Source: Alicyclobacillus sp. (GTDB lineage Bacteria > Bacillota > Bacilli > Alicyclobacillales > Alicyclobacillaceae). From it: a stretch of DNA of 49,371 bases. The notes under the pieces were generated by a model. It did not search any database, was not told where the DNA came from, and saw nothing but the letters and a program-made list of their open reading frames with translations. The translations under genes were made by a program, and so were the position numbers. The DNA is taken from contig NZ_JAIMAV010000013.1 of the NCBI RefSeq assembly GCF_023511815.1, positions 1-49,371 on the forward strand, given 5' to 3'. Shown here one piece after another: positions 1-49,371 of this stretch; the stretch's first letter is position 1; each line of letters opens with the position of its first letter.

Positions 1-713
1 TGCCCGCCGACCGGGTGACGGTCCGGCTGCTGCACCTGCCGCCGATGCCGGAGCGGCAGCTGCGGCGGGCGGTGGCCTTGGAGCTGGGGAGCACCGTCTT
101 GTTGCCGTTTGACGATCCGGTGTTCGACGCGGTGCGCGTCCCCCCGCTCGGGGAATCGGAGGAAGGGGTCGGGGCGGTGTTGGTGGTGGCGGCCTCCCGC
201 ACCTACGTCGAGCGCGGCCTGGCGTTGGTGCGGGCCGCGGGGCTGGTGCCGGCGGCCGTCGACATCGCGCCGCTGGCCCGCCTGCGGGTGGCGGGCGCCA
301 TGGCCTGGAGGACGCCGGGCGTGCATGTGTTGGTGCACATGGATCCGGCCGACACCACCATTGGGATTGTCGCGAACGGCGCGCTGTACTTTCTGCGCAC
401 CATCGAGCACGCGTGGAACGGCGAATCGCCCCCGGATTGGCCGGCCCGGATGGCGGACATCGTGTACGAGGTGGAACGGGTGACACAGTTCTTCCAATTC
501 AACCTGGCGGGCCGGGAGACGCCGGTGGACGGGGTGTGGTTGTCGGGCGAGGCCCTTCAGGAGGCGGAGGCGGTGCGGCGGTTCGAATCGCTCGCCGGCC
601 TTCCCGTGACGGCGCTGCCCATCGAGGTGACGGCCGGACGGCCGGTGCTTCACCTGCCGGCGGAGCGGTACGCGACGGCGGCCGGTCTCGCCCTGAAAGG
701 CGGATCCCGGTGA
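1..713 (+). CDS. pilM: Type IV pilus assembly protein PilM (5' end outside window)
   Basis: This is the C-terminal part of an actin-like ATPase that binds the PilN N-terminus on the cytoplasmic side of the type IV pilus inner-membrane platform. The reading frame is open from base 3 to the stop at 711-713, so the true start lies upstream. Visible PilM-like features are an N-terminal stretch matching the region that precedes the lobe change, a segment resembling the phosphate-binding loop (HMDPADTTIGIVANGALYF), and the later VYEVERVTQFF and GVWLSGEAL segments typical of PilM/FtsA-like folds. The downstream pilN overlaps its stop, which supports the identity. The family is about 350 residues and some 236 remain here. 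Confidence 0.85.
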   Translation, partial: PADRVTVRLLHLPPMPERQLRRAVALELGSTVLLPFDDPVFDAVRVPPLGESEEGVGAVLVVAASRTYVERGLALVRAAGLVPAAVDIAPLARLRVAGAMAWRTPGVHVLVHMDPADTTIGIVANGALYFLRTIEHAWNGESPPDWPARMADIVYEVERVTQFFQFNLAGRETPVDGVWLSGEALQEAEAVRRFESLAGLPVTALPIEVTAGRPVLHLPAERYATAAGLALKGGSR

Positions 714-1267
714 GGGCGGTCGCACGGTCGGGCGGCCAGGGGCTCATGAACATCGACCTGATGCCGCGCGAATCGGCCCTGGCCCGGCATCGGTCGGCCC
801 TGATGCTGCTGTTGGCGGGAGCGCTCTGCCTGGGCGCGGTGGGGCTCACCGCGCTGGGGTGGACACGGTGGCAAGAGACGCAGCGGACGCGGGCGCTGGA
901 GGCGAATGTCCGCACCGAATTGGCGGGCGTGTCCGCCGAGTCGACGTCCCTTTCCCGGCAGTGGAGCGCGCTCCAGACCCAGCTCCGGCAGGCTTCGGTC
1001 TATGAAAAGATGATCCGGGTGGCGCCGATGCTCCGGCAGGCCTGGTCCCTGGCACCCACGGGCGTGGCGCTGGTGTCGGCCGATTGGAACGGCGGCCAGC
1101 TGACCCTCGCGGGGACGGCCCCCTCCATCGAGGCGGTGACGGCGTATCAACGGCGTTGGCTGGGGTTGCCGCAAAAGCCGCAGGTGTGGGTGGGGGAGGT
1201 GCACGCGGCGGCCGGAGGTTACGGGTTCACCCTGGTGGTGCGAGGCTTGGCCGCGGCGAACCCGTGA
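710..1267 (+). CDS. pilN: Type IV pilus biogenesis protein PilN
   Basis: PilN is a bitopic inner-membrane protein whose short cytoplasmic N-terminus docks into PilM and whose periplasm-facing domain pairs with PilO. The protein has the family signature MNIDLMPRE near its start, one transmembrane helix just after it (roughly LMLLLAGALCLGAVGLTALGW), then a coiled-coil stretch and a C-terminal ferredoxin-like region. A GTG at 710 overlaps the pilM stop (GTGA) and has a good site, AAAGGCGG, upstream. ATG 746 would start directly at the signature but has a crowded ribosome binding site, so either start is possible. It lies between pilM and pilO in the usual order. Confidence 0.8.
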   Translation: MRAVARSGGQGLMNIDLMPRESALARHRSALMLLLAGALCLGAVGLTALGWTRWQETQRTRALEANVRTELAGVSAESTSLSRQWSALQTQLRQASVYEKMIRVAPMLRQAWSLAPTGVALVSADWNGGQLTLAGTAPSIEAVTAYQRRWLGLPQKPQVWVGEVHAAAGGYGFTLVVRGLAAANP

Positions 1268-1288
1268 AGAAGGGCGGGAGGTGACGGG

Positions 1289-1870
1289 ATGGCGGGATGG
1301 CGGACGCGGGCGGGCCTCATCGTGTTGGCGGCCATCACCGCGGTGACTGCGGCGGGTTACGCGGTCTTGGCGCGGCAGGCCAGCCGCGCGGAGGAGAACC
1401 TGACGGCCGCCCGGCGCCAGCTCGGCGCCGCGCAGGTCGAGGTGGTCCGCCTCCAACAGCAGATCCGGGGCGCGACGGCGAATGGGACGGCGACGGCCCC
1501 GCCCATCCCCGCCGACGCGGACGAACCCGGCCTGATGGACGAACTGACCGCCGCTGCGAGCCAGGCCCGGGTGCACATCGAGGATGTGCAGCTGGGGGAT
1601 GCATCGTCCGCCATCGTCCGCTCGACGGGTGCCGCGGGGGCCAATGGTCAGGGAGCCTCCGCGGGCGCGGGATCCGCGGCGGGGACGGGGGCGCGGACGG
1701 CCGTGACCGTCTCCCTGACCGCGACCGGGCCGCGGGCCGGGGTGCTCGATTTCATCGATCGCCTTCAGACGGGCGGCCGCTGGTGTGAGGTTGTGTCGGT
1801 CCAGGTCACGGCGCAGAGCGGAGATGCCATCTCGGCGCACCTCGACCTGCGGTTTCCGTACGGGGGGTGA
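1289..1870 (+). CDS. pilO: Type IV pilus biogenesis protein PilO-like
   Basis: This 193-residue protein has one N-terminal transmembrane helix (about residues 8-28), a coiled-coil-like segment (about 30-60), a low-complexity Ala/Gly/Thr linker (about 115-140) and a small alpha/beta C-terminal domain with the PilO-like FIDRLQTGGRWCEV segment. This is the architecture of PilO, which forms a heterodimer with PilN and links the pilus motor platform to the envelope. Sequence resemblance to PilO is modest, so position directly after pilN and the topology carry most of the weight. The start ATG follows a GGGAGGTGACGGG ribosome binding site. Confidence 0.7.
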   Translation: MAGWRTRAGLIVLAAITAVTAAGYAVLARQASRAEENLTAARRQLGAAQVEVVRLQQQIRGATANGTATAPPIPADADEPGLMDELTAAASQARVHIEDVQLGDASSAIVRSTGAAGANGQGASAGAGSAAGTGARTAVTVSLTATGPRAGVLDFIDRLQTGGRWCEVVSVQVTAQSGDAISAHLDLRFPYGG

Positions 1871-2361
1871 GCCGGATGCGCGTCCGGCCGAGCCGTGGCG
1901 ACGGCGGATTCACCCTCATCGAGGTGCTGGCGGCGGTGGTGGCGCTCGGCGTGTTCATGACCGCCCTGGTGGCTCTGGTCGACGGGGTGCACACCCAGGC
2001 CGCACTCGACGTGGAACGTCGCACGGCCCTCTCCCTGGCGGAAGAATCGCTGGCGCGCATGTCGGAACAGGGCGCGCAGACCGTGATCGCCGAGGGGCCC
2101 TACGTGCGCACCGTGGACCGGGTGACCTACACGGTGACGCCGTCCATCGCCTCCGATCCGCCTCCGTACGCGAGCCCGTCTCCGTGGTCGTGGCCGGCCT
2201 TGCTCAGCATGTTTCGATGGGGTCTCGGGGGCGGATCGGGCGGTGCGGATGACCGCCCGCCACCCCCGGTGGCGGCCCAGGTGACCGTGACCTGGACCAC
2301 CAGTGTCCTACACCGGCAGGTGCAGGGCTCTGTTGCATTGACCCAGCTGTTTCCGCAGTGA
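1867..2361 (+). CDS. Type IV prepilin (PilV-like minor pilin)
   Basis: A 164-residue prepilin. After a short basic leader comes the prepilin peptidase site GG|FTLIEVLAAVVALG, with the conserved Glu at +5 followed by a hydrophobic helix that anchors the subunit and later forms the pilus core. The remainder is a small globular domain with a proline-rich insertion near residues 98-140. The GTG start overlaps the pilO stop, so translation is probably coupled. The tail is consistent with a minor pilin such as PilV; the specific role cannot be read from sequence. The cognate prepilin peptidase is not in this window. Confidence 0.85.
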   Translation: MSRMRVRPSRGDGGFTLIEVLAAVVALGVFMTALVALVDGVHTQAALDVERRTALSLAEESLARMSEQGAQTVIAEGPYVRTVDRVTYTVTPSIASDPPPYASPSPWSWPALLSMFRWGLGGGSGGADDRPPPPVAAQVTVTWTTSVLHRQVQGSVALTQLFPQ

Positions 2362-2457
2362 GCGCATATCCGCGGGGATGGCCGACGGTGTGTGGTGCGC
2401 GAGTGGACTCACACCCCCCACCTCGTGTGAGCGCATGGGCGCGGGGGGGATGGCCGA
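2358..2457 (+). repeat. Imperfect direct repeat in the gap between two prepilin genes
   Basis: Two copies of a roughly 30-base unit occur at 2358-2385 and 2427-2457. Both begin GTGAGCGCAT and end GGGATGGCCGA (GGGGATGGCCGA in copy 1), with a slightly different GC-rich centre. The first copy includes the stop codon of the upstream prepilin. The bases between them contain GTGTGTGGTG and CACACCCCCCAC, which could pair. It may be a remnant of a local duplication or a folded mRNA spacer. Confidence 0.5.
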
Positions 2458-2481
2458 TGCGGGCGGGGAGGAGGAGGTCAC

Positions 2482-3024
2482 GTGCGGTGCGGCATCCCAT
2501 CGCGCCACGCCCAGGATGCGCGTGCGGGCGTGACGTTCATTGAACTGTTGGCCGCCCTCGTCCTCGCCGTCCTGATGGCCGGGGGCGTGATGGCGGCCCT
2601 TCATCTGGAGGGTCGGACGTTGCCCGAGGTGGTGGGGCGCGACGTCGTTCAGACCGGGCTGTCGTCGATGCAGCAGTTTGTGGCGGACACGCTGCAAAAC
2701 GCCCTTGATGTCCGCAGTTGGGATGCGAGCCAGGTGGTGTGCGACACCGTGGATGGGGGCACCGTCGCCATCCGCCTGATTTCGGCAGGCGTGTCGGGGG
2801 GACAACCGGTGACACAGTTGCAGGTGACGACCACCCCTGCGGGTGGTGCTGCACCGCCCGTGGTGCGCACCTGGGCGCTGCCCGCCATGACGCTTGCCGG
2901 CACGACCTTCTCCGTGCAGGGGTCGCTCGTCACCATTCACTGGCACGCGGTGTCCATCGGTTCCTCGGTGACGTCTGCCGCGGCGGATTGGGATGCCACG
3001 TACGCCATCGGCGGGGGGAATTGA
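2482..3024 (+). CDS. Type IV prepilin (PilW-like minor pilin)
   Basis: A 180-residue prepilin-type protein starting at a GTG after a GAGGAGGT ribosome binding site. The leader ends in Ala-Gly before VTFIELLAALVLAVLMAGG, that is, a prepilin-type cleavage and helix motif with the conserved Glu at position +5. The Phe at +1 of the mature pilin is replaced: the residues after Gly are Val-Thr-Phe, so the exact cleavage point is uncertain. The C-terminal part is beta-rich. Its place between a PilV-like protein and a PilX-like protein suggests a PilW-like minor pilin of the same operon. Confidence 0.75.
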   Translation: MRCGIPSRHAQDARAGVTFIELLAALVLAVLMAGGVMAALHLEGRTLPEVVGRDVVQTGLSSMQQFVADTLQNALDVRSWDASQVVCDTVDGGTVAIRLISAGVSGGQPVTQLQVTTTPAGGAAPPVVRTWALPAMTLAGTTFSVQGSLVTIHWHAVSIGSSVTSAAADWDATYAIGGGN

Positions 3025-3025
3025 G

Positions 3026-4720
3026 GTGCGGCGGAGGGAGACGGGATCGACCCTGGTGACGGTCCTGGCGGCCATCACCATCCTCAGCGTCATGCTCACC
3101 GCGCTGCTCGCGGCATCGGCCCAGGAGATGACCGCCTCCAAGCGGTCCATGGACAGTGCACAGGCGCTCGCCGATGCGCGCAGCGCCCTTTTGGCGGCGT
3201 ACGATGAGCTGGTGGCGGATTGGGATGTGGTGGAGGCCCTGTTTCCGGACGGATTTCAGCGGCCCTCCGATGCCTGGGGGGCCGTTCAATTTTTGCAGTG
3301 GTGGGCGGTGAACATGTCCTTCCCGTCCATGTTTCGGGGGCAGCCGGTTCAGGTGTCCCTGCAGGTGCTCGAGGACGCAGCGAACGGCAACCTGGCGTCC
3401 GGCGCGCAGGCGCCCAGTGGAACTTCCGGGTACTGGTATCAGAATTTCATCCTTCAAGCGACGGCGACCCGGGGATCGGTGACGGAGACGTTGCAGACGG
3501 TGCTGACCCTTTCCAACGCGCTGCCCGCCGACGGGTGTGCGGTGATGGCGGACCAGAATGTCTTTTTCCTCGGGGCGCCTGAGGTGCAGGGACGTCTGGC
3601 GGCGGGCCGCGCCCTGTATCTCCATCCGTCGGCGTGGGCGGCGGTTTCTACCTCCGCGGGGAGCGGTTCGTACGTGAGCGACCTCGGCCAACCGCTCCTG
3701 ATGGCTGCCGAGCCGCCCGGGGGGGAACCCGCCGCGCTGCCTCAGTGGGACGCGGGAACCATCTGGTCGGCGCCTGCCATCTATGCTGTGACGCGGTTTG
3801 CGTCTCAGCTGACGCCCCAGTCCCCGACGCTGTTTCGCACCGATGGCACCGGCTGGTACAATCCGCAGGCGGTGAGCGCTGGCGGGCTGGCGTCCTTCGT
3901 CACAGGAAGCCATCTGGCAGCGCAGAGCACCGTCACTTCACCGGCCGGAGCGGTCGGCCAGGTGATTCAAACGTATGCCTCCGCCATCCAGTCCGCCGCG
4001 CAGGCCGTCAACAAAAAGGGATACACCGTCCAGCAGGGAGACCCGCTGCCGCCGGGCGGGGGCGTGGTTACGTACAAGCCGCCCAAAGGACTTGGGGGAG
4101 CGTATGCGGTCAGCGGATCGACCACGGTGAACGGGCCGCTGTACTTTCAGGGGGATCTGACCATCCCGCCAGGCGCCGTGTTGCACCTGACGGGCCCCCT
4201 GTATGTCACGGGGAATCTCACCGTCCAAGGGGTGCTCGACACAACGGCCGCCATCTATGTGCAGGGATGGACGACGGTCGATCCGCCCGCCGCGGGTGTC
4301 GGGGCCACCGCAGACCATCCCTGGGTTCTGTACACCGGCGGGGATCTCACCGTGTCCCCGGCGCCGGGGATATCTGGACGGACGGCGAGTCGGCCGGTCA
4401 CCCTGTATGCCATGCTGCACGCTGGGGGCGACGTGTTTCTCAACGGGACCACAGGGGATTACCGGGTGCTGGGTTCGGTGAGCGGTCAGAGTGTGGTGCT
4501 CGATGGCGTCGTTGGCCAGTCCCAGACGGCGAGCTCCGGCGTGGTTCAAACGACGGATGCGAGCGACCTGTCGCGGCGCCTGGTGGTGGTGTTTCATCCG
4601 GCCGCATTAGAGCATCCGCCCGCGTGGAGTCCCGGGTACGCGGATGCCATCGGCGGATCGGCCAATTTGCTGGCGGGGCTGGCGTTTCAACCCATGCCGC
4701 AGCCCGTCCGGGTCCCGTGA
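3026..4720 (+). CDS. Large PilX-like pilus protein with beta-strand repeats
   Basis: A 564-residue protein with an N-terminal helix (TGSTLVTVLAAITILSVML) that resembles PilX-type prepilins but lacks the Glu at +5. It is followed by an alpha-helical stretch and a long beta-rich body. About residues 355-420 carry repeated short strands (VNGPLYFQGDLTI, LHLTGPLYVTGNLTV, TTAAIYVQGWTTV) that look like turns of a right-handed beta-helix. GTG 3026, just after the upstream stop and preceded by GGGGGG, is chosen over ATG 2993, which would lie inside the previous gene. It probably forms the surface-exposed or tip part of this pilus; that role is inference. Confidence 0.7.
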   Translation: MRRRETGSTLVTVLAAITILSVMLTALLAASAQEMTASKRSMDSAQALADARSALLAAYDELVADWDVVEALFPDGFQRPSDAWGAVQFLQWWAVNMSFPSMFRGQPVQVSLQVLEDAANGNLASGAQAPSGTSGYWYQNFILQATATRGSVTETLQTVLTLSNALPADGCAVMADQNVFFLGAPEVQGRLAAGRALYLHPSAWAAVSTSAGSGSYVSDLGQPLLMAAEPPGGEPAALPQWDAGTIWSAPAIYAVTRFASQLTPQSPTLFRTDGTGWYNPQAVSAGGLASFVTGSHLAAQSTVTSPAGAVGQVIQTYASAIQSAAQAVNKKGYTVQQGDPLPPGGGVVTYKPPKGLGGAYAVSGSTTVNGPLYFQGDLTIPPGAVLHLTGPLYVTGNLTVQGVLDTTAAIYVQGWTTVDPPAAGVGATADHPWVLYTGGDLTVSPAPGISGRTASRPVTLYAMLHAGGDVFLNGTTGDYRVLGSVSGQSVVLDGVVGQSQTASSGVVQTTDASDLSRRLVVVFHPAALEHPPAWSPGYADAIGGSANLLAGLAFQPMPQPVRVP

Positions 4721-4745
4721 AGGGGCGTGGACGGGCTGGTTTCAT

Positions 4746-4774
4746 TTGCAATTTTTTGCGAGATCCGATATACT
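4746..4774 (+). promoter_or_regulatory. Sigma-A type promoter
   Basis: TTGCAA at 4746-4751 and TATACT at 4769-4774 are separated by exactly 17 bases in a locally AT-rich patch that stands out from the GC-rich surroundings. It lies about 58 bases upstream of the G5/3D-domain gene and so separates that gene from the pilus operon. Confidence 0.8.
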
Positions 4775-4831
4775 GTAGCAAACCTGCTTTGATGAACCAC
4801 CTCTTCACAGAAAACACCAAGGGGTGATGGG

Positions 4832-5803
4832 GTGCGGATTGCAAAGTCGAAGGTGTGGTATGCGTCGGCCGCCGCGGCGGCTTTGTTGGGAACGGCGGGC
4901 ATCGGGGGGGCGCGCGCGTACAAGACCGTCACCGTGGTGGATCACGGGCACCGGCAGACCCTGCACGGCTGGGGATCGAGCACGGTCGGCCAGTTTCTGA
5001 ACGCGCACGATGTCTCCCTGCCGGAGGGAGTGCGGTTGTCGCCCGGGCCGGACACGCCCGTGACGGACGGGATGACCGTTGAGGTCATCCATCCGAAGAC
5101 CGTGACGCTGTTGGACGGTCCCAGGCGGAGCGCGTTGGAGACGTTCGCGGGAACGGTTGGCGAATTCCTCCAGGAGCAGCGGGTGCGCCTCGGCCCGGAC
5201 GACAGGGTGGACCTCGCGCCGGACACGCCCCTGGCGGACGGAATGACGGTCCATGTGCAGCGGGTGCAGCGGCGGGTGTCGGTGAAACAGCAGACGATAT
5301 CGTTCCAGACCATACGCCAGCGGACTGACAGTTTGTACGAGGGCCAGCAGAAGGTGCTGACGCATGGTGTGGAAGGATTGCTGGAGGAGACGACCACCGA
5401 CACGTACGTGGATGGGCACCGGGCGGGACAGACCGTGGAGCGGCGTGTCGTCCGGCAGCCGGTCAACGAGGTGATCCTCGTCGGAACCAAGCCCCGCCCG
5501 TTCACCCTGAGCGCCCGCGGGGTCGGGAGCCTCGTGATTCGTCGTTCGTTGACCGTCGTGGCCACCGCGTACGCGGCCGGCGGGCGGACATCGAGCGGAC
5601 AACCCGCGGCCCCGGGGGTGGTGGCGGTCGATCCGCGGGTGATTCCCCTCGGCACGAAGCTGTACATCCCCGGGGTGGGCGTCGTGACGGCGGCGGATAC
5701 CGGCGGATCGGTGCGCGGCAACCGCATCGACATCTGTGTCGGCAGCGAGGCGCAGGCCGAGCGGTGGGGTGTGCGCACCATCACGGTCTACGAAATCGAG
5801 TGA
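4832..5803 (+). CDS. Cell-wall protein with DUF348, G5 and 3D domains (YabE/RpfB-like)
   Basis: A 323-residue exported or membrane-tethered protein. An N-terminal hydrophobic segment (about 8-28) is followed by two DUF348 modules (about 30-85 and 88-142), a G5 domain (about 145-220) and a C-terminal 3D domain with TAYAAGGRTSSG, VAVDPRVIPLGTKLYIPG and the final aspartates ADTGGSVRGNRIDICVG. This is the YabE layout; 3D domains are related to lytic transglycosylases, so a role in peptidoglycan cleavage is likely. The GTG start follows GGGGTGATGGGG. It has its own promoter and is followed by a hairpin. In Bacillus subtilis, YabE sits elsewhere, so this may be a paralogue. Confidence 0.88.
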   Translation: MRIAKSKVWYASAAAAALLGTAGIGGARAYKTVTVVDHGHRQTLHGWGSSTVGQFLNAHDVSLPEGVRLSPGPDTPVTDGMTVEVIHPKTVTLLDGPRRSALETFAGTVGEFLQEQRVRLGPDDRVDLAPDTPLADGMTVHVQRVQRRVSVKQQTISFQTIRQRTDSLYEGQQKVLTHGVEGLLEETTTDTYVDGHRAGQTVERRVVRQPVNEVILVGTKPRPFTLSARGVGSLVIRRSLTVVATAYAAGGRTSSGQPAAPGVVAVDPRVIPLGTKLYIPGVGVVTAADTGGSVRGNRIDICVGSEAQAERWGVRTITVYEIE

Positions 5804-5809
5804 TTCCGG

Positions 5810-5829
5810 CGGGGCCCGACAGGGCCCCG
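5810..5829 (+). terminator. GC-rich hairpin after the G5/3D-domain gene
   Basis: CGGGGCCC, a GACA loop and GGGCCCCG form a perfect 8-bp stem directly after the stop codon. There is no T-run, so it may be an inefficient terminator or an mRNA end stabiliser. Confidence 0.5.
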
Positions 5830-5848
5830 TAGTGTATCTACGATCCTC

Positions 5849-5877
5849 TCATGTTTCGCACCCCTCCCTCATAGAAT
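5849..5877 (+). promoter_or_regulatory. Sigma-E-like sporulation promoter
   Basis: TCATGTT (5849-5855), a 14-base spacer and CATAGAAT (5870-5877) match the Bacillus sigma-E consensus (-35 KMATATT, spacer about 14, -10 CATACAMT) at most positions. It lies 34 bases before the SPOR-domain gene. A near-identical arrangement precedes spoIVFA in this window. Confidence 0.5.
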
Positions 5878-5911
5878 GGGGACAGGTGAGAAACGGAGAG
5901 GAGGGGGCACC

Positions 5912-7117
5912 ATGCGCATGCCGGACGGAACTGGACAAGCCCGGCGCCGCGAGGATCCGCCGCTCATCATCCGCGCCGGGGGGCGGCAGTGGGTGGTGGA
6001 TCGGGAGGGGCACTGGTATGAGGGCGATGGTCCGCAGCGGCCCGGAGCAACCCCCGGATCGCCGAGATCCTCCAAACCGGTAAGAGCGGCCGGGGTGTCC
6101 GAGCGCGGTCCCGCGCCGGGGCGGGAGGGTCGCTGGCAGCGCGGTGTCCTGTGGTTGGCGGATGTGTTGGATCGGCTGTGGACGCCGGGCGAGGCGGATC
6201 CGGGTCCGGACGGGCCGCGTCCGCCATGGCCCGGATCGAATGGTGCCGCCACGGCCGCGTCCGGGCGCGCGGCGGCCACGGCGGTGGGGCGCGCGGCGAC
6301 CGCGGCGGCGGGCCGAAGTCGCCTGCGCCGGCGTGGCCGGGTATCGCGGAGGCGTCTGGGGTTGCGCGACGCGTTTCGAGCCGGACTGGTTTTCGGCATG
6401 GGGCTCGGTTGTCTGAGCATGGTGCTGTTTCATCAACTGAAACCGGATTGGACGCCCTCGGCCCTGCCCGCCGAGGCCGCCGGGGCGGGTGCGGTTCCGA
6501 CGATTTCGGTCGCGGGGCCTGAACTCGAAGTGCCCGCCGTGCGTCTTTATGTCTTGGCGGCGGGATCGTTCGGCACGCAGGCGGAGGCGGACAAGCGCCG
6601 GCAGGAACTCGCCAAAGCGGGCATCCAGACGGTGGTCCACACGGGTAGCACGGTGCAGCTGTGGGTGGATGCGGCGCTGCGCCCGTCGAGCCTGGAGGAC
6701 GAACGCAAGGCGTTGGAGCAAAAAGGGGTGCACGGGGCGGTCGAGTTCGTCGGCTGGAACGCCCATGCGGTGCGCGCGCCCGCCGGGGCGAACCAGGACG
6801 CGGTGCGGCGCGTGGACGATTGGCTCTCCGCCGCCGTCGGCAGTCTTCACGCGGCCACCGGGGCCTTGTCGGACGGCGGCCTGCGGCAGGACGCGAAGAC
6901 GGCGCAGCAGACGGCGGACGGAAAGGCCCCCAGCGCGGCAGAGCTGTCGGAGACCGGGTACCGGGACCGGTTGGAGGCGTTTCGCGACAACCTGCGCGCT
7001 GCGGTGGGCGATCTCGGCGGATCGTCCGCGCAACAGAGTCGGCTCGCCATGCTGCGTGCCCTGGACGCCCTGACGGCGGTCGCGGCGGGCGGTACGCCGT
7101 TCACCAATTCGCGATAA
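5912..7117 (+). CDS. SPOR-domain membrane protein, SpoIIB-like by position
   Basis: A 401-residue bitopic protein. Residues 1-150 are basic, Pro/Ala/Arg-rich and probably cytoplasmic; one membrane helix lies near 155-175; a SPOR domain (about 208-285, beginning VRLYVLAAGSFGTQAEADKRR) is followed by a mostly helical tail. SPOR domains bind denuded glycan strands at septa. SpoIIB of Bacillus subtilis, which has the same layout, lies just upstream of maf-radC-mreBCD, the same place as here, so this is probably its counterpart, although maf is missing. ATG 5912 is chosen because GGAGAGGAGGGGG precedes it. The sigma-E-like promoter would place expression in the mother cell. Confidence 0.75.
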   Translation: MRMPDGTGQARRREDPPLIIRAGGRQWVVDREGHWYEGDGPQRPGATPGSPRSSKPVRAAGVSERGPAPGREGRWQRGVLWLADVLDRLWTPGEADPGPDGPRPPWPGSNGAATAASGRAAATAVGRAATAAAGRSRLRRRGRVSRRRLGLRDAFRAGLVFGMGLGCLSMVLFHQLKPDWTPSALPAEAAGAGAVPTISVAGPELEVPAVRLYVLAAGSFGTQAEADKRRQELAKAGIQTVVHTGSTVQLWVDAALRPSSLEDERKALEQKGVHGAVEFVGWNAHAVRAPAGANQDAVRRVDDWLSAAVGSLHAATGALSDGGLRQDAKTAQQTADGKAPSAAELSETGYRDRLEAFRDNLRAAVGDLGGSSAQQSRLAMLRALDALTAVAAGGTPFTNSR

Positions 7118-7193
7118 AATCGGGCAGGACTCGCGCGATTCTTGTCGAATGGTGTACCGGACCGCGCGAACGCGGTGAAGGAGGGGGCTTGGG

Positions 7194-7433
7194 GTGCGCA
7201 AGCCTTTTTGGCGCGCGGCCGGGTTCGTCGCGGCCGGTGCGGTGTTGGGGACACTGGCCGGGCAGCTTCTGGCGCATCAGGTGCCGCTTTTGGCGAGGAC
7301 CACGCAGGTGAACTGGCATCCGGCGGCGGACCTGGGGGTGTTGCGTTACACCCTGGACCTGACCCTGCGCGTCAACGGGCTGACTCTCGTGGGCGTGGTC
7401 GCCGGTTATCTCGTGGCTCGCCGATCTCGCTAG
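7194..7433 (+). CDS. DUF4321 family small membrane protein
   Basis: A 79-residue protein with two predicted membrane helices (about residues 8-28 and 58-76) linked by a short segment with NWHPAADLGVLRYTLDLTL. This pattern fits the DUF4321 family, small proteins often encoded near maf, radC and mre genes in Firmicutes; no function is known. The GTG start has a strong GAAGGAGGGGG site. A TGTCGAA sequence (Spo0A-box-like) lies at 7143-7149, but such a short match in isolation is weak. Confidence 0.75.
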   Translation: MRKPFWRAAGFVAAGAVLGTLAGQLLAHQVPLLARTTQVNWHPAADLGVLRYTLDLTLRVNGLTLVGVVAGYLVARRSR

Positions 7434-7532
7434 CAATTGTCGCACTCGGTCGTACGATAGGATTTGCCCGATCCTCCACCCTCCCGCTAAGGTGGTGGAA
7501 GAACCACACCCCGGGGAAGGGCGGAGGATGCG

Positions 7533-8243
7533 ATGCGTCGCGAGACCGGTTTGCCGGACACCTGGCGAGACGAGGAGGCCCCCCGCGAACGCCTGTTGGC
7601 GCGCGGGGCGCAGGCGTTGCGAAACGATGAGCTGTTGGCGATCATCTTTCAAACCGGCACGCGCCAGACGCCCGTGGTGGAATTGGCCAGGCGCGTGCTC
7701 GATCACGTCGACGGGCTGTACGGCCTGCTCGACACGCAGGTCGAGGAGCTGATGGCCATCCCGGGCATCGGGCGGGCCAAGGCGCTGCAGATCGCCGCCG
7801 CGGTGGAATTGGGTCGCCGCATTGTGCGGGGGCCGGCCCGCGCACGCCTTCAGATCCGTTGCGCAGAAGATGCTGCCGAGTATGTTATGGATCGCTTGAG
7901 GCACCTTAAAAAGGAACATTTCATGGTTCTGCACCTCGATACAAAGCACTGCGTGATCGGAGAAGAAGTGGTATCCATCGGGAGCCTGGACGCGTCCATC
8001 GTTCACCCGCGCGAGATCTTCAAACCCGCCGTCAAGCGCAGCGCATCGGCCGTGCTGTGCCTGCACAACCACCCGAGCGGGGATCCGACCCCGAGTCCGG
8101 AGGACATCGCCGTGACGAGGCGATTGTGCCAGGCGGGCGCGCTGTTGGGCATCGACGTGCTGGATCACATCGTGGTCGGGGATGGACGGTTTGTCAGCCT
8201 GCGGGCGCTGGGATACTGTGAGAGCACTCCGCACGCCGGGTAA
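7533..8243 (+). CDS. radC: RadC family JAB-domain protein
   Basis: A 236-residue RadC/YsxA homologue. The N-terminal part contains a helix-hairpin-helix (about 65-95, including MAIPGIGRAKALQI) and the C-terminal part a JAB/MPN-like metal site with LCLHNHPSGDPTPSPED, which fits the family HxHPSGDPxPSxxD motif. Despite the historical name its role in DNA repair is not established. It is immediately upstream of mreB, as in Bacillus subtilis. Start ATG follows GGCGGAGG. Confidence 0.95.
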   Translation: MRRETGLPDTWRDEEAPRERLLARGAQALRNDELLAIIFQTGTRQTPVVELARRVLDHVDGLYGLLDTQVEELMAIPGIGRAKALQIAAAVELGRRIVRGPARARLQIRCAEDAAEYVMDRLRHLKKEHFMVLHLDTKHCVIGEEVVSIGSLDASIVHPREIFKPAVKRSASAVLCLHNHPSGDPTPSPEDIAVTRRLCQAGALLGIDVLDHIVVGDGRFVSLRALGYCESTPHAG

Positions 8244-8273
8244 GGGCAACCACCGTTGAGAGGAGTCGTCAGT

Positions 8274-9308
8274 ATGTTTTCCGGTCGGGATATGGGCGTG
8301 GATCTGGGCACGGCCAACACGCTGGTGTATGTGAAGGGCAAGGGAATTGTGGTTCGCGAGCCGTCGGTGGTGGCCATCCGCACCGACACCGGGGCCATCG
8401 AGGCGGTGGGAGACCAGGCCAAGCAGATGATCGGGCGCACACCCGGCAACATCGTGGCGGTCCGTCCCATGAAGGACGGCGTGATTGCCGACTTCCAGAC
8501 CACCGCGACGATGCTGCGGTATTTCATTCGACAGGCGATGAAGAACAAGTCGGCCTGGTCGGGCAAGCCGCGCGTGATGATCTCGGTGCCGTCCGGGATC
8601 ACGGCCGTCGAAAAACGGGCGGTCGAGGACGCGGCCATCGAGGCGGGCGCCAAGCACGCGCAGACCATCGAGGAGCCGATGGCGGCGGCCATCGGCGCCG
8701 GACTGCCGGTGGGTGAGCCGACGGGCAGCATGGTGGTCGACATCGGCGGCGGGACCACCGAGGTGGCCATCATCTCTTTGGGGGGCATCGTCACCAGCCG
8801 GTCCATCCGCGTGGCCGGGGATGAGATGGATGAGGCCATCATTCAATACATCAAGAAGACGTACAATCTGATGATCGGCGAGCGCACGGCGGAGGAGTTG
8901 AAGATCACCATCGGCACCGCGATGGCGGGAGACCAAGTGGATGAGATGGACATCCGAGGCCGCGACCTGGTCACCGGTCTGCCGAAGACGTTGACCATCA
9001 CCTCCACGGAGATCAGCGAGGCGCTCGCGGACACCGTGCGGGCCATCATCGACGCGGTCAAGGTGACCTTGGAGAAATCGCCCCCCGAGTTGGCGGCCGA
9101 CATCATGGACCGAGGCATCGTGCTGACCGGCGGTGGGGCGCTGTTGCGGAATCTCAGCACGCTGCTCAGTGAGGAGACCGGGATGCCGGTCATTGTGGCG
9201 GAGAATCCGCTGGATTGCGTCGCCATCGGAACGGGCAAGGCCCTGGACAACTACGACCTGTACAAACGCCGCAGTTCGTTGTCTCGTAAGGCGCAGTCGC
9301 GGGCCTGA
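8274..9308 (+). CDS. mreB: Rod shape-determining protein MreB
   Basis: A 344-residue bacterial actin. The phosphate 1 loop ([13 protein letters not shown]) starts at about residue 7, the phosphate 2 loop is [15 protein letters not shown], and the adenosine motif is [14 protein letters not shown]. MreB filaments at the membrane organise the elongasome during sidewall peptidoglycan synthesis. ATG 8274 with GAGAGG upstream is preferred to the in-frame TTG at 8256. The gap of 106 bases to mreC contains two short GC-rich hairpins. Confidence 0.98.
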
Positions 9309-9331
9309 AGGGCGCCGGAGGGAACGGCAGG

Positions 9332-9346
9332 GGCCTCGTGGAGGCC
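9332..9346 (+). other. Small intercistronic hairpin between mreB and mreC
   Basis: GGCCTC, a GTG loop and GAGGCC form a perfect 6-bp stem; a second weaker pairing (GGGGACCTCCCC) lies about 30 bases on. Without a T-run it is more likely a processing or stability element than a terminator. Confidence 0.35.
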
Positions 9347-9414
9347 GGGGCAGGATGGGGACCTCCCCGGCCGCCGGGCGCGCCACCGGGCGAGTGACCT
9401 GATAAGGAAGAGGG

Positions 9415-10272
9415 ATGCGGGTGTCCCGATTGTTGACGAATCGACGTCTTTTCATTTTGTTGGCCGCGCTGATTGTGGTCACGGTGTTCGCCGGTTTGAC
9501 CGTGCGCGGCCGTGTTGCCACCTGGCCGGAGCGCGCCCTGATGGACGTGGAGAACGCGGTCGCCGGGGTGTTCTACCGGCCGGCCGCCCAGCTCACCGCC
9601 TTCCTGCAGGGGATCCACGACCTTCGCGACATGTATCGCGAGAACGCGGCCCTCAAGGCGCAGCTGCAGAACTACAGCGCCCTGCGCGCCAAACTCACCG
9701 ATCTCGAGGCGGAGAACGCGCGCCTGAAGCAGATGCTGGGGTACAAACAGGGGGCCGGGGCGAGGTTTCGATTGATCCCGGCGCAGGTCATCGGACGCGA
9801 CCCGGGCCAGTGGAACAGCGGGATGACCATCGACGCCGGCCGCGCCGCGGGGGTGGCGAGCGATATGGCCGTCGTGTCCGCCGATGGCAGCCTGGTCGGG
9901 CGCATCGCTCAGGTGGCGGACAACAGCGCAAAGGTCGTCCTCATCACCGACACGCGCGTGGGGGACGGGGTATCGGCGCGCGTGCAGGCGCAGGGGGCCG
10001 AGCAGCCCTTCGGCATCGTCGTCGGATCGGCCTCCGGAGCGGGACGTCTTGACATGACGTTCCTCTCGCCGGTGGCGCAGGTGCGCGCGGGCGACACGGT
10101 GGTGACCTCCGGCCTGAGCGACATCTTCCCGGCGGGCATCGTGATCGGAACGGTGGAACAGGTGCATCAGGGTGCGCAGGGGCTGACGCAATCCGCGTTG
10201 GTTCAGCCCGCGGCCGATCTCGACTATCTGCAAGAGGTGTTCGTCATCGCGCGCACCGGGGGAGCGTCATGA
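9415..10272 (+). CDS. mreC: Rod shape-determining protein MreC
   Basis: A 285-residue bitopic protein with an N-terminal membrane helix (about 12-30), a coiled coil (about 65-110, with DMYRENAALKAQLQNYSALRAK and ENARLKQMLGY portions) and a double beta-barrel domain to the C-terminus. It dimerises outside the membrane and connects MreB/MreD with penicillin-binding proteins. Start ATG follows AAGGAAGAGGG. Its stop overlaps mreD by four bases. Confidence 0.96.
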   Translation: MRVSRLLTNRRLFILLAALIVVTVFAGLTVRGRVATWPERALMDVENAVAGVFYRPAAQLTAFLQGIHDLRDMYRENAALKAQLQNYSALRAKLTDLEAENARLKQMLGYKQGAGARFRLIPAQVIGRDPGQWNSGMTIDAGRAAGVASDMAVVSADGSLVGRIAQVADNSAKVVLITDTRVGDGVSARVQAQGAEQPFGIVVGSASGAGRLDMTFLSPVAQVRAGDTVVTSGLSDIFPAGIVIGTVEQVHQGAQGLTQSALVQPAADLDYLQEVFVIARTGGAS

Positions 10273-10787
10273 GAAACGCGGTCACCTTCGCCTTGTTGTG
10301 GTTGGCCCTGATCCTGCAGGCCACCTGGTTTCAGATTCCGCCGTTGTCCGAGGTTCGGCCCGATCTCGTGCTGGTGGTCCTCTCCGTGGCCGCGCTCACA
10401 CGCGGCCCGCGGGCGGCCCTGGTGATGGGAGTTGCCATCGGGGTGATCCAGGATGCGAATTACGGCTCCTTTCTGGGCCTGTACGCCTTCTCGTACGGGG
10501 TCGTCGGATATTTCTCAGCGGTCTTCTTCTCCCAGTTCCTCCACCGCAACGTGGCCATCACGTTCGTCGTCACCGTGTGCGCCGCGTTCGCCTTTCAATG
10601 GCTGACCTTCGGCATGACGCGCCTGTTCGGCGTCAGCGCCTACACCTGGCGGGTGGCGCTGGCCCTGACGCTCCAACAGATGATCCTCGACGGGGTGACC
10701 CTGCTCATCCTGTATCCGGTGTTGGTGCGCTGGATGTCCGATCGCCCCAGACGGCGATTCGCGGCGGACCAGGACGAGGGCGCCTAG
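10269..10787 (+). CDS. mreD: Rod shape-determining protein MreD
   Basis: A 172-residue integral membrane protein with about five hydrophobic helices and the usual early motif PPLSEVRPDLVLVVL. MreD is the membrane subunit of the MreBCD elongasome. The ATG overlaps the mreC stop (ATGA), indicating coupled translation. Confidence 0.95.
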   Translation: MRNAVTFALLWLALILQATWFQIPPLSEVRPDLVLVVLSVAALTRGPRAALVMGVAIGVIQDANYGSFLGLYAFSYGVVGYFSAVFFSQFLHRNVAITFVVTVCAAFAFQWLTFGMTRLFGVSAYTWRVALALTLQQMILDGVTLLILYPVLVRWMSDRPRRRFAADQDEGA

Positions 10788-10860
10788 GCAGCAGGAGATT
10801 CCGCCGTTCTGGCGAATATTTTCAGCTGCGTTGTCGCCGTGCACAGGAGGAGAGTTGTCA

Positions 10861-11628
10861 TTGGCCGTCAAAATGATCGTCGAGGGGAAGTCGGATGCGC
10901 GGCTTCCCGTGGCTGTCAAAGGAACGCGGGAGGGTCTCGTGTTCCTCTTGAATGAGCGCTGTCCGTACGAGGACGTCCGGCGGTGCCTCGAGGAGTTGCT
11001 CACCGGGGATTCGGCGGGGCTCTTCGAGGGACCGCAGGTTTCGGTGGCGGTCGACTACGGGGATCGCCAGTTGACGCCCGAGCAGGCGCGGGAACTCCTG
11101 ATGGTCTTTTTGGCCCGGGAGAATTTCCTCCTCCGCGAGTGGGGCGGGAACACGGCCGCGCGGCAGGCGCTGCACGGACAACGGCCGTCCGTGCGGGCGA
11201 TGCGGCAGGTGATCCACAAGGGCACGGTTCGGGCCGGACAGGACCTGTACTTTGAAGGGGACGTCGTCGTGGTCGGCGATGTCAACCCCGGAGGACAGGT
11301 GACGGCCGCGGGCGACATCTACGTGTTCGGAAGGCTGCGCGGGCTCGCCCACGCCGGCGTGCACGGGGACGAGACGGCGATTGTGGCCGCGGCCGAATTT
11401 TCGCCCACTCAGGTCCGAATCGCCAATGTCGTCGGGTGGACGCCGTCGCCGGCCGGAAAGATGTCGACCTTCATGGAGTTCGCGTATCTGACCGAGGACG
11501 GGATGGCAGTGGACAAGATGCAGTACGCGGGGGCCCTGCGCTCCAAGGAACCGCTCCGGGCGGGCGGAGATCGGGATGGGGGCCAATCCGTGCGGGAGGG
11601 GGACGAACCATGGGCACCGCCGTTGTGA
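10861..11628 (+). CDS. minC: Septum site-determining protein MinC
   Basis: A 255-residue MinC. The N-terminal domain (about 1-105, KGTREGLVFLLNERCPYEDV) resembles the FtsZ-antagonising region, and the C-terminal beta-helix domain (about 120-220) carries GDVNPGGQVTAAGDIYVFGRLRGLAHAG, which mediates dimerisation and MinD binding. A tail of about 30 residues extends beyond the usual end. TTG 10861, about ten bases after AGGAGG, is preferred; TTG 10855 and ATG 10873 are alternatives. It overlaps minD by 19 bases. Confidence 0.93.
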   Translation: MAVKMIVEGKSDARLPVAVKGTREGLVFLLNERCPYEDVRRCLEELLTGDSAGLFEGPQVSVAVDYGDRQLTPEQARELLMVFLARENFLLREWGGNTAARQALHGQRPSVRAMRQVIHKGTVRAGQDLYFEGDVVVVGDVNPGGQVTAAGDIYVFGRLRGLAHAGVHGDETAIVAAAEFSPTQVRIANVVGWTPSPAGKMSTFMEFAYLTEDGMAVDKMQYAGALRSKEPLRAGGDRDGGQSVREGDEPWAPPL

Positions 11629-12407
11629 TCACCTCCGGGAAGGGGGGCGTCGGCAAGACCACTTCCACCGCCAACATCGGTACCGCGCTCGCCCTGATGG
11701 GCAAGCGGGTCTGCCTGGTGGACACGGACATCGGCCTGCGCAATCTCGACGTGGTCATGGGCCTGGAGAACCGGATCATCTATGACATCGTGGATGTGGC
11801 CAACGGGGAATGCCGATTGGAACAGGCGCTGATCCGGGACAAGCGGTTTGACCACCTGGCCGTTCTGCCCGCCTCGCAGACCAAGGACAAGTCGGCGCTG
11901 CAACCGGATCGCGTGCGCGAGATGGTGATGCGGCTCAAGGAGCAGTTCGACTTCGTCTTCATCGACTGCCCCGCGGGCATCGAGCACGGCTTCAAGGTCG
12001 CCATCGCGGGGGCGGACGAGGCGATCGTGGTGACGACGCCGGAGACGGCCTCCGTCCGGGACGCGGACCGCGTCATCGGACTGCTCGAGGCGAGCCATCT
12101 GAAGTCGCCGAAGCTGGTCATCAACCGCATCCGCCCGAAAATGGTCAAACAGGGGGACATGCTCGACATCGACGAGGTCGTGCAGGTGCTCGCCATCGAC
12201 CTGCTCGGGGTGATCCCCGACGAGGAGGCGGTCATCAAGAACAACATCAAGGGCGAGCCGATTGTCATGCATCCCGACCATCGGGCCGCCATCGCGTACC
12301 GGCACATCGCGCGGCGCATCCTCGGCGACTCGGTCCCCCTGATGGTCCTCGACGAAGAACCCGGGCTTTGGGGACGGATGAAGCGGCTGATCGGCGGCCG
12401 CCGGTGA
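11610..12407 (+). CDS. minD: Septum site-determining protein MinD
   Basis: A 265-residue ParA/MinD ATPase with the deviant Walker A motif SGKGGVGKTTSTANIG at residues 8-23, the FVFIDCPAGIE Walker B segment and a C-terminal amphipathic membrane-targeting helix (WGRMKRLIGG). On the membrane it recruits MinC to block polar division. ATG 11610 after GGGAGGGGG lies inside the end of minC. Confidence 0.98.
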   Translation: MGTAVVITSGKGGVGKTTSTANIGTALALMGKRVCLVDTDIGLRNLDVVMGLENRIIYDIVDVANGECRLEQALIRDKRFDHLAVLPASQTKDKSALQPDRVREMVMRLKEQFDFVFIDCPAGIEHGFKVAIAGADEAIVVTTPETASVRDADRVIGLLEASHLKSPKLVINRIRPKMVKQGDMLDIDEVVQVLAIDLLGVIPDEEAVIKNNIKGEPIVMHPDHRAAIAYRHIARRILGDSVPLMVLDEEPGLWGRMKRLIGGRR

Positions 12408-12413
12408 GACCGG

Positions 12414-12442
12414 TCATACTTGTCTATCCTCGTCCATACCTA
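12414..12442 (+). promoter_or_regulatory. Sigma-E-like promoter of spoIVFA-spoIVFB
   Basis: TCATACT (12414-12420), 14 bases, then CATACCTA (12435-12442) agree well with the sigma-E consensus. The spoIVF operon is a known sigma-E target in Bacillus subtilis. The element lies 31 bases ahead of the spoIVFA start codon. Confidence 0.6.
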
Positions 12443-12473
12443 TGTAGAGACAGGAAGGCGAGGAGGGGCGGGT

Positions 12474-13421
12474 ATGACGGATCGCAAGTCCATCTGGCCC
12501 TGGAAGGATCCGGTGCGGCATCCGCATGCCGCGACGGTTCGGCCGGAAACCGAGGCGCCGGATCTCACGGAGGAAAATCCTTGGTTTCAACCTCGCGGCG
12601 GCCGGCAGGGACCCGCCGAAGGAGGGCGGCCGGGGCGGTCGCCTTCCGCAGGGGAGGATGGCGTTCGCTGGCTCGGGGATGTCTCCCCATACGGTTTTCT
12701 GGATGAGGACGGGAGTCTCCAACAGGCCGAGGGGGCCAACTGGCGCCGCACCCTGGGGCGCAGGCCGGCCCGCCGGTTCATCGCGCAATCCGGACGATCC
12801 GCGCCGAGAACGCAGGGATCGAGCGGGGCGAATGCGGGCGGCGGGACGTGGCTTCTGCAGACCGTGTGCGCCATCGGCCTGGTGGCGGCCGGGCTGTACG
12901 CGCACGGACACCAGGGCGGCCTCGCGGACGAGATTGGACGCGTGTATCAGCTGGCGTTCACCCAGGATGACAGCCACCTCACGGTTCCGGTCGTGAAACA
13001 GTTCCTCGATGACCATGGGATCGCCCTGCCCGCATTCTTGAACACGTCGACGACGGGCGCGATTCGGTTGCACACACCGCTCAACGGCACCATCCAGGCG
13101 GACTTCGGGCCAAATCACCCGGAGATCTGGATCGCGGGTACCGCGAATGAACCGGTGCTCGCCGCGGGCACCGGCACGGTGTCGCAGGTCACCGAGGATG
13201 GCGATGGGTGGACGGTCGTCCTTCAGCACGGCACTCTTGGAAACACGCTGTACCGTGGTCTCGGGACGGTCAGCGTCCAGGAGGGCCAGGCCGTCCAGGT
13301 GGGTCAGGTCATCGGACGACTGCCGCAGCGGGAGAATCCGGTGCTGCGGTTCGCCATGCAGCGAAACGGCGCCTACATCAATCCCCACGACGATATCCAA
13401 TTTCCGGAGAGCGGTGCATGA
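12474..13421 (+). CDS. spoIVFA: SpoIVFA-like protein with degenerate M23 (LytM) domain
   Basis: A 315-residue bitopic protein. A long hydrophilic N-terminus (1-120) precedes a membrane helix (about 126-144, WLLQTVCAIGLVAAGLYAHG), and the outside portion ends in an M23-like beta domain (about 200-310) with LNGTIQADFG and VVLQHGTLGNTLYRGLG. The second histidine of the M23 HxH motif is absent (YRGLG instead of YAHL), so it is probably not a peptidase; this is also the case in SpoIVFA, which tethers and inhibits the SpoIVFB protease. It overlaps spoIVFB, and the sigma-E-like promoter fits. The ATG follows GCGAGGAGGGGCGGG. Confidence 0.85.
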   Translation: MTDRKSIWPWKDPVRHPHAATVRPETEAPDLTEENPWFQPRGGRQGPAEGGRPGRSPSAGEDGVRWLGDVSPYGFLDEDGSLQQAEGANWRRTLGRRPARRFIAQSGRSAPRTQGSSGANAGGGTWLLQTVCAIGLVAAGLYAHGHQGGLADEIGRVYQLAFTQDDSHLTVPVVKQFLDDHGIALPAFLNTSTTGAIRLHTPLNGTIQADFGPNHPEIWIAGTANEPVLAAGTGTVSQVTEDGDGWTVVLQHGTLGNTLYRGLGTVSVQEGQAVQVGQVIGRLPQRENPVLRFAMQRNGAYINPHDDIQFPESGA

Positions 13422-14332
13422 GCCTGCCCCGGGGTGCCGGCGTCTGGCGCCGGGTCCGTGCGGCGCGCGGTCTGGCGGCCAGGATCCGGATTCATCCCCT
13501 GTTTCTCGCGCTGGCGGCCGGCGCGGTGTACGCCGGTCTGTGGCAGGACCTTTTGGTCCTGTTCGCGCTGGTGATGCTGCATGAGCTGGGGCATGCCGCC
13601 ACCGCCGAAGCGCTGGGATACGAGGTGGAGGAGATCACGCTGTTGCCGTTCGGTGGCGTGGCAAAACTCGGCCGCGGGGGTCTCGGGTTCGAACCGCGCC
13701 ACGAGGCGTTGATCGCCGTCGCGGGTCCCGCGGTCAACCTCGCGCTGCTGGCCTGCGCCGCCGGGATGCACGCCCTCGGGCTGTGGTCCGACGGCTACTT
13801 TCACCGCGTGTCGCAGTGGAATCTCTGGATTGTGACGTTCAATCTGCTCCCCGGGCTTCCGCTCGACGGAGGGCGGATTCTGAGAGCGGCGCGATCGCGC
13901 GTGCTCGGGTACGAAGCGGCCACCAGGGAGGCGTATCACATGGCGCTGGGGTTGGCCGTCATGCTGTTTCTCCTCGGGGCGGCGGCCCTGTGGGCGGGTT
14001 ACCCGCACCTGGGGATGCTGGTGTTGGGACTGTTTCTCTTCGTCACCGCCTGGGCGGGCCGGCGTGACCTGAGCATGGAGACGATCCGCTTTCTCGACGC
14101 GAAGCGGCGCCAGGTTCACGGCCGGCCGGAGGTCATCCGGTCGCTGGTGGTCAGCCGCGGCACGTCCATCCGCGACGTGGTGCGCCGGTTTGCGCCGGAT
14201 CGGTACCACCTGATCTATGTTCGGGACGATCACGGGGCGGTCTCGGCGGTGGTGGAGGAGGATGAGCTGCTCCAGGCGGTGTTTGAAGGCCGGTGGTTGG
14301 AGCCGGTCGGCGATTGGCTTGACCGCACCTGA
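13418..14332 (+). CDS. spoIVFB: Site-2 family M50 metalloprotease SpoIVFB
   Basis: A 304-residue intramembrane metalloprotease. HELGH zinc ligands appear in the second or third hydrophobic segment (LVMLHELGHAATAEAL) and the third ligand lies in NLLPGLPLDGGRIL. The C-terminal approximately 60 residues resemble a CBS-like module (VVSRGTSIRDVVRRFA and IYVRDDHGAVSAVVEEDELL). SpoIVFB activates pro-sigma-K in the mother cell. ATG 13418 overlaps the spoIVFA stop by four bases; rplU follows from a separate promoter. Confidence 0.93.
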   Translation: MSLPRGAGVWRRVRAARGLAARIRIHPLFLALAAGAVYAGLWQDLLVLFALVMLHELGHAATAEALGYEVEEITLLPFGGVAKLGRGGLGFEPRHEALIAVAGPAVNLALLACAAGMHALGLWSDGYFHRVSQWNLWIVTFNLLPGLPLDGGRILRAARSRVLGYEAATREAYHMALGLAVMLFLLGAAALWAGYPHLGMLVLGLFLFVTAWAGRRDLSMETIRFLDAKRRQVHGRPEVIRSLVVSRGTSIRDVVRRFAPDRYHLIYVRDDHGAVSAVVEEDELLQAVFEGRWLEPVGDWLDRT

Positions 14333-14408
14333 CCGTTGTCGATCCGCCGGCCCCTGAACCCCTCGTGAAAACCCTGACACATGTGCGGGCGGGATGGCGC
14401 GCTTGACA

Positions 14409-14437
14409 TTGCCACCCGCCCGCGTTCGTGTTATGAT
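14409..14437 (+). promoter_or_regulatory. Sigma-A promoter of the rplU operon
   Basis: TTGCCA (14409-14414) and TATGAT (14432-14437) are spaced by 17 bases. An overlapping TTGACA at 14403-14408 is 23 bases from the -10 and so less likely. Transcription would begin near 14444, leaving an approximately 120-base leader before rplU. Confidence 0.8.
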
Positions 14438-14443
14438 AGCGAA

Positions 14444-14562
14444 AGTGTATTGTGCCCATGCTCTGCTTGGGCCGGCACTGCAACCGCGTGCGACGGGGCG
14501 GCGCAGGCCATCAAACCCCCCGGGGTGCCCCGGCAGCGAGTCTGAGTGAAGGAGGCGTGGCG
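14444..14562 (+). promoter_or_regulatory. Ribosomal protein L21 leader
   Basis: This GC-rich leader precedes rplU. GTGCC (14452-14456) pairs with GGCAC (14474-14478), extended inside by CCCA/TGGG, and is followed by CTGCAACCGCG, a segment resembling the conserved core of Firmicutes L21 leaders. A second pairing, CCGGGG/CCCCGG, lies at 14520-14533. L21 leaders probably mediate autogenous control by L21. Assignment is by position and recollection of the motif, not by a model search. Confidence 0.65.
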
Positions 14563-14874
14563 ATGTACGCCATTGTCGAGACAGGCGGCAAGCAGTACAA
14601 GGTGTCCGCGGGCGACGTGATTGTCGTCGAGAAGCTGGACGCGGAGGTTGGCAGCACCGTGACGCTGGATACGGTGTATTTCATCGGCGGCGAGGACGGT
14701 GTGCGCGTGGGCACGCCTACGGTGGCGGGAGCGAGTGTATCCGCGAAGGTGCTCGAGCACGGCCGCGGTGAGAAGATCGTGGTGTTCAAGTACAAGCCGA
14801 AGAAGAATTACCACAAGAAGCAGGGTCACCGCCAACCGTACACCAAGCTGCAGATTGAAGCCATTCAGGCCTGA
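14563..14874 (+). CDS. rplU: 50S ribosomal protein L21
   Basis: A 103-residue L21 with the usual opening [14 protein letters not shown] and the C-terminal [19 protein letters not shown]. It binds 23S rRNA in the large subunit. ATG follows GAAGGAGG. It starts the conserved rplU-prp-rpmA group. Confidence 0.98.
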
Positions 14875-14892
14875 GGCGGGGCGGCGGAACGG

Positions 14893-15213
14893 TTGATCCG
14901 GCTTCATGTGGAGGAACGGGACGGGCGCATCCGGCGATTCACGGTCCGCGGGCACGCGGGAGCGGGACCCGCGGGACGGGACATCGTCTGCGCCGCGGTG
15001 AGCGCCCTGGTCCTCAACGCGATCAACAGTTGCGAGGTCCTGCTCGGGTGCCCGCTGTCGGTGCACGATGACGGCGAGACGCTCGAGTGCCGGGTGCCGT
15101 CCGGGGTGAGGGCCCCGGCGGAGGTGGACCTCCTCCTGCGCAGCATGGTCTTCGGCGTCCAGCAGACGGCGGATGCCCACCCCAAGCACGTCGCCGTTTT
15201 GATCCAGTCTTGA
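14893..15213 (+). CDS. prp: Ribosomal-processing cysteine protease Prp
   Basis: A 106-residue Prp (YsxB). The catalytic His21 (VRGHAGAG) and Cys33 ([10 protein letters not shown]) are both present and spaced as in the characterised Staphylococcus enzyme, where they are His22 and Cys34. Prp removes the N-terminal extension of L27 before ribosome assembly; its substrate is encoded next door. Start is TTG 14893, an uncommon start codon that may limit expression relative to the ribosomal proteins. Confidence 0.95.
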
Positions 15214-15239
15214 TCCTGACGGAAAGGGAGTGCGTGCAG

Positions 15240-15554
15240 ATGTTGAAGTTCGACCTGCAACGGTTTGCTCACAAAAAGGGCGTCTCCAGCACGCGCAACG
15301 GCCGCGACAGCGAGTCCAAGCGGCTGGGCGTCAAGCGCGGGGACGGCCAGCTGGTGACCGCGGGCTCCATCCTGGTCCGTCAGCGCGGAACCAAGTTCCA
15401 CCCGGGCAAGAATGTCGGCCTGGGCAAGGACGACACCCTGTTCGCGCTGATCGAGGGCCGGGTGAAGTTCGAGCGGTTCGGTCACAACCGCAAGCGCGTC
15501 AGCGTGTATCCGGTGGAGCAGGCGGAACCGGCCACCGTAGCTGCGGAAGCCTGA
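15240..15554 (+). CDS. rpmA: 50S ribosomal protein L27 with Prp-cleavable extension
   Basis: A 104-residue L27 whose start [17 protein letters not shown] resembles the Prp-processed extension of Firmicutes L27 (consensus about MLKLNLQFFA, with cleavage before the Ala). Here a Phe in the site is Arg, giving QRF rather than QFF, which may alter the cleavage efficiency. The rest is typical L27 ([22 protein letters not shown]-like core). L27's new N-terminus reaches into the peptidyl transferase centre. Followed by a strong terminator. Confidence 0.97.
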
Positions 15555-15566
15555 TGGCGTTGCTTC

Positions 15567-15594
15567 AAAAGCCCGGCGCAGGCCGGGCTTTTTT
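15567..15594 (+). terminator. Rho-independent terminator after rpmA
   Basis: AAAAGCCCGGC, a GCAG loop and GCCGGGC followed by six T residues form a textbook terminator 13 bases after the rpmA stop. It ends the ribosomal protein unit before spo0B. Confidence 0.95.
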
Positions 15595-15617
15595 ACGAGG
15601 ACGGGGCGTGGAACAGG

Positions 15618-17837
<2,220 letters not shown>

Positions 17838-17841
17838 TTTT

Positions 17842-17854
17842 GTGAAGATTTCAC
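17842..17854. promoter_or_regulatory. Palindrome upstream of comGA (candidate operator)
   Basis: GTGAA, a GAT spacer and TTCAC form a perfect inverted repeat in the 98-base gap before comGA, in a locally AT-rich patch. Its place just upstream of GCGATACGG (possible weak -10) fits an operator, but it is short and no regulator is implied. Confidence 0.3.
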
Positions 17855-17935
17855 CATGCGATACGGTCCTTGCCGTGCGCGAAACAGGCGGTGGACCCAT
17901 CCTCGCGAATCCTTCCCTCACGGAGGTGAGGAGTC

Positions 17936-18949
17936 GTGGAGGAATGGTCCACCGCTTCTTTGTTGCAGCGGATCCTCGATGACGCCGTGGAAAACCGCTG
18001 TACGGATGTGCACATCTTCCCGGCCGGCGACGGAATTCGGGTGCAGATGCGCTGCGATGGGCGGCTGCATCCGTATCTTGATCTTCCGACGGAAGCCGCG
18101 AGCATCATTCGCAAGGTCAAGGCGCTGGCGCGCATGGATGTGGCGGAGACGCGCGTCCCGCAGGACGGTTCCTTTCATTGGGACACCCAGACGGCCGGTT
18201 GCGACGTCCGCGTCGCGACCCTGCCGACCGTCCGGGGGGAGACGGCGGTGCTCCGGCTCTTTCCGGGGCGGCGCACCTGTTGGCGCTTTGAGGATCTCGG
18301 CATGTCCCGGGAGCAGGCGGAGGCGGTCAGCCTTCTGTTGGAGGAAAAGCATGGTATGGTGCTGGTGGCGGGCGGGACCGGCGCGGGCAAGACGACGACG
18401 CTGTACACCATGATGTGGCATCTGTCCAATCTGGGCAAACGGGTGGTCAGCATCGAGGATCCGGTCGAGAGGACGATTGAGAACTGCCATCAGGTCGAGG
18501 TGCGGGAGCGGGCCGGCATCACGTTCGGTGCGGGGATCCGGGCGGTCCTGCGGCATGACCCGGACGTCATCATGGTCGGGGAGATCCGGGATGAGCCGAC
18601 GGCACAGGCGGCGGCCCGGGCCGCCCTCGGTGGTCATCTGGTGATCTCGACCACTCATGCCCGCGACTGGCTCGGCGCGGCCATCCGGCTGTGTGAGCTG
18701 GGCGTGTCGCGCTCGGTGGCGGGGGAGGTGTTGCGCGCCGTGATCGTGCAGGAGCTCGCGCCTGCGGCCCGTCTCGTGGACGTGGAGCGAACGGGAGACG
18801 GCGGGCCCTTCGGCCAGGAGGGGCGGGCGCAGTTTGCCATCCACCGGGTGACGGGGGAGGCGAGCGCCTGGATTGCTTCGGATCGCCCGTGGGCCGAGGT
18901 TCGACGGTGGATGGAGCGGCAGGCGCCCGCGCCGCGGCGGGAAGCGTGA
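17936..18949 (+). CDS. comGA: Competence pilus ATPase ComGA (GspE/PilB family)
   Basis: A 337-residue secretion ATPase. Walker A is GGTGAGKTTT (near residue 145), followed by the Asp box (VVSIEDPVE), Walker B (DPDVIMVGEIRD) and His box (STTHARDW). The N-terminal region is short, as in ComGA. It powers assembly of the competence pseudopilus for DNA binding and transport. GTG start follows GGAGGTGAGGAG. First gene of the comG operon. Confidence 0.95.
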   Translation: MEEWSTASLLQRILDDAVENRCTDVHIFPAGDGIRVQMRCDGRLHPYLDLPTEAASIIRKVKALARMDVAETRVPQDGSFHWDTQTAGCDVRVATLPTVRGETAVLRLFPGRRTCWRFEDLGMSREQAEAVSLLLEEKHGMVLVAGGTGAGKTTTLYTMMWHLSNLGKRVVSIEDPVERTIENCHQVEVRERAGITFGAGIRAVLRHDPDVIMVGEIRDEPTAQAAARAALGGHLVISTTHARDWLGAAIRLCELGVSRSVAGEVLRAVIVQELAPAARLVDVERTGDGGPFGQEGRAQFAIHRVTGEASAWIASDRPWAEVRRWMERQAPAPRREA

Positions 18950-18950
18950 G

Positions 18951-20060
18951 ATGGCGATGCGCTTTCAACGGTGGGTGCGGGTTGTTCGCATCCGATCCGG
19001 TGGCCGCTGGTGCGCGCGACTGCGCGCACGGCGCGAGACGGCGCGGGTGGTGCCGCGCCTGCCCGATGTGTTCGATCACTTCGCGGCGCTGTCGGATGCC
19101 GGGCTCCCCATCCGGCGTGCGCTGCGTGTGCTGCGCGCGGCGGCCCGTCCCGCACAGGCGCCCTATTTGGACGCGCTGGCCGAGGCATTGGACGCCGGCC
19201 AGCCCCTGGCCCGGGTGTGGGCGGGCCGCCTCCCGCCCCTGCTGACGGTGTTGATGGAAGCCGGGGAATCGACCGGACGGCTGGCCGACGTCCTTCGCGC
19301 CTGGAGCCGGCAGACGCGACGGCGGCGGGCGTGGCGCAACGAACTCGTCCGGGCCGCGGGGTATCCCGCCGGGCTTCTGGTGGCGGTGGGGCTTCTTAGC
19401 GCGTTCGTCCAGCTGCACCTGTTTCCGGTCTTGAACGGGCTCTTTGCTGGTCTCGGGTTCCAACCGCCCGCTTCGGTGGCCTGGGCCCGCCGGGCGGTGG
19501 TGTGGGTGCCCCTGGCCGGCTCCATGGGATTGGCGGCATCCGTCGGGATGGCGGGTGTCCTGTGGTGGCAGCGCTCGCGCCTGCCCGACAACCTGCGGCG
19601 GCGGGTTTCCGCGATGCCGGGGGCGGGTCTGATTCGGCTGTGGCGCACGTGCACGGTGAGTCAACTGTTGGCCCTACTCATCGGCGCCGGGATACCGCTG
19701 GCCGAGGCGCTGGCGGTGCTCGCCGGGCCCGGCGGCCCGCGTTGGCTGCGAAACACGGCGCGGGACATGCGATCGCGCGTGTTGGACGGAGAGAGGCTCT
19801 CGGACGCCCTGCGCGGTGAATGGGATCCGGTGTTCGACGAGTTTGTCACGATGGCGGAGGAGACGGGTGACCTCGCCCACGCGATGCGGCAGGTGGCAAC
19901 CTGGAGCGAGCGCCGGCTGAGCGCCCGGGTGGAGCGGATGCTGCGCGCTCTGTCGCCGGTGTTGATGAGCGTCATGGCGATGGTGGTGACGGCGGTGATG
20001 TGGTCCGTGTTCGTGCCGATGTACGACATCATGGACCAGGTGGCCACACGCCTGGTCTGA
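18951..20060 (+). CDS. comGB: Competence pilus membrane platform protein ComGB (GspF/PilC family)
   Basis: A 369-residue polytopic protein with two repeats of the T2SF domain (FDHFAALSDAGLPIRRALRV and QLLALLIGAGIPLAEAL) separated by the membrane helix near residues 140-165 and a second near 185-205, with a terminal helix at about 340-362. It forms the inner-membrane platform for ComGA. ATG 18951 lies directly after the comGA stop. Confidence 0.93.
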   Translation: MAMRFQRWVRVVRIRSGGRWCARLRARRETARVVPRLPDVFDHFAALSDAGLPIRRALRVLRAAARPAQAPYLDALAEALDAGQPLARVWAGRLPPLLTVLMEAGESTGRLADVLRAWSRQTRRRRAWRNELVRAAGYPAGLLVAVGLLSAFVQLHLFPVLNGLFAGLGFQPPASVAWARRAVVWVPLAGSMGLAASVGMAGVLWWQRSRLPDNLRRRVSAMPGAGLIRLWRTCTVSQLLALLIGAGIPLAEALAVLAGPGGPRWLRNTARDMRSRVLDGERLSDALRGEWDPVFDEFVTMAEETGDLAHAMRQVATWSERRLSARVERMLRALSPVLMSVMAMVVTAVMWSVFVPMYDIMDQVATRLV

Positions 20061-20095
20061 AGGCCCACGACATCCGTCAGGCGCGGGGGCGCCAT

Positions 20096-20120
20096 GGGCG
20101 GTCGGGCCCTCGGTCCGCCC
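20096..20120 (+). other. Hairpin in the comGB-comGC gap
   Basis: GGGCGG (20096-20101) pairs with CCGCCC (20115-20120) around a 13-base centre with internal GGGCCC. No T-run follows. Because comGC encodes the major pilin, such an element could protect the 3' mRNA segment or mark a processing site. Confidence 0.35.
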
Positions 20121-20168
20121 GTCCGTTTGAAACGAGGAGAGATCCATGCGCGGCAAGGGGGAATTGCG

Positions 20169-20549
20169 GTGGCAAGAATCCCAGGGAAGAAACCCGGTCC
20201 GCCCGGGTCCGCGGGCGGGTTCACGCTGTTGGAGATGGTGGTGGCGGTCTTCGTCCTCGCGATCATGATGAGCGTGGTCGCACCGCATGTGATGGGGGTG
20301 GGCAAACGGGCGGAGGCGGTGGCGTGCGAACAGAACCAGCGGGATATCCGCGCGGCGCTGGATGAATACAACCTCCTCTATCACCGCTATCCCACCGGGA
20401 ACACCGAGGAGCAGCTCCAGGCCCTGGTGGACGCGCAGTTGCTCGATTCCATCCCGCGGGAACCCGCGGGCGGGCACTACCAGCTCGACACCACGGGCAA
20501 TGCGGCGGTGGTGAACTGCGATGTGCACGGCGTCCTCGGCAACTCCTGA
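20169..20549 (+). CDS. comGC: Competence major pseudopilin ComGC
   Basis: A 126-residue prepilin starting at GTG 20169 (preceded by AAGGGGG). The peptidase site is GG|FTLLEMVVAVFVLAIMMSVV, with the mature protein having the ComGC-like CEQNQRDIRAALDEYNLLYHRYPTG segment and a Cys near the C-terminus (VVNCDVHG). It is the main subunit of the DNA-binding pseudopilus. The leader is 19 residues long with several prolines, longer than in classic type IV pilins. Confidence 0.94.
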   Translation: MARIPGKKPGPPGSAGGFTLLEMVVAVFVLAIMMSVVAPHVMGVGKRAEAVACEQNQRDIRAALDEYNLLYHRYPTGNTEEQLQALVDAQLLDSIPREPAGGHYQLDTTGNAAVVNCDVHGVLGNS

Positions 20550-20613
20550 TGCGAACCATGCGGCCACCGGATCGACGCCATCCGGACACCCCGGGCCGAA
20601 CCGTGAACACGCA

Positions 20614-21114
20614 GTGGCGCTGCCGGAATTGGAACCGGGGCGGCGGGGGCGCGCATCCGCTCAGCCGCGCATCCGGCGAGACCACGGGATGGCGTTGTTG
20701 GAGATGGTGCTGGCTCTGGCGGTCACCGCCGCCGCGCTGGCCATCGCCTGGCCGCGACTGGCCTTGGTGGTGGCGGATGCGCATCTGATCCACACGGGAG
20801 AGGACCTGGTGTGGCAGATGCGCATCGCCCAGGCGATGGCGGCGACGCGCACGAAGACCGCGGAGGTGGATCTCAACCGGTACGTCGGCATCTACCACGT
20901 CTATTGGGGGCCCAATCTGGTTCGTACGGGCCACTTCGATCCCGGCGTGACCTACCGAGACGGCTACCTCCAGATGCAGACCGGGCGCGTGTCGTACAAC
21001 CAGGCGGGGGACAGTCAGACGGCCGGGATCGTCCGTCTTCAGGCTGGCTCGCGGGCGCTCGACCTGCACCTGTACATGGGTTCAGGGCTGCAATGGCTGG
21101 AGGTGTCGCCGTGA
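20614..21114 (+). CDS. comGD: ComGD-like pseudopilin
   Basis: A minor pseudopilin by position and its N-terminal helix. The motif HG|MALLEMVLALAVTAAALAI carries Met instead of Phe at +1 but keeps Glu at +5. GTG 20614 gives a leader of about 25 residues; ATG 20689 lies at the cleavage site itself and would leave no leader, so it is unlikely. The mature domain is beta-rich. The gene symbol is by position in comG order; pairwise similarity among such pilins is low. Confidence 0.7.
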   Translation: MALPELEPGRRGRASAQPRIRRDHGMALLEMVLALAVTAAALAIAWPRLALVVADAHLIHTGEDLVWQMRIAQAMAATRTKTAEVDLNRYVGIYHVYWGPNLVRTGHFDPGVTYRDGYLQMQTGRVSYNQAGDSQTAGIVRLQAGSRALDLHLYMGSGLQWLEVSP

Positions 21115-21416
21115 CGCTCTGGGAGGTGGTGCTCACCGCGTGGTTTCTCGCCGTCTGCGGCACGGCCGTCTTCACCGGCATGTGGACGGCGCAGATGGCT
21201 GCCCAGAGGGCCGAGCACCGGATGGAGGCGGTGCAGCGGGTGGAGCAGGCGGCGGAGCGATGGCTGGCGGACGGCGGGGTTCTGGGGCCGGACGGCACGG
21301 AGGATGGCGTGGAGGTGAGTCCGGCGGATGACGGGATGGGGGTGTGGCTGGATTCGAGCGTGGCGGGAGAGGCGGTCCGAATCGAACTTCCGGGCGATGC
21401 TCGTCCACGCGCGTGA
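21111..21416 (+). CDS. comGE: ComGE-like pseudopilin
   Basis: A 101-residue protein with an N-terminal hydrophobic helix (TLWEVVLTAWFLAVCGTAVFTG) directly after the start. It has a Glu (position 5) like pilins but lacks a canonical Gly-Phe leader. It overlaps the previous stop (GTGA). A short acidic C-terminal domain follows. Assignment to ComGE is by order. Confidence 0.6.
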   Translation: MTLWEVVLTAWFLAVCGTAVFTGMWTAQMAAQRAEHRMEAVQRVEQAAERWLADGGVLGPDGTEDGVEVSPADDGMGVWLDSSVAGEAVRIELPGDARPRA

Positions 21417-21969
21417 CCGATTCTCGCGTAAAAAGGACGGGGATGAGCCGGGGTGGCTCGAAAGGGCCGGAGATGCCGGGGTCGAGCGTGACCTTGACGG
21501 CCGTGACGGGTCGAGGCCGACTCGGCCTGCTGTGTCCGACGGCGGGTTCACCCTGATGGAGTCGGTCATCTCCCTCATTGCATCGGTGGCGCTGGCCTCC
21601 GGTCTGTTGCATCTGTGGTGGATCGGCCTGCACGGCGTCCGTGCGGCGCAGGCGCGCATCGAGGCCGACGCCGAATGGTGGAACGCGTGGCGGTCGGTGT
21701 CCGCGGATATCCACGGGGCGACGGAGGTCCAGTCGGGACCTGGCACCATGACGTTGACCACCGCGGACGGGCGCGTGTACCGTTATTCGGTCAACGCCCA
21801 GGGCCAGTGGGTGCGAACCGCCTTGAGCGGGGGAACGAGCGTGTTGGCCGTCGCGGTGGCATCCGTCAGCTGCGAACCGGATGCCTCCGGGGTCAAGATT
21901 CGGGTGGTGTACCGGGACGGGGTGGTGCGGCAGGGTTATGCGGTCACGCTGAAGGGGGCGGGGCTGTGA
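21397..21969 (+). CDS. comGF: ComGF-like pseudopilin
   Basis: A prepilin with GG|FTLMESVISLIASVALASG. If it starts at ATG 21397 the leader is about 50 residues, very long and Arg/Asp-rich. A GTG at 21532 would give a five-residue leader (SDGG) but has a poor ribosome binding site. The mature region contains NAWRSVSADIHGATEVQSGPG and beta strands as in minor pilins of the ComGF class. Confidence 0.65.
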   Translation: MLVHARDRFSRKKDGDEPGWLERAGDAGVERDLDGRDGSRPTRPAVSDGGFTLMESVISLIASVALASGLLHLWWIGLHGVRAAQARIEADAEWWNAWRSVSADIHGATEVQSGPGTMTLTTADGRVYRYSVNAQGQWVRTALSGGTSVLAVAVASVSCEPDASGVKIRVVYRDGVVRQGYAVTLKGAGL

Positions 21970-22379
21970 AGCGTACGGGCAGACAGGCGATCCACAGGAC
22001 GTTGTCGCGGGATGCGGGGTTCATCCTGCCGTTCGCCATGGCCGTCGTGACGGCGGCGGCCCTGGCGTGCGCCACGCTGCTCGAGGTTGGCATCGGTGCC
22101 CTGACGGTCGCCGCGCTGCGGGCGGAACGGGCGCAGGCGTATTGGTTGGCGCGCGGGCAGGCGCTCGCCCTGATCCGTCAGATGGCACGGGGTGAGACCC
22201 CCACGCCCACCTCCGACGTGGTATACTCCATAGGCAAGGTCCACGCGGTGGTCGGCGGGGGAAGCCCCTCGGTGATTCGGGTGACGGCCGACACGGGTCA
22301 GGCCTCGGTCACGGTCAGCGCCACGTGGGACGCGGCGGCGAAGCGGGTGACCGCCTGGTCGGACGCCGACACGAATTGA
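21966..22379 (+). CDS. comGG: ComGG-like protein
   Basis: A 137-residue protein with one N-terminal hydrophobic helix (AGFILPFAMAVVTAAALACATLL) that resembles the non-canonical ComGG/PilX N-terminus (no Glu at +5), then an Ala-rich helix and a small beta domain. GTG start overlaps the previous stop. The last comG gene in the operon; no terminator follows before aroK. Confidence 0.6.
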   Translation: MKRTGRQAIHRTLSRDAGFILPFAMAVVTAAALACATLLEVGIGALTVAALRAERAQAYWLARGQALALIRQMARGETPTPTSDVVYSIGKVHAVVGGGSPSVIRVTADTGQASVTVSATWDAAAKRVTAWSDADTN

Positions 22380-22407
22380 CCCGGCCATCCGGGGACGGGA
22401 ACGGGGG

Positions 22408-22956
22408 ATGGTCGTGAATCGGATCGCCCTGGTGGGGATGATGGGCAGCGGGAAGACGACCGTCGGCCGGGTGTTGGCGGAGCATCTGAACCTGCCCTTC
22501 GTGGATTTGGATGCCTTCATCGAAACGCGGGCCGGGCGGCCCATCCCGCAGCTGTTCGCGGAAAAGGGGGAGGCAGGGTTCCGCGCCTGGGAAGAGCGGG
22601 CCCTGCGACGGATCACACAGGCCTGTGCCGGGGTGGTTCTCGCCACCGGCGGCGGGGTCGTGGTCACCGAAGGGTGCAGACAGATCCTCTCGTCCCGGTG
22701 GTGCACGGTTTGGCTCGACGCCCGGGTTGAAACACTGGTGGAACGGCTCCGGGACGAGGCGGATCACCGTCCGATGTTGGCGACCTCCGAGTCGTTGGCC
22801 GAGCGCGTCGCCGCGCTGTCGGAGGCACGCGCCGCCTGGTACGGCGCGGTGGCGCGGCGGCGGGTGGCCGTGGATGGTCGTTCCGCCCTGTCCATCGCAC
22901 ACGAGATCGCAGCGTGGATGGAGACCGAGGGATGCCGGGCGGACGCGGGGAGGTGA
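22408..22956 (+). CDS. aroK: Shikimate kinase
   Basis: A 182-residue kinase with the P-loop GMMGSGKTTVG (residues 10-20), the shikimate-binding FVDLDAFIE and FRAWEERAL segments, and the TGGGVVV motif. It phosphorylates shikimate in the aromatic amino acid pathway. In Bacilli it often lies after comG. ATG 22408. Confidence 0.97.
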   Translation: MVVNRIALVGMMGSGKTTVGRVLAEHLNLPFVDLDAFIETRAGRPIPQLFAEKGEAGFRAWEERALRRITQACAGVVLATGGGVVVTEGCRQILSSRWCTVWLDARVETLVERLRDEADHRPMLATSESLAERVAALSEARAAWYGAVARRRVAVDGRSALSIAHEIAAWMETEGCRADAGR

Positions 22957-22962
22957 TGCCCG

Positions 22963-23883
22963 ATGCAGCACATCCAACAGATCCTGCCGAAGGCGTGGGG
23001 AAAGCCTGACGACGCGTACGACGCCGCGTTTTTCCGCGACGCCATCCCGGAACTGGCGGAGTGGCGGGTGCCGGACGACGTGATCCTGCGCCACCGGGCG
23101 CTGCTGCTCGATTTCATCCGGCAACGCCAGATCTGCGCGGCCTGCGCCGGCTACGAGCGGTGCGGCAAGGAAGGTGACCTGAAAGGTTTCACGGAGTCGC
23201 TGGAGCGGTACGGCCCGCAGCTGAGCGTGCGGGTTCAGCGGTGCGGCCCCTACCTGGAGCATCTGGTTCGGCGCCGCGTGGAGCGCTGGGCGTCCATCTC
23301 GGGGAGTCTGCCCCAGGACCGGGCGTACCGGCTGGACAACTTCCCCGCGGAACAGCGGCGAAAGTACCCGCGCCTGTGGGCGTTCGCCCAGACATTCGCG
23401 GAGACGTACGAACCGGGCCAGCCGGCCGACGGGCTGTACATCTTCGGCCCGCCGGGCGTCGGCAAGACTCACCTGATGCTGGCCGTGTTCAATCGTTTGC
23501 AGGAGCGAGGGGTCCCGTGTCTCGTGGTTCGGTCGGATTCCATTTTCGACCGCATGCGCCACATCATCGCGGACAACGGGGATCTGGAACCTCTCCTGGA
23601 GGCGTACGCGACCGCTCCGGTGCTCGGGATTGACGAGTTCGCGCAGGAGCGGGCCAATGAATTCACGCTGGAAAAGCTGTTCCGCGTGATCAACCACCGG
23701 TTTCACAGCCGGTTGCCGACATGGTTCACTAGCAACTACGCCCCGCCGCAGATCTACCGCAGGCAGGGCCAGGATCTGCACGACAGCGTCAGCCCGCTGC
23801 GAAGCCGCATCCTCCAAATGGCGAAATTGGCTCGCATGGACGGCGAGGACGCGCGCCAGCGGGGGTTGCAGTCGCTCACCTGA
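22963..23883 (+). CDS. DnaI-like ATPase (helicase-loader family)
   Basis: A 306-residue AAA+ protein. The N-terminal region has a zinc-finger-like set ICAACAGYERC (Cys near 58, 61, 66) plus VQRCGP (near 92), resembling the domain of DnaI that holds the helicase. The ATPase part has Walker A (FGPPGVGKTHLML, near 158-170), Walker B (LGIDEFAQERA) and the sensor-1 region WFTSNYAPPQIYR. DnaI normally loads DnaC (replicative helicase) at origin or restart sites. Its location beside comG and aroK is unusual for dnaI. The 3' end overlaps the convergent yqhG by 8 bases. Confidence 0.75.
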   Translation: MQHIQQILPKAWGKPDDAYDAAFFRDAIPELAEWRVPDDVILRHRALLLDFIRQRQICAACAGYERCGKEGDLKGFTESLERYGPQLSVRVQRCGPYLEHLVRRRVERWASISGSLPQDRAYRLDNFPAEQRRKYPRLWAFAQTFAETYEPGQPADGLYIFGPPGVGKTHLMLAVFNRLQERGVPCLVVRSDSIFDRMRHIIADNGDLEPLLEAYATAPVLGIDEFAQERANEFTLEKLFRVINHRFHSRLPTWFTSNYAPPQIYRRQGQDLHDSVSPLRSRILQMAKLARMDGEDARQRGLQSLT

Positions 23884-24892
23884 GACGATCCGCCGCCGCG
23901 GCGGGAGCACCGCCGGCCCGGGGGGAATCCTGGGGGCGCTCGGCCAGAACCACCAACGCCATCTGGCGCAACTCGACCTCGATTCGGGGCCGCATGCGCG
24001 CCTCCAACTCCTGCTCTTTGCGCGCTTGCTCCGCGGCCACCAGGTCGTGTTCCTCCTCCGCGACGTCCGGCAGGATGCTCCGGTAGTAGGTCCGCACCTG
24101 GGCCAATTCGGACTGCCAGCGCATCGTCGCGTCGTTCGCCCAGTCGTGCGGACGGCGATCGAGGCGCCGCTCGACGTGCTCCACGGCACGGCGGAGCGCC
24201 GCCTCGAGGGAGATTGCGGCGGATGACAGGATGTCGCCGGGATTGGGCAGGACGGTCATTTCAATGCGCTCGAGCATGTGGAGGAACCGCTCGATCACCT
24301 GTCCTGTCCTCAGGCAGACCCCCACGGACCAAAACTCCTGTTCCGTCATGTCGCATCGGAACGAGACCAGGAGGTTGAGCATCAGCCAGGGGACGCGCAC
24401 CGCGTCCTCCGCCATGCGCCGCGGCATCACACAGGCGAACCGGCCGCGCCGGTCCAGCGACTGGTAGATCTTGTCGAGCCGAAAGCAGCCGAGATGGATC
24501 CGTTCGGCGACCGGCGCGCGAAAAAAGCGGCGTTGCAGGTCGGTCAGGCCGCGCCGTTCCGCCTCCCGCAGGGCCTCCTCCCGCAGGCGCGGATTCTCCC
24601 GTTCCGCCGCCGCGTCGTCGAAGGCCAGCCGCAGAATGGTGGGCGGCACCTCCTGACCGGTCTTCTCGACCCACATCCAGTAGTAGGGGCGGTCGGTCAG
24701 CTCCTTGTCCACGTCCCGCGGGAGTTGGTATTCCCTGTATCCGGGGGAGCGGTGGACGATGGGAGCGCCGACGGCGGTGAAATAGCGGTCGCAGAATTCC
24801 AAGCGTTCCGCCGCGCTGCGAAGTGGAAGCGCATCGGCCGGAAGGGCGGAGGGCGCAGGCGGTGTTGTCAGCGGCCGGGGGGTTGTTGGCAC
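23876..24892 (-). CDS. yqhG: YqhG family protein
   Basis: A 338-residue protein of unknown function, the usual partner of the SNF2 protein YqhH in Bacilli. Visible signatures are ERLEFCDRYFTAVGAP, YREYQLPRDVDKELTDRPYYW near the N-terminus, and a long charged helical tail (about 265-315). No catalytic motif seen. GTG 24892 follows GGGAGGTG and lies within the end of yqhH (translational coupling). Convergent with the DnaI-like gene. Confidence 0.85.
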   Translation of the reverse strand: MPTTPRPLTTPPAPSALPADALPLRSAAERLEFCDRYFTAVGAPIVHRSPGYREYQLPRDVDKELTDRPYYWMWVEKTGQEVPPTILRLAFDDAAAERENPRLREEALREAERRGLTDLQRRFFRAPVAERIHLGCFRLDKIYQSLDRRGRFACVMPRRMAEDAVRVPWLMLNLLVSFRCDMTEQEFWSVGVCLRTGQVIERFLHMLERIEMTVLPNPGDILSSAAISLEAALRRAVEHVERRLDRRPHDWANDATMRWQSELAQVRTYYRSILPDVAEEEHDLVAAEQARKEQELEARMRPRIEVELRQMALVVLAERPQDSPRAGGAPAAAADRLR

Positions 24893-26610
24893 GTCGCTTC
24901 ACCTCCCGCTGGGCGGCGCAACAGGGCGTCCCCGTATTCGTGCAAGCGCTTTCTCAATTCGTCGTCATCGGCGCTGGTCATGGCGAGGTTCAGGACATCC
25001 TCCTCGAATCGGCGCAGCCGTGCCGGATCCCCAAGGATGTAGTCCAACTCGCCGATGACCATCTCGAACATGCGAATTTTCTCCTGCAGCAGCTCGACGA
25101 TGTGCGCCTCGATGGTGTTGCGCGTGGACAGATTGTAGACATGCACCTCCCGCCGTTGCCCCAGGCGGTGGATTCGCCCGATGCGCTGCTCCAGTTTCAT
25201 CGGGTTCCACGGGAGATCGAAATTGATCATGTGATGGCAGAACTGCAGATTGATCCCCTCGCCGCCCGATTCGGTCGCGACGAGCACCCGGGCGCGGTTG
25301 GCGAACAGGTCCTTCATCCAATCCTTCTTCCCGCGCCGGAATCCTCCGCGAAACGGGACGGCCGGGATCCGGCGTTTGCTGAGCACGTACATCAGGTAGT
25401 CCTGCGTCGCCCGGTACTCCGTGAACACGATGCACTTATCTGGGATCTCGTCGAGCAGCCGCAGGACCGTCTCCACCTTGGTGCACACCTCAATCTGCTG
25501 CGCCAGGCGCATCAGCTGGGCGATCTCTTCCCGGACCTCCTCCCGCCGCGCGCGCTTGAGCATTTTCTCGAGGGTGAGCAGCGCGGCGTACGGGGAAGAG
25601 CAGATCTCCCGCTGGAGGGTGATGAGCGGCAGGATGGATCCCCGGCGTGCGACCCGCTCCTCGTACTGGCCGCGCAAAAAGCGCTGAACCTGTTCGTACA
25701 ATCGCCGTTCTGCGGGACTCAGGTCGAGCGGGACGACGTGGACGTGCCGGTCGGGGAGGGTGGTCGCCCCGTCCCGCCGGCGGTTGCGGATCATGACGTC
25801 GGCCAGCTGCGCCCGCAGCGCCGCCGGGTTCTTCGGCGTGCGCGCGGTGACAGTGTGCTCCTGCACAAACTGCCCGCGATTGCCCAGACGGCCCGGCTGC
25901 AGCAGCGTGATCAAGGTGTGCAGCTCGGCCAGGTTGTTCTGCATGGGTGTGGCGGTCAACAGCAGCATGTACTTGTTCGGGATCTGGTTGACCATCTGCC
26001 AGTTCTTCGTCCGGCTGTTCTTCAGCTTGTGCGCCTCGTCCACCACGACCATGTCCCATGGGATGCTGAGCACCGCCGACCGGTGCGGTTCCCGCTTGGC
26101 GGTGTCGAGGGAAGCGACGATCACGTCGTAGTACCCCCAGTTGGACTCATGCCGTTGCGCGTACGCTCGGATGTTGAACTTCTCATTCAACTCGCGCGTC
26201 CACTGCAGCACCAGGGAAGCCGGGACCAGGATCAGGATCTTTCTCGCCAGGCCGCGCAACAGGTACTCCTTCATCACCAGGCCCGCTTCGATGGTCTTGC
26301 CAAGTCCCACCTCGTCGGCGAGGATGGCGCGGCCGTGCATCTCGCGGATCACCTGCTTCGCGGTCTCAATCTGGTGCGGCAGCGGGGTGAAGCCCACGAC
26401 GTGTTCGAGCGCCAACAGCTCGTCGAAATCCGGGGCCAGGCGCGCCCGCACCGCGGTGGCCGCCAGCCGGAACAGTTCCCAGGCGCTCGTCTGGTTGCGC
26501 GCCGGTTCGGTTTCTAGGTATGCTGTAAACGCGTGAAGCGAGTCGAGGCCTGTCCAGTAGATTGGAGGCGTCGTGGCGGCCAGCCTCGGGTCCGCGAGCG
26601 GTCTTGTCAC
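24868..26610 (-). CDS. yqhH: SNF2-family DNA-dependent ATPase YqhH
   Basis: An approximately 580-residue two-lobe helicase-like ATPase. Motifs: LADEVGLGKTIEAG (about 98-112), VVVDEAHKLKN (about 188-199), LLLTATPMQNN, ESGGEGINLQ and QRIGRIHRLGQRR. It belongs to the bacterial RapA/YqhH group but lacks the N-terminal RapA domain. GTG 26610 (six bases after GGAGGG) is preferred; ATG 26616 touches its site and 26664 is farther out. It is divergent from gcvT as in Bacillus subtilis. Biological role unknown; with YqhG it forms a conserved pair. Confidence 0.92.
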   Translation of the reverse strand: MTRPLADPRLAATTPPIYWTGLDSLHAFTAYLETEPARNQTSAWELFRLAATAVRARLAPDFDELLALEHVVGFTPLPHQIETAKQVIREMHGRAILADEVGLGKTIEAGLVMKEYLLRGLARKILILVPASLVLQWTRELNEKFNIRAYAQRHESNWGYYDVIVASLDTAKREPHRSAVLSIPWDMVVVDEAHKLKNSRTKNWQMVNQIPNKYMLLLTATPMQNNLAELHTLITLLQPGRLGNRGQFVQEHTVTARTPKNPAALRAQLADVMIRNRRRDGATTLPDRHVHVVPLDLSPAERRLYEQVQRFLRGQYEERVARRGSILPLITLQREICSSPYAALLTLEKMLKRARREEVREEIAQLMRLAQQIEVCTKVETVLRLLDEIPDKCIVFTEYRATQDYLMYVLSKRRIPAVPFRGGFRRGKKDWMKDLFANRARVLVATESGGEGINLQFCHHMINFDLPWNPMKLEQRIGRIHRLGQRREVHVYNLSTRNTIEAHIVELLQEKIRMFEMVIGELDYILGDPARLRRFEEDVLNLAMTSADDDELRKRLHEYGDALLRRPAGGEATCQQPPGR

Positions 26611-26782
26611 CGGCATCCCTCCATTGCGCAGGACCGTCTGTCTCGTTTGCGGCGCTCGTTCCACGGCGAGGGCTCAACCCTCTCGGACGCGGCGCCGGGT
26701 ACGTCCTAGTATGAGATGTTTTTTCGTTTTTCTTACACAGGCGTGCATCAGCACGGCCGGCGGATGGGAAGGAGGGTTTCGG

Positions 26783-27925
26783 GTGGCGGAGCTGAAACGG
26801 ACGCCGCTGCACCCGCTCTACCAGGCGTACGGCGCCAAGACGGTGGAGTTTTCCGGGTGGGAGATGCCCGTGCAATTTTCAGGCATCCTGCGTGAACACG
26901 AGGCGGTGCGGACGGCTGCGGGCCTGTTTGATGTCTCGCACATGGGTGAATTCGAGATCGACGGGCCGGATGCGGTCCGGCTGCTGCAATGGGTGGTGAC
27001 CAACGACGTCGATCGCCTGGACATCGGTTCGGCCCTGTACAGTCCGATGACCAACGAACACGGGGGATGCGTCGACGACCTTCTCGTGTACCGCCTCGGC
27101 CCCGAACGGTTTTGGGTCGTGGTCAACGCGGGCAACATCGACAAGGATTACCGCTGGATTTCGCAATGGCGGGACAAGCTCGGATTGTCCGCCGAGGTGA
27201 GGGATCGCTCCGCCGAAATCGCGCTTCTGGCGCTGCAGGGACCGCGATCGGAGCGCATCCTGCAGGGCCTGACGGACGCGGCGCTGGGGACGCTGCGGTA
27301 TTACCGGTTTCTCGAGGGGCGTGTCCTCGGCAAACCGGTCGTGATCTCGCGCACCGGTTACACCGGCGAGGACGGGTTCGAGCTGTACGCCGCGGCGGAG
27401 GATGCGCAGGCGCTGTGGCAGGGGATCCTGAGTCACGGATCGTCCGAGGGACTCATCCCGGCCGGGCTCGGCGCCCGCGACACGCTGCGCCTGGAGGCCC
27501 GGTTGCCGCTGTACGGCCACGAGCTCACCGACGAGATCACACCGCTGGAGGCGGGCCTCGGGATGTTCGTGAAGTGGGACAAGGGGCCATTCGTCGGGCG
27601 GGAGAGACTGCTTGAACAGAAGGAAAAGGGTGTTTCGCGGCGGATTGCCGGACTCCAGGTGACCGACCGCGCCATCCCGCGGGCGGGGTATCCGGTGCAC
27701 GCCGACGGCAGACCGGTCGGGTACGTCACTTCCGGCACGCAGTCGCCGACGTTGAAGGTGCCGATCGCGCTGGCGCTGCTGGAGGCGGACGCAGCGGCGG
27801 TGGGGACGCCGCTGACGGTGGATGTGCGGGGCCGGGCGGCGTCCGCCGTGGTCGTCAAGACACCCTTTTACAAACGGGGCGTTTCGCAAGCGCGTGATGG
27901 ACAGCCGGGGAGGATGGGGAATTGA
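26783..27925 (+). CDS. gcvT: Glycine cleavage system T protein (aminomethyltransferase)
   Basis: A 380-residue GcvT. It starts with AELKRTPLHPLYQAYG, includes LFDVSHMGEFEI, RTGYTGEDGFELY and the folate-site stretch GLGARDTLRLEA. It transfers the methylene group from aminomethyl-lipoyl H protein to tetrahydrofolate. GTG 26783 follows GGAAGGAGGG. Overlaps gcvPA by four bases. Confidence 0.97.
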   Translation: MAELKRTPLHPLYQAYGAKTVEFSGWEMPVQFSGILREHEAVRTAAGLFDVSHMGEFEIDGPDAVRLLQWVVTNDVDRLDIGSALYSPMTNEHGGCVDDLLVYRLGPERFWVVVNAGNIDKDYRWISQWRDKLGLSAEVRDRSAEIALLALQGPRSERILQGLTDAALGTLRYYRFLEGRVLGKPVVISRTGYTGEDGFELYAAAEDAQALWQGILSHGSSEGLIPAGLGARDTLRLEARLPLYGHELTDEITPLEAGLGMFVKWDKGPFVGRERLLEQKEKGVSRRIAGLQVTDRAIPRAGYPVHADGRPVGYVTSGTQSPTLKVPIALALLEADAAAVGTPLTVDVRGRAASAVVVKTPFYKRGVSQARDGQPGRMGN

Positions 27926-29271
27926 ACCGACACAGTTACATCCCTCACACGGAGGAAGACCGGGCGAAGATGATGGCGTATCTCGGCATCACCGACACCG
28001 ACGCGCTGTTCGAGGACATCCCGCGGTCGGTGCGGCTTCGCAGGGCGCTCGACCTGCCGGCGGCGATGCCGGAGTTGACGCTGGAACGCCACCTGCACCA
28101 GTTGTCGCGAAAAAACCTCGACTTCTCCCAGGTGACGAGCTTTCTCGGCGCCGGCGCGTACGAACACTACGTTCCGAGCGTGGTGGACGCCATCGTCAGC
28201 CGCTCCGAGTTTTACACCTCCTACACCCCGTACCAACCGGAGATCAGCCAGGGCATGCTGCAGGCGATCTTCGAGTATCAGACCATGGTGGCCGAGCTGA
28301 CCGGCATGGACATCGCGAACGCCTCCATGTACGACGGTCCGACGGCGTTGGGGGAGGCGGGCATCGTCTGCTGCGCGCACACCCGGCGCAACCGGCTGCT
28401 GGTGGCGAGCAACCTGAATCCCGAATACCGGGCGGTGCTTGAGACCTACGCCGCCGGACAGGCGGTGGAGTTGGTCGATGTGCCTTCCAAAGGCGGGGTG
28501 CTCGACCTGGAGGCGCTCGCGGCGTTGTGCGACACCTCGGTCGCCGGAATCCTGGTGCAGTATCCGAATTTCTTCGGCTGCGTGGAGGACATTCGGTCCA
28601 TCGCGTCGATCGCGCACGCCGCCCAGGCCCTGCTGGTGGTTGCGGCGTATCCCATCGCGCTGGGGTATCTGGAGGCACCGGGGGTGCTCGGCGCCGACCT
28701 GGTGGTGGCGGAGGGGCAGTCGCTCGGCAACGCGGTCGCATACGGCGGACCGTATCTCGGGATCATGGCGGCCAAGAAGGAACTGATGCGGCGTCTGCCC
28801 GGGCGAATCGTGGGCCAGACGACGGACGCGCAGGGGCGGCGCGGATTTGTTCTCACGCTGCAGGCGCGCGAGCAGCACATCCGACGTGAGAAGGCATCCT
28901 CCAACATCTGTTCCAATCAGGCCCTCAACGCGCTGGCGGCCACCGTCTACCTGTCGTACATGGGGCCGCAGGGCCTGAGCGAGGTGGCGCGTCAGTGCCA
29001 TCACAAGGCGCGCTACCTGGAGGCGCGGCTGTGTCAACTGCCGGGCGTGCGCCGGGTGTTCGCGGAGCCGTATTTCAATGAGTTCGTTGTGCGCTTGCCG
29101 AAGCCGGTTTCGGAGGTGCAGGCGCGGTTGTTGGAGCAGGGGTTCCTGTTCGGCCTCGACCTTGGCCGCACTCTGCCGGAGATGGACGGCTGCGTCCTGT
29201 TGACGGTCACCGAGGTGCGCACGCGTGAAGAGATGGACGCCGTGGTCACGGCGCTGGAGGGATGCTTGTGA
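27922..29271 (+). CDS. gcvPA: Glycine dehydrogenase (decarboxylating) subunit 1
   Basis: A 449-residue N-terminal half of the split P protein (the Gram-positive arrangement). [17 protein letters not shown] at the start, [19 protein letters not shown] and [11 protein letters not shown] are typical. It pairs with GcvPB to decarboxylate glycine. TTG start overlaps gcvT stop (TTGA) after GGAGGATGGGG. Confidence 0.97.
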
Positions 29272-30731
29272 GTCTGCAGCGAGAGGGCGATCAGCCGTTG
29301 GTGTTTGAACGCAGCCGCCCGGGGCGCCGGGCCTTCACGCTGCCGCCGCTCGACGTGCCGGTGGCCGAGGCCGACGAGCTCGCGCCGTTCGCGAGATCGG
29401 AGGCTCCGCGCCTTCCGGAGCTGGGTGAGCTGGATGTGGTTCGCCATTTCACGGCGCTGTCGACGCGCAATCACGGGGTGGACTCGGGGTTCTACCCGCT
29501 CGGCTCCTGCACCATGAAGTACAACCCGAAACGCAACGAGCGGGCGGCTCGTCTGCCCGGGTTTGCGAACATCCACCCGCTGCAGCCGGAATCGACGGTG
29601 CAGGGCGCGCTGGAGCTCATGCACACCCTGCAGGGGTTCCTCGCCGAGATCACGGGGATGGACGCGGTCAGCCTGCAGCCGGCGGCCGGTGCGCAGGGGG
29701 AATGGACCGGACTGATGATGATCTCGGCGTATCACCGGGATCGCGGTGAGAAGCGGGACAAGGTCATTGTGCCGGATTCCGCGCACGGGACGAATCCGGC
29801 GTCGGTGACGATGGCGGGGCTGCGCGCTGTGACCATTCCGTCGAACCCGGACGGCAGTGTGGACCTGAACGCCCTGCGAAAAGCGGTCGGCCCGGACACC
29901 GCGGCCCTGATGCTGACCAATCCCAGCACGCTCGGCCTGTTCGAATCGCAGATTGAGGAGATCGCCGACATCGTGCATGGGGCGGGCGGGCTGTTGTACT
30001 ACGACGGCGCCAACATGAACGCCATCCTCGGCTACGCCAGGCCGGGCGACATGGGCTTCGACGTGGTGCACCTGAATCTGCACAAAACCTTCTCCACGCC
30101 CCACGGCGGCGGGGGCCCCGGCGCGGGCCCGGTGGGCGTCAAGGCACACCTCGAGCCGTATCTGCCCAAGCCGACGGTGGAACGGTCGGAGGATGGGACG
30201 TACCGGTTGAACTGGGACCGTCCCCGGTCCATCGGAAAGGTCAAAGGGTTCTACGGCAACTTCGGCGTCCTCGTGCGCGCCTACACCTACATCCGGACGC
30301 TCGGGCCGAACGGGTTGAAGCAGGTGTCCGAACACGCGGTGTTGGCGGCGAACTATCTGATGCGCCGTTTGGCGGGGGCGTACGAGCTGCCGTACGACCG
30401 GGTGTGCAAGCACGAGTTCGTCCTCTCGGGACGGAGGCAGAAGGCGCAGGGGGTGCGGACGCTGGACATCGCCAAGCGCCTGCTCGACTTCGGGATGCAT
30501 CCGCCAACCATCTACTTCCCGCTCATTGTCGAGGAGTGCCTGATGATTGAGCCGACGGAGTGCGAGAGCCTGGAGACGTTGGACGAGTTCGCGGACATCC
30601 TGTTGCAGATTGCGAAAGAAGCCGAGGAACAGCCCGAATTCGTCCGCCAGGCCCCGCACCGCACGGTGGTGGGGCGGCTTGACGAGGTGACCGCCGCTCG
30701 ATCCCCTGTGTTGCGCTACTCGTTCGAGTGA
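29268..30731 (+). CDS. gcvPB: Glycine dehydrogenase (decarboxylating) subunit 2
   Basis: A 487-residue second half of the P protein. The PLP lysine is Lys273 in [22 protein letters not shown] 29268 overlaps the gcvPA stop and lies six bases from GGAGGG, so it is preferred over ATG 29262. No gcvH or lipoate genes are found downstream in this window; these must be elsewhere. Confidence 0.97.
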
Positions 30732-30770
30732 CGGGCGGCCGAGGAACCGATGGCGGCGCGCCGCGGGTGA

Positions 30771-30794
30771 GGGCCCGGGGCGCGCCCGGGCCCT
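30771..30794. terminator. Hairpin between convergent gcvPB and phosphatase genes
   Basis: AGGGCCCGGG, a CGCG loop and CCCGGGCCCT make a perfect 10-bp stem between two genes that end toward each other. Lack of a T-run on either side makes Rho-independent termination weak, but position and symmetry suit a bidirectional stop. Confidence 0.55.
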
Positions 30795-30840
30795 GCTCGG
30801 ATGAACGGCTCCGAATCCGCCTTTGCTGAGGCGGGTGCGT

Positions 30841-31452
30841 CTACGGGCGAGCGGCGAGGCGGGTGGGCCGGACGGCCGGGGCGGGATCGTCCGACAGGTG
30901 GCGGGTGTCGTCAATCTCCAGCACGTGCCATTGCCCGTCGCGATGGATGAGGCGGGTGATCCCGGTGTTGTGCAGGGCGATCTCGTGGCTCACCCCGACG
31001 GCCCGCAGAAGCGCCCGGATCCAACCCCCGTGGCTCACGCACAGCACGCGCGCGCAGGGATACGCCGCGGCCGCGCGCTCGAGAAAGCGCAGGGCGCGCT
31101 GCCGCACCTGGGGTTCGGATTCGGCGCCATCCTCCGGACCGGGAGTGACGGCGCGGGCGTCCAACGCGGGGTCGCGGCGGGAACCTTCCAACTTGCCGAA
31201 GCATCGTTCGCGCAGCAGGGGATCGAGCACGAGCGGAATCCCGCGTCCCGCCGCCAGGATCTCGGCGGTCGTCCGCGCCCGGGTCAGGTCGCTGGAGATG
31301 ATCACATGAAACGGCGTGGTGCGAAGGTGTTCCGCCAGTTTCCGCGCCTGCCGCAGGCCGGTGGGGTTCAGCGGGATGTCGGTCCATCCCTGAATTCTTC
31401 CGGCGGCATTCCAATCGGTCTCACCGTGGCGCACGATCCACAATTCGGTCAC
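30841..31452 (-). CDS. Histidine phosphatase family protein
   Basis: A 203-residue phosphoglycerate-mutase-like phosphatase. RHGETDWNAAGRIQG (phospho-His at 9), PLLRERCFGKLEG and SHGGWIRALL give the full catalytic set. GTG start. Substrate unknown (family includes CobC, PhoE and broad phosphatases); no cobalamin genes adjacent. It occupies the place between gcv and aroQ where Bacillus subtilis has yqhL-yqhR. Confidence 0.9.
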   Translation of the reverse strand: MTELWIVRHGETDWNAAGRIQGWTDIPLNPTGLRQARKLAEHLRTTPFHVIISSDLTRARTTAEILAAGRGIPLVLDPLLRERCFGKLEGSRRDPALDARAVTPGPEDGAESEPQVRQRALRFLERAAAAYPCARVLCVSHGGWIRALLRAVGVSHEIALHNTGITRLIHRDGQWHVLEIDDTRHLSDDPAPAVRPTRLAARP

Positions 31453-31478
31453 GAGTTTCCCTCCCTGCCGGCGATATG

Positions 31479-31507
31479 TTTCAGTATATCAGCGCCTGTG
31501 TTACAAT
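31479..31507 (+). promoter_or_regulatory. Sigma-A-like promoter for aroQ-pepP-efp
   Basis: TTTCAG (31479-31484), 17 bases, TACAAT (31502-31507). This is in the 144-base gap between the divergent phosphatase and aroQ genes; TSS would lie about 80 bases upstream of the aroQ start. Confidence 0.65.
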
Positions 31508-31596
31508 GACAGCGATTTGCCTGCCCGCGGGGCTCATGTCCGCCTGCGCGGCGTGTGCCGCGGACAGATGACACTCTGGATGGGGTGGTTGGCGCC

Positions 31597-32061
31597 ATGG
31601 CGCGGCCGTACCTGCTCGTCGTGAATGGCCCCAATCTCAACCGCCTCGGCGTCCGCCAGCCGCAGGTGTACGGCACGGAGACGCTGGCGTCGGTGGTCGC
31701 GCGGGTGCGCGAGGTGGCGTCGGCGGAAGGGGTTGACGTGTTGGACTTTCAGTCCAACCACGAAGGGGCGTTGATTGACTTTCTGCAGCAGCACGGGCCC
31801 TCGTCCGTCGGGGTGGTGTTGAACCCGGGCGCGCTCGGCCACTATGGCTGGGCCCTGCGGGACTGCGTGGCGGATCTCGGGCGCCCGGTGGTGGAGGTGC
31901 ACATCTCCAACGTCCATCGGCGCGAGCCGTTTCGGCATCAGCTGGTCCTCGCGCCCGTGGTCGCGGGGCAGGTGGTCGGGATGGGCACCACAGGATACGT
32001 GTGGGCCGCCCGGCATCTGCTGGAACTGTGGAAGCGCGAGGGAGGAGGAGAGGGCGAATGA
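31597..32061 (+). CDS. aroQ: 3-dehydroquinate dehydratase, type II
   Basis: A 154-residue type II dehydroquinase. VVNGPNLNRLGVRQPQVYG bears the catalytic Tyr, LDFQSNHEGALID the second motif, and VEVHISNVHRREPFR the catalytic His. Converts 3-dehydroquinate to 3-dehydroshikimate. ATG 31597 is chosen. Complements aroK about 9 kb away. Confidence 0.96.
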   Translation: MARPYLLVVNGPNLNRLGVRQPQVYGTETLASVVARVREVASAEGVDVLDFQSNHEGALIDFLQQHGPSSVGVVLNPGALGHYGWALRDCVADLGRPVVEVHISNVHRREPFRHQLVLAPVVAGQVVGMGTTGYVWAARHLLELWKREGGGEGE

Positions 32062-33146
32062 CAAGAGTGGAGCGCCTGCGCGCGGAGCTGTCCGCCCGGG
32101 GATTGGACGCGATGCTGGTGTCGAGCCCGGAGAACCGCCGATACATCAGCGGATTCACCGGAACCGCGGCGAACGTGTTGGTGACCGCGGAACGGGCATT
32201 GGTGATCACCGATTTCCGGTACACGCAACAGGCCAAGGCGCAGTGTGCGGGGTTTGAGGTCGTGGAACAGCAGGCTTCGCACGGGGGCGCGTTCCTGGAG
32301 CTGCTCACGGATCTGGTCGGGTCGCTCGGGGTCAAGACCGTGGGATTTGAGCAAGACTACCTCACGTACGGCCAGGTGGAGCAGTACCGGAGCCTGGAGG
32401 CGCGGGTTCCCGGTTTTCGCTGGGTGCCGGTCTCCGGCGCGGTGGAGGCGCTGCGGGTCGTCAAGGACGACGGCGAGATCGCCATCCTGGAACAGGCCGC
32501 CCGCATCGCGGACGAGGCTTTCGAGCACGTGCTCGGCGTCCTTCGCCCCGGCATGACGGAACGAGAGGTGGCGCTCGAGCTCGAGGTGCAGATGAGAAAG
32601 CGCGGGGCGTCCGGAGCCTCGTTCGACACCATCGTGGCATCCGGCTGGCGATCCGCCATGCCGCACGGGGTGGCGAGCGACAAGGTGATTGAACCGGGGG
32701 ATCTGGTGACGATGGATTTCGGGGCCCTGTACCAGGGGTACTGCTCGGATCTCACCCGCACGGTGGTGGTGGGCAAGGCGACGCCGCGCCAGCGCGAGGT
32801 GTACGCGTGGGTGTTGGAGGCGCAGCGCCTGGCCCTGGAGGCCGTCCGCCCCGGCATCACGGGGCGGGAGCTGGACGCGGTCGCGCGCGACGCCCTGGCG
32901 CGGTACGGCGTCGCGGAGGCGTTCGGTCACTCGCTGGGCCACGGCATCGGCCTGGCCATCCATGAGGACCCGCGGATTTCCAGGGCGGGTGAGGCCGAGC
33001 TGGTGCCCGGCATGGTGATCACCATCGAACCCGGGGTCTATCTGCCCGACTGGGGCGGCGTCCGTATTGAGGAGGACGTGGTGGTCACCGCGACGGGGGG
33101 ACGGGTTCTGACCCATTCCAGCAAGGATTCATTGATTGAGGTATGA
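32058..33146 (+). CDS. Xaa-Pro aminopeptidase family protein (M24B, YqhT-like)
   Basis: A 362-residue peptidase with an N-terminal creatinase-like domain and a C-terminal pita-bread fold. Metal ligands visible are [19 protein letters not shown] (two Asp), [15 protein letters not shown] (His), [10 protein letters not shown] (Glu) and [12 protein letters not shown] (Glu). Likely cleaves X-Pro peptides. ATG 32058 overlaps aroQ and follows GGAGGAGAGGG. Followed closely by efp, as in Bacillus subtilis. Confidence 0.95.
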
Positions 33147-33165
33147 GACATCAGGAGGGGTAGTC

Positions 33166-33723
33166 GTGATTTCCAGCAACGATTTTCGCACCGGCACGAC
33201 CATCGAGGTGGATGGCGAGATCTATCGCGTGATCGAGTTCATGCACGTCAAGCCCGGCAAGGGTGCGGCGTTTGTCCGTACGAAGTTGAAGAATGTCAAG
33301 ACCGGCGCCGTGAAGGAGACGACGTTCCGCGCCGGTGAAAAGGTCCCGCGCGCGCACATCGAGACGCGCGAGATGCAGTACCTGTACAACGATGGCGATA
33401 TGTACACCTTCATGGACACCGAGACGTTCGACCAGATCAACATCCCGAAATCGCAGTTGGAGTACGAATTGAACTTCCTCAAGGAGAACATGAACTGCTA
33501 CGTGGTGATGCACCAGGGGCAGCCCATCGGCATCGACCTGCCGAACACCGTCGAGCTGAAGGTCATTCAGACCGAACCGGGCATCCGCGGCGACACCGCG
33601 ACGGGCGGCAGCAAGCCCGCGACCGTGGAGACGGGATACACCCTGCAGGTGCCGTTTTTCATCAACGAGGGCGACGTGCTGGTGATCGACACCCGCACCG
33701 GCAACTACGTGTCGCGCGCCTGA
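33166..33723 (+). CDS. efp: Elongation factor P
   Basis: A 185-residue EF-P that rescues ribosomes at polyproline stretches. Lys32 in [15 protein letters not shown] is the modified residue position; its modification in B. subtilis is 5-aminopentanol. The three KOW/OB domains are complete, ending [11 protein letters not shown] 33166 follows AGGAGGGG. Many proteins in this window have proline runs (for example AccB and the SPOR protein). Confidence 0.98.
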
Positions 33724-33744
33724 GCCCGGGGTGCCGCGCGGGGG

Positions 33745-33777
33745 GCGGCCACCGGGACCCCCGGGACCGGTGGCCGC
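33745..33777. repeat. Inverted repeat after efp
   Basis: GCGGCCACCGG (33745-33755) and CCGGTGGCCGC (33767-33777) are perfectly complementary around an 11-base centre. It lies directly ahead of the terminator and may be an additional transcript-end structure. Confidence 0.5.
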
Positions 33778-33834
33778 GAACCGGCCGGCCGATCCGGTGG
33801 CTCACCACGACCCGAGGCAGCGTCTTTTCAGGAC

Positions 33835-33865
33835 GACCGAGCAAAACACCGCTCGGTCTTTTTTT
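33835..33865 (+). terminator. Rho-independent terminator after efp
   Basis: GACCGAGC, loop AAAACACC, GCTCGGTC and seven T residues. A clear terminator that separates efp from yqhV. Confidence 0.92.
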
Positions 33866-33974
33866 GTGCCGCGGCTTCTTCGGCGTATCGGCGGGTGGAG
33901 GTTCTGCGCGGCGGACGAGCGGCATATCGAACAAGCGTGGGGGTGACGTGCCATGCGCGCACGCGGGATGCGTC

Positions 33975-34247
33975 ATGTTTGAGGTCGTGGACAAAGTGGT
34001 CTGGGCGATGGCCGGCATGCGCTGTCTGTCCAGTCTGGTGGAGCTGACGGGCGCCCTGCTCATGCTGTATTTCGGGACGGCCGCGTCCGCGCTGCAGGTG
34101 AATGCGGCGCTGGCGCTGGTCGGACCGTTCGTGCTGGTGACCGTCACCATGCTCGGCGTGAGCGGGCTTGCCGGCGAGATCGCCCTGTGGCGGATCGCCC
34201 TGATCATCCTCGGGGTGGGGCTCATTCTGTTTGCGGCGCGCGGGTGA
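33975..34247 (+). CDS. yqhV: YqhV family (DUF2619) membrane protein
   Basis: A 90-residue protein with three predicted helices and the YqhV signature AMAGMRCLSSLVELTGALLML. In spore formers yqhV lies between efp and spoIIIAA and is of unknown function, possibly sporulation-related. ATG 33975 matches the family start; an in-frame GTG at 33948 is an alternative. Confidence 0.85.
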   Translation: MFEVVDKVVWAMAGMRCLSSLVELTGALLMLYFGTAASALQVNAALALVGPFVLVTVTMLGVSGLAGEIALWRIALIILGVGLILFAARG

Positions 34248-34272
34248 TCCGGCACGCGGGCCGGAGGCGGCG

Positions 34273-34374
34273 TCAGCGAATGGCTCTGCGCATCAGGCTG
34301 AACACGAAGAACATCAGGAGGACGAAGATCACCAGGAAGACGACAATCCAACGCACCATCACGGCGATGTCCAC
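34273..34374 (-). CDS. 33-residue single-helix membrane protein
   Basis: A small reverse-strand reading frame of 33 codons: start GTG 34372-34374 and stop TGA. The product is a short N-terminal MDIAVMVRWI stretch, a helix of about 18 hydrophobic residues (IVVFLVIFVLLMFFVFSL) and a basic end MRRAIR, as in bitopic small proteins. It has a strong ribosome binding site (GGGAGGGGAGGG) seven bases upstream. The codons and charge distribution are sensible. It lies between yqhV and spoIIIAA on the opposite strand. No homologue is recognised by eye. Confidence 0.65.
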   Translation of the reverse strand: MDIAVMVRWIVVFLVIFVLLMFFVFSLMRRAIR

Positions 34375-34457
34375 ATTCGTCCCTCCCCTCCCAGCGGCTC
34401 TCCCTCGTATTGGATGCGCGGCCGCCCCGCATGGTGACGGCGACCCGCCCGCCGCAA

Positions 34458-34489
34458 GTCATAACCGCACCAGCCTGTCCGTATACATG
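34458..34489 (+). promoter_or_regulatory. Possible sigma-E promoter of the spoIIIA operon
   Basis: GTCATAAC near 34458-34465 and TATACATG at 34482-34489 resemble sigma-E boxes but the spacer is 16-18, slightly long. spoIIIA is sigma-E-dependent in Bacillus subtilis, so context supports it. Confidence 0.45.
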
Positions 34490-34507
34490 GACTAACCGGG
34501 GAGGTGG

Positions 34508-35536
34508 ATGACCGTGTGGAGTCGGGCATCCGCGGCCAGTGAGGGTCCGTGGGCGCAGGTGTACCGCGTGTGTCCGCCGGACGTCGCGCTGCGGCTGCAG
34601 AATCTGCCGGCGGCCGTGCTGGAACGGGTGGAGGAGCTGCGGTTTCGCCTGCATCAACCGCTTCATCTGTGCGGTGCCGGCGTCGACCAATTCCTGCATC
34701 GCGATCACGGTCTGACCACGCGGGCGGACGAGGCGTTGCTCGCCACGGAGGAGCACCTGGAGCGGGTGATTCAAGGGGTGACCCAGGCCTCCCTGTACGC
34801 CGTGGAGGATGAGATCCGGCGCGGATTCGTCACCATGCCGGGCGGCCACCGCGTCGGCATCGCCGGCCGCGCGGTGCTGTACGAATCGGGCGCCGTGCGC
34901 TCCTTCCGCAGCATCTCCGCGGTCAACATCCGGATAGCCCGGGAGCACGTGGGGGCGGCCGAACCGCTGCGGCCCCTCGTGCAGGATCCGAAGGTGCAGA
35001 GCCCGCTGAGTGTGCTCATCCTCTCCCCGCCGCAGTGCGGCAAAACCACCCTGCTGCGGGATCTCGCCCGGATGTGGAGCGAGGGCGCGCTGGCCCAAGG
35101 CGGGCCCCGCAAGGTCGCGGTGGTCGACGAGCGCTCCGAGATCGCCGGATGTCTCGAGGGGGTGCCCCAGTTTCGCCTGGGCCCGCGCACGGATGTGCTC
35201 GATGCCTGCCCGAAGGCGGAGGGGATGCTGATGGCCATCCGCAGCCTGTCTCCGGACATCGTGGTGACGGACGAGATCGGGAGGCGGCAGGACGCCGACG
35301 CCATCCTCGAGGCGGCCAACGCCGGCGTGGCGGTGTTGGCCACCGCCCACGCGCGGACGCTCGAGCAGTGGCGGGGGCGCCCGCACATGGAGGAGCTGTA
35401 CCGGGCACGCGTGTTCGACCGGTTCGTGATTCTCAGCCGGCGCAGGGGGCCGGGCACCGTGGAGGCGGTCCTCGACGCGAGCGGGCTCCCGGTGGCCGGT
35501 GTCGCTCACCTCTCGCGAAGGACGGATGCGCCGTGA
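34508..35536 (+). CDS. spoIIIAA: Stage III sporulation ATPase SpoIIIAA
   Basis: A 342-residue secretion-type ATPase, related to GspE, active in the mother cell at the feeding channel connecting mother cell and forespore. Walker A SPPQCGKTTLLRD (about 172-184), the PDIVVTDEIGRRQD Walker B and ATAHARTLEQ His box are intact. ATG follows GGGAGGTGG. Overlaps spoIIIAB. Confidence 0.96.
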   Translation: MTVWSRASAASEGPWAQVYRVCPPDVALRLQNLPAAVLERVEELRFRLHQPLHLCGAGVDQFLHRDHGLTTRADEALLATEEHLERVIQGVTQASLYAVEDEIRRGFVTMPGGHRVGIAGRAVLYESGAVRSFRSISAVNIRIAREHVGAAEPLRPLVQDPKVQSPLSVLILSPPQCGKTTLLRDLARMWSEGALAQGGPRKVAVVDERSEIAGCLEGVPQFRLGPRTDVLDACPKAEGMLMAIRSLSPDIVVTDEIGRRQDADAILEAANAGVAVLATAHARTLEQWRGRPHMEELYRARVFDRFVILSRRRGPGTVEAVLDASGLPVAGVAHLSRRTDAP

Positions 35537-36048
35537 TGAAGGCCATCGGCGCCGCGCTCGTGTTCGCGGCCAGCACCGCCATCGGATTTCGAATCGCGCG
35601 TGACTACCGGGAACGCCCGCGCCAGTTGCGGTCCCTCAGCCAGGGGATTCGCCTGTTGCAGGCGGAGGTGGAGTACGGTCTCACCCCCCTGCCCATCGCG
35701 CTCGAGCGGGTGGCGCAGCGCGTGGCGCCCCCGGTGTCGGCGGGGTTTCATCGGGCGGCGGCCCTTTTGCAGGAGGGCGACATCCCGGTGGCCGAGGCGG
35801 TGGCGGCCGGAATGGACGAGTTGCGCAGCGGATCCGCACTGCACGGTGTCGATCTCGACGTGATGCGGGAGCTCGGGCAGACGCTCGGCACCTCGGATCG
35901 GGCCCACCAGCGCCAGCAGTTCGAGGTGGCCATCCGGCGCCTGTCCGGCCTGGAGGAGGACGCCCTCGAGCTGCAGCGTACGCACGAACGCCTCTGGCGG
36001 TACGTCGGCGCCCTGATCGGGTTGACGATTGTGATCCTGCTGTACTAA
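35536..36048 (+). CDS. spoIIIAB: Stage III sporulation protein SpoIIIAB
   Basis: A 170-residue GspF-like protein with short hydrophobic segments at both ends (about 3-18, 150-168) and a helical core. It is thought to pair with SpoIIIAA. ATG 35536 or GTG 35533; the latter would overlap the preceding stop by four bases. Confidence 0.93.
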   Translation: MKAIGAALVFAASTAIGFRIARDYRERPRQLRSLSQGIRLLQAEVEYGLTPLPIALERVAQRVAPPVSAGFHRAAALLQEGDIPVAEAVAAGMDELRSGSALHGVDLDVMRELGQTLGTSDRAHQRQQFEVAIRRLSGLEEDALELQRTHERLWRYVGALIGLTIVILLY

Positions 36049-36080
36049 CGGCGGCAGCGCCGCCTTTGGGGGGATGGGCC

Positions 36081-36284
36081 GTGACACCGGAGATCCGCGC
36101 GATCCTGCAGATCGCGGGCATCGGCTTCCTGGTCGCTTTCCTGCACTCGCTGCTCAAGGAGAGCGGAAAGGAGAATTACGCGTATTGGACCACCGTCGTC
36201 GGCCTGGTGGTGGTGTTCATGATGGTGATTGGGTATGTCGGGAACCTGTATCGGGAGATTGAAACCGTGTTTCTGCGGCAGTAG
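36081..36284 (+). CDS. spoIIIAC: Stage III sporulation protein SpoIIIAC
   Basis: A 67-residue membrane protein with two helices (about 5-23, 34-54), motif IAGIGFLVAFLHSLLKESGKENYA, and the family's near-68-residue size. GTG 36081 follows GGGGGATGGG. Confidence 0.95.
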   Translation: MTPEIRAILQIAGIGFLVAFLHSLLKESGKENYAYWTTVVGLVVVFMMVIGYVGNLYREIETVFLRQ

Positions 36285-36293
36285 GTGAGCCGG

Positions 36294-36680
36294 GTGCAGA
36301 TCTTACAGCTGGTGGGGATCGGGTTGACGGCGACGGTGATTGCGGTGGTGCTGCGCGAGCGGGCGCCGCAGTTCGCCATGCTGGTCGGGCTCTTGACCGG
36401 GGTGGTCCTGTTTCTCGCCGTCATCGGGCCGATGCAGGATGTGGTGCGAGTGCTTCAGGACCTCGCCCAGGCGGCGCACGTCGATCAGGGGTTTCTCGGG
36501 ACGGTGCTGAAGATCATCGGCATCGCGTACATCGTCGAGTTCGCAGCGCAGGTGGCGCGCGACGCCCACGAGGGGGCGTTGGCGGGCAAGATTGAGCTGG
36601 TGGGCAAGGTCGGCATTGTGGTTTTGGCGCTGCCCATCGTCACCGGGGTGGTTGAATCGCTGGTGCACCTGTTGCCTTGA
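36294..36680 (+). CDS. spoIIIAD: Stage III sporulation protein SpoIIIAD
   Basis: A 128-residue integral membrane protein with the conserved LKIIGIAYIVEFAAQVARDA and KIELVGKVGIVVLALP. SpoIIIAC and SpoIIIAD are paralogous small membrane components of the complex. GTG 36294 gives the standard MQILQLVGIGL start; GTG 36285 is in frame but less likely. Confidence 0.95.
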   Translation: MQILQLVGIGLTATVIAVVLRERAPQFAMLVGLLTGVVLFLAVIGPMQDVVRVLQDLAQAAHVDQGFLGTVLKIIGIAYIVEFAAQVARDAHEGALAGKIELVGKVGIVVLALPIVTGVVESLVHLLP

Positions 36681-36695
36681 CGGGAGGGGATGGCC

Positions 36696-37994
36696 ATGGA
36701 CCGAAGGTGGCGGCGGATGATCGTGTCCGCCGGGCTCGTCTGGGGGATGATGTTTCATCCCGGCCTCGCGCGGGCGGACGCCGGGGTGGGGACGCCGGCC
36801 GTGCAGTCCGCCATCCAGCCCGGCCCATCGCCCTACGGGACCCCGCCCGCCGACGGGTCATCGGGTGGCGCGTTGGCGCAGGCGGTTCAGGACGCGGGCA
36901 ACACGGTGCGCTCCGCCGCCGAGGCCCAGCTGGACCAGCTGCCCGTGCAATCCATCGAACAGTTCTGGCGGGATTTGGAGGCGCAGTACGGAGGGTATCT
37001 TCCGGACGCCCCGGGCGTCGGCATCGTCCGCTTCATCCTCGACAACGGCGGGTTCAACCTGCACGGCATGGCCGCGGGCATCCTGCGTTTCTTCCTGCAC
37101 GAATTGTTGGACAACGCGCAGTTGCTCGGCGGGATCCTGGTCCTGTCGGTGCTCGCGGCGTTGCTCGAATCGATGCAGGCGGCCTTTGAACGGCAGACCG
37201 TCAGCCAGGTGGCCTACTTCGTCGTCTTTCTCGTTTTGATGGTCTTGGCCATCGGCTCGTTCACCGAGGCGGTCGGGTACGCCCGCCACGCCATCCAGTC
37301 GATGACCGATTTCATGCTGGCCACGGTGCCCCTGGTGGTGACGGTGATGGCGGCGTCCGGCTCCCTGGTGTCGGCCGCCTTTTTCCAACCGCTGCTGCTG
37401 TTCGCCGTCCATCTCATCAGCAACGTCGTCTTCCTGTTCGTCTTTCCGCTCATCTTCTTCGCGGCGGTGATGGACATCGTCAGCGCGTTGTCGCCGCGGT
37501 ACTCCCTGAGCCGCCTGGCGGGATTGCTGCGCACCGGCGGCGTGGCGGCCTTGGGGCTGTGCCTGAGCGCGTTTCTCGGCGTCACGGCCGTGGAGGGCCT
37601 CGGCAAGGGTGTGGCCGACGGCGTCGCGCTCAGGACCGCGAAGTTCGCGGTCAGCACCTTCGTCCCCGTGGTCGGCAAGGCGGTCTCGGACGCCGCCGAG
37701 ACGGTGGCCAGCGCGTCGCTGTTGGTCAAAAACGCCATCGGCGCCGCGGGACTCGTCATCGTCGCCGTGATCGCGCTCTTTCCGGCGCTCAAAATCCTCG
37801 CGCTGTCGCTCATCTACCAGGGGAGCGCCGCGCTGATGCAGCCGCTCGGAGACAACCCGATCATCGACTGCCTCGGCGCCATCGGCAAGAGCATGGTGCT
37901 GTTGTTCGCGAGCGTGGCGGCGGTGGCGCTGATGTTCTTCTTCGCCATCTGCATTCTGTTGGTCTCGGCCAACCTGGCGGTGATCATGGCGTGA
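36696..37994 (+). CDS. spoIIIAE: Stage III sporulation protein SpoIIIAE
   Basis: A 432-residue protein with a signal peptide (about 1-27, ending GLARADAG) and about seven or eight membrane helices (LGGILVLSVLAALLESM onwards). SpoIIIAE is the large polytopic channel subunit. ATG 36696 is six bases after GGAGGGG and preferred to ATG 36690, which adjoins it. Confidence 0.96.
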   Translation: MDRRWRRMIVSAGLVWGMMFHPGLARADAGVGTPAVQSAIQPGPSPYGTPPADGSSGGALAQAVQDAGNTVRSAAEAQLDQLPVQSIEQFWRDLEAQYGGYLPDAPGVGIVRFILDNGGFNLHGMAAGILRFFLHELLDNAQLLGGILVLSVLAALLESMQAAFERQTVSQVAYFVVFLVLMVLAIGSFTEAVGYARHAIQSMTDFMLATVPLVVTVMAASGSLVSAAFFQPLLLFAVHLISNVVFLFVFPLIFFAAVMDIVSALSPRYSLSRLAGLLRTGGVAALGLCLSAFLGVTAVEGLGKGVADGVALRTAKFAVSTFVPVVGKAVSDAAETVASASLLVKNAIGAAGLVIVAVIALFPALKILALSLIYQGSAALMQPLGDNPIIDCLGAIGKSMVLLFASVAAVALMFFFAICILLVSANLAVIMA

Positions 37995-38494
37995 CGGCGA
38001 TGGGGGAGTGGTTGAAGCAGATCATCCTGCTGGTGATCCTCGCCACGGTGGCCGATCTGCTTTTGCCGACGCGATCGATGCAACGGTACGTCCGCGTCGT
38101 CATGGGGGTGGCGGTGCTGGCCGCGATGCTGCAACCGATCCTGCCCCTGATGCGCGCCGACTGGGCGGACCGGGCCGCCGCGGCCGTCGAGGCCGAACTG
38201 GGATTCGACACGACCTCGGTGCCCGCGGGCAAAGCGGCGCAGGTCGCGAACGTGATGGCCGACCAACAGGCGCGCACGGCGCAGGAGCTCCTGGCGGCGC
38301 GGCTCGCCGACGGGATCCGCCAGACGTTCGGCGGACCGGCGCCCGATGTGACGGTCAGCGGATTGGCGCAGCGGGATCTGTCGGTGGACGTGGCGCTGGA
38401 CGCGTCCCAGTCGGCCCGGGCGGGCGAGATCGCCGCCTGGGTGGCGGGCGAGCTGCAGATCGGGCGGGACGCCGTCCACGTGCACACGCGCTGA
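37991..38494 (+). CDS. spoIIIAF: Stage III sporulation protein SpoIIIAF
   Basis: A 167-residue protein with two N-terminal helices (about 9-27, 36-54) typified by GEWLKQIILLVILATVADLLLP and a C-terminal ring-building domain (about 100-165). GTG 37991 overlaps the spoIIIAE stop; ATG 38000 would give the more usual beginning. Confidence 0.92.
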   Translation: MTAMGEWLKQIILLVILATVADLLLPTRSMQRYVRVVMGVAVLAAMLQPILPLMRADWADRAAAAVEAELGFDTTSVPAGKAAQVANVMADQQARTAQELLAARLADGIRQTFGGPAPDVTVSGLAQRDLSVDVALDASQSARAGEIAAWVAGELQIGRDAVHVHTR

Positions 38495-38512
38495 GGGGAG
38501 AGGAGGGATTGT

Positions 38513-39088
38513 GTGGATCTCAAACCGTTTCAGCAGAACAAATGGCTGGTGGTGCTGGGGATCATCGGGATTGCCTGTCTGGTCATCGGCACCTTGGCCG
38601 GGCGCACCAATGCGCGATCCGCCGCCGCGCTGGCGCCGGCGACGAGCGCCGCCGCGACGACCAACACGACGGACACCTCCGCGGCGCAGCTGGGGTCGGT
38701 CCACGATCTCGAACAGCGCTACGCGGATCAGCTGACCGGCATGCTCAAGCAGATGCAGGGGATTCAGGACGTTTCGGTGATGGTCACGGTCGACTCCACC
38801 GAGAGTCTGCAGTTGGCGCAGAACACCCAGCAGACGACGCAGACCCAGTCCAGCGGGGGGCAATCGACATCGCAGAGCACCACGGTGCGCAGCGACGTGT
38901 TCACCGAGCGCACCGGAGACGGCGACAGCGTTCCCTTCGTGACGCAGCGGGTGACGCCGAAGGTGCGGGGCGTGCTGGTCCTGGTCAAGGCGGACGACTT
39001 TTACGTGGCCAAGGCACAAATCATTGATGCCATCCGGCATGTCTTGGACGTGCCCGCATATAAAATTAGCGTGGAGCCGGAAAGGTGA
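38513..39088 (+). CDS. spoIIIAG: Stage III sporulation protein SpoIIIAG
   Basis: A 191-residue bitopic protein. One helix (about 12-30) is followed by an Ala/Thr linker and an extracellular RBM domain (about 60-185) with an insertion rich in Gln, Ser and Thr. In the family this domain makes a large ring in the intermembrane space. GTG 38513 follows GAGAGGAGGG. Confidence 0.93.
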   Translation: MDLKPFQQNKWLVVLGIIGIACLVIGTLAGRTNARSAAALAPATSAAATTNTTDTSAAQLGSVHDLEQRYADQLTGMLKQMQGIQDVSVMVTVDSTESLQLAQNTQQTTQTQSSGGQSTSQSTTVRSDVFTERTGDGDSVPFVTQRVTPKVRGVLVLVKADDFYVAKAQIIDAIRHVLDVPAYKISVEPER

Positions 39089-39114
39089 AAACGTAGAGTG
39101 GGAGGAATGTACAA

Positions 39115-39747
39115 GTGGTCAAACGGCAAACGGTGTGGCTGTCCACGATGATGGTGTTGTCGCTGATGCTCATCGGCTACTACACCATGAACAACGACGG
39201 CGGACTGACCGCCTCGAAAAACCCCGGGGGGACCTCCGTCGCCACCAGCGCCACCTCGCCGGACGGCGGCCAGTCCGGCCAGAGCACGCAGACCGGGGCC
39301 TCGACGTCGGCGACGAAGAGTGGCACGACGCAGACGAGCGCGCAGAATCAACAGACCGGGACAAGCGCGGGTTCGGGCAGCGCGGACAGCTCGGCCGACT
39401 GGTACGTCAACATGGAGACCAAGTTGGAGCAGCAGTACGCGCAGCAGGTGGACACGTACAACCAGGTGATCAGCAACAGCAGCGCGAGCGCCGACCAGAT
39501 TGGCCAGGCCAAGCAGAAGCTGGAGCAGTTGCAGACGCTGGTCGGGAACCTGGAGACCGCGCGGGACCGGGTGCTCGGACAGGGATACAAGGACTGCGTG
39601 ATCATTCCGGATGCCAGCGGACAGAAGGCGGTGGTGTACGTCAAGACCGATAAGCTGACCGCTCAGCAGGCCGTCTCCATCGTGAACGTCGTCAGCCAGC
39701 AGCTCAACTTCCCGCCGGTGAACGTGACGGTCCAGGCCAAGGCGTGA
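39115..39747 (+). CDS. spoIIIAH: Stage III sporulation protein SpoIIIAH
   Basis: A 210-residue bitopic protein; N-terminal helix at about 9-25 and a long Ser/Thr/Gln/Gly-rich linker, then the RBM ring domain (about 100-208). Through this domain the family binds the forespore protein SpoIIQ. GTG start follows GGGAGG. No spoIIQ is in this window. Confidence 0.93.
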   Translation: MVKRQTVWLSTMMVLSLMLIGYYTMNNDGGLTASKNPGGTSVATSATSPDGGQSGQSTQTGASTSATKSGTTQTSAQNQQTGTSAGSGSADSSADWYVNMETKLEQQYAQQVDTYNQVISNSSASADQIGQAKQKLEQLQTLVGNLETARDRVLGQGYKDCVIIPDASGQKAVVYVKTDKLTAQQAVSIVNVVSQQLNFPPVNVTVQAKA

Positions 39748-39770
39748 CCCCATCCGAGAACCACACGGAA

Positions 39771-39794
39771 AACGCCCCGCTTTGGCGGGGCGTT
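39771..39794 (+). terminator. Hairpin 1 after spoIIIAH
   Basis: AACGCCCCGC, a TTTG loop and GCGGGGCGTT make a perfect 10-bp stem 23 bases after the stop. No T-run, yet its stability and position suit a transcript end. Confidence 0.6.
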
Positions 39795-39806
39795 CGCCGA
39801 TCCCGC

Positions 39807-39832
39807 GGGGCGCCTTGGATGGAAGGCGCCCC
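39807..39832 (+). terminator. Hairpin 2 after spoIIIAH
   Basis: GGGGCGCCTT, GGATGG loop and AAGGCGCCCC form a second perfect 10-bp stem just 12 bases on from the first. The pair precedes the accB promoter by about 150 bases. Confidence 0.5.
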
Positions 39833-39978
39833 GTGCAATCGGCGGGGCTCGATTGGGTTTGCCGGCAACCCTCCGATTCGGTGTGTCGGGCCACGTCGGT
39901 GAGATCCGTTGCGCCCTGCCGACGGGTTCCCGCGGACACCCCGCCTTGGCGAGCGGTGTGCGCTGCCAGATTCGCCTG

Positions 39979-39987
39979 TGCTATACT
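39979..39987 (+). promoter_or_regulatory. Extended -10 promoter for accB
   Basis: TGCTATACT (TG plus TATACT) at 39979-39987 with no good -35 box. It is about 44 bases upstream of the accB start codon. The 283-base gap before accB otherwise holds the two hairpins at its left end and nothing I can name. Confidence 0.6.
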
Positions 39988-40030
39988 AGGGCGAGTGGTG
40001 GACACGTCTTTCGTCAAGGGGTGACTTTGG

Positions 40031-40543
<513 letters not shown>

Positions 40544-40554
40544 GGGGAACCGCC

Positions 40555-41898
40555 ATGTTCAAACGCGTACTGATTGCGAACCGCGGCGAGATCGCCGTCC
40601 GCGTCATCCGCGCCTGCAAGGAGCTCGGCATGGAGACGGTGGCGGTGTACTCGGAGGCGGACCGCGAGGCGCTGCACGTGCAGATGGCGGACGAGGCGTA
40701 CTGCATCGGACCGGCGCCGAGCAAGCAGAGTTATCTGCACATCCCGAGCATCATGTCCGTGGCGACCCTGACCGGGGTGGACGCCATTCACCCGGGCTAC
40801 GGATTCCTCTCGGAGAACGCGGATTTTGCCGAGGTGTGCGAAGCCTGCGGGATCACCTTCATCGGCCCGAGCGCGCGCGCCATCGAGGCCATGGGCGACA
40901 AGTCGATGGCCAAGGAGACGATGAAGCGGGCGGGCGTGCCGACGGTCCCGGGGAGCGACGGTCTGTTGAAGGACGCCGAGGAGGCGCTGGCGCTGGCCGA
41001 GCAGGTGGGCTATCCGGTGGTGATCAAGGCGACCGCCGGGGGCGGCGGGAAGGGCATTCGCATCGTGCGGGACCCGGAGAGCCTCAGGCAGGCGGTGACG
41101 ACCGCGCAGCGCGAGGCGGAGACGGCCTTTGGGAACGCCGGGGTGTATCTGGAGAAGTACATCGAACGCATGCGCCATGTGGAGATTCAGGTGCTCGCGG
41201 ACCGGCATGGGAACGTCATTCACCTGGGGGAACGGGATTGCTCGGTGCAGCGGCGGCTGCAGAAGCTGGTCGAGGAATCCCCGTGTCCGGTGCTGAGCCC
41301 CGAGACGCGCGCGGCGATGGGCGCGGCCGCGGTGGCCGCCGCGAGGGCGGTCGACTACGTCGGCGCGGGGACGGTCGAGTTCATCTACACGCCGGAGGGC
41401 CAGTTCTACTTCATGGAGATGAACACGCGCATTCAGGTGGAGCATCCGGTGACGGAGTGGGTGACCGGGGTCGATCTGGTCCGCGAACAGATTCTGGCCG
41501 CGGCCGGCGAACCGCTGTCCATCCGCCAGGAGGATGTGACGCTCACGGGCCACGCCATCGAGTGCCGAATCAACGCCGAGGACCCGGAGCGCAACTTCCT
41601 GCCCAGCCCGGGGCGGATCACGGCGTACCTGCCGCCGGGGGGCATCGGGGTGCGGGTCGATAGCGCGGCGTATCCCGGGTACGTCGTGCCGCCCACGTAC
41701 GATTCGATGATCGCGAAGCTGATTGTGTGGGCGCCGACGCGCGAACAGGCCATCGACCGGATGCAGCGCGCGCTCGGCGAGTTCCGGATTGAGGGCGTGC
41801 GCACCACCATTCCGTTCCATCAGCGGTTGCTGCGCAACGAGAAGTTCCGCGCGGGCGACGTTTCGACCCGCTTCTTGGAGGAGAATCCGGTCCTGTAG
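40555..41898 (+). CDS. accC: Acetyl-CoA carboxylase biotin carboxylase subunit
   Basis: A 447-residue ATP-grasp enzyme beginning [33 protein letters not shown] is the glycine-rich loop, [14 protein letters not shown] the catalytic motif. It carboxylates biotin on AccB. Confidence 0.98.
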
Positions 41899-41932
41899 GG
41901 GCTTGGTCGGACCGGCCGGGAATGGTATACTT

Positions 41933-41941
41933 CAGCCAACG
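41933..41941 (+). promoter_or_regulatory. Extended -10 promoter for the Asp23 gene
   Basis: TGGTATACT at 41933-41941 (TG plus TATACT) just before the Asp23 ribosome binding site, with no recognisable -35 at normal distance. The initiation would leave a very short leader. Confidence 0.5.
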
Positions 41942-41962
41942 TGGGCGGAAAGGATGTCTGCC

Positions 41963-42385
41963 ATGCAGGATATGGAGTTCGAAGCCACCGACCTCGGCAA
42001 GATTCAAATCGCCGACGAGGTCATCCAGATCATCGCCGGCATCGCGGCCGCAGAAGTGGTCGGCGTGGTGGAGTTGAGCGGGGGCTTCGCCGGGGGGATC
42101 ACGGAATCGCTCCTCGGCCGCAAGAACTTCAGCAAGGGCGTCCGTGTCCAATTTGGAGACGCGGAGCGCACCTGCACCATCGAGCTGGCGGTGGTGCTTC
42201 AGTTCGGGGTGAACATCCCGGCCGTCTCGTTGGCGGTGCAGGAGCACGTCAAACGCACGGTGGAGAGCATGACCGGATTGGACGTCACCGCTGTGAACGT
42301 CCACGTCGCCGGGATTGCCCTGCATCCCGAGCGTGAGCGGGGCAAGGAGACGCAGGAGCTGACGGCGGAGAAGAGGGCGCGCTGA
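41963..42385 (+). CDS. Asp23/Gls24 family envelope stress protein
   Basis: A 140-residue Asp23-family protein (YqhY in Bacillus subtilis). Typical segments: IQIADEVIQIIAGIAAAEVVGVVELSGG, GVRVQFGD and AVNVHVAGI. Family members anchor to the membrane via AmaP. ATG 41963 is nine bases from GGAAAGG and preferred to ATG 41954. It follows accC as in Bacillus subtilis, where YqhY links to acetyl-CoA carboxylase. Confidence 0.95.
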   Translation: MQDMEFEATDLGKIQIADEVIQIIAGIAAAEVVGVVELSGGFAGGITESLLGRKNFSKGVRVQFGDAERTCTIELAVVLQFGVNIPAVSLAVQEHVKRTVESMTGLDVTAVNVHVAGIALHPERERGKETQELTAEKRAR

Positions 42386-42408
42386 CCGGGCTCCCGAGGA
42401 GGGGTACT

Positions 42409-42957
42409 GTGAGCGCATTGGATCGCTTGCTGTTGGTGGTGTTCAGTCTGGCCGCGCTGGCCGCGGCCGCGGGGGCGTTTCTGCTCGGGGCGGGGGCGCT
42501 CGTCGACGCCGGGGCGCCCGCGGCCTGGGCGCAGTACCCGACCGGCGCCTGGCTGATGGCGGGCGCGGTCGTCTTCGCCCTGCTCGCCGTCCGCTTTTTG
42601 TTCTACCGGTTGCGCCGGCGGGAGCCGGACTTCGTCCTGTTGCCGGGCGATTTTGGGCATATCCGCATCTCGTTTGACACCATCCGCGAGTTGGCCAACC
42701 GGACGGGCCGGTCCATCCGCGGCGTGCATGAGCTGGATACGCGCGTGCGCCACGGGCAATCGGGCATCGTGCTGGCGGTCCGGGTGCGCGCGCTGCCGGA
42801 TCTTGATCTGGCGCAGATGGGCCGCGAGATCCAGGACGCCGTCAAGGCGTATGTGGAGCGGACGACCGCCGTCGTGGTGGAACAGGTGTTGGTGAGCGTC
42901 ACCGAGATCGCCGGGGCGACCGCGGCGAAGAGCGCGCGCGGGTGGAGCCAGGTATGA
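42409..42957 (+). CDS. amaP: Alkaline shock response membrane anchor protein AmaP
   Basis: A 182-residue protein with two N-terminal membrane helices (about 7-30, 46-64) and an Asp23-like C-terminal domain (about 78-165, GIVLAVRVRALPDLDLAQMG). AmaP anchors Asp23 to the membrane. GTG follows GAGGAGGGG. Overlaps the next gene. Confidence 0.92.
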   Translation: MSALDRLLLVVFSLAALAAAAGAFLLGAGALVDAGAPAAWAQYPTGAWLMAGAVVFALLAVRFLFYRLRRREPDFVLLPGDFGHIRISFDTIRELANRTGRSIRGVHELDTRVRHGQSGIVLAVRVRALPDLDLAQMGREIQDAVKAYVERTTAVVVEQVLVSVTEIAGATAAKSARGWSQV

Positions 42958-43187
42958 CGGCGCTCCGCGAGGCCTGGGCCTGGTTCCGCTCGCTCCGCCG
43001 GCGGTGGCACGGGGCGCTCGCCGGGGTGGTCCTGTGGGCCGTATGGATGGCCTTCGGGTTTTGGGCCACGATATTACTGGTGATTCTCTGCGGTGGAGGC
43101 TTTTTGGCCGGGCGCGTGCTGGAACAGCACGAATCGTGGCGGGACGTGGTCGAAAAGCTGTTGGCGGAACGGTTTGGGGATTCGTAG
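42954..43187 (+). CDS. DUF2273 family small membrane protein
   Basis: A 77-residue protein with two closely spaced helices (about 20-34 and 36-53) and a charged C-terminus. DUF2273 proteins usually lie next to amaP and Asp23. ATG overlaps the amaP stop (ATGA). Function unknown; likely a part of this envelope-stress complex. Confidence 0.88.
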   Translation: MTALREAWAWFRSLRRRWHGALAGVVLWAVWMAFGFWATILLVILCGGGFLAGRVLEQHESWRDVVEKLLAERFGDS

Positions 43188-43227
43188 CGGGCGAGGCCAA
43201 GGGCCGTCCGCGTCGGGAGGTGGAGGA

Positions 43228-43656
43228 ATGCGGCGCCACGACCTGCGCGCCAAAGCGGTGCAGGCCATCTACCAGGTGGATGTCGGTCGGAGCTCTGCGG
43301 CGGAGGCGGTCGCCCACGTGTTTGAGGAAGAGGGCGAGGCGACGGACGACGACCGCGCGTACGTCCGGCGATTGGTGGATGGTGTGGTGGAGCAGATGCC
43401 CGAGATCGATCGGATTCTTTCCGAACGGGTGCAGGGGTGGCGGCTCGACCGCATCGCACGGGTGGATTTGGCGGTGTTGCGGCTGGCCCTGTTCGAACTG
43501 CTGCACGAATGGGACGTCGATGTGGCCACCATCGCGGACGAGGCGGTGGAACTGGCCAAACAGTACAGCACCGAGGAGTCGGGTCGCTTCGTCAACGGTG
43601 TGCTGTCGCGAGTCATCCCGTTGGCGCAGGAGCGCCGGGCCGCGGCCCGGCCGTAG
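43228..43656 (+). CDS. nusB: Transcription antitermination factor NusB
   Basis: A 142-residue all-helical NusB with RHDLRAKAVQAIYQVD at the N-terminus, WRLDRIARVDLAVLRLALFE and the final STEESGRFVNGVLSRV. It binds boxA RNA with S10 during rRNA antitermination. ATG follows GGGAGGTGGAGGA. Confidence 0.97.
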   Translation: MRRHDLRAKAVQAIYQVDVGRSSAAEAVAHVFEEEGEATDDDRAYVRRLVDGVVEQMPEIDRILSERVQGWRLDRIARVDLAVLRLALFELLHEWDVDVATIADEAVELAKQYSTEESGRFVNGVLSRVIPLAQERRAAARP

Positions 43657-43670
43657 ACGGAGCGGGGAAC

Positions 43671-44642
43671 ATGTTGATTCTCGGCATCGACACGAGCAAT
43701 TACACCACGTCGCTGTGCGCGCTTCGCGCGGATGACCTGACGGTGGTGGCGGACGCGCGGCGGGTGTTGCCGGTGCGACCGGGGGAGAGAGGGCTTCGGC
43801 AATCCGATGCGCTCTTTTTTCATGTTCAGCACCTGCCGATCGTCATGGACGAGTTGGTGTGCCAGGTCCGAGCACGAGGCGAGGGGGTGTCGTGGCGGGC
43901 GGTCGGGGTCTCCGTGCGGCCCCGCCCCCAGGCTCGCTCCTATATGCCGGTGTTTCGCGCCGGCCAGAGCTTCGCGCACGCCTTCGCGCGGGCGCTCGGA
44001 CTGCCGGTCGTGCACTGCTCGCATCAGGAGGGGCATCTGGCGGCCGCGTGCCACTTTCTGCCCCCGATGGACGGCCCGTTTCTGGCGGTCCACCTGTCTG
44101 GCGGCACATCCGACCTGTTGTTCGCGCAGCGCACGCGGTTCGGGTACCGGGTGCGTCCGCTCCTGGAGGGCGCCGACCTTCACGCCGGACAGTTCGTCGA
44201 TCGCGTCGGTGTGGCCCTGGGCCTGCCCTTTCCTGCCGGTCCGGCGCTCGAACGGTTGGCCCGGGAAGCTTCGCCGGATTGCGCCTTCCGCGTGCCCTCG
44301 AGCCGGCCGGAGGCGGGCCTGAGTTTCTCTGGACCGTGCGCGGCCGCCCTGCGCGCCATCGAGGCGGGGGTGCCGGGGCCGCACGTGGCGCTGGCGGTGC
44401 AGGTGTGCATCGCGAACACGGTGGCCAAGTGTGTGATCCCGCACGCAAACGCGCTTGGCGCCCGCCGGTTGGTCGTGGCGGGCGGCGTGGCGGCCAACGC
44501 CGACATTCAGGCGCGGGTGCGCCGCCGGTTGGCCCAGGCCTGCCCGGACCTGGAGGTGCACTTTGCGCCGGCGCGGTACGCGTCCGACAACGCGCTCGGC
44601 CCCGCCCGCATTGCGCGCGATCACCTGTTGGGGATCCGATAG
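43671..44642 (+). CDS. Kae1/TsaD-like protein (paralogue of t6A synthase subunit)
   Basis: A 323-residue protein of the ASKHA/peptidase M22 superfamily. [15 protein letters not shown] is the N-terminal phosphate motif (TsaD has GIETSCDETS), His118 and His122 are in [10 protein letters not shown], corresponding to TsaD metal ligands, and Asp306 is in YASDNALG. So metal-binding residues are kept while the sequence otherwise departs from TsaD ([24 protein letters not shown]). Known in Firmicutes as a second Kae1-like protein; function unassigned. The start codon ATG has GCGGGG before it. True tsaD should be elsewhere in the genome. Confidence 0.85.
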
Positions 44643-44648
44643 ATGCGC

Positions 44649-44654
44649 TATAAT
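44649..44654 (+). promoter_or_regulatory. -10 box for the ferredoxin-NADP reductase gene
   Basis: Consensus TATAAT at 44649-44654, 41 bases before the GTG start. The -35 region (TGTTGG at 44626-44631 with a 17-base spacer) is poor. Confidence 0.6.
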
Positions 44655-44694
44655 GGGCGCGGTTGGGTCTTTCACAGCAGAGGAGGGGCATTCT

Positions 44695-45705
44695 GTGACC
44701 GAGACGGGATCGCCGAGCCAGGGCGCGCAGGTGTTTGACATCACCATCATCGGGGGCGGCCCCACGGGATTGTTCGCGGCGTTCTACTGCGGAATGCGCG
44801 ACGCGACGTGCAAGATCATCGACAGCCTGCCCGAACTGGGCGGACAGCTGGCCACGCTCTATCCGGAGAAGTACATCTACGACGTGCCGGGGTTCCCGAA
44901 GGTTCGGGCAAAACAATTGGTGGAGCAACTCAAGGAGCAGGCGTTTCAGTACAATCCCTCCGTCCATCTCAACGAGACGGTGACGGGGTTGGTCCGGCGG
45001 GACGACGGCGTCTTCGAACTGACGACGGACAAGCAGGTGCACTACACCAAGGCGGTCATCATCTGCGCCGGGATCGGCGCGTTCACGCCGCGTCCGCTGC
45101 CGGGTCAGGGGGCGGAGGCATTCGTCGGCCGCGGCGTTCACTATTACATTGACGATCTCGAGAAGTTTCGCGGCAAGCGCGCGCTCGTCATCGGAGGCGG
45201 TGACTCGGCCGTCGACTTCGCACTGATGCTCGAGGGCGTCGCGTCTTCGGTGACACTCATCCACCGGCGGGATCAGTTTCGGGCGCACGAGGAGAGCGTC
45301 AAACGCCTCTTCTCGTCGACGGTGGATGTGCGCACGTTCGTCGAACTGGATTCGGTCTCGGGTGGCGAGCGGCTCGAAAAAGCGGTGCTCGTCCACAACA
45401 AGACGAAGGAGAAGACCGAGATTCCGGTGGACGCGATTGTCAGCGGCCTTGGGTTCACGGCTTCGCTCGGCCCAATCGCGGAGTGGGGGCTCGAGATTGA
45501 GGGCAACGAGATTGTCGTCAACACGCGCATGGAGACCAACATCCCCGGGGTGTACGCCGCCGGCGACATCGTCACCTATCCGGGGAAGGTCAAGCTGATT
45601 GCCACCGGATTTGGCGAGGCTCCGACGGCGGTCAACAACGCCAAGACCTACGTGGATCCGAAGGCGAAGCTCTCCCCGGGTCACAGCAGCAATCGCAAGG
45701 AGTGA
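44695..45705 (+). CDS. Ferredoxin-NADP reductase (TrxR-like, YumC type)
   Basis: A 336-residue flavoprotein related to thioredoxin reductase. FAD site [21 protein letters not shown] site [16 protein letters not shown] and [14 protein letters not shown] near the end. The CxxC redox pair of thioredoxin reductase is missing, as in the FNR2-type enzymes YumC and YcgT. GTG 44695 follows AGGAGGGG. It is an insertion between nusB and folD compared with Bacillus subtilis. Confidence 0.93.
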
Positions 45706-45739
45706 CGTCCGGCGGCGGGCGGGCATGGAGGGGATGGCG

Positions 45740-46600
45740 ATGGCGGAGATTCTCGATGGCAAGCGGGTCGCACAGGCGCTGCACGAACGGGTCGAGGCGC
45801 AGTTGCGCCGGGTGGCGGGGCGTGGGCGCCTGAAACTGTCGGTCGTCCTGGTCGGCGACCATCCGGCCTCGGCGAGCTACGTTCGGGGCAAACAGCGCAC
45901 CGCGGAAAAGCTGGGGCTGGATGGAGAGGTGCATCACCTTCCGGAGTCCGTCACCGAGCCCGAGTTGCTCGGCTTGATTGACAGATTGAATGCCGATCCG
46001 CAGGTCGACGGGATCCTGGTGCAATTGCCGCTGCCTCCGCACATCGACGAGCGCACGGTGATTGAGCGGATCGCGCCCGAGAAGGACGTGGACGGGTTTC
46101 ACCCGCTCAACGTCGGCCGTAACCTGGCCGGGGTCCCCGCCGTCTGGCCGTGCACGCCCGCCGGCATCATGGCGATGCTGGATTTCTACGGGATTTCGGT
46201 CGCGGGTCAGCACGCGGTGGTCGTCGGGCGCAGCAACATCGTCGGCAAGCCGATGGCGCAGATGTTGTTGCAGGCGGATGCGACCGTCACCGTGTGCCAT
46301 CGCAAGACCCAATCCCTCACCGAATACACCCGCCGGGCGGACATTCTGGTGGTCGCGGCGGGGGTGCCGGGGCTCATCCGGGGCGATGACATCAAGCCCG
46401 GCGCGGTGGTGGTGGACGTGGGCATTCATCGCGTGAACGGGACCATCACGGGGGATGTCGCGTTCGACGAAGCCGCCCGGGTGGCGCGGGCCATCACGCC
46501 GGTCCCGGGGGGTGTCGGCCCCCTGACGGTGGCGATGCTCATGGTCAACACCGTCCGCCTCGGGTTGCGCCGGCGCGGATGGGGAGGCGATGTCCTGTGA
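45740..46600 (+). CDS. folD: Bifunctional methylenetetrahydrofolate dehydrogenase/cyclohydrolase FolD
   Basis: A 286-residue FolD. Catalytic Lys is in SYVRGKQRTAEKLG, with VDGILVQLPLPPH, GRSNIVGKPMAQ for NADP and ITPVPGGVGPLTVAML. It supplies 10-formyl-THF from methylene-THF, including that from the gcv system. ATG 45740 is six bases from GGAGGGG; ATG 45725 and 45734 are alternatives. Overlaps xseA. Confidence 0.97.
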   Translation: MAEILDGKRVAQALHERVEAQLRRVAGRGRLKLSVVLVGDHPASASYVRGKQRTAEKLGLDGEVHHLPESVTEPELLGLIDRLNADPQVDGILVQLPLPPHIDERTVIERIAPEKDVDGFHPLNVGRNLAGVPAVWPCTPAGIMAMLDFYGISVAGQHAVVVGRSNIVGKPMAQMLLQADATVTVCHRKTQSLTEYTRRADILVVAAGVPGLIRGDDIKPGAVVVDVGIHRVNGTITGDVAFDEAARVARAITPVPGGVGPLTVAMLMVNTVRLGLRRRGWGGDVL

Positions 46601-48033
46601 CGGCCACCGCCGCCAAGGTGTTCAGCGTCACGGAGCTCAACCGCTTCATCGGCCGACTCCTGCAGGCGGAAGAGCAGCTCGCGCGCTGCTATGTGGCGGG
46701 CGAGATCTCCAATTTCAAGCTCCACTCGAGCGGCCACATGTACTTCACCCTCAAGGATGAGACCGGGCGCCTGCGCGCCGTGATGTTCGCCAACCGCAAC
46801 CGGCGCCTGACGTTCCGGCCGGAGGACGGCATGCGCGTCATCGCCCTCGGTTCCGTCCAGGTGTACGATCGCGACGGCCAATACCAGCTGTACGTCGAGG
46901 ACATGCAACCCGACGGCGTCGGCGCCCTGTACGTGGCCTTCACGCAGCTGCGGGAGCGGCTGGAGGCCGAGGGGCTGTTTTCGCCGGAACGCAAACGACC
47001 CCTGCCGACGTACCCGCGCCGGATCGGCGTGGTCACCTCGCCGACGGGGGCGGTGATCCGGGACATCTGCAGCACCCTGTCACGCCGGTATCCGCTGGCG
47101 AAGGTGGTGCTCTCCCCGGCGTTGGTGCAGGGGCCGACGGCGGCGCCGACCATCGTCGAGGCCATCGCCCGCCTGGTGCGCTACCATCAGGAGCGGTTTG
47201 CCATCGATGTGATCATCGTCGCGCGCGGCGGCGGCTCCCTGGAAGAGCTGTGGCCGTTCAATGAAGAGTTGGTCGCCCGGGCGGTGGCGGCCTGCCCCAT
47301 TCCCGTGGTGTCCGCGGTCGGGCACGAGACGGATTACACCATCTGCGATTTCGTCGCGGACGTCCGGGCCGCGACCCCAACCGCGGCGGCGGAGTTGGTG
47401 GCGCCCGCCATCTCGGATTTGCGCCTGTACCTGACGCAGTACGCCTCTCGCGCGCAGAGCGCCATCACCTGGCGGCTTGGCGCCGCGCGGGAGCGGTTGC
47501 AGGCGCTCGGGCAGGCCCACGCTCTGCGGCGGCCGATGCATGTGGTGCACGTGCGCCGCCAGGCGCTTGATAGCGTGGAGCATCAACTGCAGCAGCAGGT
47601 CCGCCGCCCCGTCGCGCTGGCCCAGCGCAGGTTGGGGGCGGTGCGGGACCGGTTGTACCGGCTGGATCTGCGCCAGCGGGTGGTGCGGGCCTCGGGCAGG
47701 GTGGAGAAACTCGCCGAGACGGCCCGCCTGGCGGCCGGGCGCCGGCATGCGGCGCAGGGCGCCCGCCTGGAGCGGGTGACGGCGTCGCTCATCGCGCTCA
47801 ACCCACTGGCGGTCCTCAAGCGCGGATACAGCGTGGTGTACCGGGAGGGCACCCAGGAGGTCGTGACGGCCGCCGCCTCCCTTCGGGCGGGGGATCGCGT
47901 GCACGTTCAGTTCGCGGACGGCCGGGTCGCGGCCAAGATTTTGGATGAGGAAGGGGAGACCGGGCGTGCTGCAAGACACCGCGCCGCAGGGCGTGACGGA
48001 GAAGGAAGCGGACAACTCCGGCTTGACCTTTGA
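46597..48033 (+). CDS. xseA: Exodeoxyribonuclease VII large subunit
   Basis: A 478-residue XseA: OB-fold (1-100, GEISNFKLHSSGHMYFTLKD), nuclease core (about 125-320) with RIGVVTSPTGAVIRDI, ARGGGSLEELWPFN and SAVGHETDYTICDFVAD, then a long coiled coil, ending in RLDL. GTG 46597 overlaps the folD stop (GTGA). Forms exonuclease VII with XseB. Confidence 0.97.
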   Translation: MTATAAKVFSVTELNRFIGRLLQAEEQLARCYVAGEISNFKLHSSGHMYFTLKDETGRLRAVMFANRNRRLTFRPEDGMRVIALGSVQVYDRDGQYQLYVEDMQPDGVGALYVAFTQLRERLEAEGLFSPERKRPLPTYPRRIGVVTSPTGAVIRDICSTLSRRYPLAKVVLSPALVQGPTAAPTIVEAIARLVRYHQERFAIDVIIVARGGGSLEELWPFNEELVARAVAACPIPVVSAVGHETDYTICDFVADVRAATPTAAAELVAPAISDLRLYLTQYASRAQSAITWRLGAARERLQALGQAHALRRPMHVVHVRRQALDSVEHQLQQQVRRPVALAQRRLGAVRDRLYRLDLRQRVVRASGRVEKLAETARLAAGRRHAAQGARLERVTASLIALNPLAVLKRGYSVVYREGTQEVVTAAASLRAGDRVHVQFADGRVAAKILDEEGETGRAARHRAAGRDGEGSGQLRLDL

Positions 48034-48232
48034 ACAGGCCATGCGGCGGCTCGAAGAGACGGTTCGCCTTCTCGAGACGGGCGAGCTGTCGTTGTCGGAG
48101 TCCATCGAGCGCTATAAGGAGGCCATGCAGCTGGTGCAGTTCTGCCGGACCCAGCTGGACCGGGCGGAGCTGGAGATTGAACGGCTCCTGGCCGACGAAG
48201 GCCAGACGGCCGAGGAGCCGGGCGCGGTATGA
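47966..48232 (+). CDS. xseB: Exodeoxyribonuclease VII small subunit
   Basis: An 88-residue XseB: LTFEQAMRRLEETVRLLETGELSLSES is highly typical, with two helices. GTG 47966 (GGAAGGGGAG eight bases upstream) gives a 68-base overlap with xseA. ATG 47945 sits in its own ribosome binding site and is unlikely. Confidence 0.95.
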   Translation: MLQDTAPQGVTEKEADNSGLTFEQAMRRLEETVRLLETGELSLSESIERYKEAMQLVQFCRTQLDRAELEIERLLADEGQTAEEPGAV

Positions 48233-49125
48233 GCGCCGGGCCGGGGCCCGACATCGGACGGTATCTTCAGGAGGCCGCGGCGGCGGTGTCCGCCTATCTG
48301 GAGGGGGTGTTTCCGCCAGGGTCCGAGCCGGTCCGCCTGTTTGAGGCGATGAACTACAGCCTCTTGTGCGGTGGCAAACGCATCCGGCCGGTGCTGTGCC
48401 TCGCGGCCGCCGAGACGTTCGGAACGCCGAGGGATGTGGCGATGCCGGCGGCCGCCGCGCTGGAGCTCGTGCACACCTACTCCCTCATCCATGACGATCT
48501 GCCGGCGATGGACAACGACGACCTGCGCCGCGGCCGACCCACCAACCACCGGGTGTTCGGAGAGGCGACGGCGCTGTTGGCCGGGGACGGGTTGTTGACC
48601 GCGGCGTTCGAGCTGTTGGCAAGGCCGCTCGGAATCCCCGCGAAGCGGCAGCTGAAGATGATTGAAACGCTGGCGCACGCGGCGGGCCCGCACGGGATGG
48701 TGGGCGGACAGGAGGCCGATATGGAGGCGGAGCACAGCGACGGCACCCTCGAGGCGCTGGCGTTCATCCATCGCCGCAAGACGGGGATGCTGATCCAGGC
48801 GTCCGTCGTCATCGGGGGCCTGTTCGCCGATCTGTCCGACGCCGAGCGACGAGCCCTTTCGGCGTTCGGGATTGAGATCGGCCACGCGTTTCAGATCATC
48901 GACGACTGGTTGGACGTCTCGGGCGATCCGGCCGTGCTCGGCAAACAGACCGGCGCGGACGAACGGCAGCAGAAGCTGACGTATCCGAGTCTGGTCGGCC
49001 TCGAGGCGACGCGCCGGATGGCCGAGGATCGGCTGGCGGTGGCCATCGGGGCGCTGCGCGATGCCGGGGTGGAGGCGCCGCTTCTGGTGGGATTGGCGGA
49101 GTACGTCGTCCGGCGGGATCGCTGA
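48229..49125 (+). CDS. ispA: Farnesyl diphosphate synthase (polyprenyl synthetase family)
   Basis: A 298-residue prenyltransferase. The first Asp-rich motif is in IHDDLPAMDNDDLRRGRPT, and the second in FQIIDDWLD. GGKRIRP is the diphosphate-binding motif. It condenses isopentenyl and dimethylallyl diphosphates into C15. Its small residues ahead of the first motif (HTYSLIHDD) fit C15 specificity. ATG overlaps the xseB stop (ATGA). In Bacillus subtilis dxs follows in the same place. Confidence 0.95.
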   Translation: MSAGPGPDIGRYLQEAAAAVSAYLEGVFPPGSEPVRLFEAMNYSLLCGGKRIRPVLCLAAAETFGTPRDVAMPAAAALELVHTYSLIHDDLPAMDNDDLRRGRPTNHRVFGEATALLAGDGLLTAAFELLARPLGIPAKRQLKMIETLAHAAGPHGMVGGQEADMEAEHSDGTLEALAFIHRRKTGMLIQASVVIGGLFADLSDAERRALSAFGIEIGHAFQIIDDWLDVSGDPAVLGKQTGADERQQKLTYPSLVGLEATRRMAEDRLAVAIGALRDAGVEAPLLVGLAEYVVRRDR

Positions 49126-49371
49126 CGGATGAATCGGCACCCGGGCGGTCGGCGCGTGCGTCGTATACGGCCGAACGCGCGCGCGACGGATGCCGCGCGC
49201 GTGCGCGTCCACCCCGCAGCGGCCCGCTCCGAGAACCGCCGAATTCGGCCGGATTCCGGCCCTGAAGCACCGTCCCTGCATTATGTCGACCCGCGGGCGT
49301 ATGTTATAATAGGTTCCGTCAGCCGGGTGGCGCAGTATTCTAGTCGACCGTCCGTTCCTGAAGGCGGGGCT
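49126..49371 (+). promoter_or_regulatory. Non-coding region with promoter, next unit cut by the window edge
   Basis: Bases 49126-49280 are GC-rich with short CG/GC repeats and no convincing gene. A consensus TATAAT lies at 49305-49310 (weak TTATGT 18 bases upstream). The 60 bases after it contain CCGTC pairing with GGCGG at the window edge. This is the promoter and leader, or start, of the following gene; dxs would be expected there. A frame from GTG 49327 is also open to the edge but has no ribosome binding site. Confidence 0.5.

Follow-up and report, generated by a model that had tools for sequence, protein, structure and literature searches.

Among the very small proteins of sporulation that act at the forespore surface are SpoVM (26 aa) and CmpA (37 aa), of which SpoVM is an amphipathic surface helix and not a membrane-spanning one. 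The microprotein described here resembles both in being very small, a likeness of general description, and because smaller sporulation proteins are known, SpoVM among them, a preliminary description of this DNA that called the protein one of unreported size was too strong. Another comparison is offered by the YjcZ family (PF09680, YjcZ_2), whose members are, like the RW proteins discussed below, tiny and built on one helix, and which has 1–15 copies per genome, some of them in tandem; according to an excerpt of the sigma-K regulon study, yjcZ belongs to the sigma-K regulon of Bacillus subtilis (PMC517825).

In the window, which is the whole 49,371-nucleotide stretch of Alicyclobacillus DNA that was analysed, the microprotein gene consists of a GTG start codon (34374–34372), 32 further codons and a stop, and encodes VDIAVMVRWIVVFLVIFVLLMFFVFSLMRRAIR, with GTG read as Met (Table 1). 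The protein has a single hydrophobic stretch, with a best 19-residue Kyte-Doolittle mean of 3.27, and a basic C-terminus, RRAIR; its membrane character is supported by this sequence, in which the one hydrophobic stretch is of membrane-spanning length. Among the 151 ORFs of 25–50 aa in the six frames of the window, two have a 19-residue Kyte-Doolittle mean of at least 2.0, and the microprotein is the only one to combine a strong hydrophobic stretch with a Shine-Dalgarno sequence. Reading the sequence bore out the coordinates, strand, GTG start, Shine-Dalgarno spacing, single hydrophobic helix and basic end given in the preliminary description, and its placement of the gene between yqhV and spoIIIAA was confirmed by the PF10942 and TIGR02858 matches, both neighbours being on the opposite strand. 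The stop codons of yqhV and of the microprotein gene are separated by 25 nt. In the literature searched, the core peptide strings of the microprotein and of its multi-copy relatives were not found in any paper, and the matches listed for YjcZ, Alicyclobacillus small proteins, yqhV/spoIIIAA and spoIIIA antisense included no title or abstract opening on the microprotein; comparisons with NCBIfam, PHROGs and PDB gave nothing usable.

Table 1 Features of the microprotein locus and positions of multi-copy relatives.
Feature	Position	Strand	Remarks
Microprotein CDS, 33 aa, single-pass membrane	34273..34374	(-)	Stop included; frame conserved, median dN/dS 0.15
Shine-Dalgarno GGGAGGGGAGGG	34381..34392	(-)	Six bases 5' of microprotein GTG
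yqhV (PF10942, DUF2619), convergent neighbour	33975..34247	(+)	E 3.5e-28
spoIIIAA, first gene of spoIIIA operon, divergent neighbour	34508..35536	(+)	TIGR02858 E 4e-102
Promoter-like element AC-N17-CATCCAATA, sigma-K-like spacing	34408..34435	(-)	Promoter activity inferred
Putative sigma-E promoter of spoIIIA (GTCATAA, spacer, GTATACATG)	34458..34489	(+)	Divergent from microprotein gene; similar elements in relatives inspected
Multi-copy family copies, genome G000	C109:13461, C122:63695, C122:63869, C139:10595, C115:244, C113:17261, C104:3938, C90:61402, C161:265, C129:8638		
Multi-copy family members, other loci	L146-L155, L161-L189		

Purifying selection acts on the amino acids of the microprotein. 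Over 703 pairs drawn from 38 distinct sequences (41 before identical ones were removed), mean pS in the microprotein codons was 0.71 and mean pN 0.16, and the median dN/dS was 0.15 in the 222 pairs with dS of 0.1–1.5, pairs outside this range being saturated or too close. Entropy at the three codon positions was 0.68, 0.10 and 1.33, and the two other frames of the same DNA showed no such contrast (pS/pN 0.29/0.28 and 0.05/0.36). The frame is a genuine gene that has been strongly conserved across Alicyclobacillus and its relatives.

An orthologue divergent from spoIIIAA was found in 40 of the 41 genomes of the window's family, which is probably Alicyclobacillaceae, judging from identical microproteins in named loci. 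The whole-genome search gave strong matches (E 2.5e-14 or better) in 40 of these genomes, each with spoIIIAA nearby on the opposite strand (L083–L120, L207, L208), and the sole exception, G034, is a 62% complete genome that also has no SpoIIIAA match. The preliminary description had set a test of frame loss in relatives, and in that test each of the 40 family genomes that carry the gene proved to keep the frame open, the start codon always sits 3–13 codons upstream of the RW motif, and by a lenient test a GGAGG-like Shine-Dalgarno sequence precedes it in all 40 and in 16 of the 18 genomes of the sister family (f2). All 18 genomes of the latter family have a microprotein match, paired divergently with spoIIIAA in 17, the locus of the 18th (L194) being cut by a contig end. 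Within the order, 58 genomes matched at E 1e-6, 55 of them once, G315 and G704 twice and G017 four times; the three extra copies of the spoIIIA-opposite type in G017 lie elsewhere in its genome (L205:700-800, L205:2457-2546 and L206:2536-2631). Among loci fetched by SpoIIIAA similarity (L003–L016, the incomplete L014 and L016 and the 66 more distant L017–L082 being left out of the count), the microprotein was at the same place and on the same strand in 11 of 11 from Alicyclobacillus and three metagenome bins (L003–L013), and no microprotein was found upstream of spoIIIAA in Tumebacillus lacus (L015). The residues invariant among 12 microprotein sequences are M1, R8, W9, I10, V11, V12, F13, L14, F17, L20, M21, V24 and F25. 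At 15 of 38 family loci yqhV was not found, and it is therefore a dispensable neighbour.

The divergent pairing with spoIIIAA was also present in all five genomes examined from families f22 (two), f29, f36 and f44 (one each), the f44 member (L214) being the least certain because it is longer, has Thr for Arg and has no start codon within 13 codons. The five genomes examined from f37, a Tumebacillus-like family, keep the microprotein, and their spoIIIAA is either on a different contig or at a distance of more than 1 Mb. The microprotein gene is near efp-yqhV in four of them; in the fifth (G149, L212), a search of the 2.5 kb on the 3' side of the gene found neither efp nor yqhV. In this family spoIIIAA is absent from its usual place after efp-yqhV (L210, L213, L215 and L216, compared with L226, L227, L229 and L231), and its SpoIIIAA is, of those compared, closest to that of Tumebacillus lacus, at 72–74% identity. 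The f14 genome G052 carries a similar protein in another context, unlinked from spoIIIAA and, as judged by eye, beside a histidine kinase-like gene. In the phylum sample (E 1e-4), 397 of 398 genomes had no microprotein match and the sole match was the window's own genome. Because the gene and spoIIIA lie apart in f37, the case for a direct link with the SpoIIIA channel is weak, and such a link is not established.

The microprotein has relatives in a multi-copy tiny membrane family (TRWAVVFLIIFVLFFLLVP; type MYGVFGGYTRWAVVFLIIFVLFFLLVPxY...), with profile homology at a hhalign E of 5.7e-9; without the row of a fused duplicate, the hhalign score was 46.9, compared with at most 36.9 in 150 column shuffles. 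The members read are 29–50 aa long, nearly all with their own Shine-Dalgarno sequence, several in tandem and one a fused double, and five members had no Pfam or NCBIfam match above the model cut-off. At E 1e-8, which gives lower bounds as part of the candidates was scored, the family occurs in at least 46 of 299 class genomes from eight GTDB families, with at least 7–17 copies in each of 25 genomes of the window's family; the window's genome has 10 clear members and one divergent. A search at E 0.1 returned many weak matches, mostly of the RW core only (10 of them in the genome of the window, and as many as 36 in another). Common to this family and the microprotein are a [RK]W-x-V-V-F-L-[IV]-[IV]-F core, a length of mostly 30–45 aa, one helix and a Shine-Dalgarno-led start, and the microprotein contains the core by which we define an RW tiny-membrane superfamily, [RK]W-x-[VIL]-[VA]-F-L-x-x-[FY] in a short single-helix protein. 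It differs from the multi-copy family in mostly being present once per genome and at a fixed locus, in having I next to the RW, in the absence of the FGGYT lead and of a P behind the helix, and in its basic end, in place of which the multi-copy proteins have Thr/Cys- or Gly-rich tails. Near some multi-copy copies are proteins of 119–131 aa with a Gly/Trp-rich end and GRWA(V/A)xFLIIYVLWG (L238:382-741, L246:3249-3608 and L246:6680-7075; weak HMM support), an ending that raises the possibility of the RW helix also acting as a C-terminal tail. Two sites have a small acid-soluble spore protein gene close to a multi-copy family member, at a distance of about 0.1 kb in one (G000:C113:16998-17162) and about 1.2 kb in the other (L245:4425-4649).

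Promoters used by sigma-K have AC at −35, a spacing of about 16–17 nt and CATANNNTA at −10. The excerpted regulon text describes them as a 5-nt −35 and a 10-nt −10 element with a gap of 14–16 (PMC517825). Upstream of the microprotein gene we found a conserved element, AC-N17-GCATNNAMTR, with sigma-K-like spacing. The set of upstream regions comprised 87 of the spoIIIA-opposite type, reduced to 60 without near-duplicates and to 57 by a motif filter that removed L123, L151 and L156. The pattern AC-N15-18-CATNNN[AC]T[AG], chosen post hoc on sequences already inspected, was present in 38 of the 57 (expectation 1.9; none of 200 shuffle sets exceeded 7, though shuffles overstate the significance of upstream patterns because the regions are related). 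The CAT element itself is present in 47 regions and missing from 10, eight of these among the 14 sister-family regions. When the 47 are anchored on CAT, C is found at −18 in 94%, A at −19 in 79% and G at −1 in 81%, and no base reaches 50% from −17 to −2, the distance of AC from CAT being constant at 17 nt. Of the 57 regions, 2 match the strict sigma-K pattern, AC-N15-17-CATANNNTA (expectation 0.3; shuffles gave no more than 3), and 4 match a relaxed version (expectation 1.2; shuffles gave no more than 6); 7 of the 47 anchored regions have A as the fourth −10 base, and AC and the spacing are present in most orthologues. Patterns for sigma-E, -F, -G, -H and -A were found in 0, 0, 0, 1 and 0 of the 57, the one sigma-A-type pattern tried having an expectation of 1.7, and none of these, nor the strict and relaxed sigma-K patterns, was clearly enriched. 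The single site in the window is not statistically unusual (6 matches to the AC-N17 element in the window, 2.4 expected); the promoter case rests on conservation among related sequences. CATNNNNTR occurs in 48 of 57 regions of the microprotein set (15.1 expected) and in 33 of 56 of the multi-copy set (14.8 expected), the fixed AC-N17 being clear only in the former. As a clade-specific sigma-K calibration, gerPA-like genes gave no match above the family cut-off and only one promoter-like site.

About 23–54 bases further upstream of the microprotein's element, on the other strand, is the promoter-like element of spoIIIA, whose sigma-E assignment is putative and drawn by analogy with B. subtilis from the same excerpted source (PMC517825). 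A near-palindrome, GTCC-N8-GGAC (window 34477–34492), lies over the presumed −10 of this promoter, with GTCCATGTATATGGAC on the other strand in many relatives. By eye, a GAC(A/G)-type element, possibly a regulator site, recurs about 30–40 nt before the CAT element of multi-copy genes (L165, L170, L174, L185 and L189).

On balance, we regard it as probable that the gene encodes a genuine 33-aa single-pass membrane protein of the mother cell in sporulation, possibly late, and that, within a lineage-specific family of tiny '[RK]W-hydrophobic helix' proteins, it represents the branch that keeps its position and is mostly single copy. The conservation of frame, helix and strand, together with selection on the amino acids, supports the earlier suggestion of a possible sporulation or membrane micro-protein. 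The sporulation role itself is suggested by the conserved place beside spoIIIA, the sigma-K-like spacing upstream and the kinship to a family with a distribution complementary to that of YjcZ. A mother-cell sigma factor would transcribe the gene, and its product would be translated and then inserted in the mother-cell or outer forespore membrane, by the positive-inside rule with the N-terminus out and the basic C-terminus in, where it may act as a small structural or accessory peptide. The transcript would run antisense towards yqhV and, where yqhV is present, could oppose read-through from yqhV to spoIIIA, which would itself be antisense to the microprotein gene.

A tenable if doubtful alternative is that the membrane microprotein is real but has no connection with sporulation (it could, for instance, be a small accessory subunit of a vegetative membrane complex), and that its gene lies beside spoIIIA only through ancestral gene order. 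Such a protein would fit the persistence of the gene where spoIIIA lies elsewhere, near efp-yqhV in four of the five genomes examined from f37, and the lack of upstream enrichment of the strict sigma-K pattern (2 of 57); however, the sigma-A-type pattern was seen in 0 of 57 regions with 1.7 expected, the conserved AC-N17-CAT element has sigma-K-like spacing, and the multi-copy kin complement the distribution of YjcZ, a sigma-K gene of B. subtilis in the regulon excerpt. It is improbable that the protein is a dedicated accessory subunit of the SpoIIIA-SpoIIQ channel, since the gene and spoIIIAA are unlinked in the f14 genome G052 and in each of the five genomes examined from f37, and 397 of 398 genomes of the phylum sample (not sorted by spoIIIA presence) have no match, even though the divergent pairing is conserved in f1, f2, f22, f29, f36 and f44 and both would presumably act in the mother-cell membrane. 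Despite the antisense location in a regulated intergenic region, it is hardly credible that the conservation reflects a regulatory or antisense RNA, or that the hydrophobic frame is there by chance, as the conserved Shine-Dalgarno-led start, the free third and nearly fixed second codon positions, and a contrast of pS and pN absent from the other two frames stand against it, and a non-coding or antisense RNA was ruled out by this codon-level selection and the absence of an Rfam match up to E 1.

With the microprotein, the classic spoIIIA operon acquires a further conserved gene in its direct vicinity, in organisms relevant to food spoilage and to acid or heat environments; the microprotein also leads to a multi-copy family of tiny membrane proteins that the Pfam and NCBIfam models tested do not capture. 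PF09680 matched neither the window protein nor two orthologues and was found in 0 of 21 relatives, and in an alignment comparison the microprotein lacks the Gly/Tyr-rich lead of YjcZ_2 and the FALIVVLFILLIIVG that follows it. Membership of the microprotein in YjcZ was rejected, there being no Pfam match and a profile score of 16.3, within the shuffled controls (mean 15.2, maximum 27.6). For the multi-copy family the score was 25.8, compared with a maximum of 22.9 in 60 shuffles, which is marginal, and we do not claim homology to YjcZ.

YjcZ_2 (PF09680, E 1e-3) occurs in 90 of 299 class genomes, from 23 families. None of the 299 genomes has both YjcZ and the multi-copy RW family, compared with 13.8 expected by chance, the two 299-genome draws appearing to be the same sample (20 of the 209 genomes negative for YjcZ are named); the corresponding probability of 1.3e-8 overstates the non-overlap because genomes within a family are not independent, and a fairer statement is zero overlap between the 8 families with multi-copy RW proteins and the 23 with YjcZ. 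A bolder reading, which we consider unlikely but worth stating, is that the RW family is the counterpart of YjcZ in Alicyclobacillus- and Tumebacillus-like lineages, two tiny mother-cell membrane families dividing the spore formers between them, and that this family was founded by the ancestral, single-copy spoIIIA-opposite protein, which would have a role dedicated to the engulfed-forespore membrane. The non-overlap with YjcZ means that the long-standing question of the role of tiny YjcZ-type proteins in spores can be approached from a second lineage.
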